DNA from: Deltaproteobacteria bacterium
GTDB lineage: Bacteria; Desulfobacterota; Desulfobacteria; Desulfobacterales; SpSt-501
Reading direction: 5' to 3'
Assembly (NCBI GenBank): GCA_016219005.1
Contig: JACRCN010000046.1
Span: forward strand, 1-64,000
DNA length: 64,000 nucleotides
Positions 1 to 64,000 of the stretch are shown here, piece by piece. The notes under the pieces are model-generated. The model made no database searches. It was not told where the DNA came from and saw only the letters and a program-made list of their open reading frames with translations. The translations under genes were made by a program, and so were the position numbers. The stretch's first letter is position 1. Each line of letters begins with the position of its first letter.

Positions 1-289
1 TGCAGATACCGAGCACCAGGCGGCCGGCTTCGACGAAGTCGAGCAGGCGCCGGCCGAGGTGGGTCTTGAAACGGACCGCTTGAATGACCCCGGCGCCGTG
101 GTCGTCGCCCCAGCTGAACCCGCCGATGAAGACCAGGATGTGATGATCTTCCAGGCGCACGGAGCCGTCGATGACCGAGTTGATGTGGGCCCGGTGAGCC
201 GCGGCGCCGGCCTGTTCGAATGCATGCGCCGTCTCATCGTCGCAGTTGAGCCCGTACCCGGTCAGCACGAGGACATTCACCTTCACCAT
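1..289 (-). CDS. purQ: FGAM synthase glutaminase subunit PurQ (N-terminal part)
   Basis: The reverse strand reads an open frame that starts with ATG at 289 and runs off the left edge after 96 codons. It encodes a class I glutamine amidotransferase start (VLVLTGYGLNCDDE, then FIGGFSWGDDHGAG, then LVLGIC, where the cysteine would be the nucleophile). PurQ releases ammonia from glutamine for the FGAM synthase step of purine synthesis. A GGAGGTG ribosome site lies about 7 nt before the ATG. It is the gene downstream of purL, 123 bp away, which fits a purL-purQ unit. The C-terminal two thirds, including the catalytic His/Glu, are outside the window. Confidence 0.85.
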   Translation of the reverse strand, partial: MVKVNVLVLTGYGLNCDDETAHAFEQAGAAAHRAHINSVIDGSVRLEDHHILVFIGGFSWGDDHGAGVIQAVRFKTHLGRRLLDFVEAGRLVLGIC

Positions 290-412
290 TGCAGCACCTC
301 CGATGGGAAACCGGGGTTGGTTTCCCATCACTGAAATTCTTTTCCCCCGGTGGAAGGGCCAGCGGTGGGGGTATAGTGATTGTCAAAATAACGTTCCGCT
401 GGCGGGAGCTCA

Positions 413-3409
413 TCAGATCAGATGCCCGAAGGGCTTCCGCCAGGATGCCTTCAGGTCTGAAACCGCCACGGCCGCCAGCGCCTCCCCGTTCAAACCATCG
501 ATCCTCACCACGGGCTCGGCGGTCACCGTGCCGATGCGGGCGCAGGGCAGGCCTTTGAAGAGGGATTCAAACTCGCCCCGCCGGCGAGGATCGACGGTGA
601 GGATAAACCGACCGGCGGACTCCGAGAACAGCAACGTGTCGTTGCGTTGAACCCCCTCGGCCGGGATCCGGCGGGCATCGACCTGCAGGCCCCATCCGCC
701 CCCCATCGCCACCATGGCCAGATGGACCCCCAATCCCCCCCGGTAGACGCCGTGCACCGAGGCCGTCAGCCCCGCCGCGATGCACCGGTGCAGCGCCCGG
801 TAGACCGGCATGAACTCGGTGCTGCGCACCTGCGGCACGTTCAGCCCCAGGTACCCGAGATGGGCGTAGTATTCGGACCCGCCCAGCTCGTCGCGGGTCA
901 GGCCGGCGACGTAGACCAGATCGCCCGGCATCTTGCTGTCCATGGTGACGCATTGCTGGATGTCCGCCACCCGCGAAATCGTCGCGAACTGCATGGTTTC
1001 GAGCGCCGACACCTTGTGCATTTCACCGTAACGCCCCGGCAAATGCCCGTCCACGTACATGCTGTCTTTGCCCGAGAGCAGCGGGATTTCGTAGGCGAGG
1101 CAGACGTCCCGCAGCGCCCGGCAGGCGCGCACCAGTTGAGCCGCCTTGAACTTGCCGTCCGGGTTTCCCCTCGGGTCGTATTGGATGCTCGGCCAGCAGA
1201 AATTGTCCACGCCGCCGATGTGCTCGATCTCCCCGCCCACGGCCAGCACCCGGCGCACGGCCTCGTCGATACTGCAGGCGACCATCGCGTAGGCGTCGAT
1301 CGCGGAGTAGGCCGGCAGCAGCGCCTGAGCAAAGGCCAGCCCGTGCGCCGATCCCAGGACCGGCCGCAGCACGGCCGCATCGCTGTTCACGTCCCGTTCG
1401 GCGCCGATCAGCGGCTTGATGACGCTCGTGCCCTGGACCTCGTGGTCGTACTGCCGGATGACCCACTCCGTGGAGCAGATGTTGGGGCGCTCCAGCAGGT
1501 CCGGCAGCAGCCGGTTGATATCGGCCGGCGCCTTGAGGACCGGCTCGTGCAGCCCCCGCCGCTGCGGAGAGACCCATTCGGCCTCGAACTCCCACTGGGG
1601 GAACCCGGCGGAGAGCAGGTCCATGTCCACGTAGGCGCAGGTCTTCCCGTCGTAGGTGATGTGCAGCTTGCCCGTGTCGGTGTAGCGGCCGATCACCGTG
1701 CTCTCCACCGCGTGCCGGCGGGAGAGCGCCATGAAACGTTCGGCATCCTCCGGACGGATCGCGGTCGTCATGCGCTCCTGGGATTCGGAGACCCAGATCT
1801 CCCACTGGTCCAGACCGTCGTATTTGAGCGGCACCCTCTCCAACGCCACCTCGGCGCCGTTGGAGTATCGCGCGGACTCCCCGACCGAGGAGGAGAGGCC
1901 GCCGCCGCCGTTGTCGGTGATGAACTGGATGAGACCGGCGTCGCGGGCTTCCAGCAGGAAATCGTGCATTTTCTTCTGGGTGTACGGGTCGCCGATCTGG
2001 ACGTGGCCGGCCGGCGTGTGCTCGGAGAAAACCTCCGAAGAGGCGGTAACGCCGTGGATGCCGTCCTTGCCGACCCGGCCGCCGCACATGATGACGAGTT
2101 CCCCGGGGCTGGTCTTCTTTTCCTCGGCGGGCTGCCCTTGGATGCGGGCGGGCATGATGCCGACCGCCGTTACGAAAACCAGGCATTTGCCCATGTAGCC
2201 GGGATGGAAGAACACCTGGCCGAAGGGGGTCGGTATGCCGCTCTTGTTGCCCCCGTCCCGCACCCCCTCGATAATCCCGTCCAGGAGCCGTCGCGGGTGC
2301 AGGCGCGGCTTCAAATCGCCGCTGTAGTCCCGGTCACCGACGCAGAAGCCATAGCTGCCCATGACGAGCTTCGATCCCTTGCCGGTGCCCAGGGGATCCC
2401 GGTATACCCCCACGATTCCGGTAATGGACCCGCCGTAGGCCTCCATGTTGGAGGGCGAGTTGTGGGTCTCGCCGGTGATGACATAGTGGTGATCGTCGTC
2501 GAAGCGCCCGGCGCCCGCATTGTCCCAGAGAACGGACACCACCCAGGGCTTCCGGCCGGCCAGCTCCAGCGTTGGGGCCTCGATGCAGGTCTTGAACAGA
2601 TTGTCGACGACCTGCTCCTGCCCGGAGCCGAGATCCCGGTAACGGAAAAGTCCCCGGAAGGTGTTGTGATTGCAGTGGTCGCTGCGCCCCTGGGAGATGT
2701 ATTCGATCTCTACGTCCGTCGGATCTCCCAACCCCGTCGCCGCCCGGTCCGCCCGCACCGCCGGGTCGGAAAAATAGGCCCGGATCACCGGGATGTCGTT
2801 CGGGTTCAGGGCGAGGTTGCGTTCGTCGCTGATGCGCTGGAGTGCAGCGTCGCTGTCAATAGGGATGACCGTTACCGTCGGCGCATGGTCGAGGCGAACC
2901 TTGGGGATGATGATGCCGACCCCCTCGGTCGGGTCCCATTCTCGCGCGGAATAGATCCGCCACTGCTGGATGATATCGTTGGCCAGCAGCCCGCCGGCGA
3001 TCCGCTGCACATCCTCCCTGAGCAGACCCCGGCCGCTTACGCAGTAACGTTTGCTGGTGTAGACGGCTTCACCGGGAGCAAACCGGATGCGCAGAAGGTC
3101 CTCGATCGCCTCCACGGCCGTGGCACCCGGATTGTCCCGGACGCCCGGACGGTAACCGACCCAGATGACCCAGTCGCAGTCGATGGCGAGCGGACGATCG
3201 GAGGAAACCTGAGTCACGGGGTTGGTGAAGATATCTTTCTGGATGAGCTTGAGCTGATCCGCGCTGAGACCCGCGTCGATGGTGAGTATCTGCACGGCGC
3301 GGATGCGGGAGACCTGGATGCCGAAATAGGCCTTGGCCTTCTTGCGAATCCCCTCCCCTTCGGGGTCGGCCAGGTGATCCTGGAGAGCAATCTCGAGTCG
3401 GGATGGCAT
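413..3409 (-). CDS. purL: Phosphoribosylformylglycinamidine synthase, PurS-like/PurL fusion
   Basis: A 998-residue protein that makes FGAM from FGAR, ATP and ammonia in purine synthesis. The first ~80 residues (LTDPEGEG/VLTIDAGLS type) look like a fused PurS-like domain. Two AIR-synthase-like halves follow, with recognisable ATP-site segments such as DNGGGGLSSSVGES and TGETHNSPSNMEAYGG. There is no C-terminal glutaminase domain, so the separate PurQ encoded just downstream must supply ammonia. An in-frame TTG at 3436 would add nine residues, but the ATG at 3409 fits the family better. It ends a leftward housekeeping operon, 38 bp after rseP. Confidence 0.9.
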   Translation of the reverse strand: MPSRLEIALQDHLADPEGEGIRKKAKAYFGIQVSRIRAVQILTIDAGLSADQLKLIQKDIFTNPVTQVSSDRPLAIDCDWVIWVGYRPGVRDNPGATAVEAIEDLLRIRFAPGEAVYTSKRYCVSGRGLLREDVQRIAGGLLANDIIQQWRIYSAREWDPTEGVGIIIPKVRLDHAPTVTVIPIDSDAALQRISDERNLALNPNDIPVIRAYFSDPAVRADRAATGLGDPTDVEIEYISQGRSDHCNHNTFRGLFRYRDLGSGQEQVVDNLFKTCIEAPTLELAGRKPWVVSVLWDNAGAGRFDDDHHYVITGETHNSPSNMEAYGGSITGIVGVYRDPLGTGKGSKLVMGSYGFCVGDRDYSGDLKPRLHPRRLLDGIIEGVRDGGNKSGIPTPFGQVFFHPGYMGKCLVFVTAVGIMPARIQGQPAEEKKTSPGELVIMCGGRVGKDGIHGVTASSEVFSEHTPAGHVQIGDPYTQKKMHDFLLEARDAGLIQFITDNGGGGLSSSVGESARYSNGAEVALERVPLKYDGLDQWEIWVSESQERMTTAIRPEDAERFMALSRRHAVESTVIGRYTDTGKLHITYDGKTCAYVDMDLLSAGFPQWEFEAEWVSPQRRGLHEPVLKAPADINRLLPDLLERPNICSTEWVIRQYDHEVQGTSVIKPLIGAERDVNSDAAVLRPVLGSAHGLAFAQALLPAYSAIDAYAMVACSIDEAVRRVLAVGGEIEHIGGVDNFCWPSIQYDPRGNPDGKFKAAQLVRACRALRDVCLAYEIPLLSGKDSMYVDGHLPGRYGEMHKVSALETMQFATISRVADIQQCVTMDSKMPGDLVYVAGLTRDELGGSEYYAHLGYLGLNVPQVRSTEFMPVYRALHRCIAAGLTASVHGVYRGGLGVHLAMVAMGGGWGLQVDARRIPAEGVQRNDTLLFSESAGRFILTVDPRRRGEFESLFKGLPCARIGTVTAEPVVRIDGLNGEALAAVAVSDLKASWRKPFGHLI

Positions 3410-3446
3410 GGCTGTCAACTCACGTTTTAGGTACAATGGATTACAG

Positions 3447-4517
3447 TCATAAGCTGAAAAACAACCGCGTAATGTCGTTATAGAACACGAGAATCATCAG
3501 CATGATCAGCAGGACCATGCCAACCTGCTGTGCGATCTCGCGGACCTTCACGCTCACCGGCCGCCCCTTGATGGCCTCGATCAGGAAGAACAGGAGATGT
3601 CCGCCGTCCAGCACCGGGATCGGCAGCAGGTTGATGACCGCCAGATTGACGCTGATTACCGCGATGAACTGAAAGAGGCTGCTCGCGCCGGCCTTGGCCT
3701 GGTCCCCGGCCATCTGGGCGATCATGATCGGGCCGCCGACCGTGTCGAATGCGATGTCGCCCGTGAAGAGCTTGGCAACGATCACTACCATGAGTTCCGC
3801 GATGCTGTAAGTTTGATGAAAACTCTCGAAAATAGCCTCGAACAAATTGAGTTTTTTGGAATAAACCTCTCCGGCACTGGAAATGCCGATGACGTAGCGT
3901 TTGATGTCTTCCCCCAGCAGGTTTTTAGTGGTGACGAGCTCGGGGGTGGCACGCAGCTGGAACTCGCCGTCTGCACGCGACACGCTGATGCCGAGCGGCC
4001 GGCCGTTACTGCGGCTGATCGTGTCCGCCATCTGCTCCCAGCTTGCGATCGAGACCCCGTCGATGGCCGCGATCCGGTCGCCTTTCTGGAGGCCGGCGGC
4101 GTAGGCCGGGGACCCTTCCTTGATCGTGCCGATGGTGGGCTTGAGGATCAAGATGCCCGAGAACAGGGCGATGACGAAGAAAATGACAACCGCGAGCAGC
4201 ATGTTGAAGAGTGGTCCGGCAAAAACGATGAGGATCCGCTTGATGACATGCTTGTGCGTGAAGGAGATCGGAATAAGCTGGGGGTCGAGGCTCTCGTCGG
4301 GCTCTTCCCCGATCATTTTCACGTATCCGCCCAGCGGCACCAGGGAGAGACGGTAATCGGTGATGCCGACCCGCTTGCCGATCAGGCGCGGCCCGAAACC
4401 GAGCGAGAACTTCTCCACGCCCACGCCGAAGAGCCGGGCGATTAAAAAATGCCCGAACTCGTGAAAAAATATCAAAATCCCGAGAACAACCAGAAATGCC
4501 CAAGCACTTGTACCCAT
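3447..4517 (-). CDS. rseP: RIP zinc metalloprotease RseP (site-2 protease)
   Basis: A 356-residue inner-membrane protease that cuts anti-sigma factors and remnant signal peptides within the membrane. HEFGH (residues 19-23) is the zinc-binding HExxH in the first transmembrane segment. A PDZ domain with PAYAAGLQKGDRI lies around residues 130-190. The second active-site segment, NLLPIPVLDGGHL, is near residue 300 and holds the LDG aspartate. The length suits single-PDZ members; Escherichia coli RseP has two PDZ domains. It lies between dxr and purL on the same strand, matching the common cdsA-dxr-rseP order. Confidence 0.93.
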   Translation of the reverse strand: MGTSAWAFLVVLGILIFFHEFGHFLIARLFGVGVEKFSLGFGPRLIGKRVGITDYRLSLVPLGGYVKMIGEEPDESLDPQLIPISFTHKHVIKRILIVFAGPLFNMLLAVVIFFVIALFSGILILKPTIGTIKEGSPAYAAGLQKGDRIAAIDGVSIASWEQMADTISRSNGRPLGISVSRADGEFQLRATPELVTTKNLLGEDIKRYVIGISSAGEVYSKKLNLFEAIFESFHQTYSIAELMVVIVAKLFTGDIAFDTVGGPIMIAQMAGDQAKAGASSLFQFIAVISVNLAVINLLPIPVLDGGHLLFFLIEAIKGRPVSVKVREIAQQVGMVLLIMLMILVFYNDITRLFFSL

Positions 4518-4564
4518 AAGCGTTCAGTCATCATCCTTTCTTGACTCTGGCCGATTTCGTCACC

Positions 4565-5728
4565 TCAGCCCGGATAAGCCTTCGCCCGTTGCCGGGCCTC
4601 GCGTCGAGCCCAGCGGTCCGCCGCAATGATGTCGGGCAAGTCGGGGTTCGGAACGATCCGGTGCCGCGCCATCGTCTGGCCGATGATTTCCGCAATCGCG
4701 ATGAAAGAGATCCGATCCTCCAAAAACGCGCCCACCGCCACCTCATTGGCGGCGTTGAGCACGGCCGGCATCGTCCCTCCGCTGCGGCAGGCCTCGAAAG
4801 CCAGCCCAAGGCATGGAAACTTCCCGAAGTCCGGCTGCCGAAACGTAAGGTCCACGGCACCGGAAAAATCCGGCAGCGGCTGCGCGAGCGGCAGGCGCTC
4901 CGGGAACGACAGCGCGTAGGCAATCGCCGTCTTCATGTCCGGGATGCCCAATTGACCTATCACGGATCCGTCCTGAAAGGCCACCATGGAGTGGATCACG
5001 CTTTGAGGATGGACCACCACCCGGATACTGTCCTCGGATACACCGAAGAGCCATTTGGCTTCCAGCACCTCAAGGCCCTTGTTCATCAGGGTGGCGGAGT
5101 CGATGGTGATCTTGGCCCCCATCGTCCAGTTGGGATGCCGCAGGGCCTCCGGCCGCGTGATGTTGGCGAAGGATTCCCGCGGGCGGTCCAGAAAAGGCCC
5201 CCCCGAGGCGGTCAGCAGGATCTGCGCGAGGTCCTCCCGGCGCTGGCCTTGGAGACACTGGAAAATGGCACTGTGCTCGCTGTCTACCGGGATGATGGAC
5301 ACCCCGCGCTGCGCAGCACGGGCCATCACAACTCCGCCGGCCATCACCAGCGTTTCCTTGTTCGCCAGGGCGATGGTTTTTCCGGCGTCGATCGCCGCCA
5401 GCGTCGGCATCAGCCCCGCCGCGCCCACCACCGCCGTGAGGGTCAGCTCCGCCGAGTCCCAAGCCGCGACGGCATTGTACCCGTCTGCGCCGTGCAGGAT
5501 TTCGGTGGAGGATCCCGCGCCGATGAGCGATTTCAGCTCGCACGCGCCGTTTTCGTCGAAAACGGCCGCGGCTTGGGGGCGGAAAACACGGATCTGCTCG
5601 GCCAGAAGGGCGACATTGCGCTTGGCGGCCAGGGCTTTCACGGAAAATCGTTCGGGAAACATGCCGGCGATGGCGAGCGCGTTGCGCCCGATCGATCCGG
5701 TCGAACCCAGTATCGAAAGCGTTCTCAT
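4565..5728 (-). CDS. dxr: 1-deoxy-D-xylulose 5-phosphate reductoisomerase
   Basis: A 387-residue enzyme of the MEP isoprenoid pathway; it converts DXP to MEP with NADPH. The N-terminal ILGSTGSIG is the Rossmann dinucleotide site. VDSEHSAIFQ and the TASGGPF segment are the metal and phosphate-binding regions, and the C-terminal part shows LNAANEVAV. The start was set at ATG 5728 because it places MRTLSILGSTG at the usual family start. An in-frame ATG at 5759-5761 would add 11 residues. It lies between cdsA and rseP. UppS, two genes upstream, uses the isoprenoid products. Confidence 0.93.
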   Translation of the reverse strand: MRTLSILGSTGSIGRNALAIAGMFPERFSVKALAAKRNVALLAEQIRVFRPQAAAVFDENGACELKSLIGAGSSTEILHGADGYNAVAAWDSAELTLTAVVGAAGLMPTLAAIDAGKTIALANKETLVMAGGVVMARAAQRGVSIIPVDSEHSAIFQCLQGQRREDLAQILLTASGGPFLDRPRESFANITRPEALRHPNWTMGAKITIDSATLMNKGLEVLEAKWLFGVSEDSIRVVVHPQSVIHSMVAFQDGSVIGQLGIPDMKTAIAYALSFPERLPLAQPLPDFSGAVDLTFRQPDFGKFPCLGLAFEACRSGGTMPAVLNAANEVAVGAFLEDRISFIAIAEIIGQTMARHRIVPNPDLPDIIAADRWARREARQRAKAYPG

Positions 5729-5795
5729 ACTCTGCCGAAAAAAAAGGGTCGCGGCGGCCATGGTCCGGATAATGCCCGGGCCTCAACGCTGCCGT

Positions 5796-6623
5796 TCACG
5801 CCGGGATCACGATCAGACGGAAAACGTAAGCCACCGGGGCCGCAAAGAGCAGCGCATCGATGCGGTCGAGGATCCCGCCGTGTCCCGGCAGGATCCCGCC
5901 GGAGTCTTTGATGTTCGACACCCGCTTGAGTTCCGACTCGAAGAGATCCCCGATCTGCCCCACGCCTCCGGCCGCGACGGCAAATATCAGGCACGGGATC
6001 CAGCCCGGTTCCGTTAAAAGCAGGGCTTTGGCCGCCGCGCCGACCGCCAGATTGGCGGCCAACCCGGCCAGGGCGCCCTCGATGGTTTTGCCAGGGCTGA
6101 TGGACGGACTCAGCTTGTGACGACCCCAGAGTGTACCGGCATAGAGGGCCGCGGTGTCGCCGGCGAATATGACGGCACACAGCATAAAAACAAAGCCCAT
6201 TCCGTCGGGCGCCATCCGTAACAGGATCAGCAGGGCCAGGGGAAGCGGAATATAGCATATTCCCTGGATCTGCTTCGCCACGAGATCTACCACCCCTCGC
6301 TGCGACGGATAACAGAAGATAGAAATCAGCCCGCCGGCCAGAACGTTGAGCGCAAGCACGACGGGTATCAGATCCGGTCGGGCTGCGTGGGCACAGGCGA
6401 TCAGAGCGGCCGCGCCGGCGTACCCCGCCAGCAGGATCGGCTCCGCGATCAGCCGGGTGCCGGGGGGGCAGACGACGCGAAAATACTCCCACAGGCAAAC
6501 CAGGCCGGCCAAGCCCACCAAAACGCTGAACAGCGTCCCGCCGGTCGCCACGCAAACGATCAGGACCGGCAGAGCCGACAGCCCCGTGATCCACCGTTTG
6601 AGGTGCGCCTGGCCCTGCGCCAT
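5796..6623 (-). CDS. cdsA: Phosphatidate cytidylyltransferase
   Basis: A 275-residue polytopic inner-membrane enzyme that makes CDP-diacylglycerol, the branch-point precursor of bacterial phospholipids. The C-terminus carries the CDP-alcohol-type signature: SNIKDSGGILPGHGGILDR, with the KD and HGG-x-DR residues of the family. About seven hydrophobic segments are visible. An upstream in-frame start at 6647 would add eight residues. It lies 31 bp after uppS and 67 bp before dxr on the same strand. Confidence 0.92.
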   Translation of the reverse strand: MAQGQAHLKRWITGLSALPVLIVCVATGGTLFSVLVGLAGLVCLWEYFRVVCPPGTRLIAEPILLAGYAGAAALIACAHAARPDLIPVVLALNVLAGGLISIFCYPSQRGVVDLVAKQIQGICYIPLPLALLILLRMAPDGMGFVFMLCAVIFAGDTAALYAGTLWGRHKLSPSISPGKTIEGALAGLAANLAVGAAAKALLLTEPGWIPCLIFAVAAGGVGQIGDLFESELKRVSNIKDSGGILPGHGGILDRIDALLFAAPVAYVFRLIVIPA

Positions 6624-6654
6624 CCCTGTCACCTTTTCCGACGGCACCGGAACA

Positions 6655-7386
6655 TCATGCCCGCCCGAAGCGCCGTTGCCGGGACTGAAAGTCGTTCAAG
6701 ACCTGGAGAAACTGGTCGCGGCCGAAGTCCGGCCAAAGCGTGGGAATGACGAATATTTCCGTGTAGGCCAGCTGCCAAAGCAGGAAATTGCTGATCCGCA
6801 TGTCGCCCCCGGTGCGGATGAGGATGTCCGGGTCAGGCATGCCCCGGGTGTCCAGGTGGGCGGCAACGACCTCTTCGGTGATGGATTCCGGATTCAGGCG
6901 GCCCTCGCGCACCAGGCTCGCAATGGACCGCAGCGCCCGCGTGATGTCGTCCCGCCCGCCGTAGCTCAAGGCAAGATTGAGCTGAAGCGCCGAGTTCTGC
7001 GCGGTGTCCGCCATGGTTCGACGCAGCGCCTGCTGCACGTCTGACGGAAGCCGCTCGATACAGCCGATGACATGCAGGCGGATGTTGGTCTGCAGCATCT
7101 CAGCCCGTTCGGCCTCCAGGAAGCGGCGCAGCAGGCCCATCAGGGCCTCCACCTCCACGGCCGAGCGCTGCCAGTTTTCCGTGGAGAAGGCATACAGCGT
7201 CAGAAGGGGTATGCCCAGCTCGCGGCAGGTGCGCACCACGACGCGCACTGCTTCCGAACCTTTTTCATGTCCGAAGACGCGGGACAACAACCGTTGTTGG
7301 GCCCAGCGGCCGTTGCCATCCATGATGATGGCAACGTGCCGGGGCAGCTTGGAGGGAACGCCCACGGCAGGCCCCCCGGGCGACAT
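6655..7386 (-). CDS. uppS: Isoprenyl transferase (undecaprenyl diphosphate synthase)
   Basis: A 243-residue cis-prenyltransferase that builds the C55 lipid carrier for peptidoglycan and O-antigen precursors. HVAIIMDGNGRWA near the start contains the catalytic Asp and the phosphate-binding Gly-Asn-Gly-Arg. The C-terminal DILIRTGGDMRISNFLLWQ is the second family signature. The ATG at 7386 lies one base after the frr stop codon, which indicates coupled translation. An open frame continues upstream but reads antifamily sequence inside frr, so the longer start was discarded. Confidence 0.94.
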   Translation of the reverse strand: MSPGGPAVGVPSKLPRHVAIIMDGNGRWAQQRLLSRVFGHEKGSEAVRVVVRTCRELGIPLLTLYAFSTENWQRSAVEVEALMGLLRRFLEAERAEMLQTNIRLHVIGCIERLPSDVQQALRRTMADTAQNSALQLNLALSYGGRDDITRALRSIASLVREGRLNPESITEEVVAAHLDTRGMPDPDILIRTGGDMRISNFLLWQLAYTEIFVIPTLWPDFGRDQFLQVLNDFQSRQRRFGRA

Positions 7387-7387
7387 A

Positions 7388-7945
7388 CTAGAACTCAAGG
7401 ATCTCTTTCTCTTTTTCTTTATAACACGCATCGACGAGACTGATGTGCTCGTCGGTGATTTTCTGGATCTTCTCTTGGGACTTGAAAGCGTCGTCCTCGG
7501 AGATTTTGCCGTCTTTTTTAATATTCTTAATGAGCTCGTTGGCATCGCGCCGCAAATTACGCACCGACACCTTGTACTCCTCGCTGGTCTTGTGGACGAC
7601 TTTGACGAGCTCCTTGCGCCGCTGTTCGGTCAGGGGTGGGATGGCGATGCGGACGATCTTTCCGTCGCTGGAGGGGGTGAGCCCGAGGTCGGATTTCAGA
7701 ACCGCCTTTTCGATCTCCTTGATGACGGTCGTATCCCACGGCTGGATCGTGATCAGCCGACTCTCGGGCGCTGCCAGGGTCGCCAGCTGGTTTAGCGGGG
7801 TCAGGGTCCCGTAGTAATCCACCTTGATGCCGTCCAGAAGCGACAAGGACGCCCGGCCGGTCCGGACCCGTTTCAGCTCTTTCTTCAGAGCCTCGATCAC
7901 CTTGCCCATGTTGTCTTTGGTGTCTCGGTAGACTGACTCGATCAT
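7388..7945 (-). CDS. frr: Ribosome recycling factor
   Basis: A 185-residue protein that splits post-termination ribosomes together with EF-G. The length and the KVRTGRAS-like (RVRTGRASLSLLD) and PPLTEQRRKELVK segments are typical. The ATG at 7945 has a clear AGGAG seven bases upstream. The longer in-frame extension toward pyrH has no such site and is unlike the family. It is the fourth gene of the rpsB-tsf-pyrH-frr series. Confidence 0.95.
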   Translation of the reverse strand: MIESVYRDTKDNMGKVIEALKKELKRVRTGRASLSLLDGIKVDYYGTLTPLNQLATLAAPESRLITIQPWDTTVIKEIEKAVLKSDLGLTPSSDGKIVRIAIPPLTEQRRKELVKVVHKTSEEYKVSVRNLRRDANELIKNIKKDGKISEDDAFKSQEKIQKITDEHISLVDACYKEKEKEILEF

Positions 7946-7994
7946 GGCATTCTCCTGTGCCCTCGGGAGTGATGCGAGGTTTCTTAAACCGCTT

Positions 7995-8711
7995 TTAGTT
8001 GCTGATACGTGTGCCGATCTCCTCGCCGCAGACCACCCGGCGAATGTTGCCCTTGTGCTTGAGCTTGAAGACCGCCAGAGGCATGTCATTGTCCATCGCC
8101 AACGATATGGCGGTCGTGTCCATGACCTTGAGCTGCCGCTCCAGCACCTCCATGTAGCTCACCCGTTTCAGGAACTTGGCATTCGGGTGGGTGACCGGGT
8201 CCGAGTCGTAGACGCCATCCACCTTGGTGGCCTTCAGCAGCATTTCGGCGTGGATCTCTTGGCCGCGCAGCACGGCGGCCGTGTCCGTGGTGAAATAGGG
8301 GCTTCCGGTTCCGGCCGCGAATATGACCACCCGCCCTTTTTCCAGATGGCGGATCGCCCTGCGCAAGATGTAGGGCTCGGCCACCTGATGCACGGCAACG
8401 GCCGACTGCACGCGGGTCTGGATGCCCTGTTTCTCCAGCGCGTCCTGAAGCGCCAAGCTGTTGATGATCGTGGCCAGCATCCCCATGTGATCGGCAGAGG
8501 TGCGGTCCATGCCGTAAGAGCTTGCGGCAATGCCGCGGAAGATGTTGCCTCCGCCCACCACGATGGCCGTTTGAACGCCGAGCTCCACGATGGACCGGAT
8601 TTCCTCCGCCACATAGCGGAGCATGTCGGGGCTGATCCCGAACTCCTGCTCCCCCATGAGGGCTTCACCGCTGATCTTGACGACCACGCGTTTGTGCTGA
8701 GGCTGGTGCAC
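7995..8711 (-). CDS. pyrH: Uridylate kinase
   Basis: A 238-residue UMP kinase of the amino-acid-kinase fold; it forms UDP for nucleic acid and cell-wall precursor synthesis. The N-terminal [10 protein letters not shown], the GGGNIFRG phosphate loop, and the [14 protein letters not shown] segment are diagnostic. The C-terminal region shows [14 protein letters not shown]. It lies six bases after tsf and 49 bases before frr in the same operon. Confidence 0.95.
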
Positions 8712-8717
8712 GGCAGT

Positions 8718-9314
8718 CTACCCTCCGACCTGGAATCGGACAAAACGCTTGATGGAGATGTTCTCGCCGATCTTGGCAACGAGTTCGTTGAGAAGGTCGG
8801 CGACCGTGATGTCCGGGTTGCGAACGTAGGCCTGGTTCAGCAGGCAGCTGTCTTCATAGAACTTTTTGAGCTTGCCTTCGACGATCTTCTCGATGACCTG
8901 CTCGGGTTTGCCGGTTTCCCGGGCCTGGGCGGCGTAGATCTCTTTTTCCTTGGCGATGATCTCGGGCGCAACATCCTCGGGCCGCACCGCGATCGGGTTG
9001 GAGGCGGCGATGTGCATGGCGATGTTCTTGGCGCACTCCTGGAAGGCCTCGTTCTTGGCCACGAAGTCGGTTTCGCAGTTAATCTCGACCATCACCCCCA
9101 GTTTCCCGCCCATGTGGATGTAACTCGCGATGGTGCCTTCGCTGGTGGCGCGGCCGGCGCGCTTCTGGGCCGTGGCGAGCCCCTTCTTGCGCAAAAACTC
9201 AATCGCCTTGGTCATGTCGCCGTCGGAGGCCGACAAGGCCTGCTTGCAGTCCATCATTCCGGCGCCGGTTTTCTCCCGCAACTCTTTGACACGTGTCGCA
9301 CTGATTTCCGTCAT
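8718..9314 (-). CDS. tsf: Elongation factor Ts, short form
   Basis: A 198-residue EF-Ts, the guanine nucleotide exchange factor for EF-Tu. The N-terminal UBA-like helix region (VKELREKTGAGMMDCKQAL) and the core TDFVAKNEAF are visible. It is the short form, lacking the second dimerisation subdomain found in Escherichia coli (about 283 residues). Two adjacent ATGs exist (9317 and 9314). The AGGAG is better spaced for 9314, and either overlaps the rpsB stop codon. Confidence 0.94.
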   Translation of the reverse strand: MTEISATRVKELREKTGAGMMDCKQALSASDGDMTKAIEFLRKKGLATAQKRAGRATSEGTIASYIHMGGKLGVMVEINCETDFVAKNEAFQECAKNIAMHIAASNPIAVRPEDVAPEIIAKEKEIYAAQARETGKPEQVIEKIVEGKLKKFYEDSCLLNQAYVRNPDITVADLLNELVAKIGENISIKRFVRFQVGG

Positions 9315-10222
9315 CATTCGTCTCCTGTGGTCGCACGTTCTCCGATGGCACCGGCCGGGTCCGAAGCCGGGCCGGCAACCGCCGCATCGGTCGTTGCGCG
9401 TCGAATGATTTCCACCACCGGTCCCGCGCTGCCGTCGGAAATCACTTTGCGTTCGCCGGGTTTGAGTTCCCCCGCAGCGACGACCGGCTTGTGCTCCTCC
9501 GGCTGAGTCTTGTCCGTCTCGGCCTGCATGCGCTCCGTCCATCTCTGGTGGCCTTCGATGCAGGCGTCGGCGACCCGTGAGGTCAGGAGCCGAATGGCGC
9601 GGATGGCGTCGTCGTTGCCGGGGATGGCGAAGTCGATGACATCCGGGTCACAGTTGGTGTCGACGATGGCGACGATGGGGATCTTCAGCCGGCGGCCTTC
9701 GTGCACGGCGATCTCCTCGTTCTTGGGGTCCACGATGAAAATCGCCCCCGGCAGACTCGTCATGGACCGGATGCCGCCCAGGTTGCTGTCGAGCTTCTCG
9801 CGCTCCTTGGCCAGCTTCAGCCGTTCCTTCTTGGGAAAAAGGTTGATGGTGCCGTCGTTGTGGATGGTATTGAGGTAGTTCAGCCGCTCGATGCTCTTGC
9901 GGATCGTCTGGAAGTTGGTCAGCATCCCCCCCAACCAGCGGTTGTGCACGTAAAACATTTCGCACCGGTTGGCTTCCTCGTAGATGGAATCCCGGGCCTG
10001 TTTCTTGGTGCCGACAAAGAGCGTCGACTTGCCGTTCGCGGCGTTTTCCACGAGGAAGTCATAGGCCGTCTTGAACATCTTGACAGTCTTCTGCAGGTCG
10101 ACGATGTAGATCCCGTTGCGCGCGCCGAAAATGTAAGGCTTCATCTTCGGGTTCCAGCGCTTGGTCTGGTGGCCGAAATGAACTCCTGCTTCGAGGAGTT
10201 CCTTCATGGTTACGTACGCCAT
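9314..10222 (-). CDS. rpsB: 30S ribosomal protein S2, C-terminally extended
   Basis: A 302-residue S2 protein of the small subunit. [22 protein letters not shown] at the start and [14 protein letters not shown] in the middle are typical. About 60 residues after the usual end (after VADACIEG) form a Glu/Pro/Ala-rich tail that is not part of the ribosome-bound core. Extensions of this kind are known in some deltaproteobacteria. ATG 10222 has GGAAGGGAG upstream. It is the first gene of the leftward superoperon. Confidence 0.94.
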
Positions 10223-10365
10223 ACTGTTCTCCCTTCCTTTCGGTTTTTCCACCGCCGCCGTCGTTCTCGCCTCCAGCCCCGACGTCGGGGCACCGGGAAG
10301 CCGTCCGGCTGCGTGTGTCGTTGGTGAAACCCTATGTTTCAGACTGAATACTTAAATTTTTTTAT

Positions 10366-11289
10366 TTAGCAAATCTTTTGATCAGCCGCAACATCTTTTT
10401 TCCGCAGGGCGACCACCCGGTCGCGGCCGGCGTAATCCGCAAGACATTGGAATTCTTCGTAGCCGCCGGTCTGTGCCGCAATGCCCTGCACCGCCTCCCG
10501 CTGGTCGCAACCGATCTCGAGCAGGAGTGAACCGCCGGGCGCAAGGTGGCTGCCGGCCGTGCCGATGATGGCGCGGTAGCTCTTCAGGCCGTCCGGACCC
10601 CCATCGAGGGCGAGGTGCGGCTCATGACGAACGATCTCCGGCTGAAGCCCGGCCAAGGCGCTGCGGGTCACGTACGGCGGGTTGGAGACGATCAGGCCGA
10701 ACGGCTCGCTGCCTTGCCTGAGCGCGCTGAACCAGTCCGCCGCGAAAAATTCCACCCGACCTCCTACGCCGGCGGCGAGCGCATTGCGGCGCGCGGTGGC
10801 GACGGCCGCAATCGATAGGTCGGAGGCGAAATACCGGTGCCGGCCGGCTTCGGCGGCCAGCGCCAGAACAACGGCTCCCGAACCGGTTCCGAGGTCCAGC
10901 ACCCGGGCGCAGCGCCCCTCGGGGACCTTCGCCAGCACGGCGAGAGCCGCCTCCACCAGGCGTTCGGTTTCCGGCCGGGGGATCAACACCTCCGGGCCGA
11001 CGGCGAGATCAAGCGTCCAGAACCCTTTGCGGCCCACGATGTAGGCCACGGGCTCCCGCCGCACCCGCCTTTGGATGAGATCTTTGAACGCGGCGAGCTC
11101 TGCCTTCTCCAGCGGCTTGTCGTGGTGCACGTAGAGCTGCACCCGATCGGTCCGGAGGGCGTGCGCCAGCAGAATTTCGGCCGCCGACCGGGGGCTTTCG
11201 ATCCCGCGTTCCTTCAGGTAGGCGGCCGCCCACAGGATCACTCTCAGGATGGTCCATTCCAGGTCAGTGGCTGACGGCGGGTTCGACAT
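10366..11289 (-). CDS. prmC: Peptide chain release factor N5-glutamine methyltransferase
   Basis: A 307-residue SAM-dependent enzyme that methylates the Gln of the GGQ motif in release factors. The SAM-binding DLGTGSG is at residues 132-138 and the catalytic NPPY at 203-206. The N-terminal ~85 residues form the helical release-factor-binding domain. Its start overlaps the end of its substrate gene prfA by 26 bp, the usual arrangement. A TTGCTA-N16-TATTCA stretch at the end of this gene could be the rpsB promoter, but this is weak. Confidence 0.94.
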
Positions 11290-12343
11290 TCTGCAAGGCC
11301 TGGGCCTGGTAGTGGGTGGTCAGCCCGTCGATCAGCTCCTGGATGTCCCCCTGGAGGATGGCCTCCAGCCGGTAAAGGGTCAGCCCGATGCGGTGATCGG
11401 TCACCCGGTTCTGCGGGAAGTTGTAGGTCCGGATGCGGCCGCTGCGGTCGCCGGTGCCCACCTGGCTCTTGCGTTCCTCGGAGCGCTGTTGGTCCTGCTC
11501 CTGGATCTTGGCGTCGAGCATCCGGGCACGCAGCACCTTGAGCGCCTTGTTCTTGTTCTTGAGCTGCGACTTCTCGTCCTGACAGATGACCACCAGGCCT
11601 GTCGGCAGGTGCGTGACCCTCACCGCCGAGTCCGTTGTGTTGACGCTTTGGCCTCCCGGGCCCCCCGAACGATAAACGTCGATGCGCAGGTCGTTGGGGT
11701 TGATTTCCACGTCCACTTCCTCGGCCTCGGGCAGCACCGCCACGGTGACGGCCGAGGTGTGAATGCGGCCCTGGGCTTCGGTGACCGGCACGCGCTGCAC
11801 ACGGTGAATGCCGCTCTCGTACTTTAGGGCACTGTAGGCGCCCTTGCCCTGGATCATGACGATCGCCTCTTTCACTCCTCCCGCGCCGGTGGGATGGCCC
11901 GACAGGATTTCGACTTTCCAGCTGCGGCCTTCGGCATATCGGCAATACATGCGGAACAGGTCGCTCGCGAAAAGCCCCGCCTCTTCGCCGCCGGTGCCGG
12001 CGCGGATCTCGAGAATGACATTCTTGTCGTCGTTCGGGTCTTTCGGCAGCAGCAGAATCTTCAAGTCGCTTTCGAGCTGCGCCTGTTCCGCGGTGAGGGC
12101 GGCGAGGTCTTCCTTGGCCAGGTTGCGGATTTCGGCGTCGGCGTCGTTCAGCAGCGCGCGGCTTTCCTGGATGCGGGCCAGGGCCTCCTTGTGCCGGCGA
12201 AACACCGCGACGATCTTGCCGAGGTCCGAGTGCTCGCGCACGGCCTTCTGGTATGCCTCCCGGTTGCCGAGGAGGCCGGGGTCGCTCAGATGCTGTTCGA
12301 CTTCGATGAAGCGCTGTTCGACGCCTTGGAGTTTGGCATACAT
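11264..12343 (-). CDS. prfA: Peptide chain release factor 1
   Basis: A 359-residue class I release factor that reads UAA and UAG. The catalytic GGQ is at residues 230-232 within [17 protein letters not shown]. The codon-recognition loop lies in domain 2, where a release factor 1 PxT-type motif would be expected. The length is typical. It lies between rpmE and prmC and overlaps prmC by 26 bp. No frameshift site of the release factor 2 kind is present. Confidence 0.94.
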
Positions 12344-12484
12344 GGTTTATTCACCTGGGCCTGCCGCAGGCGCAAAAAAGACCTCGGGCGCGGGGAACTT
12401 CCTCCCCGGCCCGAAGGTGGCTGGCCCATCAAGATGCACGTGATGATCTGAATGACAACCCGCGCGTTTTCCGGCTCGCTGCAG

Positions 12485-12509
12485 CCCGCGCGCGGCCAAA
12501 CCGCGCGGG
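12485..12509 (-). terminator. GC-rich hairpin downstream of rpmE
   Basis: Perfect 8-bp arms CCCGCGCG and CGCGCGGG with a 9-nt loop, in the 218-bp space between rpmE and prfA. There is no T-run on either strand, so this may be a transcript-stabilising or Rho-linked structure and not an intrinsic terminator. The rest of this space shows nothing recognisable. Confidence 0.35.
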
Positions 12510-12561
12510 GCCGACCGGCGCCGCCGGCTCCGATCGACTGGGTGCAGGCGGGCGGGAGCGG

Positions 12562-12783
12562 TTACGCCGGCTTTTCCTGCTTCTGGAACTTCGCATACTT
12601 CTTACGGAAACGCTCGATGCGGCCGGCCGTATCGACCAGTTTCTGCTTGCCCGTGAAAAACGGGTGACAGTTGGAGCAGATTTCCACGGCGATATTGTCC
12701 CGGGTGGAGCCGGTCTCGATCACGTTTCCGCAGGCGCAACGGATCTTCGTTTCCTCGTACTTCGGATGAATGTCCTTCTTCAT
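12562..12783 (-). CDS. rpmE: 50S ribosomal protein L31, zinc-binding type
   Basis: A 73-residue L31. The zinc ligands are visible as CACGN and CSNCHPF, which marks the zinc-containing (C+) paralogue. The family N-terminus MKKDIHPKY sets the start at 12783, with a purine-rich GAGGGGGA upstream. A longer frame to 12831 would overlap rho and lacks family similarity. The C-terminus is basic, with a short KFQKQEK tail. Confidence 0.93.
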
Positions 12784-12823
12784 TACAGGTGAGTCCCCCT
12801 CTTCCATATTGAACTCTTCAGGT

Positions 12824-14071
12824 CTATGCATTCATAGAATTCATAAAGTCCCTATTATTCTTCGTTCCTTTCATTTTTTCAAGCAAAAACTCCATGCTGT
12901 CCACCGTGTTGAGGGTGGTGAGCAGTTTGCGCAGGATCCAGACACGGTTGAGCACGTCCCCTTCGAGCAGCAATTCCTCCTTGCGGGTGCCGGAGCGCTT
13001 GATGTCGACGGCTGGGAAGACGCGCTTGTCCGAAAGCTTCCGGTCGAGCTGGATCTCGGCGTTGCCGGTTCCCTTGAACTCTTCGAAGATCACCTCGTCC
13101 ATGCGGCTGCCGGTGTCGATCAGGGCGGTCGCGATGATGGTGAGGCTGCCGCCCTCTTCGATGTTGCGGGCCGCGCCGAAGAAGCGCTTCGGCCGCTGCA
13201 GGGCGTTGGAGTCGACACCGCCGGAGAGGATCTTGCCGCTCGGCGGGACGACCGCGTTGTGCGCCCGTGCCAGACGCGTGATGCTGTCCAGCAGAATCAC
13301 GACGTCCTTCTTGTGCTCGACCAGGCGCTTGGCTTTCTCGATGACCATCTCGGCCACCTGAACGTGGCGCTCGGCCGGCTCATCGAAGGTCGAGCTGATC
13401 ACCTCCGCGTTCACCGTGCGCTCCATGTCGGTCACTTCCTCCGGTCGCTCGTCGATGAGCAGCACAAAGGGCACCACGTCCTTGTGGCTCTTGATGATGG
13501 AGTTGGCGATGGCCTGTAGCAGCATGGTCTTGCCGGAGCGCGGCGGCGACACGATGAGGCAGCGCTGACCGAAGCCGATCGGCACCATGAGATCCAGGAT
13601 GCGCGTGGAGTAATTCGCGGGGTCGGATTCGAGATTCATCTTGCGCTCGGGATAGAGCGGGGTCAGGTTGTCAAAAAGTATCTTGTCGCGGGCAACCTCG
13701 GGGTCCTCGTAGTTCGTCGCTTCGACCTTGAGCAGCGCGAAATAACGCTCGGACTCCTTGGGCTGCCGGATCTGGCCCGAAATCGTGTCGCCGGTGCGCA
13801 GGCTGAACCGCCGGATCTGGGAGGGCGACACGTAGATGTCGTCGGGGCCGGGCAGGTAGTTGGAGCTGGGCGAGCGCAGGAACCCGAATCCGTCCGGCAG
13901 AATCTCCAGGGTGCCCTCCCCGTAGATCATACCGTTTTTCTCGATCTGGTTCTGCAGCAGCGCGAACATCAACTCCTGCTTGCGCATGTTGGAGGCGCCT
14001 TCGATGTTGAAGCTCTTGGCCATCTGCATGAGCTCGCTGATTTTTTTCTCTTTGAGTTCGGCAATGTTCAT
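12824..14071 (-). CDS. rho: Transcription termination factor Rho
   Basis: A 415-residue hexameric RNA/DNA helicase that ends transcription. It has an N-terminal helical bundle (1-47), a cold-shock-like RNA-binding domain (about 50-130), and a RecA-type motor with Walker A SPPRSGKT at residues 175-182. The Walker B and Q/R-loop region follows ([14 protein letters not shown], then [10 protein letters not shown]). Length and domain order are standard, with no insertion in the N-terminal domain. It heads the rho-rpmE-prfA-prmC set. Confidence 0.96.
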
Positions 14072-14399
14072 TAATGCGATTCCCCTTGATTTGGTCCCGG
14101 ATGCACAGAGGCATCAGCGGGTCGTCCCGGTCGATTGCTGCCGCCGGTGGTTGTTGCCGTTTGCGTGAGCCGGATCGAATATGGGTGCTTGCGCTCTGAG
14201 AAGTTACAGCGACCATCGCGGCAAGCCGCTGTGAATATACAAGACCTCAAAAATTGCCAACCGGAAAATTTCAACCGACGTGCCTTTTACCTGCTGGTCA
14301 GAGGATTGGGACCCTGTCGGTCAAACAAGGAGGATTTTAAGGCGATAGAGAAAATGAATCCTCATAACGGGCGGGTTGATCTTGCCCCAGATAGTGATA
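14072..14399 (-). promoter_or_regulatory. Long untranslated leader of rho
   Basis: About 330 bases separate the predicted rho promoter from its start codon, with no convincing gene on either strand. Long leaders with autogenous Rho-dependent termination are known for rho in Escherichia coli. The length here suggests the same control, but this is inference. A 14-codon ATG frame exists in it but has no ribosome site. Confidence 0.4.
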
Positions 14400-14405
14400 G
14401 ATATA

Positions 14406-14434
14406 TTTTTATATCAGAACCCCGGGTCTGTCAA
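14406..14434 (-). promoter_or_regulatory. Sigma70-type promoter, probably of rho
   Basis: Reading leftward, TTGACA at 14434-14429 is followed after 17 bases by TAAAAA (or after 15 by TATAAA) in an AT-rich stretch. It is the strongest promoter match upstream of rho. Confidence 0.55.
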
Positions 14435-14464
14435 GTGGTTTCATGTTTTCGGCGCCTAAAAATA

Positions 14465-15742
14465 ATGCTAATTGAGGACATGCTTACTGGCCTTCCAGCC
14501 TATTTTCCGACCTGCGAGGGGGCCTACCTCGTCGGCGGCTGCGTCCGCGACCTTTTGCTCGGGCGTCCGCCGGCCGATTATGACGTGGCCGTCCTGGAAG
14601 ATCCCCGGGCGTACGCGCAAAAGCTTGCGGCCGCCGCAGGAGGCCGCATCGTCGAAATCGGCAAGCCGGAATTCCGCCTGTGGCGGGTGGCCGCCCCGGG
14701 CGGCATCGTCGACGTTTCCGCCGCCGCCGGAGCCGGCATTGCGCAGGACCTGCGCCAGCGGGATTTCACCATCAACGCATTGGCGGTCGATATCGCCACG
14801 GGTACAATCATCGACGTCACCGGCGGTCGGCAGGATCTCAACGCCGGGACCATCCGCATGGTATCCGCCGCCGCGTTCCGGAACGACCCGGTGCGGCTCA
14901 TCCGGGCCTTTCGGCTGCAGGCCCGCTTCGGTTTCAGCATCGAACCGGGAACACTCGCCGCCATCGGTCGCGATGCCGGCCGGATCGCCCGACCCGCCGG
15001 CGAACGCGTCCGCGAGGAGTTTTTCAAAATGCTCGGCGCGGACCGCTCCGCGCCCGCCCTGCAGGGCATGGCCCGGACGGGGCTGTTGACCGCGCTTTTC
15101 CCGGAGCTGAAGCGCGCGGGTGAAAATGTCCTGGAACGCGCTGTCGCCACCCACCAGCAGCTGGAATCGCTGCTGGCGGATCTGCCGGGCTGTTTTCCGG
15201 ACACGGCCGAGGTGCTGATGGGCGAGCTGACTGAAAACCGCCGCATCCTTATTAAATGCGCCGCCGTGCTTGGCCCCGTCCCGGGCATCCCCGCAATCGC
15301 GCAGCGCCTCCGGCTCTCAGGCCACGACGCCGGCCGGCTGGGGGGTCTGATCCGGCATCATCCGCGAGCGATAGGGATTTTGGCCTCGCCCCGGCCCTCC
15401 CCGCGCGAGGTGACGCGCTTCTTCCGCGAAGCGCACGCCGCGCTTCCCGATCTGCTTTTGAACGCGGCAGCAGACCTCATGGCCGAACCGGCGGGGCGAT
15501 CGCAGGACATACGCTCGCACACCGCAGAGCTCTTGCAGACGTATGCTTTCGCCTATCTGCCCAGATTTCAGTCCCCTCCCCCGATTTCCGGCAACGACCT
15601 GATCGCCGAGTTCGGCCTGAAACCGTCGGCCCTTTTCAAGCAAATCCTGGATTCGATCGAGGAAGAGCGCCTGTCGCGCAGTGAGATGGGCCGCGCCGAG
15701 GCGTTGGAGATGGTGCGGGCCTACCTGAAGAACCAGGCCTGA
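14465..15742 (+). CDS. CCA tRNA nucleotidyltransferase / poly(A) polymerase family protein
   Basis: About 425 residues of the class II nucleotidyltransferase superfamily. AYLVGGCVRDLLLGRPPADYDVAV near the start holds the Gly-Gly and Asp-x-Asp metal site. RDFTINALA, then NDPVRLIRAFR, are the nucleotide and RNA-binding signatures. It adds or repairs the CCA ends of tRNA, or makes poly(A) tails; sequence alone does not separate these here. No HD phosphohydrolase motif is seen in the C-terminus. The start is uncertain: ATGs at 14465 and 14480 both lack a good ribosome site, and the frame stays open to 14135. It is convergent with adk. Confidence 0.85.
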   Translation: MLIEDMLTGLPAYFPTCEGAYLVGGCVRDLLLGRPPADYDVAVLEDPRAYAQKLAAAAGGRIVEIGKPEFRLWRVAAPGGIVDVSAAAGAGIAQDLRQRDFTINALAVDIATGTIIDVTGGRQDLNAGTIRMVSAAAFRNDPVRLIRAFRLQARFGFSIEPGTLAAIGRDAGRIARPAGERVREEFFKMLGADRSAPALQGMARTGLLTALFPELKRAGENVLERAVATHQQLESLLADLPGCFPDTAEVLMGELTENRRILIKCAAVLGPVPGIPAIAQRLRLSGHDAGRLGGLIRHHPRAIGILASPRPSPREVTRFFREAHAALPDLLLNAAADLMAEPAGRSQDIRSHTAELLQTYAFAYLPRFQSPPPISGNDLIAEFGLKPSALFKQILDSIEEERLSRSEMGRAEALEMVRAYLKNQA

Positions 15743-15744
15743 TA

Positions 15745-15778
15745 CAAGGGCCCCGCGGTATGCACGGCGGGGCCCTTG
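15745..15778. terminator. Shared hairpin between convergent genes
   Basis: Perfect 12-bp arms (CAAGGGCCCCGC and GCGGGGCCCTTG) around a 10-nt loop, starting two bases after the stop codon of the nucleotidyltransferase gene and ending before the adk stop. T-runs are short, so it is a moderate intrinsic terminator on both strands. Confidence 0.65.
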
Positions 15779-15795
15779 TTCATGACTCCATGAAG

Positions 15796-16625
<830 letters not shown>

Positions 16626-16706
16626 AGGGCCATTGAAAAACCGGTTGACTATCCGCTGGGGTGGCGGCATTGCGTCATGCCCGGCGGCACGAAAGGGGCG
16701 ATGTGA

Positions 16707-16913
16707 GTGAAAGAAATCGAAGTCAAAGTCTTTGACAACGATATTGAAAAAGCAATGCGCATTCTGAAGAAGAAGATTCAGAATGACGGTCTCTTCAAGC
16801 GCCTGAAGCTGAAAAAGAGCTACGAGAAGCCGAGCGAATTCCGGCGGCGCAAGCAGCGCGAATCGCAGAGACGAGAGCGGATTGCCTTGGCGCGCGCCGC
16901 GCGCCGGCGTTAA
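16707..16913 (+). CDS. rpsU: 30S ribosomal protein S21
   Basis: A 68-residue S21, strongly basic toward the C-terminus (FRRRKQRESQRRERIALARAARRR-type tail). The family start KEIEVKVFDNDIEKAMR is preserved. The start codon is GTG with AAGGGG upstream. A two-codon ATG-TGA minigene sits directly before the GTG. The gene has its own promoter and terminator, so it is a single-gene unit ahead of folC. Confidence 0.94.
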   Translation: MKEIEVKVFDNDIEKAMRILKKKIQNDGLFKRLKLKKSYEKPSEFRRRKQRESQRRERIALARAARRR

Positions 16914-16936
16914 CCCCCTGAACCTGGAAACACCCG

Positions 16937-16966
16937 AACCCGGTGGCTCTCGCCACCGGGTTTTTT
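16937..16966 (+). terminator. Intrinsic terminator of rpsU
   Basis: Perfect 11-bp arms (AACCCGGTGGC and GCCACCGGGTT) around TCTC, followed by four more T. The folC start codon lies two bases after it, so folC transcription must read through or begin elsewhere. Confidence 0.85.
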
Positions 16967-16967
16967 A

Positions 16968-18269
16968 ATGCGCATGCCACGCGACACTGCATACGCCGAA
17001 TGCCTCGAGACGATGTTCGCCCTGAGGCGCTTCGGGATCAAACTGGGGCTGGCCACCATCCGCCGGATGCTCTCCGGCCTGGGCAACCCCCAACGGCACT
17101 ACCGCTGCATCCACATCGCCGGCACCAACGGCAAGGGATCGGTCGCTTCGAGCCTGGCTACCATCCTCATGAAATCCGGCTACCGGGTGGGGCTCTACAC
17201 CTCTCCGCACCTGGTGCGTTTCAACGAACGCATCCAGGTCGACGGCGAAGAGATCTCCGATGCCCAGATCGTCCGGCTCTTCCGGCGGGTTCAGCGGACA
17301 TGTACCGGGGGACGCGAACCCACATTCTTCGAATTCACCACCGCCATGGCCCTGGATGAGTTCGCCCGCCGCAAGGTCGACTGGGCCGTGATCGAGACCG
17401 GCATGGGCGGCCGCCTGGATGCCACCAATACGATCACCCCGGAGCTTAGCGTGATCACAAACATCTCCCTGGAGCACCGCGAATACCTGGGAGAGACCAT
17501 CGACCGGATCGCCTTCGAAAAAGCCGGCATCGTCAAGCGCCGCAAGCCGGTCGTAACAGGCATCAGCCAACCATCGGCGTTGTCCGTCCTGTCTGAAACG
17601 GCGCAACGGAAATCGGCGCCGCTTTTCCGCCTGGGTTCCGAGTTCCGGATCCGTCGCCGGGCGAACGGGACCTTCACCTATTCCGGCATCGAACACGTAT
17701 GGACCGGCCTGACAACCGGCCTGCACGGCGATCACCAGGTGCAAAACGCCGCACTGGTCCTGGCGGCCTGCGAGCTTTTGATGCCGAAAGCCCCGCAGAT
17801 CGACCTTCACATCATTCGCGCGGGGCTGATCGAAAACCGCTGGCCGGGGCGCCTCGAGGTGGTTTCCCAAAACCCTCTGGTAATGTTCGACGGGGCCCAT
17901 AACCTGGACGCCGCCCGGCAGCTTTCGCGCTGGCTGTCAAAGAACCTGAAGGGCCGCCCGCTCACTCTGGTCGTGGGCATACTGGACGACAAGCCCTACC
18001 GCGCGATGCTCAAGTGCCTGCTTCCCCTGGCCGCCCGCGTCATTTTCACCCAGGCCAAAATCAACCGGGCCCTCCCGGTCAAGACGCTCGCCGAGGCAGC
18101 ACAGCCGATGGCATCTGACATCACCATCGTCACTGATGTGGCCCAGGCCCTCAAGGTCGCCGTGAAGACCGCCCCCGCGGGCGGGCTCACGCTGGTGGCA
18201 GGCTCACTCTACGTCGTAGGCGAGGCCCAGGCGGCCATCGCGAACGGCATCGTCCGCTTCAAACGCTAA
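16968..18269 (+). CDS. folC: Bifunctional folylpolyglutamate/dihydrofolate synthase
   Basis: A 433-residue Mur-ligase-fold enzyme that joins glutamate to dihydropteroate and extends folate polyglutamate tails. The ATP loop GTNGKGS is at residues 52-58. LYTSPHLVRFNERI is the folate family signature, ETGMGGRLDATN the metal site, and VMFDGAHNLDAAR the C-terminal domain signature. The start used gives the family-typical N-terminus CLETMFALRRFGIKLGL. The start codon lies almost on top of the rpsU terminator. Confidence 0.92.
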   Translation: MRMPRDTAYAECLETMFALRRFGIKLGLATIRRMLSGLGNPQRHYRCIHIAGTNGKGSVASSLATILMKSGYRVGLYTSPHLVRFNERIQVDGEEISDAQIVRLFRRVQRTCTGGREPTFFEFTTAMALDEFARRKVDWAVIETGMGGRLDATNTITPELSVITNISLEHREYLGETIDRIAFEKAGIVKRRKPVVTGISQPSALSVLSETAQRKSAPLFRLGSEFRIRRRANGTFTYSGIEHVWTGLTTGLHGDHQVQNAALVLAACELLMPKAPQIDLHIIRAGLIENRWPGRLEVVSQNPLVMFDGAHNLDAARQLSRWLSKNLKGRPLTLVVGILDDKPYRAMLKCLLPLAARVIFTQAKINRALPVKTLAEAAQPMASDITIVTDVAQALKVAVKTAPAGGLTLVAGSLYVVGEAQAAIANGIVRFKR

Positions 18270-18321
18270 CGCCGCTGACCCCGGAGTTTTTTAGCGCTTG
18301 ACTTCGACGCGCTGATCCATT

Positions 18322-18468
18322 AACAGGGTGTTGAAAAAATGGGCATCCGGCCGTCAGCCAAGGCGTGCGGCGTTTTGGAAAGCGCAGCATATTCATAATA
18401 TGTGAGCATTCACAAAAACCGCACAACGCCGGTTCCCGACCTCAGATGCGGTTTTTAAACACCCTGTT
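18322..18468. repeat. Intergenic repeat with terminal inverted repeats, copy 1
   Basis: A 147-bp segment bounded by 17-bp inverted ends (AACAGGGTGTTGAAAAA and its complement with one mismatch). The inner sequence contains GGCGTGCGGCGTTTTG and a small CATATT/AATATG inverted repeat. A diverged second copy is at 63689-63808. It resembles a non-autonomous miniature element; no transposase is in the window. It sits between folC and tRNA-Arg and could also form a two-way terminator. Confidence 0.7.
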
Positions 18469-18488
18469 CACCATGCGGTCCACCTTTT

Positions 18489-18564
18489 GCGCCCGTAGCT
18501 CAGGGGATAGAGCGTCAGCCTCCGGAGCTGAAAGTCGCAAGTTCGAATCTTGCCGGGCGCACCA
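18489..18564 (+). tRNA. tRNA-Arg (anticodon CCG)
   Basis: A 76-nt cloverleaf that can be folded by eye. The acceptor arms are GCGCCCG and CGGGCGC. The D arm is GCTC/GAGC. The anticodon arm is TCAGC-CTCCGGA-GCTGA with anticodon CCG. The T arm is GCAAG-TTCGAAT-CTTGC. The CCA end is encoded. It reads CGG codons. Confidence 0.95.
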
Positions 18565-18756
18565 TCAAATCACGGGCTCAGTCGGCCTGAACCTGTTAGA
18601 GATTGGCAAGGAGCATCCGTTCCGAGACGAGACCTTCCTCGATCGGGAGTTTTCCAAGGGCATCGACGTGGATTGAATTTGCAGGCCGGAGTTCCTTGAA
18701 GGACACGAGGTCATTTTCAGAAAAGAGTAGCAGAATCAATGTTTCTTTCAGAAGAA

Positions 18757-19554
18757 CTATGTCGCAGCAGAACCTTCTATTACTCTGTTAAATCCGTATC
18801 CCAGCCTGCGAGACAGCTTCTTTGCGCCGACCTGTACTGCTTCCGACAATTCGATCTTTCGTTTCAAGTCCATGCGTGTTGCTGGTACAGTAATGCTCAT
18901 GGCTGCGTATGTATTTCCGTCATGGTCATAAACAGGTGCGGCAACACACCTTGCGTCTTCATTTGATTCGCAGTCATCATAGGCATAGCCACGTTTACGG
19001 ATCTCGGATATCTCCTCTATCAGTCGCTTCACAGAAGTGATGCTGTTGCTGGTCATCCGAAGCAGTCGCCTCTGTTTCTGGTATAGACCCGCCAATTCCT
19101 GGTCCGAAAGCGCGGAGAGGAGCATTTTGCCGACGGCAGTGCAGTGGGCGGGCAGGCGCGACCCCACAGCTGATACCAATCTCAGAATACGGGAGCTGTC
19201 CACTCTTATAATGAAGACGACATCCCTGCCATCCCGGATGGCCATCTGCACTGTCTCATCGCAGGCTTTAGATACTTCCTTTGCCACCCGCAGGCACTCC
19301 TGAGACGGGTCGAGTCGTGACGCAAAGATACTGCCCAACTCGAAAACTCGAAAGCCTAATGTAAATCGGTTGGGTAGATTCTCATCTTTTTCCAGATAAC
19401 CGCTCGCCAGAAGGGTTTGCACTTGTTCGTGAACGGTCGTACGAGGCAACCTCAACCGCGCTGCAATTTCCGGCTTGGACAGGGACTGGGTGTCCTCGAA
19501 GAACAGGTCTAGAATATCAAACGCGCGTTTAACCGATGTGATGATCTTGGCCAT
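18757..19554 (-). CDS. IclR-family transcriptional regulator
   Basis: A 265-residue regulator. A winged helix-turn-helix lies at about residues 5-65 (VKRAFDILDLFF, then KPEIAARLRLPRTTVHEQVQTLLASGYL). The effector-binding domain follows and shows the family pattern LPAHCTAVGKMLLSAL and GYAYDDCESNEDARCVAAPVYD. It probably binds a small organic acid. It is followed upstream on the same strand by Fe-ADH, an ABM-domain protein and a TRAP transporter, which it probably controls. The palindromes near 24150 are candidate operators. Confidence 0.88.
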   Translation of the reverse strand: MAKIITSVKRAFDILDLFFEDTQSLSKPEIAARLRLPRTTVHEQVQTLLASGYLEKDENLPNRFTLGFRVFELGSIFASRLDPSQECLRVAKEVSKACDETVQMAIRDGRDVVFIIRVDSSRILRLVSAVGSRLPAHCTAVGKMLLSALSDQELAGLYQKQRRLLRMTSNSITSVKRLIEEISEIRKRGYAYDDCESNEDARCVAAPVYDHDGNTYAAMSITVPATRMDLKRKIELSEAVQVGAKKLSRRLGYGFNRVIEGSAAT

Positions 19555-19643
19555 CGTTGGAACCCAGCGCGCACCTTTTCCCTTGGGGGCTGCCCTGTCT
19601 AACTGTTTCCTTGCGCTAATTGGTGCACTGATGCAGCTTGCGT

Positions 19644-20798
19644 TTAGAAGGCGCTCTGATAAATCGCGCGCGCATCATCCAGCCCGATTTTGCGGGGGTT
19701 GTTTAGGTTCAGCCTTTCTTGGCTGAATGCCGCTTTTGCCAAATCTTCGACATTTTGATCCTTGACCCCAAAATCACGCAGCTTTTTATCGAGGTTCAGA
19801 CTGGCAAGGATCCGGTCGATTTTTCGGATCAGAAAGGCGGTAGCGTTTTCGTCGGAATCCCCAGACACTTCTTTAAAAAGGTTCTTGCCGATCGCCCCGT
19901 ATTCCCTGGCTGCGGCGGGGGCATTGAACTTCAAGATAGGCGACAACATGAGCGCGTTGCTCAACCCATGCGACAGGTGAAACATTTCGCCCATGGGATA
20001 GGCAAATCCGTGAATGCTTGAAACCGAGGCATTTGAAAATGCCTGGCCAGCCAGCATTGCGCCCAGAAGCATTTTGGACTTGGATTCCCAATGATCGCCT
20101 TCGCTGACGGCCTGTTCGATGTTGCCGATCAGCAGCCTCAGGGCCTCAATAGCGAGCATGTCCGAGATGGGGTTTTTCTTGTTGACGCTGGTGTAGGCTT
20201 CAATGGCGTGAACGATCGCGTCTATGCCGGTAGTGGCTGCAACGAAAGTCGGCATGGTGCTGGTCAATTCGACATCCAGGAGGGCCACATCAGCGTAAAG
20301 CTTGTTGCTGATGACCACCTTCTTCTTGCCATCTGCGGCTGTGATCACGGATGAATAGGTCACTTCCGAGCCGGTTCCGGCTGTCGTCGGGATCAATATC
20401 AGGGGCAGACGCGTACCTGCAACCTTTTCAATTCCGAAAATCTCGTCCAAGCGGATTTTTGTTTTGGCGATGACTGAGGCCGCTTTGGCGACATCCAGGG
20501 CACTCCCGCCCCCGATCCCGACGACGCAGTCGATGGCGTTGCGCGTTGCAATCTCGGTTGCCGAATAGACCATTTGCTCGGACGGGTCCGGACCGACGTC
20601 CTGGTAGCTGAAGAACTTGATATTGGCTGCCGAGAGGCGCTGGGCGAGCTTGTCATAATGCCCGGCTGCGACCACTCCTTTGTCCGTGACGACCAGTACT
20701 CTTGTGCAGTTAAGGCCGGAAGCAAATTCGGCGATCCGTGAAACGCCGCCCTTTTCATTCACGATGGTCTTGGTCGTGCAGAATGTGAAATTTTTCAT
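19644..20798 (-). CDS. Iron-containing alcohol dehydrogenase
   Basis: A 384-residue group III (Fe-ADH) enzyme. The NAD-binding GIGGGSALDVAKA is near residues 93-106, and IPTTAGTGSEVTYSS follows. The metal ligands are expected in DAIVHAIEAYTS and around the two His of HLSHGLSNA. It should oxidise an alcohol or reduce an aldehyde with NAD(P); the substrate cannot be read from sequence. It sits between the IclR gene and an ABM-domain gene in what looks like a catabolic operon for a TRAP-imported compound. Confidence 0.88.
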   Translation of the reverse strand: MKNFTFCTTKTIVNEKGGVSRIAEFASGLNCTRVLVVTDKGVVAAGHYDKLAQRLSAANIKFFSYQDVGPDPSEQMVYSATEIATRNAIDCVVGIGGGSALDVAKAASVIAKTKIRLDEIFGIEKVAGTRLPLILIPTTAGTGSEVTYSSVITAADGKKKVVISNKLYADVALLDVELTSTMPTFVAATTGIDAIVHAIEAYTSVNKKNPISDMLAIEALRLLIGNIEQAVSEGDHWESKSKMLLGAMLAGQAFSNASVSSIHGFAYPMGEMFHLSHGLSNALMLSPILKFNAPAAAREYGAIGKNLFKEVSGDSDENATAFLIRKIDRILASLNLDKKLRDFGVKDQNVEDLAKAAFSQERLNLNNPRKIGLDDARAIYQSAF

Positions 20799-20819
20799 CG
20801 GGATCCCCTATTCATTTTT

Positions 20820-21110
20820 TTATTTTACGAGGTTGCAAATATGAGGAGCCCGTTCGACCAGAGGCAGTACCTTGGGCGCGTAGATTTCCTTGAAGGCCGT
20901 TTTGTTGCGATGCTCCTCCCAGTCCTTCCTCGCATCCCAGTTTTCATAAAGAATAAAGGTCGAGTCATCATTTTCGGATTGATACACATCCAGTCGCTTG
21001 CAGCAGGGCTCTTCGGACAAAGTGATCCGCGACACATCGGCCAAGCATTTTTTGACGTAGTCGGTGTCTTTCCTGTCCTTAACCTTGAGATTGACGATTA
21101 TAACGAACAT
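20820..21110 (-). CDS. ABM-domain (antibiotic biosynthesis monooxygenase-like) protein
   Basis: A 96-residue ferredoxin-like-fold protein of the YgiN/ABM type. The pattern is MFVIIVNLKVK, then an acidic helix, CCKRLDVYQS, FILYENWDARKDWEEH, and a C-terminal helix. Members are usually cofactor-free oxygenases, isomerases or of unknown role. In an anaerobe a non-oxygenase role is likely. AGGAGGGGG precedes the ATG, and the gene starts nine bases after the TRAP permease stop. Confidence 0.75.
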   Translation of the reverse strand: MFVIIVNLKVKDRKDTDYVKKCLADVSRITLSEEPCCKRLDVYQSENDDSTFILYENWDARKDWEEHRNKTAFKEIYAPKVLPLVERAPHICNLVK

Positions 21111-21119
21111 GACCCCCTC

Positions 21120-22421
21120 CTATTTGAATAAGTTCACGAAATACATGGGAACGGACGGCATGAAGGTGGTCGCCAGCAAAACCGGTAAGCAGATCAAGCA
21201 AAATAGAATATTATGTTTCAGAATCTTATCCATGGTCGACCCGCCCAATTTGCAGGCGACAAACACGTTGACTGCAAATGGCGGGGTTATCATCCCAATT
21301 TCAAGGTTCAACAGCAGAACAGCGCCGAAATGGATCGGGTCGATGCCATAGGCTTTGGCTACCGGGACCAGTATGGGCGTCATCAACAAAATGCTGGTAT
21401 TTGTCTCCATGAACATCCCGACAATCAACAAGGCAAGATTCACCAGCAACAAAAACATGGTTGGCGACTGCGTCATGCCCAGCAAAAAGTCAGTAACATA
21501 TTTAATCGTGTTTCCATGCACGAACATGGAACTCGGAATAGCTGCGAAAGCTATGAGCAGACAAATAGTGGAACTGGCTACGGCGGTTTTTTTAATTACA
21601 TGAAAGAAGCAACTACTTGGTCTTTCCTTGAAAACAAGAGGGAAGACGACCCACCCCGCAACCAGGCCGTAGGCGACGGCAAGCGCTCCGGCCTCGGTCG
21701 GTGTCAGCACCCCGCCGTAAATGCTGGCGAATATGATGATGGGCATCAAGACGGCGACCAAACCGCGCGGAAGGCGCTTGTATATCAACCCGAAGTAGCT
21801 GTTGTCCTTGCCTTCATGGACTTCGGCCTGCTCCTGCTTGGCAAAAAAGAGCCGGTTATAAACGACGTAGACGGCCGTAAGCAATAGTCCGGGGCCGAGA
21901 GTCGAGATCCACACGTCGGCTATCGAAAGGCTCGCGGAAAGCGCGTAAACCAGCCCGGGAATGCTGGGTGGTATCAGAATCCCCAGAAAGCCTGATGCCG
22001 CGATCAGGCTTATTGCATAGTCCCGCTTGTACCCGGCGCGCAGCATTTCGGGAAGCATCATGCTGCCGATGGCACTGACCGTGGCAACCGATGAGCCCGA
22101 AATCGTCCCAAACAGCATAGAGGCGATAACGGTCGTGGCACCAACGCTACCCTTGATGGGCCCGCACACCGCCCGGACGAAAGAGATCAATGCTCTGGTG
22201 ATCCCGCCGCTGCTCATGACATCTCCAGCGCAAATGAATGCCGGAATAGCCAGGAAAGCGAAGGAATCCAGGCTGCTGAATATCTTGGTCGGGATAAAGT
22301 TAAACGAGGCGTTTACGGCGATCAGCCCGACTAAGCCGGCACCCGCAGCTGAAAAAGGGATGGGGACTCTCAGGACTGCCAATCCCATGAAAACGACTAT
22401 GAAAACCAACACCAGATTCAT
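21120..22421 (-). CDS. TRAP transporter large permease (DctM type), system 1
   Basis: A 433-residue membrane protein with about 12 hydrophobic segments. It shows the family patterns LRVPIPFSAAGAGLVGLI, SGSSVATVSAIGSMMLPEM, and LGILIPPSIPGLVYA. It forms the ion-coupled transport path and works with the small permease and the periplasmic binding protein encoded next to it. Genes run dctP-dctQ-dctM leftward, followed by the ABM and alcohol dehydrogenase genes. Confidence 0.93.
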   Translation of the reverse strand: MNLVLVFIVVFMGLAVLRVPIPFSAAGAGLVGLIAVNASFNFIPTKIFSSLDSFAFLAIPAFICAGDVMSSGGITRALISFVRAVCGPIKGSVGATTVIASMLFGTISGSSVATVSAIGSMMLPEMLRAGYKRDYAISLIAASGFLGILIPPSIPGLVYALSASLSIADVWISTLGPGLLLTAVYVVYNRLFFAKQEQAEVHEGKDNSYFGLIYKRLPRGLVAVLMPIIIFASIYGGVLTPTEAGALAVAYGLVAGWVVFPLVFKERPSSCFFHVIKKTAVASSTICLLIAFAAIPSSMFVHGNTIKYVTDFLLGMTQSPTMFLLLVNLALLIVGMFMETNTSILLMTPILVPVAKAYGIDPIHFGAVLLLNLEIGMITPPFAVNVFVACKLGGSTMDKILKHNILFCLICLPVLLATTFMPSVPMYFVNLFK

Positions 22422-22460
22422 TACTTGGCCTCGACGGGTAATTGCGGGATCAGGGCTGTA

Positions 22461-22997
22461 TTATCCTTCAAATTGAGTCGTTCTGAAGTTCACAAGTTCC
22501 CCAATGCGAAACACCATCCGAATCAGACAATGCATGGTCAGCATCACCAAGCATAACAGGACGAATCCGGTTACGAAATACATCGGAAAGCCAAGAGAAA
22601 TTGAAACCTGATCAAATGTGTAATCATCAATCACCATGAGGATAAACTCATAGGCAATTATAGCCGAGATGGTGAGCGTAACAGCCTCGGCCAGTACCGA
22701 TAATATCAGGTTCCAATACTCTCTTGGTTTTTGATCCTTTACGATTTTGCCCAGCAAAAGATCCCGGACATTGATCTCGATGTGGCTGTTTTCAGAAACC
22801 GCGATTGAAGCCCCGAGATACGTCACGATGACGAAAACATACCTGGCGATTTCCTCCGACCACGGCAAAGGAAGCTCTAAAAAATACCGGTAAATTACCT
22901 GTATCAGCATCAGGGCCAGCAGGATCAGAAACATCAGGATGAGCACATTCGACTGGCATTTGACTGCAATGTCGTTCAGCCGTTTGATCGATTTCAT
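22461..22997 (-). CDS. TRAP transporter small permease (DctQ type), system 1
   Basis: A 178-residue membrane protein with four hydrophobic segments and the family-typical RYFLELPLPWSEEIARY after the second. It pairs with the large permease. An in-frame TTG at 23012 exists, but the ATG at 22997 has a GAGAGAAAG site and is preferred. Genes are 39-64 bp apart in this system. Confidence 0.9.
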   Translation of the reverse strand: MKSIKRLNDIAVKCQSNVLILMFLILLALMLIQVIYRYFLELPLPWSEEIARYVFVIVTYLGASIAVSENSHIEINVRDLLLGKIVKDQKPREYWNLILSVLAEAVTLTISAIIAYEFILMVIDDYTFDQVSISLGFPMYFVTGFVLLCLVMLTMHCLIRMVFRIGELVNFRTTQFEG

Positions 22998-23061
22998 TGT
23001 TCTTTCTCTCAAGTGATTGCGACAGGCTTCCCGCCAAGGATGCCTGTCGCGTTCAGATCAC

Positions 23062-24072
23062 TTACTTTTTCTCGGCCACGATCTTATCGATGGTCGCCTG
23101 GCCGAACGCCTTGACGGTCTCCGGATCCTTCCACACCTTCTCCGCCACGACCGCCATATCCTTTGAAAGGACGTCTGTCACCTCGATAACTTCAACACCG
23201 GTGGCGGCCATTTCCTTGTAGTAGCCTTCAACCATTTCTCGGTTCATCTTCACCTGGGCCACACCGGCATTCTTCGCGGCCGTCAGGACGATCTGTTTTT
23301 GCTTATCCGACAGGCTGTCGAATTTCTTTTTGCTGATCAGCAGTTGAGAGCCACTGTAGATCTGGTTGGCGCGGGTCATGTATTTCTGGAACTGATGAAA
23401 ACCGAAATCGTAGGTGATGATGGCCCCGTTATCCTGGCCGTCGACGGTCTTCTGCTGCAATGCAGTCGGGACCTCGGTGATCGCCATAGGCGTTGGCAGA
23501 GCGCCAAGGCCTTTATAAAAGGCGATGTAAATGGGAACTTCAGGCACTCTCAGCTTCAACCCTTTGAAGTCCTCTCCCGATTTGATGGGCCGCTTGGAAT
23601 TGGTAACAGCCCGGAAATCATTTTCGCCATGCGTGAGGACCATGAGGCCTTTTTTAAGGCAATCGGCTTCAATTTGTTTACCCATCCAGCCGTTTATATA
23701 TCTCGCATCCACATCCTTATAATCCTTAAAAAGATAGGGCAGGTTCACGAACCCGACGGATGGAATCACCGCGGCAACGCCGATATCGGAAGTCCACACC
23801 ATGTCCAGGACCCCACGCATCGCCTCGGTAACCATCTGGCGCTCCCCGCCGTGAACCCCGCCCATTTCGATCTGAACCTTGATCGTCCCGCCGGAGGCTT
23901 TTTCCACTTCCGCCCCGAAAAGCTCGGCTGCTTTGTACCAGGAATGCTTCGGGGATACTGTCGCCCCGATGTGAAACGTGACCTGATCATCCGCAAAAAG
24001 GGCGCTCTGAAACAAAATGAACGAGATTACCGCAAACAGCATCGTGGTCATCATCTTCAACGATCTTCTCAT
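23062..24072 (-). CDS. TRAP transporter substrate-binding protein (DctP type), system 1
   Basis: A 336-residue periplasmic binding protein. The signal peptide covers about residues 1-27 (hydrophobic core LFAVISFILFQSALFA). The ligand-binding Arg region is FKGLKLRVPEVPIYIAFYKGLGALPTPM, and EVPTALQQKTVDGQDNG follows. The substrate is probably a carboxylate or sulfonate, judging by the family. It is the first gene of the operon, preceded by TTGACA at 24204-24199 and the CGCATATGCG palindromes. Confidence 0.92.
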   Translation of the reverse strand: MRRSLKMMTTMLFAVISFILFQSALFADDQVTFHIGATVSPKHSWYKAAELFGAEVEKASGGTIKVQIEMGGVHGGERQMVTEAMRGVLDMVWTSDIGVAAVIPSVGFVNLPYLFKDYKDVDARYINGWMGKQIEADCLKKGLMVLTHGENDFRAVTNSKRPIKSGEDFKGLKLRVPEVPIYIAFYKGLGALPTPMAITEVPTALQQKTVDGQDNGAIITYDFGFHQFQKYMTRANQIYSGSQLLISKKKFDSLSDKQKQIVLTAAKNAGVAQVKMNREMVEGYYKEMAATGVEVIEVTDVLSKDMAVVAEKVWKDPETVKAFGQATIDKIVAEKK

Positions 24073-24139
24073 CTCATTTCCTTCCTTTTCGACAGGTTGA
24101 GGTTTAGCGGCGGCTTATTCTCCACCCGCGCGGACCGTG

Positions 24140-24170
24140 TTCGCATATGCGAACAGCTAACGCATATGCG
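24140..24170. promoter_or_regulatory. Tandem palindromic operators, candidate IclR sites
   Basis: TTCGCATATGCGAA (24140-24153) is a perfect 14-bp palindrome. CGCATATGCG (24161-24170) repeats its core with centres 19 bp apart, close to two helical turns. They lie between the divergent dctP and aminotransferase genes, just downstream of TTGACA (24204-24199, leftward). IclR-type regulators bind short palindromes of this kind, so this is a good candidate for the local IclR protein. A third palindrome, ACATACCCGTATGT, is at 24184-24197. Confidence 0.6.
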
Positions 24171-24308
24171 AATTACAGAAATCACATACCCGTATGTTTG
24201 TCAAGAGACGCTGCGATGAAGTGTAATTTTGAAGGACCCTTCGACCTGATCTGCCGGAGGCTTCTTGAGGTCATGCAAGGACAGGTCTGACCGGATAAAT
24301 TTTCATTG

Positions 24309-24402
24309 TTGATGACCACTGAAGGTTGTGCTAATGATCCGACAATGACCGGGGTCAAAGTGCCGTTCCCAATATTTCGGGGCAGCCGGGCGGCCGGACC
24401 GC
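24309..24402 (+). repeat. TTGAxxACC short element, copy A
   Basis: This ~94-bp segment aligns with 25606-25700 and with the reverse strand of 34846-34753. Shared parts are the CACTGAAGG start, GTCAAAGTGCCGTTCCC, and GGGGCAGCC. TTGATG and TAATGA 17 bases apart could act as a promoter. The peptide reading of copies B and C (EGGATG..GGKV) is here changed to EGCAND..GVKV and loses frame after CCC. It ends 73 bp before the aminotransferase start. The rest of the 400-bp dctP-aminotransferase space shows no gene. Confidence 0.65.
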
Positions 24403-24475
24403 AATCATGCCCCCGGGCAGCCGTTGCCCCTCAAAAGCGGGTTTTTATCCCTAAAATAAAAAGGAGATCCAACAA

Positions 24476-25597
24476 GTGCACAACTCGTTCAAACCAATAG
24501 ATAGAGTATTGATGGGACCCGGCCCCGCAAATGTTCATCCCAAAGTTTTAGACGCATTATCGAAACCAACACTCGGGCATCTCGATCCGCAGTTCATAGA
24601 ATTGATGGAAGAGATAAAATCACTTCTCAAGTATACATTTAAAACAGGAAGTGAACACACATTTGTTCTATCCGGTCCGGGATCATTGGGCATGGAAGCG
24701 TGCTTAGTCAATCTTGTAGAGCCGGGTTCAAAAGTTATTGTTTGCGTTGCTGGATATTTTGCAAACCGGATGACACAAATTGTTTCTAAGCTTGGTGGAC
24801 ACGTAGTGGTCGTAAAAGATGATTGGGGAAGAGCGGTTGATCCTCAAAAGTTGGAGAGTGCTCTAAAAAACAATCCCGATACAAAGGTCGTTGCATTCGT
24901 TCACGCCGAAACATCTACAGGTGCTTTATCAAATATAAAGCTGCTTTCAGAAATCGCACATAAATCTGGTGCGCTGGTTATTGCAGATGTTGTTACATCT
25001 CTCGGCGCTGTAGATGTTTATGTTGATGACTGGCAGCTTGATGCGGTGTACTCATGTTCTCAAAAGGGTTTGGCATGTGTATCCGGAATGTCTCCAGTTA
25101 GTTTTAGCGAACGTGCCGTTCACTTTATCAAAAATAGAAAGACGCAAATCCAAAGCTGGTTTAACGATCTAAATCTTCTTGAAGGTTATTGGAATGGTCC
25201 GGGCAAACGAGCTTATCATCATACAGCACCCAGTAACCAATATTATGGCTTACATGAAGCGCTCATGATTTTAAAGGATGAGGGAATTGAAAACGCTTGG
25301 AGGCGTCACCGAGAAAACAGTGCGAGGCTAATCTCAAAATTAAAATCACAGTTAGAGCTCGAACCGATTGTTCCCGCCAGCGAAAGAATTCCACATCTGC
25401 TGGCCATCAAAGTTCCGGAAGGAACTGATGAAGCAAAAGTGAGAAACGAGTTGTTAGCCAAACATAATTTGGAAATCGGTGCCGGTTTAGGAGAACTTGC
25501 CGGAAAAGTTTGGCGAATTGGATTGATGGGTTACAACTCAAATGAAAAGTTGGTTGATTTTTGTGTGAATTCGCTGAAGGATGTATTAAAAAAATAA
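24476..25597 (+). CDS. Class V aminotransferase (alanine-glyoxylate aminotransferase family)
   Basis: A 373-residue PLP enzyme. MGPGPANVHPKVL at the start and SGPGSLGMEA are family marks. The PLP Asp lies in VIADVVTSLG, and the Schiff-base lysine is K197 in SCSQKGLAC. The C-terminal Arg is in KVWRIGLMGYN. It probably moves an amino group to glyoxylate or pyruvate; the donor is unknown. The start codon is GTG with AAGGAG upstream. Codon use is clearly AT-rich (many TTA, AAA, ATA) compared with the flanking genes, suggesting transfer. Repeats A and B flank it as direct repeats. Confidence 0.88.
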   Translation: MHNSFKPIDRVLMGPGPANVHPKVLDALSKPTLGHLDPQFIELMEEIKSLLKYTFKTGSEHTFVLSGPGSLGMEACLVNLVEPGSKVIVCVAGYFANRMTQIVSKLGGHVVVVKDDWGRAVDPQKLESALKNNPDTKVVAFVHAETSTGALSNIKLLSEIAHKSGALVIADVVTSLGAVDVYVDDWQLDAVYSCSQKGLACVSGMSPVSFSERAVHFIKNRKTQIQSWFNDLNLLEGYWNGPGKRAYHHTAPSNQYYGLHEALMILKDEGIENAWRRHRENSARLISKLKSQLELEPIVPASERIPHLLAIKVPEGTDEAKVRNELLAKHNLEIGAGLGELAGKVWRIGLMGYNSNEKLVDFCVNSLKDVLKK

Positions 25598-25605
25598 TGA
25601 GGATG

Positions 25606-25744
25606 TTGGGTGGCTGCCCCTGAAGGGGGAGCCACTGGCATGACGGTGGATGGGGGCAAAGTGCCTTTCCCATATTCTGGGGCAACCGGGCGCACCGTCA
25701 AATCAAGGGCTCAAGTTGAAGAAAAAAATAAGGGTGACCCCTAA
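25606..25744 (+). repeat. TTGAxxACC short element, copy B, with 44-codon frame
   Basis: It is homologous to copies A and C from 25606 to 25700. A GTG at 25610 opens a 44-codon frame with VAAPEGGATGMTVDGGKV, preceded by AGGA. Compared with copy C over 21 codons, 8 codons differ only at synonymous third positions and 16 of 21 residues are identical. Its 5' end also folds into a hairpin (GTGGCT..CCCC, loop TGAA, GGGG..AGCCAC at 25610-25635). The frame runs into the terminator of the opposing small RNA gene. Confidence 0.6.
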
Positions 25745-25883
25745 TTCCCATCTGAGGTCACCCTGGTATTACATTGAAGTTCAGGAAGTGGATGGGATTT
25801 GAGCTGTGCAGTTCGGTTGATTTCTCAGCCTTTTTGCCTATGCTCCCCACCCGCTTCCTCAGGTCACAGTTTCCTGTGTCCTT
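25722..25883 (-). ncRNA. Structured small RNA, family 1, copy R1
   Basis: This is a leftward ~162-nt transcript inferred from a promoter and a terminator. In transcript order there are four parts. First is a 5' hairpin CACAG-GAAA-CTGTG (25878-25865). Second is a 13-bp helix between 25858-25846 and 25796-25784, with one wobble and one mismatch. Third is an inner variable arm containing GGCAAAAAGGC. Last is a terminator stem AGGGTGACC/GGTCACCCT (25764-25731) followed by TATTTTTTT. Copies at 27.4 and 63.1 kb keep the promoter, the helix, the CCCATCC box and the terminator, with different but pairing stems. No reading frame is shared. I do not recognise the family. Confidence 0.7.
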
Positions 25884-25889
25884 AATTGA

Positions 25890-25918
25890 AGGTTAGGGTT
25901 TCATACTATCGTTGTCAA
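25890..25918 (-). promoter_or_regulatory. Promoter of small RNA R1
   Basis: Leftward TTGACA (25918-25913), a 17-base spacer and TAACCT (25895-25890). The spacer contains ATGAAA at the same position as in the promoters of R2 and R3. Confidence 0.7.
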
Positions 25919-25976
25919 GTATCCGGGAAAAGTTTTTTTGTACCTCCCCCTCCACCGAAATTGAGCGAAGCCCCGA

Positions 25977-26177
25977 TCAGCAATTCTTGCACATTTTGGG
26001 CTCGAAAGAAGCCGGCAGGTTGGAAGCTGAGAATTGGGAGTGCCCGACGCTGAAGCTTGAATAGAGTTTTTTTACTCGACTCCGGCATATGGGGCACTTG
26101 ACTTCGCTATCGGCGCGAATCATCAACTGGTCGAATCTATATTCACATTTTTCGCAGGTATATTCAAAAATCGGCAT
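25977..26177 (-). CDS. FmdB-type zinc-ribbon protein
   Basis: A 66-residue protein with CEKC and CPIC pairs forming one zinc ribbon. The N-terminus MPIFEYTCEKCEYRFD is typical of FmdB-like small regulatory proteins. A Ser-rich linker follows and the chain ends in MCKNC. GGGGAGGTG precedes the ATG at 26177. A longer in-frame start (26312) lies inside the next gene and is not supported. Its role is unknown. The R1 small RNA promoter begins 58 bp downstream. Confidence 0.8.
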   Translation of the reverse strand: MPIFEYTCEKCEYRFDQLMIRADSEVKCPICRSRVKKLYSSFSVGHSQFSASNLPASFEPKMCKNC

Positions 26178-26271
26178 ATATTCACCTCCCCTTCTGATCA
26201 TCATAAACGATAAGCTTTTTATGGGAGTTCGCAAGGGGCAGCATGCCGACCGTTTAAAGAGATCTGCCATA

Positions 26272-26625
26272 TCAGAATACATCGTCAGCATCGTCATCAC
26301 TACATGGGTCAATACCGCTTAATCCTTCAGAAAGTTCATTTAATCCTTTCTTGATCAAATCTGCGTCAGAAAGTCCCTTCAATTTTTTTTGAACTTTAGC
26401 TCCTTTAAAAACCTCATAAAGTGTGTTGGATAGTCTCCATTCTTCAAGCTCATCGGGCTCAAGAAAGTCTTCATCGACACCTTCTGAGTCTTCATAATAT
26501 TTTTTATCTACGGATGTTTGCCGCATGTGTTCAACGTGCGACATTGCAATATCGTATTCTTTTTCAGACAAGATGAGTGGGATGCCATTCCAAACAGCTT
26601 TGAACTCACCAGAAATTTTAGACAT
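26272..26625 (-). CDS. Acidic hypothetical protein
   Basis: A 117-residue soluble protein, not recognised. It starts MSKISGEFKAVWNGIPLILS after a good GGAGGAA site. It is rich in Asp/Glu and Ser, with a mainly helical predicted middle (VEHMRQTS, EWRLSNTLYEVFKGAKVQKKLKG) and an acidic end DPCSDDDADDVF. It lies upstream of the zinc-ribbon gene on the same strand, 94 bp away. AT-rich codon use suggests accessory origin. Confidence 0.65.
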   Translation of the reverse strand: MSKISGEFKAVWNGIPLILSEKEYDIAMSHVEHMRQTSVDKKYYEDSEGVDEDFLEPDELEEWRLSNTLYEVFKGAKVQKKLKGLSDADLIKKGLNELSEGLSGIDPCSDDDADDVF

Positions 26626-26816
26626 TGCATTCCTCCGGATTCGATATCAACCATGGGTATCGCGGGTAATCACTCCTGATTGCTGTCTTCATCTGTCGAA
26701 AGCACCGATAAAGTTGACATCCATGCGCCGTATCTCACTCCGGAAGGATTTGATATTGCTCGGGGGAAGCAGCCTCACCCATGGGAATGAGCGCCAGCAC
26801 AGTCCATAAAACGGAT

Positions 26817-27284
26817 TTAGCCTCCCCGTTTTTCTCTTTTTCGATCAACTTCGTTTTTAACTTCCAACAGATCAATTACCAGCATTTGTCGGGAGCCTCG
26901 AGAGGCGGCTCTCCGATCGCCGACAATCAAAGTGTCTATCATAGAAGTCGGGATTTGGGTCGATATCGCTATGTTTCCTCCCTCTTTAGGATTTTTAGTA
27001 TTCCAAACTACATACCTAAAATTAGATTCCAAATTTTCAGATAAACCCACTTTTCCAATTTCGCTGATAATAAAAGAAATAGAAGAACGATGAAGTCGCA
27101 TGGTTAATAGTTGTTGGAACAGATAAACGTAACACAAATTGTTATAGGTCAGTAGATTTTTGTCGCCTCTTGCCATCGCTTTATGCCAAGATGGTATAAT
27201 AAAGCCTTTCACTATCCAATCTCGTACTCTTGATTTTTCAATTCCTAATATGCGTGAAACTTCATGCACTGAGTAGGTAATCAT
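26817..27284 (-). CDS. MerR-like helix-turn-helix protein
   Basis: A 155-residue protein. The N-terminus MITYSVHEVSRILGIEKSRVRDWIVKG reads as a MerR-type winged helix-turn-helix. The basic-aromatic stretch FIIPSWHKAMARGDKNLLTYNNL and the leucine-rich helix QQLLTMRLHRSSISFIISEIG could support dimer formation. No metal-binding cysteines are present. A candidate DNA-binding regulator; its targets are unknown. Small RNA R2 is transcribed toward it from 27537 and ends about 90 bp before its start. Confidence 0.6.
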   Translation of the reverse strand: MITYSVHEVSRILGIEKSRVRDWIVKGFIIPSWHKAMARGDKNLLTYNNLCYVYLFQQLLTMRLHRSSISFIISEIGKVGLSENLESNFRYVVWNTKNPKEGGNIAISTQIPTSMIDTLIVGDRRAASRGSRQMLVIDLLEVKNEVDRKREKRGG

Positions 27285-27370
27285 ATGACCTCTGGCTCTT
27301 TGTCCTTCCTGTACGCGTTTCGTTTACCCGATGACATTTTGAAAAGCCTCGTTAAGGCCAAGATTACAAT

Positions 27371-27537
27371 AAACGAAACGGGCAACCTTGCAAACTAAAG
27401 GAGGTCGCCCGGGTATTGCAGATACCGGTACATGAAGCGGATGGGTTTTAAGTTGTAGGAAGGCGGGCGGGAAGACCGAAAAGCCTCCTTACAACCGCTC
27501 GCACCCTTTTCCCGGGATTACGGGTTTGCCCGTTGCC
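27371..27537 (-). ncRNA. Structured small RNA, family 1, copy R2
   Basis: A leftward ~167-nt unit, the most diverged copy. It keeps the CCCATCCG box (TTAAAACCCATCCG in the transcript), the opposing GGGTG strand, and a 5' hairpin built of CGGG/CCCG pairs with loop CAAA. The inner arm is longer here (AAGGAGG..CCGCCTT). The terminator stem is CGGGCaACCT (27379-27388) with AGGTcGCCCG (27402-27411), and the T-run is broken (TTTCGTTT). Stem sequences differ from R1 and R3 but still pair. Confidence 0.62.
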
Positions 27538-27543
27538 CGACGA

Positions 27544-27572
27544 AGATTAAAGTTTCATTCCAGATCTGTCAA
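27544..27572 (-). promoter_or_regulatory. Promoter of small RNA R2
   Basis: Leftward TTGACA (27572-27567), 17-base spacer with ATGAAA, and TAATCT (27549-27544). It is back to back with the TTGACA of element R5 at 27619. Confidence 0.68.
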
Positions 27573-27618
27573 GCACCGGCAAAAAAAATCCACGCTGATG
27601 CGAACGGGAAACTATTCC

Positions 27619-27777
27619 TTGACAACCATAGGGGAAGGACTAATTATAACGTCAGGGAAGATGGCGGTTCCGATGTTTAATGGGTTGACCATCATCCTCC
27701 CCTTGAAATCCCGTTGAGCGTCATCCTCTGCTGTGAGGTGGCCCTTTGAGCTTTGGCTTTAAAGACCACCTTTTTTA
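27619..27777 (+). ncRNA. Short transcript with possible peptide, element R5
   Basis: It starts TTGACAACC (27619) with TAATTA 16 bases on, and ends in a terminator: AGGTGG..CTTT (27736-27747) pairs with AAAG..CCACCT (27761-27771), then TTTTTTA. Over 29 codons it aligns without gaps to element R4, including an identical ATCATCCTCCCCTTG. A frame LTTIGEGLIITSGKMAVP..IILPL runs through it; shorter ATG starts preceded by AGGGAAG are possible. The CCTCCCC stretch is complementary to Shine-Dalgarno sequences. Coding and antisense readings are both open. Confidence 0.5.
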
Positions 27778-27794
27778 TTGTACAATGCAACTAC

Positions 27795-28022
27795 ATGGAA
27801 GATCTCAAACTCCTGCTAATCGATCGACTCAAATCCCAGGGTATGGACCCCGCTCTTATTCCCGCCTTTTTGAAGGCCCTCACGAGTCTCATCTCATCCG
27901 AGCCGGGAATTGATCCTGCCGTGGCCAACCAGAAGATGCATTCACTTGGATGGAATGAGGTGACGGTCGATTACCACTCCCTGCAGATTGCCATTGCCTG
28001 CCTTGAAACGGGCACGAAATAA
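27795..28022 (+). CDS. Conserved-looking small hypothetical protein
   Basis: A 75-residue soluble protein, not recognised by name. It starts MEDLKLLLIDRLKSQGMDP and is helical. DPAVANQKMHSLGWNEVTVDYHSLQIAIA resembles short conserved proteins found next to each other in Desulfobacterota, but this is an impression only. No clear ribosome site precedes ATG 27795. The R5 terminator ends 18 bp upstream, so it may have a separate promoter or be read through. Confidence 0.6.
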   Translation: MEDLKLLLIDRLKSQGMDPALIPAFLKALTSLISSEPGIDPAVANQKMHSLGWNEVTVDYHSLQIAIACLETGTK

Positions 28023-28132
28023 AGCAAAGAAGCCCACCGCACAACAGGCAGTGAGCCTCGCATGACAATCAAGCTGATTAAGATTCCCTGCCACTAAGCT
28101 CCCCCCGCCCTCCTACCGTCCATTTACAATGA

Positions 28133-28166
28133 AAAGCTGCTCTGGGAGAACCCGGGGCGGCTTTTT
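28133..28166 (+). terminator. Intrinsic terminator
   Basis: AAAGCTGC (28133-28140) pairs with GCGGCTTT, with an inner CTGGG/CCCGG stem, and is followed by TTTTT. It ends the rightward unit before the convergent lipoprotein gene. Confidence 0.7.
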
Positions 28167-28189
28167 CCCATGTGGAGCTTCGAGCTTTG

Positions 28190-28927
28190 CTAAAGCTTCA
28201 TCTTGAGCAGATGCACCTCTCCGGTATCCGTCTCCTTCAGTTGAAGACGCAATTCTTTTGCGGAAGGCGCCTCACCTGGGAAAAAAAGAAACCCGAAGGA
28301 CAGGCTGCGCGGATCGACGGGCTTGTTTTGAAGCGTCTTGCGCTTCAGGTCGTTGATGACGACTTGGCGGGCATCGTCTGAAAAATATCCCTTTGCTCCG
28401 CCCAGCGAGGCTCCTGCTGCGCCTCCTACGGCAGCCCCCTTCCCCGTAGTCGCCGCTACATTCTCGCCCGTCACAATGCCCACGGCCGCACCGATAATGG
28501 CACCCGCGGCAGCTCCCAGAAACGCGGAATAGGCCCCCTCTTGGAAGATCTGCTTTGTCTGGGTGAATTTAGTGGCCCGCTCATATGCGGTTTCGCGGTC
28601 GAGAATGGGCCAGATATTGCCCGCTTCATCCTCCAGGAACGTCTGGCCGACATTGATTTCAAGGGGGTGCGGACCTTGATTGTCAAAGATAACCTGCACC
28701 GGCAACATGCCCGCCGACCGGATATCAAATCCGAAGGCTTCCTTGGCTTTCTCGGCGTTCGGAAATGCTTCTGCAGCCACCGTCGCCTCCGCCACCGCGG
28801 TGGCATTCGGATAGGCCGAAGGGATTTTGAAGGGCATCGGCTTGGCCACATAGGTTGACGAACAACCGCCAAGCACAAAAATTAAAAAAAGGATCGGAAT
28901 TGCCGCTCTTGTTGTTCTTGTTCTCAT
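28190..28927 (-). CDS. Outer-membrane lipoprotein with glycine-zipper region
   Basis: A 245-residue exported protein. The lipobox LGGC places the lipid-modified cysteine at about residue 22 after a hydrophobic segment. A glycine-zipper-like stretch (GAAAGAIIGAAVGIVTG, then GAAVGGAAGASLGGAKGYF) covers about residues 137-180 and may insert in or contact a membrane. No enzyme motif is visible. It is likely envelope-located with unknown role. Single-gene context. Confidence 0.75.
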   Translation of the reverse strand: MRTRTTRAAIPILFLIFVLGGCSSTYVAKPMPFKIPSAYPNATAVAEATVAAEAFPNAEKAKEAFGFDIRSAGMLPVQVIFDNQGPHPLEINVGQTFLEDEAGNIWPILDRETAYERATKFTQTKQIFQEGAYSAFLGAAAGAIIGAAVGIVTGENVAATTGKGAAVGGAAGASLGGAKGYFSDDARQVVINDLKRKTLQNKPVDPRSLSFGFLFFPGEAPSAKELRLQLKETDTGEVHLLKMKL

Positions 28928-29124
28928 CGCATGCTCTCCATAAGTTTTAAGGCGGTGGCCCAGTCTGATTCGCGCATAATAAGATTGGCATTTTTTATGT
29001 AAATACCCCCCGGCCGCTTGACATCACCGGCGGTCAGAGTCCTGCTTGGAGTGACAATCCTGGGACTCTTGCCGACGAGCAACCGGAATGAGGCTATACA
29101 TGCGCGATCATGTTCGGTCGCTTA

Positions 29125-29922
29125 TCAAGATGGAGGCGCATTGATGCTCGTCCGATAGACCCGAAACCATAGAACTGCTACCAGAGGCAACATCAAGCCG
29201 ACGTTCATGACTGAAATAAAAATAGCCGGAGCGGCGGCGAGGTGCGCGAGCACTCCCAACCGTCCGAGCCAGTGGGTGGGAAACCAGTTCAAAACCGTCC
29301 CGAGACAAAAGAGAAGGTAGACGGCGGGAACAATGGTGCCGTACGCAATCCTTGGAAAACCAAAAATGCCGATTCCGGACTCGATGATCACGTACAGGAT
29401 GAGAAAAATCAAAAAACCGAGCAACAGTGCACTTGAAACGAGAAGCGACTTCCGCGTGACTTGCGCCAGATCATCCGCGGGGTTTGATTGAGCAACATCC
29501 ACCGGGACACCGCTCGAAGTTGTAGGCGGTATTGAGTGGAGTTTATACCGAGTGAACATCCCGACAGAAATAGTTCCGGCGACAGGGCACGCTGCCAACA
29601 ACAGGAGAAACAGGTTTGAGAATCGCATATTCCCAAAGCCCTGGTTGTATTCCCGGAAGAACCAAAAGAAGAAGCATTGAACAAGAAATAGCAGGCCCGC
29701 GATAACAGAACATAAGCCTACGGTGAATCGGCGCTGGGCTTTTGCCGCTCCCAATAGCAGGATGAGAAAGGCGAGAATTCCGGGTGCCCCTACCACAATA
29801 ACGCCGTCCAGGGTACTTCCCACGCTTGGGAGGTGATATTTCAGCCAGATTAATGAAACAAAGGCTATGGCCGAGACGACCACAATCCCTATGAACCACG
29901 GGACGACTCGCACAAGAAGCAT
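29125..29922 (-). CDS. Polytopic membrane protein of unknown function
   Basis: A 265-residue protein with about seven hydrophobic segments (for example FIGIVVVSAIAFVSLIWL and LLGFLIFLILYVIIESGIGIF) and a polar loop near residues 135-160 (PPTTSSGVPVDVAQSNPADDLAQVTRK). No recognised domain. GGAGG precedes the ATG by 6 nt. The 225 bp upstream to 30147 shows nothing I can assign. Confidence 0.65.
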   Translation of the reverse strand: MLLVRVVPWFIGIVVVSAIAFVSLIWLKYHLPSVGSTLDGVIVVGAPGILAFLILLLGAAKAQRRFTVGLCSVIAGLLFLVQCFFFWFFREYNQGFGNMRFSNLFLLLLAACPVAGTISVGMFTRYKLHSIPPTTSSGVPVDVAQSNPADDLAQVTRKSLLVSSALLLGFLIFLILYVIIESGIGIFGFPRIAYGTIVPAVYLLFCLGTVLNWFPTHWLGRLGVLAHLAAAPAIFISVMNVGLMLPLVAVLWFRVYRTSINAPPS

Positions 29923-30147
29923 GAATGCCTCCGATAAACCTAACGTTTAAGGTGAGGGGTGCGAACCCGGCGTAGCCATTCTTGCGGGCCGCCTTGTCAG
30001 GCATGGAATCGCTTTGTGTGGCATCATCCTCAAAATGTCTTTTTCGTTGGAATACGGTGTTTTCTCCTGCGCCTAAAGGCTGCGACCGGAAGCAGGATTC
30101 CATAGCCGACCCTGGCAGCGAAAGAGACTCAATGGATTGCAGCATGT

Positions 30148-30765
30148 TCATGGTTCATGGTGTTTAACTAGATATTTATTGTGCCATTTCGTAAGCAAAA
30201 CGAGCGCAACAATCGAACCTAACAGACACAGGAACATATCGCTTTGCGTGTCCCAGATGTAACCCTGTGTTCCTAGAAAGGCTTCTGTATCCGTCGGATT
30301 GGAAAGAGAAGCCAACCATTCAAGAATTTCGTAAAATGCTGAAAAAGCCAAAGGCACGGCAATAGATATAAAACCAAGCCACTTGCCACGCCTAAGCGGT
30401 GATGTTCGCGATATAATTTCGCGCGTGTATATTGCAGGGCCAAAACCCTGCATGAAGTGCCCTATCTTATCGTAATTATTACGAGTCCAGCCGAACCAAT
30501 CTTCCATCCAAAAGCCTAACGGGACTTTGGCGTAGGAGTAATGAGCACCCAACATCAGGATCATGGCGTGGATGGCTATAAGCGTATAGGTTAAATTGGT
30601 CAGCGGAAGTCTCTTATATGTAAGTAGCAAAACCGGTAAAGCCATTATTAGCGGTAAGGTTTCCAAGACCCAGGTAAGTCGGGTATCAAGCGGCTTAATT
30701 CCCGACCAAGCCCCAAAAACCAAGACTAGTATTATTAATATCGATAAATACTTATTTGATGACAT
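30148..30765 (-). CDS. DUF2238 (YjdF-like) inner-membrane protein
   Basis: A 205-residue protein with about six hydrophobic segments. The pattern HYSYAKVPLGFWMEDWFGWTRNNYDKIGHFMQGF followed by SAFYEILEWL and GYIWDTQSDM is characteristic of the DUF2238/YjdF family. Its function is unknown. The start was set at ATG 30765 (MSSNKYLS). The frame extends ten codons further without a ribosome site. Confidence 0.85.
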   Translation of the reverse strand: MSSNKYLSILIILVLVFGAWSGIKPLDTRLTWVLETLPLIMALPVLLLTYKRLPLTNLTYTLIAIHAMILMLGAHYSYAKVPLGFWMEDWFGWTRNNYDKIGHFMQGFGPAIYTREIISRTSPLRRGKWLGFISIAVPLAFSAFYEILEWLASLSNPTDTEAFLGTQGYIWDTQSDMFLCLLGSIVALVLLTKWHNKYLVKHHEP

Positions 30766-30876
30766 ATCATACTTCCTTGGCCAGCGCTTTGACAAGACCG
30801 TCTTTGGCGAGGGTCATCGATCAAAGGTCCCAAATGAAGAGGGTAGGTTAAAAGGCAGTGCAATTCGGATCGTCTT

Positions 30877-31761
30877 TCAAATTGCCAGTCCCTTTAGGAG
30901 CTTTCTCGGGTTGTCATGGATCATGACCCTCAGTTCTTCATCTGAGAAGCCCAGACCCCTCATTTTCCCGAGATAGAAACAGAATCCTTCCACAGGAGGA
31001 CCGTTGGACACCTGCCCGAAATCGGATGTAAGAATGATGTTGCCCACACCCATGAGGCGTATCTGCTCGCAGATCCAATCCAGGGAAACAGAGCCGGGAC
31101 AACTCTCGGTCACGGCAAAGAAGCAATGCTCGATAAGCGCCCCCAACTGAACCGCCTCCTTCTGCTGCTCCAGGCTCATGGCAGTGACGGACTCCGAGAC
31201 ATGTGTGACGAGCATCCTCTTCACACCGAAATCGACGGCGAGCTTGATCAAGGCAAGGGATTCCACGGGCGAGATGTGACCGGTTGCCATGACGGCGTCA
31301 TGCCCGGCGATCAGGCGCAGAATCGTCTCGCACTCTTCACGAAGTTTTCCGTTTCCATCCAAAGTGGAAAGACCGGGATAGGCGGGACCAGGCAGGGGGA
31401 AGGCCGTAGGGGGTTTTCCGGCACCCCAGATTGCGATGTGATTCTTTGCGCCATAGGTGGGAAAAAAAATGACGCCGGCACCTTCGCGCAGCGCCGATTC
31501 CACGGCGCAAGGGTTGAGCCCCCCAACTGGCGGGTTGAGGGCAAGGGCGCTCAAGAAACGGACAGAGCCGGTCGATATCTCGTTCATGGTAAAGCATCGT
31601 CCCACGGTGGATGCGGTGTGATCCTTGATCAATACCCCCGCCATCCCAACCCGGGCCGCCGCCCTGGCCAGTTCAGGCAGGGTCTGAGCCCGCGGCACCA
31701 CGTCAGGGGCGGCATGAATATGGAGATCATAGGCGCCCTCCAGAAGCTTTTCAATCTTCAT
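30877..31761 (-). CDS. DUF6282-type amidohydrolase-like protein
   Basis: A 294-residue protein with a TIM-barrel metal-hydrolase look. DLHIHAAPD near residue 12 is an HxH metal site. GVLIKDHTAS, MATGHIS, LVTHVSE and ILTSDFGQVSN supply further His/Asp at strand ends as in amidohydrolases. It is probably a cyclic amide or lactone hydrolase. It follows a TRAP transporter on the same strand by 39 bp, so it is likely to act on the imported compound. The family name is from memory and moderately certain. Confidence 0.7.
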   Translation of the reverse strand: MKIEKLLEGAYDLHIHAAPDVVPRAQTLPELARAAARVGMAGVLIKDHTASTVGRCFTMNEISTGSVRFLSALALNPPVGGLNPCAVESALREGAGVIFFPTYGAKNHIAIWGAGKPPTAFPLPGPAYPGLSTLDGNGKLREECETILRLIAGHDAVMATGHISPVESLALIKLAVDFGVKRMLVTHVSESVTAMSLEQQKEAVQLGALIEHCFFAVTESCPGSVSLDWICEQIRLMGVGNIILTSDFGQVSNGPPVEGFCFYLGKMRGLGFSDEELRVMIHDNPRKLLKGLAI

Positions 31762-31800
31762 AATTCACCCCTTAACGATGGAAACCATTTCATCGCGATT

Positions 31801-33096
31801 CTACGGGCCCATAAAAAGCCTTGGGAAAAACAGGGATATTTCGGGAATGTAGGTAATGAGGATCAGTCCCAGAAGGGAGACCAGGATAAACGGAACCACG
31901 GCCGCGGAAACCTCATCCATGGTCATTCCCGTTATGCTCTTGGCTACAAAAAGATTGTAGGCAAAAGGCGGGGTGATATAGCCGATCACGAAATTGACCA
32001 CAACAATCGTTCCGAAATGAACCGGGTGGATGCCGAGCTTCAGAGCGATCGGGTGCAGAATCGGGGCAAGGATCACGATCGCCGCAGGGGTGTCCAGCAA
32101 AGAACCGATAATAAGGAATAAGACATTCACAAAAACAAGAAAAATATTTTTGTCCTGCGACATGCCCATAATTAATTGTGCACCGGCATCCGGAATACTC
32201 CAGGAGGCCATCAACCAAGCCAGAAGATAAGATGTCCCAATCACAAACATGATCATGGCGGAGGTTCTGGCTGTCTTCTCCAGGCACTCGAAAAGTCCCT
32301 TCAGCGTCAAGGTCCGGGTAACGGCGAATCCGATGATGATCACATAGATGCTTCCAATGCCCCCCGCCTCCGTGGGAGTGCAAACACCCGTATAAATGCC
32401 TCCCAGCACAATGCCTGGAGCGATCAAGGCCAGTTTTGCTCTCCACATGGCCCTGCATATTCCCTTCAGGGACGGCCCCTCTTCGGAAACAGGGACTTTT
32501 TCGATTTTCGCCTTGATAAAACTCAGGATCATCATCAGAGCAGCGAGCAGAAGCCCGGCGCCGAGCCCTCCCAGAAAAAGCTTGGCAATCGAAACCTCGG
32601 CTACAACGCCATAAATAATGAAGGGGATGCTGGGGGGAATAATGGGGCCGAGTATTCCTCCCGCAGCCGTGACCGCTGCGGCAAAGCGCTGTGAATATCC
32701 CTTTATTACCATTTCCGGAATGGCAACGGTTCCAATGGCAGCTACGGTGGCGGGTCCCGAGCCTGATATCGCCGCGAATATGGCGCAGGCGACAATCGTT
32801 CCCATCGCCAGACCGCCTGTCATGTAGCCTACCAGTTCATCGGCAAACGCAACGAGGCTTCGCGATATCCCCGCCCTTTCCATGACGATCCCGAGAAGGA
32901 CAAAAAAAGGAATGGCCAGATAGGCAAAATTCATGATCCCGCTCAAAAATGTCTGGGCGAACATCATGAGATTCTGGTCCGTGGCGAGGAGGCCGATGAA
33001 GCCGGATATTCCCAGGGAGAACCCAATCGGAATCCCCAGAACGATCAATAAGACAAACAGCGCAAACAGGAATAGGGCGATAAGTGCCGTACTCAT
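31801..33096 (-). CDS. TRAP transporter large permease (DctM type), system 2
   Basis: A 431-residue membrane protein with about 12 hydrophobic segments and the patterns GIPIGFSLGISGFIGLL, SGSGPATVAAIGTVAIPEM and LGPIIPPSIPFIIYG. It is a paralogue of the gene at 21120. Its start overlaps the small-permease stop by four bases, showing coupled translation. It is transcribed with dctQ, dctP and the DUF6282 gene. Confidence 0.93.
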   Translation of the reverse strand: MSTALIALFLFALFVLLIVLGIPIGFSLGISGFIGLLATDQNLMMFAQTFLSGIMNFAYLAIPFFVLLGIVMERAGISRSLVAFADELVGYMTGGLAMGTIVACAIFAAISGSGPATVAAIGTVAIPEMVIKGYSQRFAAAVTAAGGILGPIIPPSIPFIIYGVVAEVSIAKLFLGGLGAGLLLAALMMILSFIKAKIEKVPVSEEGPSLKGICRAMWRAKLALIAPGIVLGGIYTGVCTPTEAGGIGSIYVIIIGFAVTRTLTLKGLFECLEKTARTSAMIMFVIGTSYLLAWLMASWSIPDAGAQLIMGMSQDKNIFLVFVNVLFLIIGSLLDTPAAIVILAPILHPIALKLGIHPVHFGTIVVVNFVIGYITPPFAYNLFVAKSITGMTMDEVSAAVVPFILVSLLGLILITYIPEISLFFPRLFMGP

Positions 33097-33581
33097 GGCG
33101 GGCTCGGCTTCCTTTCCGGCGATTTCAAGATCCTGATGATGTTCAGTTGAGAATAAAAAAGAATCAGCAACCCGCTTATCGGCAGCGAAAGGTTCAGCCA
33201 GAGAGTATTGATCCCTGCAGCAGGGGTGCTCTCAGAACGGAACATCATGGCATAAGTGCAGCCATATGCGACCATCAGGACAGAAAAGAGGGCGATCAGA
33301 GCTTGAGTAAAGATTGAAAAAATTCTGCCCATCCGGGGATTAAGGCGGTTGAGGAGAAAACTGAATTCGATGTGTTCTCCGCTTTGTGTGAGCAATGCAA
33401 TGCCGAGCAGGGTAAACCAGACAAAGATGATCCCCGCGACTTCTTCGGGCCAGGAAAGGGCTTGGCCGACGACATACCTGAAGAAGACTCCCGTGCCGAT
33501 CAGAATAACGAGCACGACCCCCTGAAGGGAAACGATGAAAACGATGACCCTTCTCAAATAATCAGCTATATTCTCCATCAC
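33093..33581 (-). CDS. TRAP transporter small permease (DctQ type), system 2
   Basis: A 162-residue membrane protein with four hydrophobic segments and the family pattern VGQALSWPEEVAGIIFVWFTLLG. It partners the large permease with which it overlaps by four bases. The dctP gene lies 53 bp upstream. Confidence 0.9.
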   Translation of the reverse strand: MMENIADYLRRVIVFIVSLQGVVLVILIGTGVFFRYVVGQALSWPEEVAGIIFVWFTLLGIALLTQSGEHIEFSFLLNRLNPRMGRIFSIFTQALIALFSVLMVAYGCTYAMMFRSESTPAAGINTLWLNLSLPISGLLILFYSQLNIIRILKSPERKPSPP

Positions 33582-33634
33582 AAAAAAATATCCTGGCTAT
33601 TACAGAAAGTTCGAGATTAAATTATTAAGAACCA

Positions 33635-34660
33635 TTACTTGGATGCGACATCGCTTGCATTCAGGACGGCCTGAAGCACGTCTTTGCCGATCTCCTCCTC
33701 GAATTGCTTGTACATTGGCCTTACCGCGTCCTGGAAGGGTTTCTTGTTGGACACTTCGTTGATAACCATCCCCGCTGCCTTGAGTTTCTTAAGGATGTCT
33801 TCGTTGATGCCCTTGGCCTCGTTTCGTTCATAGACGGTTGCCTCATGGGCCGATCGTTTGAAGATCTCCTTCTCTTCCGAGGAGAATTTCTTCCAGCGTT
33901 GTTCCGAGCACATAAGGATCAAAGGAGAGTACGTATGGTTGGTCAGGGAGAGATATTTGGCCACCTCGTAGAATTTGTTGGCATAAATGACGGATAAAGG
34001 GATTTCCAGTCCATCCACCACCTTCTGTTGCATGGCGGTGAAAACCTCACCCCAGGGCAGGGGGACCGCATTGGAACCCAGAGATTGGAAGAGTGCTATG
34101 TAGATTGGGGTCGTCATCACCCTGAATTTGATCCCCTTCGTATCTTCCGGTGTGTTTACGGGGCGCACATTGTTGATCATATGCCTGAACCCGCCTTCGG
34201 AAATCGCAAGCCCCACGATCTGGAGCTTATCCAGTTTGGCAAGAACCATCTTCCCTGCCTCGCCGTCCAGAACCTTGTGCGCGACCTGTTCGTTCGGAAA
34301 GATGAAGGGCAGATCAAATACCATGAAGGACTTAACGAAGGCCCCGGTAGGAGCGTTGGTGATCACTCCCAAGTCCATCGATCCCATGGTCAGATTCTTG
34401 ATCATCTCGCTTTCATTTCCCAGTTGCCCGCTGGGGAACAATTTCACCTTGTACTTCCCCTTGGTGTAGCCCTCAACCAATTCGCCAAATTTTTTTGAGG
34501 TGATGAAATACGGGTCGCCCGCACTCGCGGCCGTCACAAATCCCAGCTTCAGTTCTATCGGCTGCGCCGCCGACTCGGTGTAAGAGAAAAGAACGGAGAT
34601 ACCCAGAACCAGAAAAAGCACGGCAACCCAGCTGGAAATAAAAGCGCCTTTCGTTTTCAT
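33635..34660 (-). CDS. TRAP transporter substrate-binding protein (DctP type), system 2
   Basis: A 341-residue periplasmic binding protein. The signal peptide covers about residues 1-33 (VAVLFLVLGISVLFSYTESAAA-like, cut near Ala-Gln). IKFRVMTTPIYIALFQSLGSNAVPLPW contains the ligand-binding Arg, and EVFTAMQQKVVDGLE follows. AGGAGGTG precedes the ATG. A 67-codon frame that includes repeat copy C ends with TAG directly against this ATG, so translation coupling is possible. Confidence 0.92.
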   Translation of the reverse strand: MKTKGAFISSWVAVLFLVLGISVLFSYTESAAQPIELKLGFVTAASAGDPYFITSKKFGELVEGYTKGKYKVKLFPSGQLGNESEMIKNLTMGSMDLGVITNAPTGAFVKSFMVFDLPFIFPNEQVAHKVLDGEAGKMVLAKLDKLQIVGLAISEGGFRHMINNVRPVNTPEDTKGIKFRVMTTPIYIALFQSLGSNAVPLPWGEVFTAMQQKVVDGLEIPLSVIYANKFYEVAKYLSLTNHTYSPLILMCSEQRWKKFSSEEKEIFKRSAHEATVYERNEAKGINEDILKKLKAAGMVINEVSNKKPFQDAVRPMYKQFEEEIGKDVLQAVLNASDVASK

Positions 34661-34752
34661 CTACACCTCCTGTTTGTTTGATGTTGAATCGGATTCGTGA
34701 GATCTCTTCCATCTCTGGAGGGAGCGGTTGCCCGAGGGTATTAGGGTATTAT

Positions 34753-34846
34753 GGCAGTCGGGCCGCTTGTCTGCCCCAAAATATGGGAGCGCCACCTTAC
34801 CGCCAGCCACGGTCAGGCCCGTAGCACCACCTTCAGTGGTTGTCAA
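34753..34846 (-). repeat. TTGACAACC short element, copy C, with leader frame
   Basis: On the reverse strand it starts TTGACAACCACTGAAGG (34846) and ends near CGGCCCGACTGCC. It holds a hairpin ACCAC-TGAAG-GTGGT (34840-34826) with the same loop as copy B but different stem bases. The frame 34864-34661 reads TTTEGGATGLTVAGGKVALPYFGA, 16 of 21 residues identical to copy B. It lies in the dctP leader, about 93 bp before the start, as copy A does for the aminotransferase. Confidence 0.65.
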
Positions 34847-34991
34847 CAACGTATCCCAACTCATCCAACTGGGTCAGAATCTCAAAATCGCCGACCGATT
34901 TGTATCTCGGGGTGAGGAACGCCCTCACCTCCTGCCCGTCAAACCGAATGAACAACTGTTCGCGCTTCTCGTTCTTGATCCAGCCGTTCAT
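34833..34991 (-). CDS. Small hypothetical protein upstream of TRAP system 2
   Basis: A 52-residue frame from ATG 34991 to TGA 34833, reading MNGWIKNEKREQLF..VRAFLTPRYKSVGDFEILTQLDELGY. The mix of charged and hydrophobic residues looks like true protein, not random frame. It is not recognised. Codons continue upstream for nine residues to a stop without a start. Its end overlaps the beginning of repeat copy C and of the 67-codon leader frame. It could be the C-terminal remnant of a larger gene. Confidence 0.45.
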   Translation of the reverse strand: MNGWIKNEKREQLFIRFDGQEVRAFLTPRYKSVGDFEILTQLDELGYVVDNH

Positions 34992-35068
34992 CTTCTCGGC
35001 ATGCAGCTCCGGAGGGCATCAATCGAGCGGGACTGAACATGAGCATATAGATTCTTATTTATTTCCTA

Positions 35069-35226
35069 TTGACAACCGTGCTTGGCAGACGCATCTTAAT
35101 GCCAATGAAGGGAACGGTTGCTATGCCAAAAGGGTCGGCCATCATCCTCCCCTTGTAACATGAGTCAGCCGTCCTCTTCAGATCTCAGGTGGCCTGTTTC
35201 CTCCTTTTCGGGCCACCTCTTTTTTA
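35069..35226 (+). ncRNA. Short transcript with possible peptide, element R4
   Basis: It starts TTGACAACC (35069) and ends in a strong terminator: AGGTGGCC (35187-35194) with GGCCACCT (35211-35218), then CTTTTTTA. The -10 is poor (CATCTT at 17 bases). It shares ATCATCCTCCCCTTG with R5 at the same distance from TTGACAACC. A short frame ATG-CCA-AAA-GGG..IILPL ends in TAA and is preceded by AAGGGA. It is divergent from copy C, as R5 is from R2. Confidence 0.5.
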
Positions 35227-35530
35227 TCCCGCCAAAGGCCCCCCACTTGAGATGAAGCTATCTCAAGAATGCATCTGACAGTCGACGGCAGCGTGGCCCG
35301 CCTCTGAAAAATGCTCACAACCTGACGCGGCTACGCTCTTTCATCGGCCTGCGCCTTGCCCCCGGCTTGTGATCCACTGTTATTGGGATGGCTTCATAAT
35401 AAGCTGCCTTTTCAAACAAAACCGATCGCGGATTTTGGGCAGGCGACATGCATTGATATTTCACGGCAATTGGGATATATTTAAAGGCTTGTTTGTTTGA
35501 ATTATTGAATGCCGTGGAACGGATCGTCTC
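35227..35530. other. Intergenic region upstream of the EIIA regulator
   Basis: About 300 bp with no supported gene. A stretch GGGCAGG-N4-ATGCA (35437-35452) resembles a sigma54 -24/-12 promoter (GG and GC 10 bases apart, three mismatches to the consensus), 79 bp before the EIIA-type gene. Nothing else is assigned. Confidence 0.3.
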
Positions 35531-36226
35531 ATGCAGCTTACCGTCAAACACGTGGCCAGGATCTTCAATATTCCCAAGGCCGCCGTTTACCGGTTGATCA
35601 AGAAGAGCCAGTTGCCCGTCTACCGTATCAATGACCAGTACCGCTTCAACCGCTCGGAGCTGGTGGAGTGGGCGACGTTGCACAAGGTCAACATGGGACC
35701 CTCGGCCTTTCTGGAACCGGAGACCGAGCCGTTTCCTGCCACCCGCCTGGCCGAAGCCCTGCAGGCCGGCGGTATTTTTTATCACCTGCCGGGGCCGAGC
35801 AAGGAAGAGGCGCTGCGGGCGGTGGTGGACATCATCCCCCTGCCGGCGGATGTCGAACGCGACTATATTTTTCACATGCTGCTCGCACGCGAGCAACTGG
35901 CCTCCACCGGCGTGGGCGACGGCATCGCGATCCCCCATCCGCGCAGCCCGATCCTGCTGCATGTTCACGCGCCCCTGGTGAGCCTCTGCTTCCTGAAGAA
36001 AGCCGTGGATTTCGGCGCGTTGGACGGAATCCCGGTCTTCGCCCTGATCACCATCATCACCGCTAATGCCCGCCTGCATCTGCAACTGCTGTCCAGGCTC
36101 TCCTTCTGCCTGCGCGATCCCGGGCTGCGGGAGGCCCTGGAGCGCCGGGCGCCCCGCGGGGAAATCCTTCAAGAAATCGCCCGCGTTGAATCGGAATGGG
36201 GAGGATCCTCCGGGGGAAAATCATGA
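35531..36226 (+). CDS. Helix-turn-helix / PTS EIIA (PtsN-like) fusion regulator
   Basis: A 231-residue two-domain protein. Residues 1-50 form an excisionase-type helix-turn-helix (LTVKHVARIFNIPKAAVYRLIKK). Residues 70-220 form a fructose/nitrogen-type EIIA domain with the phosphorylated histidine H136 in GVGDGIAIPHPRSP. Such fusions link PTS phosphorylation to DNA binding; a PTS EI/HPr pair is not in the window. Its stop overlaps the next start (ATGA), so it is cotranscribed with the hyf-like complex and probably regulates it. Confidence 0.85.
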   Translation: MQLTVKHVARIFNIPKAAVYRLIKKSQLPVYRINDQYRFNRSELVEWATLHKVNMGPSAFLEPETEPFPATRLAEALQAGGIFYHLPGPSKEEALRAVVDIIPLPADVERDYIFHMLLAREQLASTGVGDGIAIPHPRSPILLHVHAPLVSLCFLKKAVDFGALDGIPVFALITIITANARLHLQLLSRLSFCLRDPGLREALERRAPRGEILQEIARVESEWGGSSGGKS

Positions 36227-38193
36227 TGACGTTTTTCCTATCATCGGTGTCCCTCCTCATGGCGACCGGTTTGGCCGCACTTTTTTCCAGGAAGGGTTCA
36301 CTGATCGCGGTCGCCGGCTGCATCCTCGCGGCTATCCTGGGATTGATCCCCGTGTTGGCCAGCCTGTTCACGTCGGCCGCTTTCACGCTCCGCATCGGCT
36401 GGAACGTGCCCTTCGGCGCTTTCAGCCTGGAGATCGACCCGCTTTCCGCGTTCTTCCTGCTGCCCGTCTTTCTGCTGTCGCCCCTGGCGGCACTCTACGG
36501 TCAGGCCTACCTGCAAAACCAGGGCGGCCATGCTAAAAGCTGGTTTTTCTGGAACAGCCTCGTGGCCAGCATGGCAGTCCTGGTCGCCGCCCGCAACGCG
36601 GTGCTCTTCCTCGTGGCCTGGGAAATCATGTCCCTGTGCTCTTTTTTCCTGGTCGTCTGCGAGCACCGCCACGCGGAATCGCGCCGCGCGGGCTGGATTT
36701 ACCTGGTCTCGACGCACCTCGGAACGGCTTTCATCGTGGCGCTGTTCCTCCTTTTGGGAAACAGCGCCCATTCCTTTGATTTCAACGAATTCATCCGGTC
36801 CGGGATCGTCTCGTCCCCCGCGGCGACCCTTCTTTTCTTTCTATCCGTCGTGGGCTTCGGAACCAAGGCGGGTTTCGTTCCCTTCCATGTCTGGTTGCCC
36901 GAGGCACACCCCGCCGCTCCCAGTCACGTGTCCGCCCTGATGTCGGGCGTCATGATCAAAATGGGTATCTACGGACTGGTGCGTACCTTGACCTTTTTCA
37001 ACGCCTACCCGTTTTCGTGGGCCGCCGTCCTGATCGCCGTGGGGGCGCTCTCGGGAATTCTGGGGGTGCTCTTTGCCATCGCCCAGCATGACGTAAAGCG
37101 CCTGCTCGCCTATCACAGTGTGGAGAACATCGGCATCATCACCCTCGGCCTGGGGACCGGCCTTCTCGGAACGAGCCTTCAGCTGCCGTTCGTGGCCGTC
37201 ATCGGTTTTGCCGGAGGGTTGCTGCACGTGTTGAATCACGCCGTCTTCAAAAGCCTGCTCTTCCTGGGCGCCGGCGCCGTGGCGCTTCGCGCGGGCCCCC
37301 GGGACATGGATCGCCTCGGCGGCCTGTTGAAACGAATGCCCCGCACCGGAATCGCTTTCTTCATCGGCGCGGCGGCCATCGCCGGCGTTCCGCCGCTCAA
37401 CGGGTTCGTCAGCGAGCTCTTGATCTTTTACGCCGGTTTCGACGGCATCGTCGCCGGCAGCGTGCCCGTAGTGGCAGCCACGGTCGCCGCCGTGGCGGCG
37501 CTCGGCCTGATCGGCGGACTTGCGGTCGCCTGCTTCACCAAGGTGTTCGGGATCGTATTCTTGGGAGAGCCCCGCAGCCGCGAGGCCGAACAGGCGCACG
37601 AGGCGGACGCGCTCATGACGGTCCCCATGCTGGTTCTGGCGTCTCTGTGCGGAATCATCGCCCTCGCCTCGCCCCTAATCCTGAGGGTGTTCAAAGGAAT
37701 TCTGCCGGGGCTCACGCATCTTTCGGCAGCGGAATGTTCGTTCAGGCTCGACCGGGCGGCCCACACGCTTGAGGGTTTTCTGGCGGCCGCCGCGGCTGTA
37801 ATCGTGATGGCGACCGCCCTTGTCTGGGCAAGACGCCGCCTGCTGTCCGGTCGGTCGCAAACGGTCGTCGTCACCTGGGATTGCGGCTACGTCAAGCCTT
37901 CCGCCAGCATGCAGTACACGTCGTCATCGTTCGCGCAGCCCCTGGTCGATCTGTTCGGCTCTATCCTGCGCACTCACAAGCATCTCGAAGCACCAGCGGG
38001 CCACTTTCCATCGATCGGCTCGATGCGGACGCACACGGCCGACATCTTCCGCCGCCTGCTCTTCGACCCGCTGTTCGCCGCGGTGCAGCATGCGCTGATC
38101 ATGGGGCACTTCCTGCAACACGGACGGATCCATCTGTACGTCCTCTACATCGCGCTGACGCTGCTCATTTTGTTAGCGGTGAAGCTGCAATGA
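36223..38193 (+). CDS. Hydrogenase-4/Ehr-type complex subunit B, antiporter-like
   Basis: A 656-residue membrane protein, about 15 hydrophobic segments, of the Mrp/NuoL/N family. Functional charged residues are seen in VAWEIMSLCSFFLVV (Glu in a helix) and FHVWLPEAHPAAPSHVSALMSGVMIKMGIYG (proton-channel signature). It should move protons or sodium in a HyfB-like role. The start at ATG 36223 overlaps the regulator stop, and its own stop overlaps the next start (ATGA). Confidence 0.88.
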   Translation: MMTFFLSSVSLLMATGLAALFSRKGSLIAVAGCILAAILGLIPVLASLFTSAAFTLRIGWNVPFGAFSLEIDPLSAFFLLPVFLLSPLAALYGQAYLQNQGGHAKSWFFWNSLVASMAVLVAARNAVLFLVAWEIMSLCSFFLVVCEHRHAESRRAGWIYLVSTHLGTAFIVALFLLLGNSAHSFDFNEFIRSGIVSSPAATLLFFLSVVGFGTKAGFVPFHVWLPEAHPAAPSHVSALMSGVMIKMGIYGLVRTLTFFNAYPFSWAAVLIAVGALSGILGVLFAIAQHDVKRLLAYHSVENIGIITLGLGTGLLGTSLQLPFVAVIGFAGGLLHVLNHAVFKSLLFLGAGAVALRAGPRDMDRLGGLLKRMPRTGIAFFIGAAAIAGVPPLNGFVSELLIFYAGFDGIVAGSVPVVAATVAAVAALGLIGGLAVACFTKVFGIVFLGEPRSREAEQAHEADALMTVPMLVLASLCGIIALASPLILRVFKGILPGLTHLSAAECSFRLDRAAHTLEGFLAAAAAVIVMATALVWARRRLLSGRSQTVVVTWDCGYVKPSASMQYTSSSFAQPLVDLFGSILRTHKHLEAPAGHFPSIGSMRTHTADIFRRLLFDPLFAAVQHALIMGHFLQHGRIHLYVLYIALTLLILLAVKLQ

Positions 38194-39116
38194 TACCGGT
38201 AACCACGCAAATGGCTTTGCTGCGGTTGGCGGCCGCGTTCGTCCTGGCGCCGCTGCTGTTCGGGGTGATCAACCGCACCCAGGCGCTTTTCGCGGGCCGC
38301 AAAGGCCCGCCGCTCCTGCAGATGTATTTCGATATCGCGAAACTCATGCGCAAAGGTACCGTCATCAGCCGCACGACGACCTGGGTCTTCCGCCTCGGCC
38401 CGATCGTCGGGCTTTCGTGCGTGGCGACCGGGTGCCTGCTGGTGCCGTTTGCGGGCCTCCCCGCCCCGATCTCGTTTCCGGGGGACTTCGTGGTACTGGT
38501 GGCGCTGCTCGCCCTGATGCGATTCTTCACGGTCAGCGCGGCCCTCGACACGGGGTCCAGTTTCGAAGGCATGGGCGCCAGCCGCGAGGTCCAGTTCTCC
38601 GCCCTGGCCGAACCCGCCCTGTTGGTGAGCTTTGCCGTTCTGGCGCGGCAGACGAGTGCGCTTTCGCTGTCCGAGATGTTCGGCCAGGTTTCCGTGATCT
38701 TCTGGCAACAGGCCGCGCCCAGCTTCATCCTGGTTCTGGCCGCCCTGTTCATCGTGTTTTTAGCCGAAAACGCCCGCATTCCGTTTGACGACCCCAACAC
38801 GCACCTCGAGCTGACCATGGTGCACGAGGTAATGGTACTGGATCACGGCGGCCCGGACCTGGGCTTCATCCTGTACGGTTCCGCCCTGAAAATGTGGATA
38901 CTGGGGGCACTGATCGTAAACATCGTCATCCCGATCCACGAGATCAGCGTCTGGCCGGATATATTCCTTTTCATCGTTGGCATGCTCCTGCTGGCGGTCG
39001 CGGTGGGAGTGGTTGAATCCGTCATGGCCCGGCTGAGGCTGCTGCATGTGCCGCAGCTTCTGGTGGGAGCCGTCGGGCTCGCCATTCTGGCCCTGATGCT
39101 CATGCTGGGAGCTTGA
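38190..39116 (+). CDS. Hydrogenase-4/Ehr-type complex subunit C (NuoH-like)
   Basis: A 308-residue membrane protein with about eight hydrophobic segments. It resembles HyfC/HycD/NuoH: FAGRKGPPLLQMYFDIAKLMRKG is the conserved first loop. FLAENARIPFDDPNTHLELTMVHEVMVLDHGGPDL is the diagnostic acidic loop that links membrane and peripheral arms. The ATG at 38190 overlaps the upstream stop. The longer open frame to 37881 reads shadow sequence and was rejected. Confidence 0.9.
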   Translation: MIPVTTQMALLRLAAAFVLAPLLFGVINRTQALFAGRKGPPLLQMYFDIAKLMRKGTVISRTTTWVFRLGPIVGLSCVATGCLLVPFAGLPAPISFPGDFVVLVALLALMRFFTVSAALDTGSSFEGMGASREVQFSALAEPALLVSFAVLARQTSALSLSEMFGQVSVIFWQQAAPSFILVLAALFIVFLAENARIPFDDPNTHLELTMVHEVMVLDHGGPDLGFILYGSALKMWILGALIVNIVIPIHEISVWPDIFLFIVGMLLLAVAVGVVESVMARLRLLHVPQLLVGAVGLAILALMLMLGA

Positions 39117-39156
39117 CCCGCCGTGGAAGCTGAAACCGAGAAGCGAGAATAACGTC

Positions 39157-39795
39157 ATGGCATTCCCGATGGACTCCCTGCTGGTCTGTGTGGTCTTGAT
39201 CGACCTGGCGCTGCTGGCCGTAAACCGGCTGGTGACGCTGGTCCGCATCGCGGCCCTCCAGGGCGTGCTGATCGGCGGGCTATCCCTCTATGTCGGCGGC
39301 GCCGACGCCGCTTCGATCCTGACCGCGACCGCTAGCCTGGTGCTCAAGGGTATCGTCTTCCCGTTCATGCTGATGCGGGCCATGCGCGAGGCCAGTATCA
39401 ACCGCGAGGTCGAACCGTACATCGGCTTGAACCTGTCCATCATCTTCGGCCTGGCGCTGCTGGCCCTGTCGCTGTGGCTGGGCTTCAAACTTCCGCTGCC
39501 CGTTGCCGCGGCATCGACACTCATCGTCCCGGTCGCGCTGTTCACCATATTGGCGGGGCTTTTCCTGATCGTCGGCCGCTTGAAGGCATTGACCCAGATC
39601 GTGGGCTACCTGGTCCTTGAAAACGGGATTTACACCTTCAGCCTGGCCATCAGCCACCAGTCCTCCTGGATCGTGGAGCTGGGAATCCTTCTGGATGTGT
39701 TCGTGGCGGTCTTCATCATGGGTGTCATCACCTATCAGATCAACCGCGAGTTCGACCACATCGACACCAATCAACTCAGCGATCTGAAAGATTAG
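39157..39795 (+). CDS. Hydrogenase-4/Ehr-type complex subunit E (NuoK-like)
   Basis: A 212-residue membrane protein with about six hydrophobic segments. It has the HyfE pattern: an N-terminal half with LIGGLSLYV and LTATASLVLKGIVFPFML, and a second half with GRLKALTQIVGYLVLENGIYTFSLAI. The conserved Glu of VLENG is expected in proton transfer. It ends two bases before the next gene. Confidence 0.87.
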   Translation: MAFPMDSLLVCVVLIDLALLAVNRLVTLVRIAALQGVLIGGLSLYVGGADAASILTATASLVLKGIVFPFMLMRAMREASINREVEPYIGLNLSIIFGLALLALSLWLGFKLPLPVAAASTLIVPVALFTILAGLFLIVGRLKALTQIVGYLVLENGIYTFSLAISHQSSWIVELGILLDVFVAVFIMGVITYQINREFDHIDTNQLSDLKD

Positions 39796-39797
39796 GC

Positions 39798-41267
39798 ATG
39801 ATCATCCTCGCATTACTGACAATCCCTTTCGCGGCCGCCGGCGCGTCGATTCTGATCAAGCCGGATCGGGTGCGGCGAATCCTCGTCATCGGGACGGCCG
39901 CCGTCCATCTGAGCATGGTCGCCGGGTTGTGGGTCCACCCCGTACCAGCCGACCCGACCGCCTGGCTCGCCGTGGATGCGCTGGGCCTCATGTTTTTGAG
40001 TGTGACGAGCCTCCTGTTCTTCTGCTCCGCGCTCTATTCGGTGTTTTACCTGAAGCGCGTCGCCGAAAACCCTCAATATGAATCCTCCGATGATGATGTC
40101 CTGTTCGGGCACAGACTGGAAGCCCGTTTCTCGGCCTGGCTGTGCCTGTTTCTGGGCTCCATGTCCCTGGTCTGTCTCTGCCGCAACTTCGGCCTGTTGT
40201 GGGTGGCCATCGAGGCAACGACCCTGTTCACGGCGCCGCTCATCTTTTTCAAACGCAACCGCCATTCGCTGGAGGCCACCTGGAAATACCTGGTGCTGTG
40301 CTCGGTCGGAATCGCTCTCGCGCTCCTGGGCAATTTTTTCATGACCATTGCGGCCGTGGTCAACCCGGATCAACCGGTATCGCTCTTCCTGCCGGATCTG
40401 ATCCGGGGCGCGCCGTCCATGCACCGGGTATGGCTCAAGGCGGCATTCCTGCTTTTTTTCGTCGGTTACGGAACGAAGATCGGGCTGGCCCCGCTGCACA
40501 ACTGGCTGCCCGACGCGCACACAGAGGCGCCGTCGCTTGTCTCAGCACTCCTCTCCGGCGCGTTGTGCAACTGCTCCTTTCTCGCGCTCATGCGGGTGCA
40601 GCAGATCATGGTCGCCGCCGGCTTGTCCGGATTCACCGAGGACGTGTATCTGGTCATCGGCCTGCTGTCCATGGCGGTGGCCGCGGTGTTCATCCTTGGA
40701 CAGGGCAATTATAAGCGCATGCTCGCCTACTCGACCGTCGAGCACATGGGTATTGCCGCCTTCGGCATCGGCGTGGGAGGCTCCGCGATTTTCGGCTCCA
40801 TGCTGCAGGTGGTGAACAGTGCGGTGGTGAAGTCCATGCTCTTTCTGGTCGCCGGCAACATCCTGGCGGCCTACCGAACCAAAACCGAGGACGGCGTACG
40901 CGGCATGCTTCAGGCGATGCCCGTGTCCGCAGGCCTCTGGATCGCCGGGCTCTTTGCCATCACAGGCGCGCCGCCCTTCGGCGTGTTTTTTGGAAAATGG
41001 GTGATCCTCGTGGAAACCTTTGCTACGGGGCGCTTCGTGGCAGCCGTTCTTTTCCTGTTTTTCCTGGCCGTCATATTCATCGGCATGAGCAAGACCATGC
41101 TCGAGATGGGCTTCGGCGGGTCGCAGCGTCTTAAAATGACCGAGAACCCGCTCAGCCTGGCATCGCCGCTGATCCTGGGCCTCATCTCCCTGCTGCTGGG
41201 TCTCGTGGTGCCGACAGCCGTTTCGGACCTTCTGCACCAGGCGGCCCGGATGCTGAGCGGAGGCTGA
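39798..41267 (+). CDS. Hydrogenase-4/Ehr-type complex subunit F, antiporter-like
   Basis: A 489-residue membrane protein with about 13 hydrophobic segments, HyfF/NuoN-like. It shows LLWVAIEATTLFTAPLIFFKRN (helix Glu), GYGTKIGLAPLHNWLPDAHTEAPSLVSALLSGALCNCSFLALMR (channel signature) and YKRMLAYSTVEHMGIAAFG. It is the second ion-moving subunit of the complex. Intergenic distances are two bp before and five bp after, so the operon is tight. Confidence 0.89.
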   Translation: MIILALLTIPFAAAGASILIKPDRVRRILVIGTAAVHLSMVAGLWVHPVPADPTAWLAVDALGLMFLSVTSLLFFCSALYSVFYLKRVAENPQYESSDDDVLFGHRLEARFSAWLCLFLGSMSLVCLCRNFGLLWVAIEATTLFTAPLIFFKRNRHSLEATWKYLVLCSVGIALALLGNFFMTIAAVVNPDQPVSLFLPDLIRGAPSMHRVWLKAAFLLFFVGYGTKIGLAPLHNWLPDAHTEAPSLVSALLSGALCNCSFLALMRVQQIMVAAGLSGFTEDVYLVIGLLSMAVAAVFILGQGNYKRMLAYSTVEHMGIAAFGIGVGGSAIFGSMLQVVNSAVVKSMLFLVAGNILAAYRTKTEDGVRGMLQAMPVSAGLWIAGLFAITGAPPFGVFFGKWVILVETFATGRFVAAVLFLFFLAVIFIGMSKTMLEMGFGGSQRLKMTENPLSLASPLILGLISLLLGLVVPTAVSDLLHQAARMLSGG

Positions 41268-41272
41268 CACCG

Positions 41273-42814
41273 ATGGAAGCAAAGCCAATTCCGGATCGTT
41301 TTCTCAGATTGCATCCCAATGTGAAGGCGCTGCTGCGTGACGTGCCGGTCCTGGCATTCGACCGGTTCCGGGACACATTCCTGTCACAGGTCGCGTCGGG
41401 AGCCCGGGTCTCGGCCTATTTCGCCTCGCCGCGCGGCGATGGTTCTGCGCGGTTGCTGGCCGTGCTGTCCCAGCCGCTGTCAGCCACCCTGGCTGTTTTC
41501 GCAGCCGATGTGGGCGGCTCCTACCCCGCCCTCACCCCCGACTGTCCCAAAGCCCACTGGTTCGAGCGCGAAATCGCGGAGCAGTGGGGGGTTATCCCGC
41601 TGGGGCACCCGTGGCTCAAGCCCGTTCGCTTTCACGCATCTTATGCACCGAACCGGGATGCCTGGCAGCGCAGGCCCGGCGACCCTATCCGGCCCGCTGA
41701 CTGGGATTTTTTCCGGGCGCAAGGTGAGGACGTGCATGAAGTGGCAGTCGGACCGGTGCATGCCGGGGTCATCGAGCCCGGCCATTTTCGCTTTCAGTGC
41801 CATGGCGAGAATGTCCTGCATCTGGAGATTTCCCTGGGCTACCAGCACCGGGGGGTGGAACGGGCGCTGATCGGCGGGCCCGACGCGCGATCCATTCACT
41901 GCGCGGAAACCCTCGCCGGCGACACCACGATCGGCCATGCCATCGCCTACAGCATGGCGATGGAGGCGCTCGCGGGGATCAGAGTCCCGGCCAAGGCCCA
42001 GATCCTGCGGGGCATTATGCTGGAGCTCGAGCGGCTGGCCAATCACACGGGGGATCTCGGCGCTCTCGCAGGCGACGTGGGCTTTCTGCCCACCCTGTCC
42101 TACTGCGGCCGGCTGCGCGGGGATTTTCTCAACATGACCGCAGCCCTCTGCGGCAGCCGCTTCGGCCGCGGCATGGTGCGGCCGGGGACCGTGCGGTTCG
42201 ATGCAGACAGGCAGCGCATTCAACGGCTCACGGAGCACCTCGACCAGACCATGCACGACGTGCGTGCCGCCGTCAGCCTGCTGTGGGACACACCCTCGGT
42301 CATGGCCCGTTTCGAGCACACCGGCGCCCTGCACCGCGAAGCCGCAGCCGCCCTGGGCCTGGTCGGTGTCGCGGCCCGCGCCTGCGGCCTCGAACAGGAC
42401 GTGCGTACCGATTTCCCGTTCGGCGTGTACCGCTTCGCCCATGTGCCGGTGTCGACCTGGGACACGGGCGACGTGTTTGCCCGCGCCTGGGTGCGCTGGA
42501 TGGAGATCCAGCGCTCATACGAATTCATCTGGGATAACTTGATGGCGCTGCCGGATGACCCTTTGCCGCCCCTGCCCCCCGAGGCTGAGATGGAACCTGA
42601 TTCCATCGTCGTGAGCCTGACGGAAGGCTGGCGGGGCGAGATCTGCCACGTGGTCCTGACGGACCCGGCCGGCCGTTTCGCCCACTACAAAGTCGTCGAT
42701 CCGTCCTTTCACAACTGGTTTGGCTTGGCCGTGGCGCTGCGGAATCAGCAGATTTCAGACTTTCCGCTGTGCAACAAGAGCTTCAACCTGTCCTACTGCG
42801 GCCACGACCTTTAG
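41273..42814 (+). CDS. Ehr-type large subunit (NuoC-NuoD/HyfG-like) without NiFe ligands
   Basis: A 513-residue soluble subunit. Residues about 1-130 are NuoC/HycE-N-like (WFEREIAEQWGVIPLGHPWLKPVRFH), and 150-510 are the NuoD/hydrogenase large-subunit fold (GPVHAGVIEPGHFRF, QHRGVERAL, LELERLANHTGDLG). In NiFe hydrogenases two CxxC pairs bind the metal. Here the first site reads SIHCAETLAG with one Cys (C210), and the C-terminus reads LCNKSFNLSYCGHDL with C500 and C509 nine apart. It therefore should not hold NiFe and is like EhrL proteins of unknown substrate. Confidence 0.87.
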   Translation: MEAKPIPDRFLRLHPNVKALLRDVPVLAFDRFRDTFLSQVASGARVSAYFASPRGDGSARLLAVLSQPLSATLAVFAADVGGSYPALTPDCPKAHWFEREIAEQWGVIPLGHPWLKPVRFHASYAPNRDAWQRRPGDPIRPADWDFFRAQGEDVHEVAVGPVHAGVIEPGHFRFQCHGENVLHLEISLGYQHRGVERALIGGPDARSIHCAETLAGDTTIGHAIAYSMAMEALAGIRVPAKAQILRGIMLELERLANHTGDLGALAGDVGFLPTLSYCGRLRGDFLNMTAALCGSRFGRGMVRPGTVRFDADRQRIQRLTEHLDQTMHDVRAAVSLLWDTPSVMARFEHTGALHREAAAALGLVGVAARACGLEQDVRTDFPFGVYRFAHVPVSTWDTGDVFARAWVRWMEIQRSYEFIWDNLMALPDDPLPPLPPEAEMEPDSIVVSLTEGWRGEICHVVLTDPAGRFAHYKVVDPSFHNWFGLAVALRNQQISDFPLCNKSFNLSYCGHDL

Positions 42815-42828
42815 ATAGGAAGGCTTGC

Positions 42829-43593
42829 ATGCTGAACGTGTTGAAAGCAAGATGGCATCAGGGATACCGGACGATTCCGTACCCCCAGGCAGCACCCTCC
42901 CTTCCCGACCGGTTCCGGGGCCTGCCGCAGGTTCGCTTCTCCCTCTGCCCGGATGGTTGCCACGCCTGCATGGCCGCCTGCCCGACCGGGGCGATCGACA
43001 TGGACGAGCATGGGAAGCGCCGTATCGACCTGGGGCGCTGCCTTTTCTGCGGCGAGTGCGGCGTGGTCTGCCCGCACCAAGCCATTATGTTCACCACGGA
43101 TCATCGACTGGCGGTGCGCGAGCGGCGGGATCTCTGCCTGCATGAAGGCGACGTTCTGAATCGGGCGGCGGCCCTCGATAAGAAGATGCTCCGGGTTTTC
43201 GGAAGGTCGTTGAAATTCCGCCAGGTCAGTGCGGGCGGGTGCAATGCCTGTGAGGCGGACATCAACGTGCTCACCACCATCGGATTCGATCTGGGCCGCT
43301 TCGGCATCCAGATCGTGGCTTCCCCCCGGCACGCCGACGGGCTCCTGGTGAGCGGTCCGGTGACCCGGAACATGGCGCTTGCCCTGCAAAAGACCTACGC
43401 GGCGGTCCCGGCCCCACGCCTCATCGTGGCGGTCGGCGCCTGCGCTATCTCGGGCGGACCCTACGTCGGTCTTCCCGAACAGAACAACGGTGTGCCCTCC
43501 GCGCTTCCGGTAGACCTCTACATCCCCGGCTGTCCGCCGCACCCCATCACGATTCTGGATGGGTTTTTGCGCCTGTTGAACAAGATCGCCTGA
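42829..43593 (+). CDS. Ferredoxin-NuoB fusion small subunit (HyfH+HyfI/EhrS-like)
   Basis: A 254-residue electron-transfer subunit. Residues 35-90 are a two-[4Fe-4S] ferredoxin: C40/C44/C47/C51, then C71/C74/C77/C81. Residues 120-254 are NuoB/HyfI-like with C138, C141 (GGCNACEAD), C205 (GACAISGG) and C235 (PGCPPHP) for the proximal cluster. In Hyf these are two proteins. All cluster ligands are kept, so electrons can reach the large subunit even though its NiFe site is gone. GGAAGG precedes ATG 42829. Confidence 0.88.
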   Translation: MLNVLKARWHQGYRTIPYPQAAPSLPDRFRGLPQVRFSLCPDGCHACMAACPTGAIDMDEHGKRRIDLGRCLFCGECGVVCPHQAIMFTTDHRLAVRERRDLCLHEGDVLNRAAALDKKMLRVFGRSLKFRQVSAGGCNACEADINVLTTIGFDLGRFGIQIVASPRHADGLLVSGPVTRNMALALQKTYAAVPAPRLIVAVGACAISGGPYVGLPEQNNGVPSALPVDLYIPGCPPHPITILDGFLRLLNKIA

Positions 43594-43774
43594 GCCCTGC
43601 GTCAAGAATCGGCCGTCAAGGACCACGCAAAACAGCAGCCCTGACCATCGCGCAGAATACCGCACCGAATCAAAGAGCTGGAAGAAGCTCGGGAGCTGTG
43701 TTAAAAATTCGCAACGCGGGGTCCGGGACCCGCGCCCGACGTCTAAAAATCCACATCCCCTGCTTTCCCAAAAG

Positions 43775-43932
43775 GACGGGATCGATGAGGTCCTTTCCAC
43801 GGGAGTTCAGGCGTTGGTCAGCTCCTGTCAGCAGTGCGTGTGCACGATGATGGGCTACGTCAAGGCAATAGGATCCAACTCGAAGCGCTGGATATCGTAC
43901 AGATGATGCGACGCGCCTTGAAGAAAGCGTAA
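43775..43932 (+). pseudogene. Frameshifted C-terminal fragment of a CCG-domain Fe-S oxidoreductase
   Basis: One frame reads DGIDEVLSTGVQALVSSCQQCVCTM (to about 43860). Another then reads RIQLEALDIVQMMRRALKKA and a stop at 43930-43932. Together they match the end of cysteine-rich (HdrB/GlpC-type) domains, where SCQQC binds the cluster. One base change in the reading frame and the lack of an N-terminal part indicate a relic. The rest of the 346-bp space (43594-43774) has a CGCGGG..CCCGCG hairpin near 43715 and no gene. Confidence 0.5.
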
Positions 43933-43939
43933 TTGCCGA

Positions 43940-45526
43940 ATGCAGCACTGGAGGCTTCTCGACACCCCGCCCATGACGGCGGCTGAAAACATGGCGCTGG
44001 ACGACGCCCTGCTGGAACTGCGGGGCAAGGGCCGCACTCCCAACACGATCCGGTTTCTGCAATTCAAGCCGCGCTGCGTGCTGGTGGGCTTCCACCAGTC
44101 CGTTCAGGAGGAAATCCGCGTCGACTACTGTCGCGCACACGGCATCGACATCAACCGCCGCAACACCGGCGGCGGCGCCATTTTTTTCGACGAAAACCAG
44201 CTCGGCTGGGAAGTGATTTGCGACAAGTCTTTTTTCAACGTCACCATCCCCGACGTAAACCTGTTTCGGACCCTGTGCCTCCCGGTCATCTCCGCCCTGG
44301 ACCTGCTGGGGCTCAAGGCCGATTTCCGCCCGCGCAACGACATCGAGATCGGCGGCAGGAAAATTTCCGGCACCGGCGGCACGGAATCCGACGACGCGTT
44401 TCTTTTTCAGGGCACGATGCTGGTCGATTTCGATGTGGACACCATGCTGAAGGCGCTGCGGATCCCCGTCGAGAAACTCAAGGCCAAGGAGATCGACTCC
44501 GTTAAGGAGCGCGTGACCTGCCTGCGCTGGGAGCTGGGATCGACCCCGGGCCTGGAGGACATCAAGACCGCCGTTCGCCGCGGTTTCGAGCGGGGCCTGG
44601 GAATCCGGCTGATGTCGGGCGGACTGATGCCGGAGGAGGAGGCGCTCTTCCGCAGCAAGCTGCCGCACTACCGGTCGCCGGAATGGATCGACCACGTCCA
44701 GCCGGTCTACCAGCGCCGCGACACCCTGCATGCCGCCTTCAAATCCGAAGCCGGGCTGGTGCGCTACACGCTCACGCTCAACCGGCGACAGAAGCAGGTT
44801 AAAGAAGTCTTTATCACCGGCGATTTTCTTTCGTACCCCGCACGGGCGCTGTATGACCTCGAGTCCGAATTAAGGGGGGCGCTGCTGGACAGGGAGTCGA
44901 TCCGGTGCACCATCCAACGCTTTTTCGACGAAGAAAAGCTCTGCATTCCCGGGATGTCCTTCGAAGATTTTGTCAAACCGCTCGATCAGATCTTCCGCAA
45001 AGCCGACATCGCCGAATACGGCATTCCGCTGGATCAGTGCGACCTGATCAACCTCGCCAACGGCTCCTTCGCGGACATTCTGCAGCAGCAACCGTCGGTC
45101 CTCCTGCTCCCCTACTGCGCCAAGCCGACCGGCTGCGACCTGAGATACCGCAAATACTGCCGGGCGTGCGACCAGCAGGACTGCACCACCGGCGCGGCCT
45201 GGCGCGCCGGCCGCGCGCGCAACATGCGCGTTGCCACGGTCGTCAGTTTCGAAGACCTCTGGGGTGAGCTGATGCGGATGAAAACCGAAGGGGCGGCGGC
45301 CTTCATCGGGTGCTGTTGCCAGCCCTTCTACGTCAAACATGCGGATGACTTCCGGCGGGCCGGGGTCCCCGGCATCCTCCTTGATATCAACAACACGACC
45401 TGCTACGAGTTGGACCTGGCGCACGAGGCTTATGCCGGCGGCTATGACAAGCAGACGTCGTTGAACATCGAACTGCTGAAAAGCGTGTTCGGCGCCTTGG
45501 GGGCGCCTCCGTCAGCCGGTTCGTGA
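43940..45526 (+). CDS. Lipoate-protein ligase-like / DUF116 fusion protein
   Basis: A 528-residue two-part protein. Residues 1-250 are LplA-like: RRNTGGGAIFFDENQLGW (73-90) and NDIEIGGRKISGTGG with the conserved lysine K141. Residues about 255-335 resemble the ligase accessory domain. Residues about 345-520 are a DUF116 region rich in cysteine (C393, C399, C407, C410, C415, then GCCCQ), likely a metal or Fe-S site. With the next three genes it matches the sLpl/LipS lipoate pathway, in which the ligase attaches octanoate or lipoate to carrier proteins. The fused DUF116 suggests a sulfur or electron supply role (inference). Confidence 0.85.
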   Translation: MQHWRLLDTPPMTAAENMALDDALLELRGKGRTPNTIRFLQFKPRCVLVGFHQSVQEEIRVDYCRAHGIDINRRNTGGGAIFFDENQLGWEVICDKSFFNVTIPDVNLFRTLCLPVISALDLLGLKADFRPRNDIEIGGRKISGTGGTESDDAFLFQGTMLVDFDVDTMLKALRIPVEKLKAKEIDSVKERVTCLRWELGSTPGLEDIKTAVRRGFERGLGIRLMSGGLMPEEEALFRSKLPHYRSPEWIDHVQPVYQRRDTLHAAFKSEAGLVRYTLTLNRRQKQVKEVFITGDFLSYPARALYDLESELRGALLDRESIRCTIQRFFDEEKLCIPGMSFEDFVKPLDQIFRKADIAEYGIPLDQCDLINLANGSFADILQQQPSVLLLPYCAKPTGCDLRYRKYCRACDQQDCTTGAAWRAGRARNMRVATVVSFEDLWGELMRMKTEGAAAFIGCCCQPFYVKHADDFRRAGVPGILLDINNTTCYELDLAHEAYAGGYDKQTSLNIELLKSVFGALGAPPSAGS

Positions 45527-45536
45527 TATCCGGAAG

Positions 45537-46685
45537 ATGAATCGGCTCGCAAAAGCGGAAACTGCAGCGATGACCCGTAACCCGTGCGGCGCAACCGCCC
45601 GTGAAGCAGCCCAATCGGACTGCGACATTCTTGTCGTGGGGGGCGGGCCGGCCGGATCGTCGGCCGCCCTGGCGGCCGCCCGGGAAGGCGCCCGTGTAGT
45701 CGTGGTGGACCGAAGGCGGGTGATCGGGGTGCCGGTGCAGTGCGCCGAATACATCCCGGCCATGCTGCTGAACGAAGTCCCGCTGGATCGCGATGTTCTG
45801 GTGCAGCCCATCCGCGCGCTGAAAACCCTGCTTTCGGGCTGCCGGCCGGAGGAAATGCCGGCCCCGGGCTACACCATCCGCAGGGATCGATTCGACCAGC
45901 GCCTGGCGGCGTCCGCCGAACAGGCCGGCGCGCGCTTTTTGCTTTCCACCGCCGCCGTCGCACGCCGGGATGCCCACACCGTGGAACTCAAACACAAGAC
46001 GGGCCGCCGCCTGCTGTTGAAGGTCCAGGTCATCATCGGGGCCGACGGGCCGCGGTCGACGGTTGCGAAGTGGGCCGGCCTCGTCCAGCGCAACCTCATC
46101 CCGGCGGTCCAGGCCCGGGTCACCCTGGCGCAGGCGATGGACGCCACCGAAGTCTACCTCGAACCCGCATTTCGCGCGGGGTATGGCTGGCTCTTCCCAA
46201 AAGGCCGGGAAGCGAACGCCGGCCTGGGCTTCAAGCCGCTGCGCGATGCGGACCCGTCGCCCGGGCGCTTGTTGCAGCTTTTTCTGGAGCGACTGAAAGC
46301 CGACGGTAAAATCAAGGGCTCTGCGATCAGCTACCAGACCGGATTCATACCGGTTGAGCCGGCGCAGACATCCGTGTTCGGCAACACTCTGCTGGTCGGC
46401 GATGCCGCGGGACAAACCCATCCGATCACGGGCGCCGGGATCTTCAGCGCCGTGGTGTGCGGCAAAATGGCCGGGCAATGGGCGGCCCGCGTCGTGCGGG
46501 AGAAGGATCACCGTCTGCTGCAGCGCTATGAGGATGAATGGCGAGATCTTTTCGGTGAAACCCTGGTGCGGGCAAGCCGCCGGCGCCGATTCATGGAAGC
46601 GAACTGGACCCGTTTCGATCAGATTATCAAATCCTCCTGGATCGCCTATCGAGACTACTATGCCGAACCTGTCCCGCATGCTTGA
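45537..46685 (+). CDS. FAD-dependent geranylgeranyl-reductase-family protein, LipT-like
   Basis: A 382-residue flavoprotein. The FAD site VVGGGPAGSSAALAA is near residues 33-47. The second FAD segment is LLVGDAAGQTHPITGAGIFSAV, and VIIGADGPRSTVAKWAG is also typical. LipT-type proteins of this family are reported next to the lipS genes and proposed to supply electrons. Residues 1-28 are an extra polar stretch; a second ATG at 45570 is possible. It lies 10 bp after the ligase gene and its end overlaps the next gene by 26 bp. Confidence 0.82.
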   Translation: MNRLAKAETAAMTRNPCGATAREAAQSDCDILVVGGGPAGSSAALAAAREGARVVVVDRRRVIGVPVQCAEYIPAMLLNEVPLDRDVLVQPIRALKTLLSGCRPEEMPAPGYTIRRDRFDQRLAASAEQAGARFLLSTAAVARRDAHTVELKHKTGRRLLLKVQVIIGADGPRSTVAKWAGLVQRNLIPAVQARVTLAQAMDATEVYLEPAFRAGYGWLFPKGREANAGLGFKPLRDADPSPGRLLQLFLERLKADGKIKGSAISYQTGFIPVEPAQTSVFGNTLLVGDAAGQTHPITGAGIFSAVVCGKMAGQWAARVVREKDHRLLQRYEDEWRDLFGETLVRASRRRRFMEANWTRFDQIIKSSWIAYRDYYAEPVPHA

Positions 46686-47595
46686 GGACGCCAGGCGCAT
46701 CAGTTGGAGCAACCTGGGAAAACGGATCACTTTTTTCCTCCCTGGGATGTTCTTTCAGAACGGCCAGTCCGGAAAGTTTCCCGCCCTATCGATCACTGGA
46801 TCCCGATGCGATCTGATGTGCGACCATTGTCAGGGCAAGCTGCTCGAATCCATGATTCCGGTCCTCGGCCCGGAGGCGCTTGTCGAAACATGTCTGGCCC
46901 TCGAGCAGCAGGGAAACTGCGGGGTTCTCATCAGCGGCGGCTGCAACCGGGACGGGTGCCTGCCGTGGGAACCGTTTCTGCCGGCCATAAGAGCCGTCAA
47001 AGAAAAGACCCGCTTGTTCCTTTCCGTGCACGCGGGGTTCATCAGTGAAAAAGATGCCACGGGTTTGAAGCAGGCCGGAGTGGACCAGGCCATGGTCGAT
47101 GTCATCGGCGACGACGAGACGCTGCAACGAATCTGCCACGTTCCGTTCGGCGTCGAGAGGATCGAAGAGGGTTTAAAAGCACTGCAGATGGCTGGCTTGC
47201 CCATCGTGCCGCACATCGTGTGCGGGATCGATTTCGGGCGGATGAGAGGCGAGCAAAAGGCACTCGACATCGTGGCGCGCTTCAAGGTCGAGCAGGTCGT
47301 CATCCTGTCCCTGATGGGCATACCGGGGACACCTGTTCAGCGAGCGACTCCACCGCGTGCCGAAGATGTCGCCGAGCTGATTGCCATAACACGTTTGCGC
47401 ATGCCGCGCACCCCCATCAGCCTGGGATGTGCACGGCCCAGAGGCAACGACCGGCTGGACGTCCTGGCGGTCGATGCCGGCGTGAACCGGATGGCCCTGC
47501 CTGCGGATGAGGCCATCGAACGGGCACAGGCCTACGGGCTCGACATTCGCTACCGGAGAACCTGCTGTTCGGTGCCCTCAGATCGAGCGGGATAG
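46660..47595 (+). CDS. lipS1: Radical SAM lipoyl synthase-type protein, tentatively LipS1
   Basis: A 311-residue radical SAM enzyme. C50, C54 and C57 (CDLMCDHC) bind the catalytic [4Fe-4S] cluster. GKFPALSITG before them and HCQGKLLESM after are typical of the COG1856 kind, which I associate with LipS1. Extra Cys in GGCNRDGC and the ending RRTCCS could bind a second, sulfur-donating cluster. A lipoate role is inferred from the operon. The start may instead be ATG 46678 (MLEDARRIS), which better fits relatives. The 1-versus-2 naming is uncertain. Confidence 0.75.
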   Translation: MPNLSRMLEDARRISWSNLGKRITFFLPGMFFQNGQSGKFPALSITGSRCDLMCDHCQGKLLESMIPVLGPEALVETCLALEQQGNCGVLISGGCNRDGCLPWEPFLPAIRAVKEKTRLFLSVHAGFISEKDATGLKQAGVDQAMVDVIGDDETLQRICHVPFGVERIEEGLKALQMAGLPIVPHIVCGIDFGRMRGEQKALDIVARFKVEQVVILSLMGIPGTPVQRATPPRAEDVAELIAITRLRMPRTPISLGCARPRGNDRLDVLAVDAGVNRMALPADEAIERAQAYGLDIRYRRTCCSVPSDRAG

Positions 47596-47607
47596 GGAGA
47601 AAGAACC

Positions 47608-48705
47608 ATGGAGGATGGCGGAGGGCATGTTTCTCGAAGCCCCGATGACATGCGCATAAGCCTGGCGGCGGCCATGACGCTCGGCTACGAACCCGGGGTG
47701 TTTTTTCGTGGCGCACGCCTTTACTGCATCAACCTGCTTTTGACCTATCCGGAAGGCTGCCGCGCTCGCTGCGCCTACTGCGGCTTGTCGGCCCAGCGTC
47801 CGGGCGCCGGCAAAGGCAGGAGCTTTATCCGCGTACAGTGGCCGGCCTACTCGCTTGCCGACATCATCCATCGGATTTCCAGCCGGCAAGAAGCCGTAAA
47901 GCGCATCTGTATTTCCATGATCGCCCGCCGGCGGGCGGTCGCGGACACGGTGACGGTGTGCACCCGGCTGCGGTCGAATTTCGACATCCCGGTTTCCGTG
48001 CTGATCGCGCCCACCCTGTTGGACGACAGCGATCTGGAGAGATTCAAGGCGGCAGGGGCCGACAAGATCGGGGTGGCGGTTGACCTTGCGACCCCGGCGC
48101 TTTTTGACCGATATCGGGGCCGCGGGGTGAAAGGTCCGCACCGGTGGAACGTGTATTGGGAGTGCTTCCAGCGTGCCGTCGACGTTTTCGGGGAAGGCAA
48201 CGCCGGAGTCCACCTCATGGTGGGCATGGGCGAGACGGAACAGGAAATGTGCGCGGCCATTCAGCGTGCCCGGGACATGGGGGGCAGGACTCACCTTTTT
48301 TCTTTTTTCCCGGAGCACGGCTCGCCGCTGGCCGAACATCCCAGACCCTCCATGGCCTGCTATCGGCATGTCCAGTTTGCACGCTACCTGATCGATCAAA
48401 ACATCGCCCGCGCTGACGGGTTTACCTTTGACGCCCAGAGCAGAATAATGGATTTCGGCCTGCCGGCAGCGGATATGGACCGCATCGTTGCATCCGGAGA
48501 GCCTTTTCGAACCAGCGGGTGCGCGGGGTACGACGGCGAAGTGGCCTGCAACCGCCCGTTTGCCAACTCCCGTCCCGGGCCGCACCTGCGCAATTACCCT
48601 TTCCCCCCGACCGCCGAAGACCTCGACCGAATCCGGCGGCAGATGGGCGGCCGAGGTAAGCAGTTGAGCGATCGCAGAAAAATCATAGGAGAGATGAATG
48701 GATAA
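47608..48705 (+). CDS. lipS2: Radical SAM lipoyl synthase-type protein, tentatively LipS2
   Basis: A 365-residue radical SAM enzyme with C51, C55 and C58 (CRARCAYCGL). The LRSNFDIPVSVLIAP and GADKIGVAVDLATP segments and HLMVGMGETEQEM are biotin-synthase-like. Near the end SGCAGYDGEVACNRPFANSRPG carries two Cys likely for an auxiliary cluster. In the two-enzyme lipoate pathway such proteins together insert the two sulfur atoms into octanoyl chains. GGGAGAAAG precedes the ATG. Its stop region overlaps the SUI1 gene by eight bases. Confidence 0.75.
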   Translation: MEDGGGHVSRSPDDMRISLAAAMTLGYEPGVFFRGARLYCINLLLTYPEGCRARCAYCGLSAQRPGAGKGRSFIRVQWPAYSLADIIHRISSRQEAVKRICISMIARRRAVADTVTVCTRLRSNFDIPVSVLIAPTLLDDSDLERFKAAGADKIGVAVDLATPALFDRYRGRGVKGPHRWNVYWECFQRAVDVFGEGNAGVHLMVGMGETEQEMCAAIQRARDMGGRTHLFSFFPEHGSPLAEHPRPSMACYRHVQFARYLIDQNIARADGFTFDAQSRIMDFGLPAADMDRIVASGEPFRTSGCAGYDGEVACNRPFANSRPGPHLRNYPFPPTAEDLDRIRRQMGGRGKQLSDRRKIIGEMNG

Positions 48706-49051
48706 TTCCAGGCGGGTGTATTCCACGGAGTCCGGGCGCATCTGCTCCTCCTGCGCAAAGCCGGCGGCGGCCTGCACTTGTCGACAGAAACAGGCACCGC
48801 CTGCACCGGCGGACGGGGTCATCCGCATCCGGCGCGAGGTCAAAGGCCGGGGCGGGAAAACGGTGACGGTGGCAAGCGGCTTTCAACTCGACGATGCCGG
48901 ACTGAAACAGCTCGCGGCCGAACTGAAACGACGCTGCGGCACGGGCGGTTCGGTGAAAGACGGAGAGATCCTGATCCAGGGCGAGCACCGGGAGACCATT
49001 CTGGCGGAGCTGAAAAAGAGGGGGCTTGCGGCGAAGCTGGCCGGCGGATAG
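48698..49051 (+). CDS. SUI1/YciH-family translation initiation factor-like protein
   Basis: A 117-residue protein. The N-terminal part has CSSCAKPAAACTC, a possible zinc knuckle. The C-terminal ~75 residues are the SUI1 fold: REVKGRGGKTVTVASGF, CGTGGSVKDGEILIQGEHRETI. YciH proteins resemble eukaryotic eIF1 and may tune start-site choice; their role in bacteria is unsettled. It overlaps lipS2 by eight bases, so it is the last gene of this operon. Confidence 0.87.
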   Translation: MDNSRRVYSTESGRICSSCAKPAAACTCRQKQAPPAPADGVIRIRREVKGRGGKTVTVASGFQLDDAGLKQLAAELKRRCGTGGSVKDGEILIQGEHRETILAELKKRGLAAKLAGG

Positions 49052-49088
49052 CGGCTGGCTTTTTGCTTTTTGGGGCATGGGGCACTTT

Positions 49089-49730
49089 CTATCGCAGGGC
49101 ATTGCCGATGCCCCCACCCTTGCCCCGCGGCTTAACCGACAAAGCCCACAAGTATAGAGATGCAACTGAACCGCAAGGTGAGTACCTTTTACGAAACCGA
49201 TCAAATTGTCCTTTAGAAAGTTCTTTTAATCCATACAAATTCATCATGCCGCGCCGTATGGCTAAATCCCCCCAGCTTACGACATCCGGTCGGCAAAGTG
49301 AGAAAATCAACAGCATTTGGGCGGTCCAGACACCGATGCCATGCAAGGACGACAATTTCTCGATAATCTCATCATCGGGCATTTCTCTTAATTCCGGAAA
49401 ATCCAATTCGCCGCAGATGGCAGCCTCGCCGATTCCCTTGATATATCTTGCCTTGCGCATCGACAGGCCGCATTTTTGAATATCGGAAACATCCGTGCCG
49501 GCAACCTTGCGGGGCGTAATGTCCAAAAGTCTTTCGCATAGCTTGCCCCATACGGTCTCGGCGGCCTTGCTGGAAATCTGCTGTGCCACAACGCTCCGGA
49601 CAAGAGCCGTAAACAAATCGGGCGTAACCGGCCGCTCGATCATGCCGATATGGCCGATGGCCCTTCCAAGCTTTCGGTCGCGACGTGTTAAATATTCGAT
49701 TTCCGCCTGCCCGTATTGAAACAGCTGCAT
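49089..49730 (-). CDS. DNA-3-methyladenine glycosylase II (AlkA-like)
   Basis: A 213-residue HhH-GPD base-excision glycosylase. SVVAQQISSKAAETVWGKL is the start of the core. LSSLHGIGVWTAQMLLIFSLCRPDVVSWGDLAIRRG holds the helix-hairpin-helix and the catalytic Asp (WGDLA). It has no [4Fe-4S] cysteine set. It removes alkylated purines. AGGACA lies before the ATG. Convergent with the SUI1 gene. Confidence 0.88.
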   Translation of the reverse strand: MQLFQYGQAEIEYLTRRDRKLGRAIGHIGMIERPVTPDLFTALVRSVVAQQISSKAAETVWGKLCERLLDITPRKVAGTDVSDIQKCGLSMRKARYIKGIGEAAICGELDFPELREMPDDEIIEKLSSLHGIGVWTAQMLLIFSLCRPDVVSWGDLAIRRGMMNLYGLKELSKGQFDRFRKRYSPCGSVASLYLWALSVKPRGKGGGIGNALR

Positions 49731-49875
49731 TCTATTTGTCCTTCATGACGATTGTCGCATGCAATTGCGGATACGTTGAGGGAGGAGGTTTACTTTCAAA
49801 TGAGAAAATAAGATCCTCTGCGCTCCCCTTCCATACTCTACATCTCGATGTCTTAAAACCGAAACCAAGGGTCGC

Positions 49876-51063
49876 CTACGTTCGCCGCGATGCCAGGAAA
49901 GCCAAGAGCATGGCCAGGGTGAGGCCTGCGATCGTCAGGTAGAGGGTCAGCAGGCCGAAATGCGACAGGATGGTGGTGGCCATCATGGGACCCAGGGCGT
50001 TTCCCACAAAGCGCCCGGAATTGAGAAACCCGAGGGTGGTCCCTCCCCCTCCTTCGCCGGCAACGGTTGACATGACGAGCGGGATGACGGCCGCGATCAT
50101 GCCCGTCTGGAGCATGCGGATCAGGGTGAAGCTGTAAACGCCGGTGCTGAAATAAAGCAGACCCTGAAGCGCTGCGGCCGACAGGCAGGCGATGATGATC
50201 AGACGGATCAGCCCCAATCGGGACGAGAGGCTGACCAGCAGGTAATTGCCGAGAAACGCCGTGGCCATATACGCCATCATGATGGTTCCGGCCGTGGTGA
50301 GGGCCGCCTGTTCCGTAAGTTGGAAGCCCTCCAGAATGTGTGGCAGGATGCTTGGGAGAAACATGAGATGGATCGTCCCGACGATGGTGAGCCCCCAGCC
50401 CCACAGGATCCCTCCCGTGCGCGGCTTCCCCGGCCTGGGACGGTTATGCTGAGCGGTGATGTCCCGCACATGGCTGTGGCAATATGCCAGAGAGAAAAAG
50501 ACCACGACCAGGGCGATGATGAATGGGGAGTGGTAACCGAAGAGCGTTACGGCATAAGCGCCCAGGGGCGGCCCGATGAGCTGCCCCGCCGTCATGGAGT
50601 TCTGGAAGAGGCTCAGGTATTTGGGGAGTCTGTCCTTCGGGGCGGAGGCGGTGATCAGCACGAGCCCGATGGTGGAGACCCCGCCGAGCGCTCCTTGGAT
50701 AAGCCTGAGGGTGAGAAGCAAGGGCAGGCTTTCGACAAACCCCATGATGAAAAAGATGACCCCGTTGCAGAAAATTCCGATCTCAAAAAGCAGCTTCGGG
50801 CGGATGCGCGCGGTGAGGCTTCCCCAGAAGGGAGCCGCAAGGGCGGCGACCATGGACGTGGCCCCCATGATCAAGCCGAGCCAGAGCATCGTCTCCTGCA
50901 TCCCGTAGGCGCTGACCTTCAGAATGTAGAAGGGCATGAAGGACATGATGCAGTTGAAAGAAAAGGCAATCCCGAACTGGGAGATGGCGATGAAGTAGAT
51001 GCCCGTGGCAGGGTCCCCGGCCGGCGGGACGTCCTGAGACATCGAAGGCCCGGCAGGATTCAT
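49876..51063 (-). CDS. Major facilitator superfamily transporter
   Basis: A 395-residue membrane protein with about 12 hydrophobic segments. It shows the inter-helix loop pattern APFWGSLTARIRPKLLFEIG after helix 2 and a long central loop (HVRDITAQHNRPRPGKPRTGG). It resembles drug/proton efflux (DHA1-type) carriers; substrate unknown. The first residues before the first helix are polar, and a second ATG at 51042 is possible. The 146 bp between it and AlkA shows nothing assigned. Confidence 0.82.
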   Translation of the reverse strand: MNPAGPSMSQDVPPAGDPATGIYFIAISQFGIAFSFNCIMSFMPFYILKVSAYGMQETMLWLGLIMGATSMVAALAAPFWGSLTARIRPKLLFEIGIFCNGVIFFIMGFVESLPLLLTLRLIQGALGGVSTIGLVLITASAPKDRLPKYLSLFQNSMTAGQLIGPPLGAYAVTLFGYHSPFIIALVVVFFSLAYCHSHVRDITAQHNRPRPGKPRTGGILWGWGLTIVGTIHLMFLPSILPHILEGFQLTEQAALTTAGTIMMAYMATAFLGNYLLVSLSSRLGLIRLIIIACLSAAALQGLLYFSTGVYSFTLIRMLQTGMIAAVIPLVMSTVAGEGGGGTTLGFLNSGRFVGNALGPMMATTILSHFGLLTLYLTIAGLTLAMLLAFLASRRT

Positions 51064-51373
51064 GACGGCAGTGACGCTTTCATGGGGAAGAGATCAAAAA
51101 GCGGAGGATAGCTCCTTGTCGGATTGCGACCATCGCCATTACAACGGGTGTCTGTTTCTGGCTGCTTGAATATGATGGAAAACCTCCTGAGACCGCCAAG
51201 CGTTGATGCGGTGGATGCCTGCATACAGCAAAGCCCACCATCATTCAAGCCTGATACCCGACCCCTTCTTGTTTTTATCACGAATCACGACCGGACCCCA
51301 AAGCCCACTAAGCCTTCCGGCTCAAACCGCGCCTCGCCCTGCCGGCCTATTTCCACTCACTCTGTCTTCCGCT

Positions 51374-52663
51374 CTATCGCCCCGCCCGATGCACCAGGTG
51401 GTACCGGCGGCGGATGGCGATGATCATGCCGATCCAAACCGCGCAGATGCAGATGGTGAACCAACTCAGCTGGCCAACCCCCAGGCGAAACGGCAGCCAC
51501 TGGGTGAAAAGCAAAATGAGCACGGAGCCCGCTATCTTGAACACACGATAGCCGAACATGTCGATCCAGGCCTTGGCCTGGTAGATGACCACCGGCTCCA
51601 CGGGGACGTAAAGCAGCTCCTTGGAGGCCCGGTTGATGGAGTAGGACAGGGCCCGGTCGCTGATGCGGGTGGCTCCGCCGAAGAAAAGCGTCGGCGTCAG
51701 CAGGAAGCCCCACGAACAGACCCCCATCAACAACGGTTGGACCATCAGCCCGGCGATCGGCCCGAAAACGCGATGGACAACGGGGGTTGCCACCACGTTG
51801 ACCGCCACCGAGATCAACCCCAGCAGGCTGTAGAATTCACCCAGGAAGCCCGTGCGCGCCTCGCGCTCCGTGAAAGCTGCCTCCACCGAGTTAAGAAACT
51901 GGTATTCCACCAATGGCGAGGCCAACTGCGCCAACAGGAGCAATGCCGCAATCATGAGCAGGTACCGACTGTGGCCGAGAATCCGCCATCCACGGGGAGC
52001 AGGGGCGTCAGAGGGCCGTGCCGCTTCATCGATCTCGCAGTACATGCCGGAGCGGCTCATGTACCAGGTCAGAAAATAAATAAGCACGATGATCCCCGCC
52101 GCCGTCAGCAGCAGATCCGGTGTCTTCAGGGCCGTATGCTTGAGCAGGAGCGCCGCCAGCCACCCGCCGACCATCCCACCGACGAGTCCGCCGGTTCCCA
52201 CCACCCCGTACCATCCCCGGCCCTCCGGCGTGGTGTAGATCGAGTTGGTCAGGCTCCAGAACTGTTCCACCAACACCACTCCGAGGATGTCCGTGAATAC
52301 AAACAGGCAGGTCGACTCGAGGGGGCCGGGATTCGCTGAAAACCATCGAAAGGCCGATAGAATGCCTGCAATCGTCAGACAACTGGCACGCACGACGCGA
52401 ACTCGACTGTAGCGTTGGACCCAGCGATGGTAAAAGCCGATGAAAACACCCATCACCAAGGCCGTTGCAATCCACACGAAGGGGAGCTGCGTGGCGCCGA
52501 GGGACTCGATAAAAAGCGACCGGCTGGCCGGTTTAAGCTGATAGAGCGCCAGAATAATTAGAAAAAAATTAAGCGATAAAAGGCCGGATCTCAAGCCAAC
52601 GGTGCGCAGCAATGGAAAGCGAGCCTGGCATTCGTTCAAGGGTTGTGCCGATCCATTTTTCAC
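51374..52663 (-). CDS. NTT-type nucleotide (ATP/ADP) carrier-like protein
   Basis: A 429-residue membrane protein with about 11-12 hydrophobic segments. LKPASRSLFIESLGATQLPFVWI, EQFWSLTNSIYTTPEGRGWYGVVGTGGLVGGMVGGWLA and RALSYSINRASKELLYVPV are typical of the ATP/ADP antiporter superfamily found in plastids, chlamydiae and some free-living bacteria. The ATG at 52738 would make it overlap the divergent hydrolase start by 38 bp. The GTG at 52663, with AGGATAT upstream, avoids this and is preferred. In a free-living cell it may carry other phosphorylated compounds. Confidence 0.8.
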   Translation of the reverse strand: MKNGSAQPLNECQARFPLLRTVGLRSGLLSLNFFLIILALYQLKPASRSLFIESLGATQLPFVWIATALVMGVFIGFYHRWVQRYSRVRVVRASCLTIAGILSAFRWFSANPGPLESTCLFVFTDILGVVLVEQFWSLTNSIYTTPEGRGWYGVVGTGGLVGGMVGGWLAALLLKHTALKTPDLLLTAAGIIVLIYFLTWYMSRSGMYCEIDEAARPSDAPAPRGWRILGHSRYLLMIAALLLLAQLASPLVEYQFLNSVEAAFTEREARTGFLGEFYSLLGLISVAVNVVATPVVHRVFGPIAGLMVQPLLMGVCSWGFLLTPTLFFGGATRISDRALSYSINRASKELLYVPVEPVVIYQAKAWIDMFGYRVFKIAGSVLILLFTQWLPFRLGVGQLSWFTICICAVWIGMIIAIRRRYHLVHRAGR

Positions 52664-52700
52664 TTGAAATATATCCTGCTTTGGTAATAGGATTTTAAGT

Positions 52701-53672
52701 ATGCGATATTTTTGGGCCGTTTTCACGGCGTTTTTCATGCTGTTAGAGGCTGCCAGCCTATTCGGGGGCGCTCAAACCCAGCCCTTTCTGCCGGCGTCCT
52801 GCGACCCGGTCCTGCAGAAGGGCCTCGAGGACTGCATCACATCCCTGCGACTGAATGAGGCCGTCCGGAACCGCAATCTCAGCGTGGTTCTGGTGGACAT
52901 CACCGACCCCGATTGCCCGCGTCTGGCATATGCCAACCCCGATCACATGATGTATGCCGCCAGCCTGCCGAAAATCGCCATCCTCCTGGGGGCCTTCGAA
53001 CGCATCGGCCGCGGCGAGATGGAGCTGGACGCTGCCACCCTGGAGAAGCTGACTCAGATGATCCGGCGCTCGTCCAACGACGCGGCCACCGAAATGCTGA
53101 ACCGGGTCGGGCAAGACTTCCTGCTGGAAGTCCTGCAATCCCCCCGCTATCGGCTCTACGACCCGGATACCAACGGCGGCTTGTGGGTGGGCAAGGAATA
53201 CAGCAAGTCGTCCGCACGCCGGCGGGACCCGCTGCACCATCTCTCGCACGGCGCCACTGCTCTTCAGGTCGCACGTTTCTATTACCTGCTCGAAACCGGG
53301 CAGTTGGTCTCGCCGGAACACAGCCGCACGATGAAGGAGATTCTGGGCAAGCCCGAGATCCAGCACAAGTTCGTCAAGGGTCTCAAGACGCTGCATCCGG
53401 ATTCGACTATCTACCGCAAGTCCGGCACCTGGCAGGACTTCCACTCCGACAGCGCGCTGATCGAGCACGAGGGCCATCGCTACATCGCCGTTGCCCTGGC
53501 CTACAACCCTGAAGGCGGAAGATGGCTGAGCGAGCTGATCGTCGCCATGGACCACCTCATCTGCCGTCCGGGGTTGATGACGCCAAGGGTGCCCGATCCC
53601 ACAGTCCCCGCCTCCGAACCCCGCCGCGATCCAAGCAAGCTTCCGCCTACGTCTCCCGGCTCCTCCGAATAA
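52701..53672 (+). CDS. Beta-lactamase-fold serine hydrolase 1 (exported)
   Basis: A 323-residue protein. The signal peptide covers about residues 1-24. The three penicillin-recognition motifs are present: SLPK (S88-K91), SSN in RRSSNDAATEML, and KSG in YRKSGTWQDFHS. It is class A beta-lactamase/D,D-peptidase-like; no Glu of an omega-loop type is obvious, so true beta-lactamase activity is doubtful. The C-terminus is Pro/Ser-rich. It faces a related hydrolase gene (53721) tail to tail. Confidence 0.82.
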   Translation: MRYFWAVFTAFFMLLEAASLFGGAQTQPFLPASCDPVLQKGLEDCITSLRLNEAVRNRNLSVVLVDITDPDCPRLAYANPDHMMYAASLPKIAILLGAFERIGRGEMELDAATLEKLTQMIRRSSNDAATEMLNRVGQDFLLEVLQSPRYRLYDPDTNGGLWVGKEYSKSSARRRDPLHHLSHGATALQVARFYYLLETGQLVSPEHSRTMKEILGKPEIQHKFVKGLKTLHPDSTIYRKSGTWQDFHSDSALIEHEGHRYIAVALAYNPEGGRWLSELIVAMDHLICRPGLMTPRVPDPTVPASEPRRDPSKLPPTSPGSSE

Positions 53673-53720
53673 GGACATCCTAAAAAGCAGGTTGCAGATA
53701 TCGGGCTTCCTGCGACCTCC

Positions 53721-54998
53721 TCACCGCTTGTTCAGCGCTCCTCCGTGGTACCCCTCGATCAACCGGTGCAGGCGGGTGGCGAAGGTCTGGTGCTCCACCG
53801 CCGAGTTCCTGCGCAGCACGTTCGACATCACCGTCACCAGGTAGTGCAGCCGGTGGTTTCCTGCCGGCGCCTCAACAATTGCAGCCGAGTTCATCATGTT
53901 CTCGACGTTGCCCTGGTATTGGCGGCAGGTATATCCGGGCTCGGGCTCGCACCGGAACAGGGAGCCGGACTTGAAATACACGGCGGCGTCATACAATGCC
54001 GGCGAGGAGGCGAAGCGGATCCGGCGCTGAGTCATGTAAAGCAGCCGCTTGATCTCCCGGCTGGAGGCCTCGTCGACGATCCGCCCCTGCTCCAACCGCA
54101 CCAGAAACCGCATGAGCTCGCGGGGGGTGGCATGGCTGCTCGTTCCGGGAACGATCTGCTTGCCTCGCGCAGTGAAAAATGAGCCCTGGCGCAGTTCCTC
54201 GGTGTTGAGGCCGTTGCGGCCCACGGGCTCCACCAGCGATCGGGACAGCAGATCGGCGAGTTCCTGCTTGGGTGTTTTCTTGAAGAAGGCCCTGGCTTGC
54301 TCGGGTTCAACGGGATATCCCCGGCCGAAGCGGACGATCAGCATGAGTTCGCGCATTACCATGCTGGCGGCGGCGTTGGAACTCGCCGACAGCATCCAGT
54401 CCAGATAGGCCCAAAGGTTGGCGCGGTCGCCGATCTGGAGGCGCCGGTACTGGATGGCGGGGTTGCCCGTGTCCCAAATCGGGACCTCGTGGCCGTCGGT
54501 GAGGATGAACTCGTCCGCCGTGACCATGGAATTCTTCAGCACGGCCAGACGCGCTGCGACGTCATCCGGGTAGAGATCCGCCAGTGCTTGAAACACGGCT
54601 ATCGCAACCATGAGCTTGCCCACGCTGCCCGGGTTGGCGCGGTAGCTTCCCCGGATCTCGCCGTACCGTGGGTTTTCGGGATCGGACACATCCACTACGG
54701 CTATTCCATAGCGATCGGCCTCCTCGCCGAGAAACGACGTCAGCTCCGCGTTCAGCCGGGGGTCGGAGGCGGGCAACTCCAGGAGCGGCCGCCGGGCGAG
54801 GCGGATGTCCGTCTGATCCAAGCTCAGCAGGGCACCCTTCGGCTGCTGCGGCCCCCTGACCTTCCCCTGCTGGGCCAGGCGGTAGGCTTCCAGCCGCAGG
54901 ATCCCCGTGGCCGGGTAGCCGCCCAATGGATAGGCCTGAGCGCTTGCCGCCCATATAAGCAGCGCCAGCGCGAACCCGGGCTGCAACCGTGCGGCCAT
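53721..54998 (-). CDS. Beta-lactamase-fold serine hydrolase 2 (exported)
   Basis: A 425-residue protein. The signal peptide covers about residues 1-22 (FALALLIWAASAQA). Motifs are SVGK (S125-K128), SASSN in MLSASSNAAASMVMREL, and KSG in VYFKSGSLFRC. A Pro/Gln-rich stretch at residues 45-60 precedes the catalytic domain. Its ATG overlaps the stop of the PPDK-like gene by one base (TGATG), so the two exported proteins are made together. The substrate is unknown, possibly cell-wall peptides. Confidence 0.8.
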   Translation of the reverse strand: MAARLQPGFALALLIWAASAQAYPLGGYPATGILRLEAYRLAQQGKVRGPQQPKGALLSLDQTDIRLARRPLLELPASDPRLNAELTSFLGEEADRYGIAVVDVSDPENPRYGEIRGSYRANPGSVGKLMVAIAVFQALADLYPDDVAARLAVLKNSMVTADEFILTDGHEVPIWDTGNPAIQYRRLQIGDRANLWAYLDWMLSASSNAAASMVMRELMLIVRFGRGYPVEPEQARAFFKKTPKQELADLLSRSLVEPVGRNGLNTEELRQGSFFTARGKQIVPGTSSHATPRELMRFLVRLEQGRIVDEASSREIKRLLYMTQRRIRFASSPALYDAAVYFKSGSLFRCEPEPGYTCRQYQGNVENMMNSAAIVEAPAGNHRLHYLVTVMSNVLRRNSAVEHQTFATRLHRLIEGYHGGALNKR

Positions 54999-57934
54999 CA
55001 GCCGGGCCTCCCGGGAATTTCATTCAGATCAACGGTTCGCAACGCCGGCGGCCTCGCCGCCTCCTCGAGACGGTTGAGGAAAGCGCTCTGTCGGGCCCGG
55101 GTGCTCTCGAGGAAGGGCCTGACCTGGAAAAGCACCAGACGGCCCCGGACGAACCCGAACTCCACGTCGGCCGGAGCCGGTCGGCCCTGGGCGTCCCGGA
55201 TAGGCGGGAAGCGCTGCGGCAGCGCTGCGGCCAGCTCCATGAGGTGCCCGATTTCCGCCCGGCTCAACACCGCCTCCGTGCCGGAAGCCGGCACCCGAGC
55301 CATCCCACCTTCACGCTGCAGAACCGATTTCAGAGGTTCGGTCGCCTGCGCAAGCAGCAGAATCTTCCCGCGGACGGGATCGATCCGCAGCTCTTCGGCG
55401 GTCTGCCCGGATACGGCGCCGCTCACGCCCTCGCTCACGGCCACTGAAAGCCGCCCCGGCCGGCCGCTTTCGACATCAGCGGTGACCATGACGCCGGACT
55501 TCTCGGAGGGCACACTCTTGAGCAACAGGATCGAGACGTAGACGTGCTCGGGTTTTTCCATCAAGGACTGGCGCCACTGGAAGGCGCGCTCCGTGAAGGG
55601 CGAGGCCCAAACCTGGCGGATGGCCTCCACCACCCGGTCAAACCCCACCACGTTCATGACGGTCAGATTGAGCCCCGCGCCACTGAACCCAGGCAGGTCC
55701 TCCACGTTGGTGTCGCTGCGCACGAACACGCCGTAGCTGCCGTTGGGTCCGAAAGCCTCCTCCATGCCGGCCCGCAGGGCCCGGATGAGATCCTCGCCCA
55801 GTTCGGCCCGCGCCATGCGGCTGCGCATGCGCTCGAGAAACTGCCATGAAACCTGGCGCTGACGGTCCGGGTCCGCGGCGAGACTGCGGATCAGCGCATA
55901 TTGATCCTGCATCCACTGGAAAATCGTCGGCCCTCCGGATTCCAGCGGTTGGTCGAGAACGGACTTGAACAACGCGAAGGGAATCACCACGCCCTCGGTG
56001 ACGGCCTCGGGGAAGTGATACTTGAGTTCACCCAGGTTGGCCGCCTTGGGGCCGCAGATCCGGCCCGAGTCCGTTGCGCGTACCTCCGTGAGCGGTACCA
56101 AGCGCCGGTTGGAGAGATCCAGCTTTTCGAGGTCCGGCCGGATGAGCACCCCGGTCTCTTTGGATTCCCGCGCGAAGACTTCGTCCCAGTCGGGCCCGTC
56201 GGCGACAATGCGCACGACGCCCCCCGGGCTCACCGCCAGAACGACACGCCGTCCTTCCAGCGCGCTGACCCGCGGCAGCAGTTCCGGGTCGACGGCGACG
56301 TTGGGAATGCCGAGGTTTCGGGCCAGAAGCTGTACGTGGGAGAGCATGTTGCCCTTGTCTGCCGTGATGATCCCGGCCACCGGCGGCAGGTCTTCGAGGG
56401 TCGCGGGTAGAACGTAGATGCCGTTGCGCAAAAAGCGGTTCGGGTCGTCACCGGGCCGGGCCACCATGAGCAGCCCCCTGGCGATCCCGGGGTTCAGTCC
56501 GGTCAAGCCGCTGTCAACACTGCTTTCCATCAAGCGATGGGCGATTCCCATTTGCCCGTTTGCGTCCGCAAGCAGGCTGTGGAGGATAACCGAATAGGCG
56601 ATCAGCAGGCTTCCGCGCAGACGGTCGTGAACGTAGGTGCCGGTCAACGGCTCCAGTACCGACAGCTTATCGACGGCGCGGGTGAAGTGAAACTTCAGGG
56701 TCCGGTCCGCCCAGCCGGGCACCCGGGCGGCATAATCCAGTGCCGCCTTGTAATCGGCGAGTTCCGACACTGAACCGGAGATGCCGTCGAAGACCGAAAG
56801 CAGGGCCTCATGCTGGCGGCCGGAAATGAAGCCGATGCCGAAGAGCCCGTCGCCAGCCGCCTTCAACCATTTGACACGCTCGAGGCGTGAAGCGTGCGGC
56901 AGCCGGTCGAGCAGGGCGTTGGCCGTAGCGAAAAGGTCCCGCTCCAAGGCGAGGCCGGCATCGAGCAGCGCCAGCGTCTGCTGGCGGCTGCCGGCCGATC
57001 CCAGCTGCTCGCGCATCGCGGCAAGCAACCGGCTGCCGGTCTGGAACCGTACGGCCGGATCCTGCTCGACGCCCAGCCGGCCGGCCGCCTCGCGGATCTG
57101 CCGGGACAGCGCCGGGGACATGCCCTTGGTGTCCAGCGCCAGAAGCTCTGTGCGGCCGTTGCGGGGATGATAGACCTCGCTGATAAAGACCGCCATCTTC
57201 TCGTAGTCGGCGGCCAGCTCCTTCTTGCTCTTTTGCGCGGCGTATCGCCGCACCCGTTCGGCATCCCCGGCATCCGGCCGCACGTGAATTTTCGACCGTA
57301 GCGGCTCGAAGGCCGGGTCGGCTTCGGCAAGTGTACGCGAGAGCTGGCGCATCTGGCTGATCGGCGTCATTCGCAGCCCGTGGGGAAAAAACCGCACCGC
57401 CTCCCGCAGCAGCGTGAAGCGGGTGGTTTGCCAGTCAGGCTCGGCCGCCATGGCGCGCAGCAGCTCGCGCCCGCCCTTGTTTTCGTCCTCGGGCTGCAAA
57501 GCACCGCGGTAATACTGGGCCTTGCGAAAGATCCAGCCGTCATCGGTGCTCACCAGGTACTGATCGAGCACCATCTGCGCGATCGCAACCTCCGCACCCG
57601 GCCGTCGGAGAAGATCATCCGGACGTATTCCGGCAAAAAGGTTGGCAACCCAATACCCATTTTCACGCAGCTGCAACATGCGCTCGCTAAACTCGCCGTG
57701 CTGAATGCCGCCGCCGCGGTCACGGCATGCGTATTCTCCCGGCGGATGGACGGTGCCGTCGTTGCAGAACCAGCGGATCTGTTTGAACGGGCCGCGGGAG
57801 GAGGCTTTCATCTCCGCCACCCAACGCCGCAGGGTGGCCTGATCGGGGAGAGCGGCCGGAGGTACGGCATCTGCCGCACCGGCGGCGTGCAAGAGGCCTA
57901 TGAAGAGAAACAGCGCTGCCGTCGCACGCTTCAT
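54998..57934 (-). CDS. Exported PEP-synthase/PPDK-like protein with permuted domains
   Basis: A 978-residue protein with a signal peptide (MKRATAALFLFIGLLHAAGA), after an AGAGGATCACC site. Residues about 30-490 show no known domain. The swivelling phosphohistidine domain follows (VAGIITADKGNMLSH with H533). After it, at about 625-905, is the ATP-grasp domain of PPDK/PEP synthase (GPKAANLGELK, VRSDTNVEDLPGFSGAGLN). Normal enzymes have ATP-grasp first, then His domain, then a PEP-binding TIM barrel. Here the order is reversed, the barrel is absent and the protein is exported. Its reaction is unknown. Confidence 0.8.
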   Translation of the reverse strand: MKRATAALFLFIGLLHAAGAADAVPPAALPDQATLRRWVAEMKASSRGPFKQIRWFCNDGTVHPPGEYACRDRGGGIQHGEFSERMLQLRENGYWVANLFAGIRPDDLLRRPGAEVAIAQMVLDQYLVSTDDGWIFRKAQYYRGALQPEDENKGGRELLRAMAAEPDWQTTRFTLLREAVRFFPHGLRMTPISQMRQLSRTLAEADPAFEPLRSKIHVRPDAGDAERVRRYAAQKSKKELAADYEKMAVFISEVYHPRNGRTELLALDTKGMSPALSRQIREAAGRLGVEQDPAVRFQTGSRLLAAMREQLGSAGSRQQTLALLDAGLALERDLFATANALLDRLPHASRLERVKWLKAAGDGLFGIGFISGRQHEALLSVFDGISGSVSELADYKAALDYAARVPGWADRTLKFHFTRAVDKLSVLEPLTGTYVHDRLRGSLLIAYSVILHSLLADANGQMGIAHRLMESSVDSGLTGLNPGIARGLLMVARPGDDPNRFLRNGIYVLPATLEDLPPVAGIITADKGNMLSHVQLLARNLGIPNVAVDPELLPRVSALEGRRVVLAVSPGGVVRIVADGPDWDEVFARESKETGVLIRPDLEKLDLSNRRLVPLTEVRATDSGRICGPKAANLGELKYHFPEAVTEGVVIPFALFKSVLDQPLESGGPTIFQWMQDQYALIRSLAADPDRQRQVSWQFLERMRSRMARAELGEDLIRALRAGMEEAFGPNGSYGVFVRSDTNVEDLPGFSGAGLNLTVMNVVGFDRVVEAIRQVWASPFTERAFQWRQSLMEKPEHVYVSILLLKSVPSEKSGVMVTADVESGRPGRLSVAVSEGVSGAVSGQTAEELRIDPVRGKILLLAQATEPLKSVLQREGGMARVPASGTEAVLSRAEIGHLMELAAALPQRFPPIRDAQGRPAPADVEFGFVRGRLVLFQVRPFLESTRARQSAFLNRLEEAARPPALRTVDLNEIPGRPG

Positions 57935-58185
57935 CTGAGGTGATCCTCTCATTAGCTGTGGTGATCCTGACAAGCAAGGGTAATACACAGTTGCGCATTG
58001 ACAACGCAGGGGCAAGCGCCGGCCGATCGCGGATTACCCGTAAAGCCCCGACGATCGCCTGCGTTGCGCTGCTCTCGGCAGTTGATTCCCCACCCGTCTA
58101 TCTTCCGGGAATGCTTGACTAAACTACCCCCCCGTGTTTTAAACAGAAAAACAAACTACTCGGTAACCACCGAAGGAGCTTGAGC

Positions 58186-59004
58186 ATGGCGAACAACAGA
58201 TCTGCGCTGGCAAATGTCTTGTTGGTGTTGGTAACCCTGGTAGGCGTTTTTCTCGTCGGCTTTCTGATCTTCGGCAAGCCTGCCCCGGCACCTTTCGGTT
58301 CCGAGTTTTCGGCCAAAGCCACTCCGAATGAAATTCTACAGATGCTGAAGGCCGGAAACGAACGATTTTCCTCCGGAAAGTCGGCACACCTGCATTCCGA
58401 CCCGGCCCGCATCGGCTTGGCCGGAAAGTCGGACCAGGGCAATTATGCCTACGCGACCGTGCTTTCATGCTCCGACTCCCGGGTCCCGGTGGAGCTGATC
58501 TTCGACGCCGGCATAATGGACCTTTTCGTGGTCCGCGTGGCGGGCAACGTCTGCGACACGGATGAAATCGGCTCCATCGAGTACGGGCTGGCCCACGTGA
58601 AAACGCCCGTGCTCGTCATCCTGGGCCACACCCGCTGCGGGGCCGTCACGGCGGTCTCCCAAGCGGTGGGCGGTCACGGCCACAAACTGGAGCGCAACAT
58701 TCCACCCCTGGTCGACAACATCATCCCGGCGGTCAAACGCGCCATGGACCGGCACAAGGACGTGCACGGGGAGGCCATCGTACCCTTCGCAATCGAGGAA
58801 AACGTGTGGCAGGGGGTAGAAGACCTCTTCATGAAGAGCCCGGCCGTGCGCAGCCTCGTCAAGACGGGCAGGGTCCAGGTGGTCGGTGCGATCTATGACC
58901 TGGGTACCGGCAAGGTGGATTGGCTGCCTCTGACGAAAATCGGGGAAACCCTGCAGCGCGTGGAAGCATCGACGGATAAAGAAACCGAGCCGTTTGCCGA
59001 ATGA
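58186..59004 (+). CDS. Exported beta-class carbonic anhydrase
   Basis: A 272-residue enzyme. Residues 10-29 are a hydrophobic signal or anchor (VLLVLVTLVGVFLVGFLIFG), so it acts in the periplasm. The zinc ligands are C95 (SCSDSR, with D97/R99), H148 and C151 (GHTRCGAV). VPVELIFDAGIMDLFVVRVAGN is typical. It interconverts CO2 and bicarbonate. The ATG at 58186 has GGAG eight bases upstream. It is a single-gene unit ending in a strong hairpin. Confidence 0.92.
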   Translation: MANNRSALANVLLVLVTLVGVFLVGFLIFGKPAPAPFGSEFSAKATPNEILQMLKAGNERFSSGKSAHLHSDPARIGLAGKSDQGNYAYATVLSCSDSRVPVELIFDAGIMDLFVVRVAGNVCDTDEIGSIEYGLAHVKTPVLVILGHTRCGAVTAVSQAVGGHGHKLERNIPPLVDNIIPAVKRAMDRHKDVHGEAIVPFAIEENVWQGVEDLFMKSPAVRSLVKTGRVQVVGAIYDLGTGKVDWLPLTKIGETLQRVEASTDKETEPFAE

Positions 59005-59079
59005 TGCTTTCCGCCACGGGCCGGAAGCAACGGCACGCATGGTCTCTCATCGCGCGCTTCACCCATCCCCGTCGGAAAA

Positions 59080-59119
59080 GGCCGGCAGGCCGAAGAGCGG
59101 TTCAGCCTGCCGGCCATTT
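59080..59119. terminator. Bidirectional hairpin terminator
   Basis: Perfect 11-bp arms GGCCGGCAGGC (59080-59090) and GCCTGCCGGCC (59105-59115), followed by ATTTCATTTTC. It serves the carbonic anhydrase gene and, from the other side, the DUF481 gene. Confidence 0.75.
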
Positions 59120-59124
59120 CATTT

Positions 59125-60144
59125 TCAGAAGCCATAGCCGATGGACAGGATGTAGCGGTAGTCGGATTTGTCGGCGTCCTCGGCGGGCGTGTTGTCCCAG
59201 TCCCACTCGAAGCCGGCATTTAAAAACAAACCACCGCGGATGGGAAACCGCAGGCCGGTGCGGGTGAACATGAACACATCGCTCGTGTCGGATGCGCTGA
59301 CGAATCCTTCATTAGTGAAGTAATACTGGAAAAGCGTCCCGAAGAAAAAGCGGTCGAACCTGACCGCCCAGCGGCCGGACTGCGAATCGTCCTGACCGCC
59401 GTGGTTGAAGTTCGTGTAGACATAGCTCGGGCCGGCCTCAACCGAAAGATTCATGCGTTCGCTTTCAAAAAACTGGTACCCGAAGCCGGGGCCGAGAGTC
59501 GTCCGAAGGCTGATTTCCTTGAAATCATCTCTTTCAGCCATGCCACTCAAATACCAGTACAGCTCCCGGGTCAGAAAGTAGTCATGCTTCAGACGGCCCA
59601 TGGCGTTGTTTTCGGTCTTATGGTTGTCCTCCGATGCGCGGTTGTAGGCTCCTCCCAGGGTCACCCGGTGGCTGACCGTGCGGACAAGGAGCTCCGCATC
59701 GATGTGGGCGTTTTCCAGGTCGGTGTTGCCGCTGGCTTTGTTGAGCCCCACATTGATGCGGCCGTTGAGGTTGATCGGCCGTTCCTCCGGGGGATTGATG
59801 GCCTTTATCTTGGAAAGCTCAAGCATCAAGGGACCCGGAATCGATACCCCGTTCAGCAGCAACCGGTTCGGTGCTGCGGAAGGTTGTGAGATCCCCTCTA
59901 GAGTCGACCCTTCCTCCAGGACAACGGTGAGCGGCGCATCCGTGGAAAGCCGTTCAACGTGAGTCCAATCGACGGTCAGCCGTCCGGCAAAATCCGTCTC
60001 CAGAACGAGCTTGCCTTCACGCATGGAAACGATGGCCCCCGACAGGTGATTGCCGTTTTTCAGGTAAATCTCAGCAGCCGGAAGGGGTGCTGGGAGCACA
60101 ACCAGGGCCAATACCGCCAAGGCCAGAGATCTCGTTGCGGTCAT
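59125..60144 (-). CDS. DUF481-family outer-membrane beta-barrel protein
   Basis: A 339-residue protein. The signal peptide is at residues 1-24 (LALAVLALVVLPAPLPAAE). Residues 25-115 form a small beta domain (IYLKNGNHLSGAIVSMREGKLVLETDFAG). Residues about 120-339 form alternating beta strands (GRINVGLNKASGNTDLENAHIDAELL) ending in aromatic ILSIGYGF, the C-terminal Phe typical of outer-membrane barrels. Its role is unknown. AGGAGAC precedes ATG 60144; a longer frame to 60204 lacks this. Confidence 0.85.
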   Translation of the reverse strand: MTATRSLALAVLALVVLPAPLPAAEIYLKNGNHLSGAIVSMREGKLVLETDFAGRLTVDWTHVERLSTDAPLTVVLEEGSTLEGISQPSAAPNRLLLNGVSIPGPLMLELSKIKAINPPEERPINLNGRINVGLNKASGNTDLENAHIDAELLVRTVSHRVTLGGAYNRASEDNHKTENNAMGRLKHDYFLTRELYWYLSGMAERDDFKEISLRTTLGPGFGYQFFESERMNLSVEAGPSYVYTNFNHGGQDDSQSGRWAVRFDRFFFGTLFQYYFTNEGFVSASDTSDVFMFTRTGLRFPIRGGLFLNAGFEWDWDNTPAEDADKSDYRYILSIGYGF

Positions 60145-60381
60145 CACGGACGGTCTCCTCGCATCAGAATGTTTTTGACTGCCATACCGCCCGAGATGGA
60201 TCATGTCAATCCGCCGGTTTTACTTTTTGATATTTAGGCGTGCCTTCATTCTGCAAAAAAACGCTAAAGTCAATCGATGGTTGTGCCGATATAAAAACGG
60301 ATGTGCTTTATCTTGCCAGGGGGACGCCGTCCGCAGCAACGCCAGTTAGCTAAAATGGCACATGATTTATGAAGGTTGCAC

Positions 60382-62664
60382 GTGAATTTGAGGAAATGGC
60401 CCGCCGCCGCGGGAAAATTCTTCGAAAACCTGTCCTGCTCCTGCCACCGCGACCCGACCCAGGATGGCCTAGCCTACTGGCGTGAACGGATCCTGCATTC
60501 GGTGCTTGCGGCGGGTACTGGCTTGTCCTTGATCGCCCTGGTTCCGGCAGTTTACATGGCCTTCAGCGAAGGGCTGTGGCCTTTGGCCGTCGTCGATATT
60601 TTCGCTTTCCTGGCCAACGCCTGCCTGCTGGCGATGCCCCAAATCAAAGCGGAACGAAGAGCCGCAGGGGTATTGCTGATCACGTTTCTGGTCGGTGTGT
60701 TCGTCATCGGCCAAGCGGGTTTTCTGAGCGGCGGACCGGCCTGGCTGTTCTGTTTTGCCGTGATGTCCGGTGTCTTTCTGGGGCTGCGGGCGGCGTTGCT
60801 GGCTACGCTGTTGAACGCCCTGGCTCTGACGGTCCTTGCCGCCCTGGCTGCGGCCGGGATGGCAGCAGAGCCGCAGGAGCCAATGACGTTTACCCGTGCG
60901 GTCGCGGCCTGCGCCAACTTTCTATTCCTGAATGCGGTTTTGGCCGTATTTGTGGCCGTGCTCGTCAATGGGTTGCAGGCCCTTAACAAAAAATCCGAAG
61001 CGGCCACGAATGCATTTAGAGAAGAGCGGGCAGACCTGCTGCGGACACGCGAGAAGCTGAAACAGGAAATCGTCGTCCGCATGAATTCGGAGCGCGCCCT
61101 GCGCCAGAGCGAAAATAAATATCGCCTGCTGGCTGAAAACATCCAGGACGTGATCTGGATGATGGACTTGAAGTTTGCTTTTACCTTCGTCAGCCCGTCT
61201 ATCGAGCGGCTGCAGGGGTGGACTCCGCATGAGTACTTAAAACTCAAGCTTGATGACCTGCTGGCACCGGCTTCGCTGACCCGGGTGATCGAGGAGACCA
61301 ACCGCCAATACGAGGTGGGCCGAGAGTCCGGATCGTTTGTCAGGTCATCGACCCTGGAACTCGAATTGCTCCGCAGGGACGGCTCTTCCGTCTGGTCGGA
61401 GACGACCGCCTCTTTTCTGCTGGGCGAAGACGGCGTGCCCATCGGCGTCCTGGGGGTGACCCGCGACATCACCGAGCGACGCAAAGCTGAAAAAGAAAAG
61501 AGGGAGCTCTTGGAGAGCCTGGCCCGCTCCAAGAAAATGGAGGCCCTGGGGACCTTGGCCGGCGGCGTTGCCCATGACCTCAACAACGTGCTTTCGGGAA
61601 TTGTGAGCTATCCGGACCTGCTGCTGATGGACCTTCCCCGGGAAAGCCCTCTGCGCAGGCCGATCGAAGTCATTCAAGAATCCGGCAAGAAGGCCGCCGC
61701 CATCGTTCAGGACCTGCTCACCCTTGCCCGCAAGGGGGGAATGACCCTGGAAGTGGTTAACCTCAACGACCTCGTTGGAGAATACCTCATCAGCCCGGAA
61801 TGCCAGCGCTTGAGAGCCCTGCACCCTCGTGTCGAGGTCGAAGTCCGACTGGAACCTGAACTGCTCAACATCATGGGGTCCCCGGTCCACCTGTCGAAAA
61901 CGCTCATGAACCTGGTGTCCAACGCCGCCGAGGCGATGGCCAACGGCGGAAAGATCGTCATCGCCACCGAAAACCGTCACCTGGATAGATCCTTGAAGGG
62001 CAAGGAGGTGCGGGAAGGCGATTATGCGGTCCTGCGAGTTTCGGACACCGGCGTGGGCATCCCCTTCGAGGACCTCCATCGGATTTTCGAGCCGTTCTTC
62101 ACCAAGAAAAAAATGGGCCGCAGCGGAACCGGTTTAGGCATGGCGGTGGTGTGGGGAACGGTGCACGACCATCACGGGTACATCGATGTCCAGAGCGTCG
62201 AAGGCCGCGGCACCGAGGTCACCGCGTTCCTGCCGGCCACACGCGAGGAATCGCTGAAGCCGGCCCAGGCGAATTCCCTGGACTCTTTCAAGGGAGCGGG
62301 TGAAACCGTGCTGGTGGTCGACGACATGAAAGAGCAGCGGGAGATTGCGGCAAAGATCATCGAACAACTCGGCTATGTTGCCAAGTCCGTGGAAAGCGGT
62401 GAACAGGCGGTCGAGTTGCTGAAATCCGAACGGGCGGATCTCCTGATCCTGGACATGATCATGGACCCCGGCATCGACGGCCTTGAAACCTACCATCGGG
62501 TGAAGAAATTGCACCCCCACCAGAAGGCTATCATCACCAGCGGGTACGCGGAAACGGACCGGGTCCAAATCGCCCAGCGCCTGGGAGCGGGCCGCTACCT
62601 TAAAAAGCCATACACCGTTCACAAGATGGCCGTCGCCATCAAGTCCGAGCTGAACCGCAGTTGA
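60382..62664 (+). CDS. Hybrid sensor histidine kinase (membrane, PAS, HisKA, HATPase, REC)
   Basis: A 760-residue signalling protein. Six hydrophobic segments (about residues 40-195) form a membrane sensor. A coiled-coil link precedes a PAS domain (about 240-365, ending GVTRDITERRKAE). HisKA has GTLAGGVAHDLNNVL with the phosphorylated His. HATPase shows the N box, DTGVGIPFEDLHRIFEPFFTKK and GTGLGMAVVWG. The C-terminal receiver domain has VLVVDD and LLILDMIMDP, with the phospho-acceptor Asp. GTG 60382 with AAGG upstream is a better start than TTG 60376. No partner regulator is adjacent. Confidence 0.9.
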   Translation: MNLRKWPAAAGKFFENLSCSCHRDPTQDGLAYWRERILHSVLAAGTGLSLIALVPAVYMAFSEGLWPLAVVDIFAFLANACLLAMPQIKAERRAAGVLLITFLVGVFVIGQAGFLSGGPAWLFCFAVMSGVFLGLRAALLATLLNALALTVLAALAAAGMAAEPQEPMTFTRAVAACANFLFLNAVLAVFVAVLVNGLQALNKKSEAATNAFREERADLLRTREKLKQEIVVRMNSERALRQSENKYRLLAENIQDVIWMMDLKFAFTFVSPSIERLQGWTPHEYLKLKLDDLLAPASLTRVIEETNRQYEVGRESGSFVRSSTLELELLRRDGSSVWSETTASFLLGEDGVPIGVLGVTRDITERRKAEKEKRELLESLARSKKMEALGTLAGGVAHDLNNVLSGIVSYPDLLLMDLPRESPLRRPIEVIQESGKKAAAIVQDLLTLARKGGMTLEVVNLNDLVGEYLISPECQRLRALHPRVEVEVRLEPELLNIMGSPVHLSKTLMNLVSNAAEAMANGGKIVIATENRHLDRSLKGKEVREGDYAVLRVSDTGVGIPFEDLHRIFEPFFTKKKMGRSGTGLGMAVVWGTVHDHHGYIDVQSVEGRGTEVTAFLPATREESLKPAQANSLDSFKGAGETVLVVDDMKEQREIAAKIIEQLGYVAKSVESGEQAVELLKSERADLLILDMIMDPGIDGLETYHRVKKLHPHQKAIITSGYAETDRVQIAQRLGAGRYLKKPYTVHKMAVAIKSELNRS

Positions 62665-62675
62665 AAGGACACATT

Positions 62676-62915
62676 CTAAATCTCATCGTCAAGAGGGGTT
62701 TCGCGATCTCGGCAGCTCTGGCAGAATTTGCGAGGAACGCCCCTGCCAATCCATCGCATCTTCATGATGTGCATTTTACCGCAGCCAGGGCAAATGCACT
62801 CCACCTTCGATTTGGCAAAGCTCGACATCTCGGACCCTTCATCAAGCGCCTCGTCAGCATCCTCTAACGGATCTATTGCATTTTTGCGGAAGATGTCGGT
62901 TTTTTGCACTCTCAT
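62676..62915 (-). CDS. Small zinc-ribbon hypothetical protein
   Basis: A 79-residue protein. The N-terminal half is polar and acidic (NAIDPLEDADEALDEGSEM). The C-terminal half has CICPGC and CQSC pairs (IGRGVPRKFCQSCRDRE), forming a single zinc ribbon. GGAGG lies five bases before ATG 62915; an upstream GTG adds four residues. It is convergent with the histidine kinase gene. Small RNA R3 terminates about 100 bp upstream of it. Confidence 0.7.
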   Translation of the reverse strand: MRVQKTDIFRKNAIDPLEDADEALDEGSEMSSFAKSKVECICPGCGKMHIMKMRWIGRGVPRKFCQSCRDRETPLDDEI

Positions 62916-63018
62916 CTTAACCTCCACAATTGATGGAAACTCACTGTAATATAACCATTATTCAACCGAAAACAATGGGTTGAAATAGCATGTGGCATCA
63001 GGAGGGCCATCTTGCGGA

Positions 63019-63180
63019 AAAAAGGGGCAACCCCGGAAACATATCCAGGGTTGCCCCGGTACTGCAACTTCAGGAATCGGATGGGTTTTAAGCTGTACCC
63101 ACGTAAGATAGCCGTTGAGCCACCTTTTTGGCATCAGCCCCCACCCTCTTCCTTAGGATCATGGTCTCCCGTGATCCTTG
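63019..63180 (-). ncRNA. Structured small RNA, family 1, copy R3
   Basis: The clearest copy, a leftward ~162-nt transcript. Its 5' hairpin is AGGATCA..TGATCCT (63179-63156) with inner GG/CC pairs and a GAGA tetraloop. GGAAGAGGGTGGG pairs in part with CCCATCCGATTCC. The inner arm is GCCAAAAAGGTGGC. The terminator is a perfect 10-bp stem GGGGCAACCC/GGGTTGCCCC (63025-63034 with 63049-63058) followed by six T. R1 has the same layout and length with different, still complementary stems. Confidence 0.72.
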
Positions 63181-63187
63181 GCTGAAA

Positions 63188-63216
63188 AGCTATGATTTCA
63201 TACCTGGCTTGTCAAG
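63188..63216 (-). promoter_or_regulatory. Promoter of small RNA R3
   Basis: Leftward TTGACA (63216-63211), a 17-base spacer containing ATGAAA, and TAGCTT (63193-63188). Confidence 0.7.
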
Positions 63217-63277
63217 CATTGGCAAAACCTCTTCCGGAACACCTCTCGGTGCACTATTTCCCGGCGTCTCGAGCCGA

Positions 63278-63306
63278 TTGACAGATCGGTCTACAGCGCT
63301 TAACTA
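63278..63306 (+). promoter_or_regulatory. Sigma70-type promoter of the His-rich peptide gene
   Basis: TTGACA (63278-63283), a 17-base spacer and TAACTA (63301-63306), giving a leader of about 53 nt. It is divergent from the R3 promoter. Confidence 0.65.
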
Positions 63307-63365
63307 ATTACGAAGAAGGGCTCCCTATCGGGCTTTTCGGATACCAGCGAAAAGGAGAATCGATT

Positions 63366-63569
63366 ATGAACGGGAAACACGAACACAAACAGCACCATGA
63401 TCACGAACATGCTCATCATGAGCATTCCCACGAGCATTCTCCCCATCACAAACATCACAGCCATGGACACGATCATTCGCATGCGAGTGAACACCATCAC
63501 GAGCATCCTCATGGGGACAAACACGGGCCTGAATCATCTCATCACGGCCATGAGCACTCTGGCCACTGA
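63366..63569 (+). CDS. Histidine-rich metal-binding peptide
   Basis: A 67-residue peptide with 30 histidines, plus many Glu, Asp and Ser (for example HEHKQHHDHEHAHHEHSHEH). No Cys and almost no hydrophobic residues. Peptides of this type (compare Hpn of Helicobacter) bind Ni2+, Zn2+ or Co2+ as a store or buffer. AAAGGAG precedes the ATG and a promoter lies upstream, so it is a real gene and not just a CAT/CAC repeat. There is no metal transporter in the window. Confidence 0.8.
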   Translation: MNGKHEHKQHHDHEHAHHEHSHEHSPHHKHHSHGHDHSHASEHHHEHPHGDKHGPESSHHGHEHSGH

Positions 63570-63614
63570 GCAGAGGTTGATGATCGTCCACAGCAAGCAG
63601 TTGATCGGCAGCAC

Positions 63615-63646
63615 CGGGGGCTTACCCCCAAGAGGGTATGCCCCCG
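63615..63646 (+). terminator. Hairpin downstream of the His-rich peptide gene
   Basis: CGGGGGC (63615-63621) pairs with GCCCCCG (63640-63646), with an inner ACCCCC/GAGGGT match, followed by CTCTTTA. A weak T-run makes it a moderate terminator. Confidence 0.5.
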
Positions 63647-63688
63647 CTCTTTAGAGGCCTGAACGGGTGAGGAACCGTAATGCATTAT

Positions 63689-63808
63689 CATCCGCCGTGC
63701 CAAGGCGTGCGGCGTTTTGAAAGGCGCAGCATATGCCACCATATGTGATCATTTACAAAAGCCGCGTAATGCCGGATCCCCGCCTCGGGCGCGCTTTTTC
63801 AACACCCG
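63689..63808. repeat. Intergenic repeat, copy 2
   Basis: It aligns with 18345-18468: CCAAGGCGTGCGGCGTTTTG is identical over 20 bases. GCGCAGCATAT, ATATGTGA, AATGCCGG and the right end TTTTTCAACACCC also match. The left inverted end is missing or diverged (GGGTGAGG near 63666). It lies between the His-rich gene and the GAF-type sensor. Confidence 0.7.
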
Positions 63809-63827
63809 GATAGAGACTTCCGCCGCC

Positions 63828-64000
63828 ATGCACGCCTCCCACCCGATTCAATCGCGAATCGCCGACGAGAACACGGCCCTGCGCTCCATCCTGGAGGGCA
63901 CGGCCACCACGACCGGCGGGCGCTTTTTCGACGCCCTGGTGGCCAATCTCGCGAGGGTGTTGAACACCCACAGCGCCTGGGTTACGGAATACCTCGAGGA
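63828..64000 (+). CDS. GAF-type sensor protein (N-terminal part)
   Basis: An open frame from ATG 63828 that runs off the right edge after 57 codons. It reads LRSILEGTATTTGGRFFDALVANLARVLNTHSAWVTEYLE. This is the usual start of a GAF domain in sensor kinases or diguanylate cyclases of Desulfobacterota. The rest, and so the output domain, is outside the window. No strong ribosome site is seen before the ATG. Confidence 0.6.
   Translation, partial: MHASHPIQSRIADENTALRSILEGTATTTGGRFFDALVANLARVLNTHSAWVTEYLE

Follow-up and report, generated by a model that had tools for sequence, protein, structure and literature searches.

Several kinds of bacterial small RNA invite comparison with the RNA genes described here. 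6S RNA forms one long, centrally bulged rod, E. coli naRNA4 and other REP/HU-binding RNAs are multicopy hairpin RNAs, and the LhrC and Cia-dependent sRNAs act via unpaired pairing regions, in some cases together with Hfq. LhrC1-7 and the Cia-dependent sRNAs constitute paralogous sRNA families, and Bacteroides thetaiotaomicron codes for 14 paralogous sRNAs, FopS, that are associated with the RNA-binding protein RbpB (PMC11697453).

In the window, the whole stretch of 64,000 nt of DNA that was analysed, an initial annotation had read three sites (R1, R2 and R3) as structured small RNA genes with a shared promoter architecture and of an unknown class. The lack of an Rfam match, the recovery of homologues and covariation above that of shuffles support this reading: R1, R2 and R3 are members of a real structured small-RNA family that is uncatalogued in Rfam 15. 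As judged from sequence, the family belongs to a known general kind, the multicopy autonomous bacterial sRNA, and we regard it as reasonably probable that its members are paralogous, autonomously transcribed, trans-acting noncoding small RNAs of about 160 nt, with a separate transcription unit for each copy.

The family resembles FopS in being multicopy and mostly intergenic; each FopS copy has its own promoter and terminator (PMC11697453), and each copy here a putative promoter and a terminator-like stem. FopS, however, combines one terminator hairpin with a 5' seed that is left unpaired, whereas the present RNAs begin with a 5' hairpin and are mostly paired, and no sequence relation between the two is claimed. 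With LhrC and the Cia-dependent sRNAs it shares several diverged copies per genome and a common structure, but those RNAs have unpaired pairing regions and some use Hfq, which was not detected in the genus of the present family. In genetic layout the family may thus be likened to FopS or LhrC, with a more structured RNA. The likeness to naRNA4 is that of a multicopy hairpin RNA; HU genes adjoin two of the copies here, a positional link only.

Searching the whole window against Rfam at the gathering threshold, as the annotation had proposed, gave no family at the three sites, and relaxed settings over 25700-27600 gave nothing noteworthy; at the level of titles and abstracts, the literature held no account of this RNA family. 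It is extremely improbable, in our estimate, that the copies are a divergent 6S RNA or another described Rfam class. Similar length and strong structure speak for 6S RNA, as does the lack of an RF00013 match anywhere in this genome (controls positive), so that a 6S RNA might be present in disguise. Set against this are the missing Rfam match and an architecture of three separate hairpins plus a terminator, in 5-6 copies per genome, rather than a single centrally bulged rod.

Copies and their distribution

The elements of the three sites in the window, all on the minus strand, are as follows:

25913-25918, minus strand: −35 element of R1, TTGACA, read directly from the sequence and exact in 11/11 members
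25890-25895, minus strand: −10-like element of R1, TAACCT, 17 nt from the −35 element, read directly from the sequence; 3 of 6 positions match TATAAT
25861-25882, minus strand: 5' hairpin of R1 with a GAAA loop, from the fold; compensated across the family
25783-25859, minus strand: main hairpin of R1, with strands AGGAAGCGGGTGGGG (25845-25859) and CCCATCCACTTCCT (25783-25796) and an apical stem between them
25766-25782, minus strand: unpaired linker of R1 from main hairpin to terminator; mean unpaired probability 0.87
25725-25765, minus strand: terminator-like hairpin of R1, GGGTGACC/GGTCACCC, with a T-run, from the fold
27544-27572, minus strand: promoter of R2, TTGACA-17-TAATCT, read directly from the sequence, with the −35 element at 27567-27572
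27375-27538, minus strand: RNA body of R2, with a degenerate main helix, a terminator-like stem (27379-27411) and a weak T-run
63187-63215, minus strand: promoter of R3, TTGACA-17-TAGCTT, read directly from the sequence, with the −35 element at 63210-63215
63019-63178, minus strand: RNA body of R3, with a 5' hairpin (63155-63178), main hairpin, linker, terminator-like stem (63024-63057) and T-run

The annotation had counted three copies; the family is larger, with six full-length copies (R1-R6) and one truncated copy in this genome of a sulfate-reducer-type bacterium and five full-length copies (S1-S5) in the congener Desulfobacterales bacterium BIN27 (JAUQXK; genome G004), amounting to 11 full-length copies. 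R4 was detected by DNA similarity. A first covariance model, built from four copies on a MAFFT alignment in which the 5' hairpin was off by one base, retrieved the fifth copy of this genome (R5) at an E-value of 5e-33 and the more diverged sixth (R6) at 6e-12, and covariance-model search likewise yielded S1-S5. R3 is matched by the covariance model, and R2 scores 2.1e-35 as a training member of its model. In the truncated copy, X10 (contig C66), the 3' half is lost, whereas the promoter and 5' half remain.

The wider search for homologues that the annotation called for thus brought in further members, but from one congener only, making the distribution very narrow. A second model, built from all 11 sequences, found no credible further member in five other congeners, in 389 genomes of the order or in 395 genomes of the phylum, the order- and phylum-scale searches having been run with stricter filters and only few candidates scored per genome. 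An exact structural pattern run over 84,980 species genomes recovered four of the G004 copies and otherwise only chance-level matches; neither the same kind of scan applied to viral contigs nor a blastn search of phages and plasmids with R3 returned anything.

The copies are 68-94% alike, and R1 groups with S1 and S2 at 85%. This grouping, together with an HU locus common to R4 and S3, makes the paralog lineages appear older than the split of the two species.

One further site in the window resembles the family:

35083-35223, plus strand: possible distant paralog, with a three-hairpin layout, an apical segment ATGCCAAAAGGGT and a terminator; 34.8 bits, fold z −4.4

This site has no promoter at the family position, and its score is only 2-5 bits above false positives (29.7 and 32.4 bits). 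We leave its membership doubtful because the score barely exceeds those of the rejected matches L013 and L036, which show terminator-like stems and little else and were set aside as chance. A separate weak match of 27.6 bits in another genome (L035; G006:C241:6238-6325) is a terminator directly after a gene for a His/Tyr-rich small secreted-type protein, and it resembles the family linker and terminator. Homologous His/Tyr-rich genes in G004 are followed by the full copies S1 and S3; the G006 locus, whose score does not set it apart from chance, may be a remnant or precursor of the S1/S3 locus, or possibly an RNA-less version of it.

Promoter, structure and coding potential

At all three sites the sequence reads, as the annotation had it, TTGACA, 17 nt and TAnnnT on the minus strand, followed by an RNA of about 160 nt with a G+C-rich hairpin end. 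TTGACA is exact in 11/11 copies despite differing flanks (in R3 and S4 it was read by eye from the upstream sequence, the automatic choice having taken another hexamer), and TAnnnT follows at 16-17 nt in nine of the 11. The −10 boxes of R1, R2 and R3 agree with the E. coli consensus TATAAT at only 3-4 of six positions, and these poor boxes are the reason why a generic sigma-70 scan did not list the R1 and R2 promoters. The case for putative promoters thus comes from their recurrence across copies and not from the quality of the −10 element; on this reading of the sequence, each of the 11 copies has a promoter of its own, as in other multicopy autonomous sRNAs. Since in most copies 5-9 nt separate the −10 element from the 5' hairpin, transcription is predicted to start at that hairpin, with the 5' end of R1 near 25883. 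The ATGAAA reported at spacer positions 9-14 is present in R1, R2 and R3 but is not universal in the family, being found in five of the 11 copies.

In seven copies (R1, R3, R4, R5, S1, S2 and S3) the fold consists of a 5' hairpin, a long asymmetrically bulged hairpin, a linker and a terminal hairpin, and S4, S5 and R6 have the same layout with local differences, R6 keeping the main hairpin in a shifted register. Against 200 dinucleotide shuffles, fold z-scores were −6.0 for R1, −2.3 for R2, −7.0 for R3 and −5.8 for R4; most copies lie at about −4 to −8, with weaker values in R2, R6 and S4. The 5' hairpin and terminator-type stem claimed for all three sites are there, with compensated changes. 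The conserved long helix holds for R1 and R3 and is doubtful for R2, where its strands are mismatched (GGGTGCG versus CCCATCC) and it is absent from the minimum-energy fold; R2 is the most degenerate copy. R2 also has a weak T-run (GTTTCGTTT), in contrast to the good ones of R1 and R3. Across the family the terminal stem is found in 11/11 copies, though weaker in R6, and the U-tract is good in R1, R3, S1, S2 and S5, interrupted in R2, R4, R5, S3 and S4, and absent in R6.

The compensatory change noted from three copies extends to the 11 sequences, where covariation exceeds that of shuffles. Two-sided changes that preserve pairing occur at 13 of 34 consensus pairs versus 6.2 in shuffles, with 0/500 shuffles as high. 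In the 11-sequence alignment 91.1% of the cells pair, and sliding the partner by 1-3 columns lowers pairing from 91% to 37-51%. The apical stem, excluded from the 34-pair count, has been replaced in sequence in most copies, yet its two sides pair in every one (GGGUGA/UCAUCC, GGGCGG/CCGCCC, GGACG/CGUCC and AAGGUGGCU/GGCUAUCUU). This evidence for structure, though strong, should not be taken as conclusive, since fitting the alignment to the structure model biases it toward that structure. In addition, the covariation rests on 11 related sequences because there are only two carrier genomes, and, as several copies have duplicated flanks, part of the conservation could reflect recent descent.

Sequence conservation, expressed as the majority fraction, is highest in the two strands of the main helix (0.90 and 0.93), followed by the terminal stem (0.84), 5' hairpin (0.76), linker (0.72), apical part (0.67) and terminator loop (0.52). 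As pairing alone would not demand such sequence conservation, the main helix is likely to be a sequence-specific site. The linker, with a mean unpaired probability of 0.84, has a UGcA core, and a near-invariant UGA immediately precedes it.

The annotation was also right in finding no common reading frame: the predicted peptides are unrelated, and the 11 copies combine a conserved structure with the absence of a conserved frame. There is one regularity that could suggest coding. In 11/11 copies a start-like codon (GTG, ATG or TTG) lies at the same place, 5 nt after an AGGA-type SD (AGGAAG) inside the main helix, as might be expected of a short mRNA with a self-masked leader peptide. We consider this very improbable, since the peptides range from 3 to >40 residues with no common sequence, the frame is broken in R6 and S5 and gives nonsense in R5 (early stops or frameshifts), and the start-like codon is buried in a stable helix. 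The small-ORF reading was accordingly rejected on the strength of the unrelated peptides and broken frames.

Genomic neighbourhoods

The copies are intergenic, with varied downstream genes. R1 lies after a zinc-ribbon gene (PF09723) and faces a class-V aminotransferase (PF00266), with no downstream gene on its own strand; a palindromic G+C-rich segment (25611-25701; GACGGTG...CACCGTC, GTGGCT...AGCCAC) is situated between R1 and the convergent aminotransferase gene. A gene for DksA, HU or a small Cys-rich protein adjoins six of the 11 copies. Thus, R6 sits after a DksA gene (TIGR02420 above cut-off), R4 is upstream of an HU gene (PF00216), S3 is followed first by a gene for a small Cys-rich protein and next by HU, and R3 is upstream of another gene of the small Cys-rich family. 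S1 and S3 lie after a His/Tyr-rich gene. The Cys-rich family has no Pfam or NCBIfam match, and some members of the genus have several copies of it per genome. Its representative by R3 is coded at 62679-62915 of the window (minus strand), others being found at loci L037-L063, with the motif KSKVECICPxCxKxHIxxxxWIGRGxPRKxCQxCRD. The Cys-rich gene next to R5 (L127; G000:C88) is no longer an open frame, owing to an in-frame TAA plus a frameshift, and the RNA copy is apparently intact.

These associations raise the prospect of a cis-acting leader, an attenuator that controls the downstream Cys-rich gene and HU by switching the terminator-type hairpin. R3, R5 and S3 are directly upstream of the Cys-rich family, R2 is followed by a fragment of it (just its initial codons, joined to the upstream side of a MerR-like gene), R4 and S3 precede HU, and in S3 and R2 the start codon comes about 40 nt past the terminator. 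Yet only about five of the 11 copies precede a Cys-rich gene or HU, so that there is no consistent position upstream of one gene family: R1 lacks a co-directional downstream gene, and S1, S2, S4 and S5 lack a common one. Conversely, Cys-rich genes of relatives, including the closest homologue of the R3 neighbour (in G004), have no RNA upstream; in several relatives the Cys-rich gene is just downstream of an apparent DksA-type zinc-finger gene, without an RNA copy. An unsystematic look also revealed no conserved antiterminator alternative. We therefore judge the cis-leader reading to be distinctly unlikely.

Several copies have flanks in common, over varying lengths: the downstream flank is shared by R2, R5 and S3, the far upstream flank by R2 and R5, the upstream flank by S1 and S3, and the HU region by R4 and S3. 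Part of the family's spread was therefore by segmental duplication. Both species probably have the HU locus in common, and this, along with the flank sharing, points to independent genes retained through speciation rather than to one leader. Synteny with relatives is low at R1, R2 and R3, and clean empty sites are for that reason undefinable.

The same multicopy, genus-patchy pattern with different neighbours, the truncated X10 and the common flanks of varying length would also fit a dispersed repeat or mobile noncoding element (MITE-like or REP-like), with the RNA as a by-product. Several features make this unlikely. No transposase or recombinase was recognised beside most copies when the ORF lists were inspected by eye, and no terminal repeat was seen. 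Further, copies that are 68-94% alike have nevertheless kept the −35 element and the fold, and at least one locus (HU) seems common to both species.

A possible mode of action and its implications

Beyond the observed copies, conserved −35 element, common structure, compensatory changes and absent coding frame, the mechanism we infer is action in trans, without Hfq, via protein binding or RNA pairing. Transcription would start from the promoter with the exact TTGACA within a few bases of the 5' hairpin and end at the G+C-rich terminator-type hairpin, and an RNA folded at both ends should be long-lived. The active site would most likely be the central long hairpin (strands GGAAGAGGRTGGGG and CCCATCCGCTTCC) with the unpaired linker TGAACT..aaTGcAa.ACC, through which the RNA may bind a protein, or else pair by means of the linker or the opened 3' strand. 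Extra copies may provide dosage or act on slightly different targets. Dependence on Hfq is unlikely because Hfq (PF17209) had no match in seven congeners, this genome included, with positive controls detected.

The conserved 3' strand is complementary to an SD-plus-start-codon (SD-plus-AUG) sequence. In the form of a speculative and quite unlikely extension, the family could be a self-masked anti-initiation RNA of an Hfq-less host: the 3' strand CCCAUCCGCUUCCUGAA, complementary to SD-plus-start, would be held by the SD-start mimic of the 5' strand, and a partner protein would gate its access to many messages. Were this true, the partner, e.g. the Cys-rich protein, DksA or HU encoded next to the RNA, would bind to the duplex or open it. 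A genome search with TTCAGGAAGNGGRTGGG gave 16 matches, family included, versus five for a reversed-pattern control; the near-matches outside the family in this genome marked no clear gene starts. Antisense targets via TTCAGGAAGNGGRTGGG were accordingly rejected, as none of the gene starts of the genome was conspicuous as a target.

To our knowledge, few small RNAs have been described in the bacterial group of the host, and the present family is an uncatalogued one with a clear consensus structure, in a genus without detectable Hfq. Its conserved duplex, together with the recurring DksA, HU and Cys-rich neighbours, may offer a handle on how multicopy RNAs act without Hfq, and its narrow and patchy distribution would mark it as an RNA gene family of recent birth and expansion.
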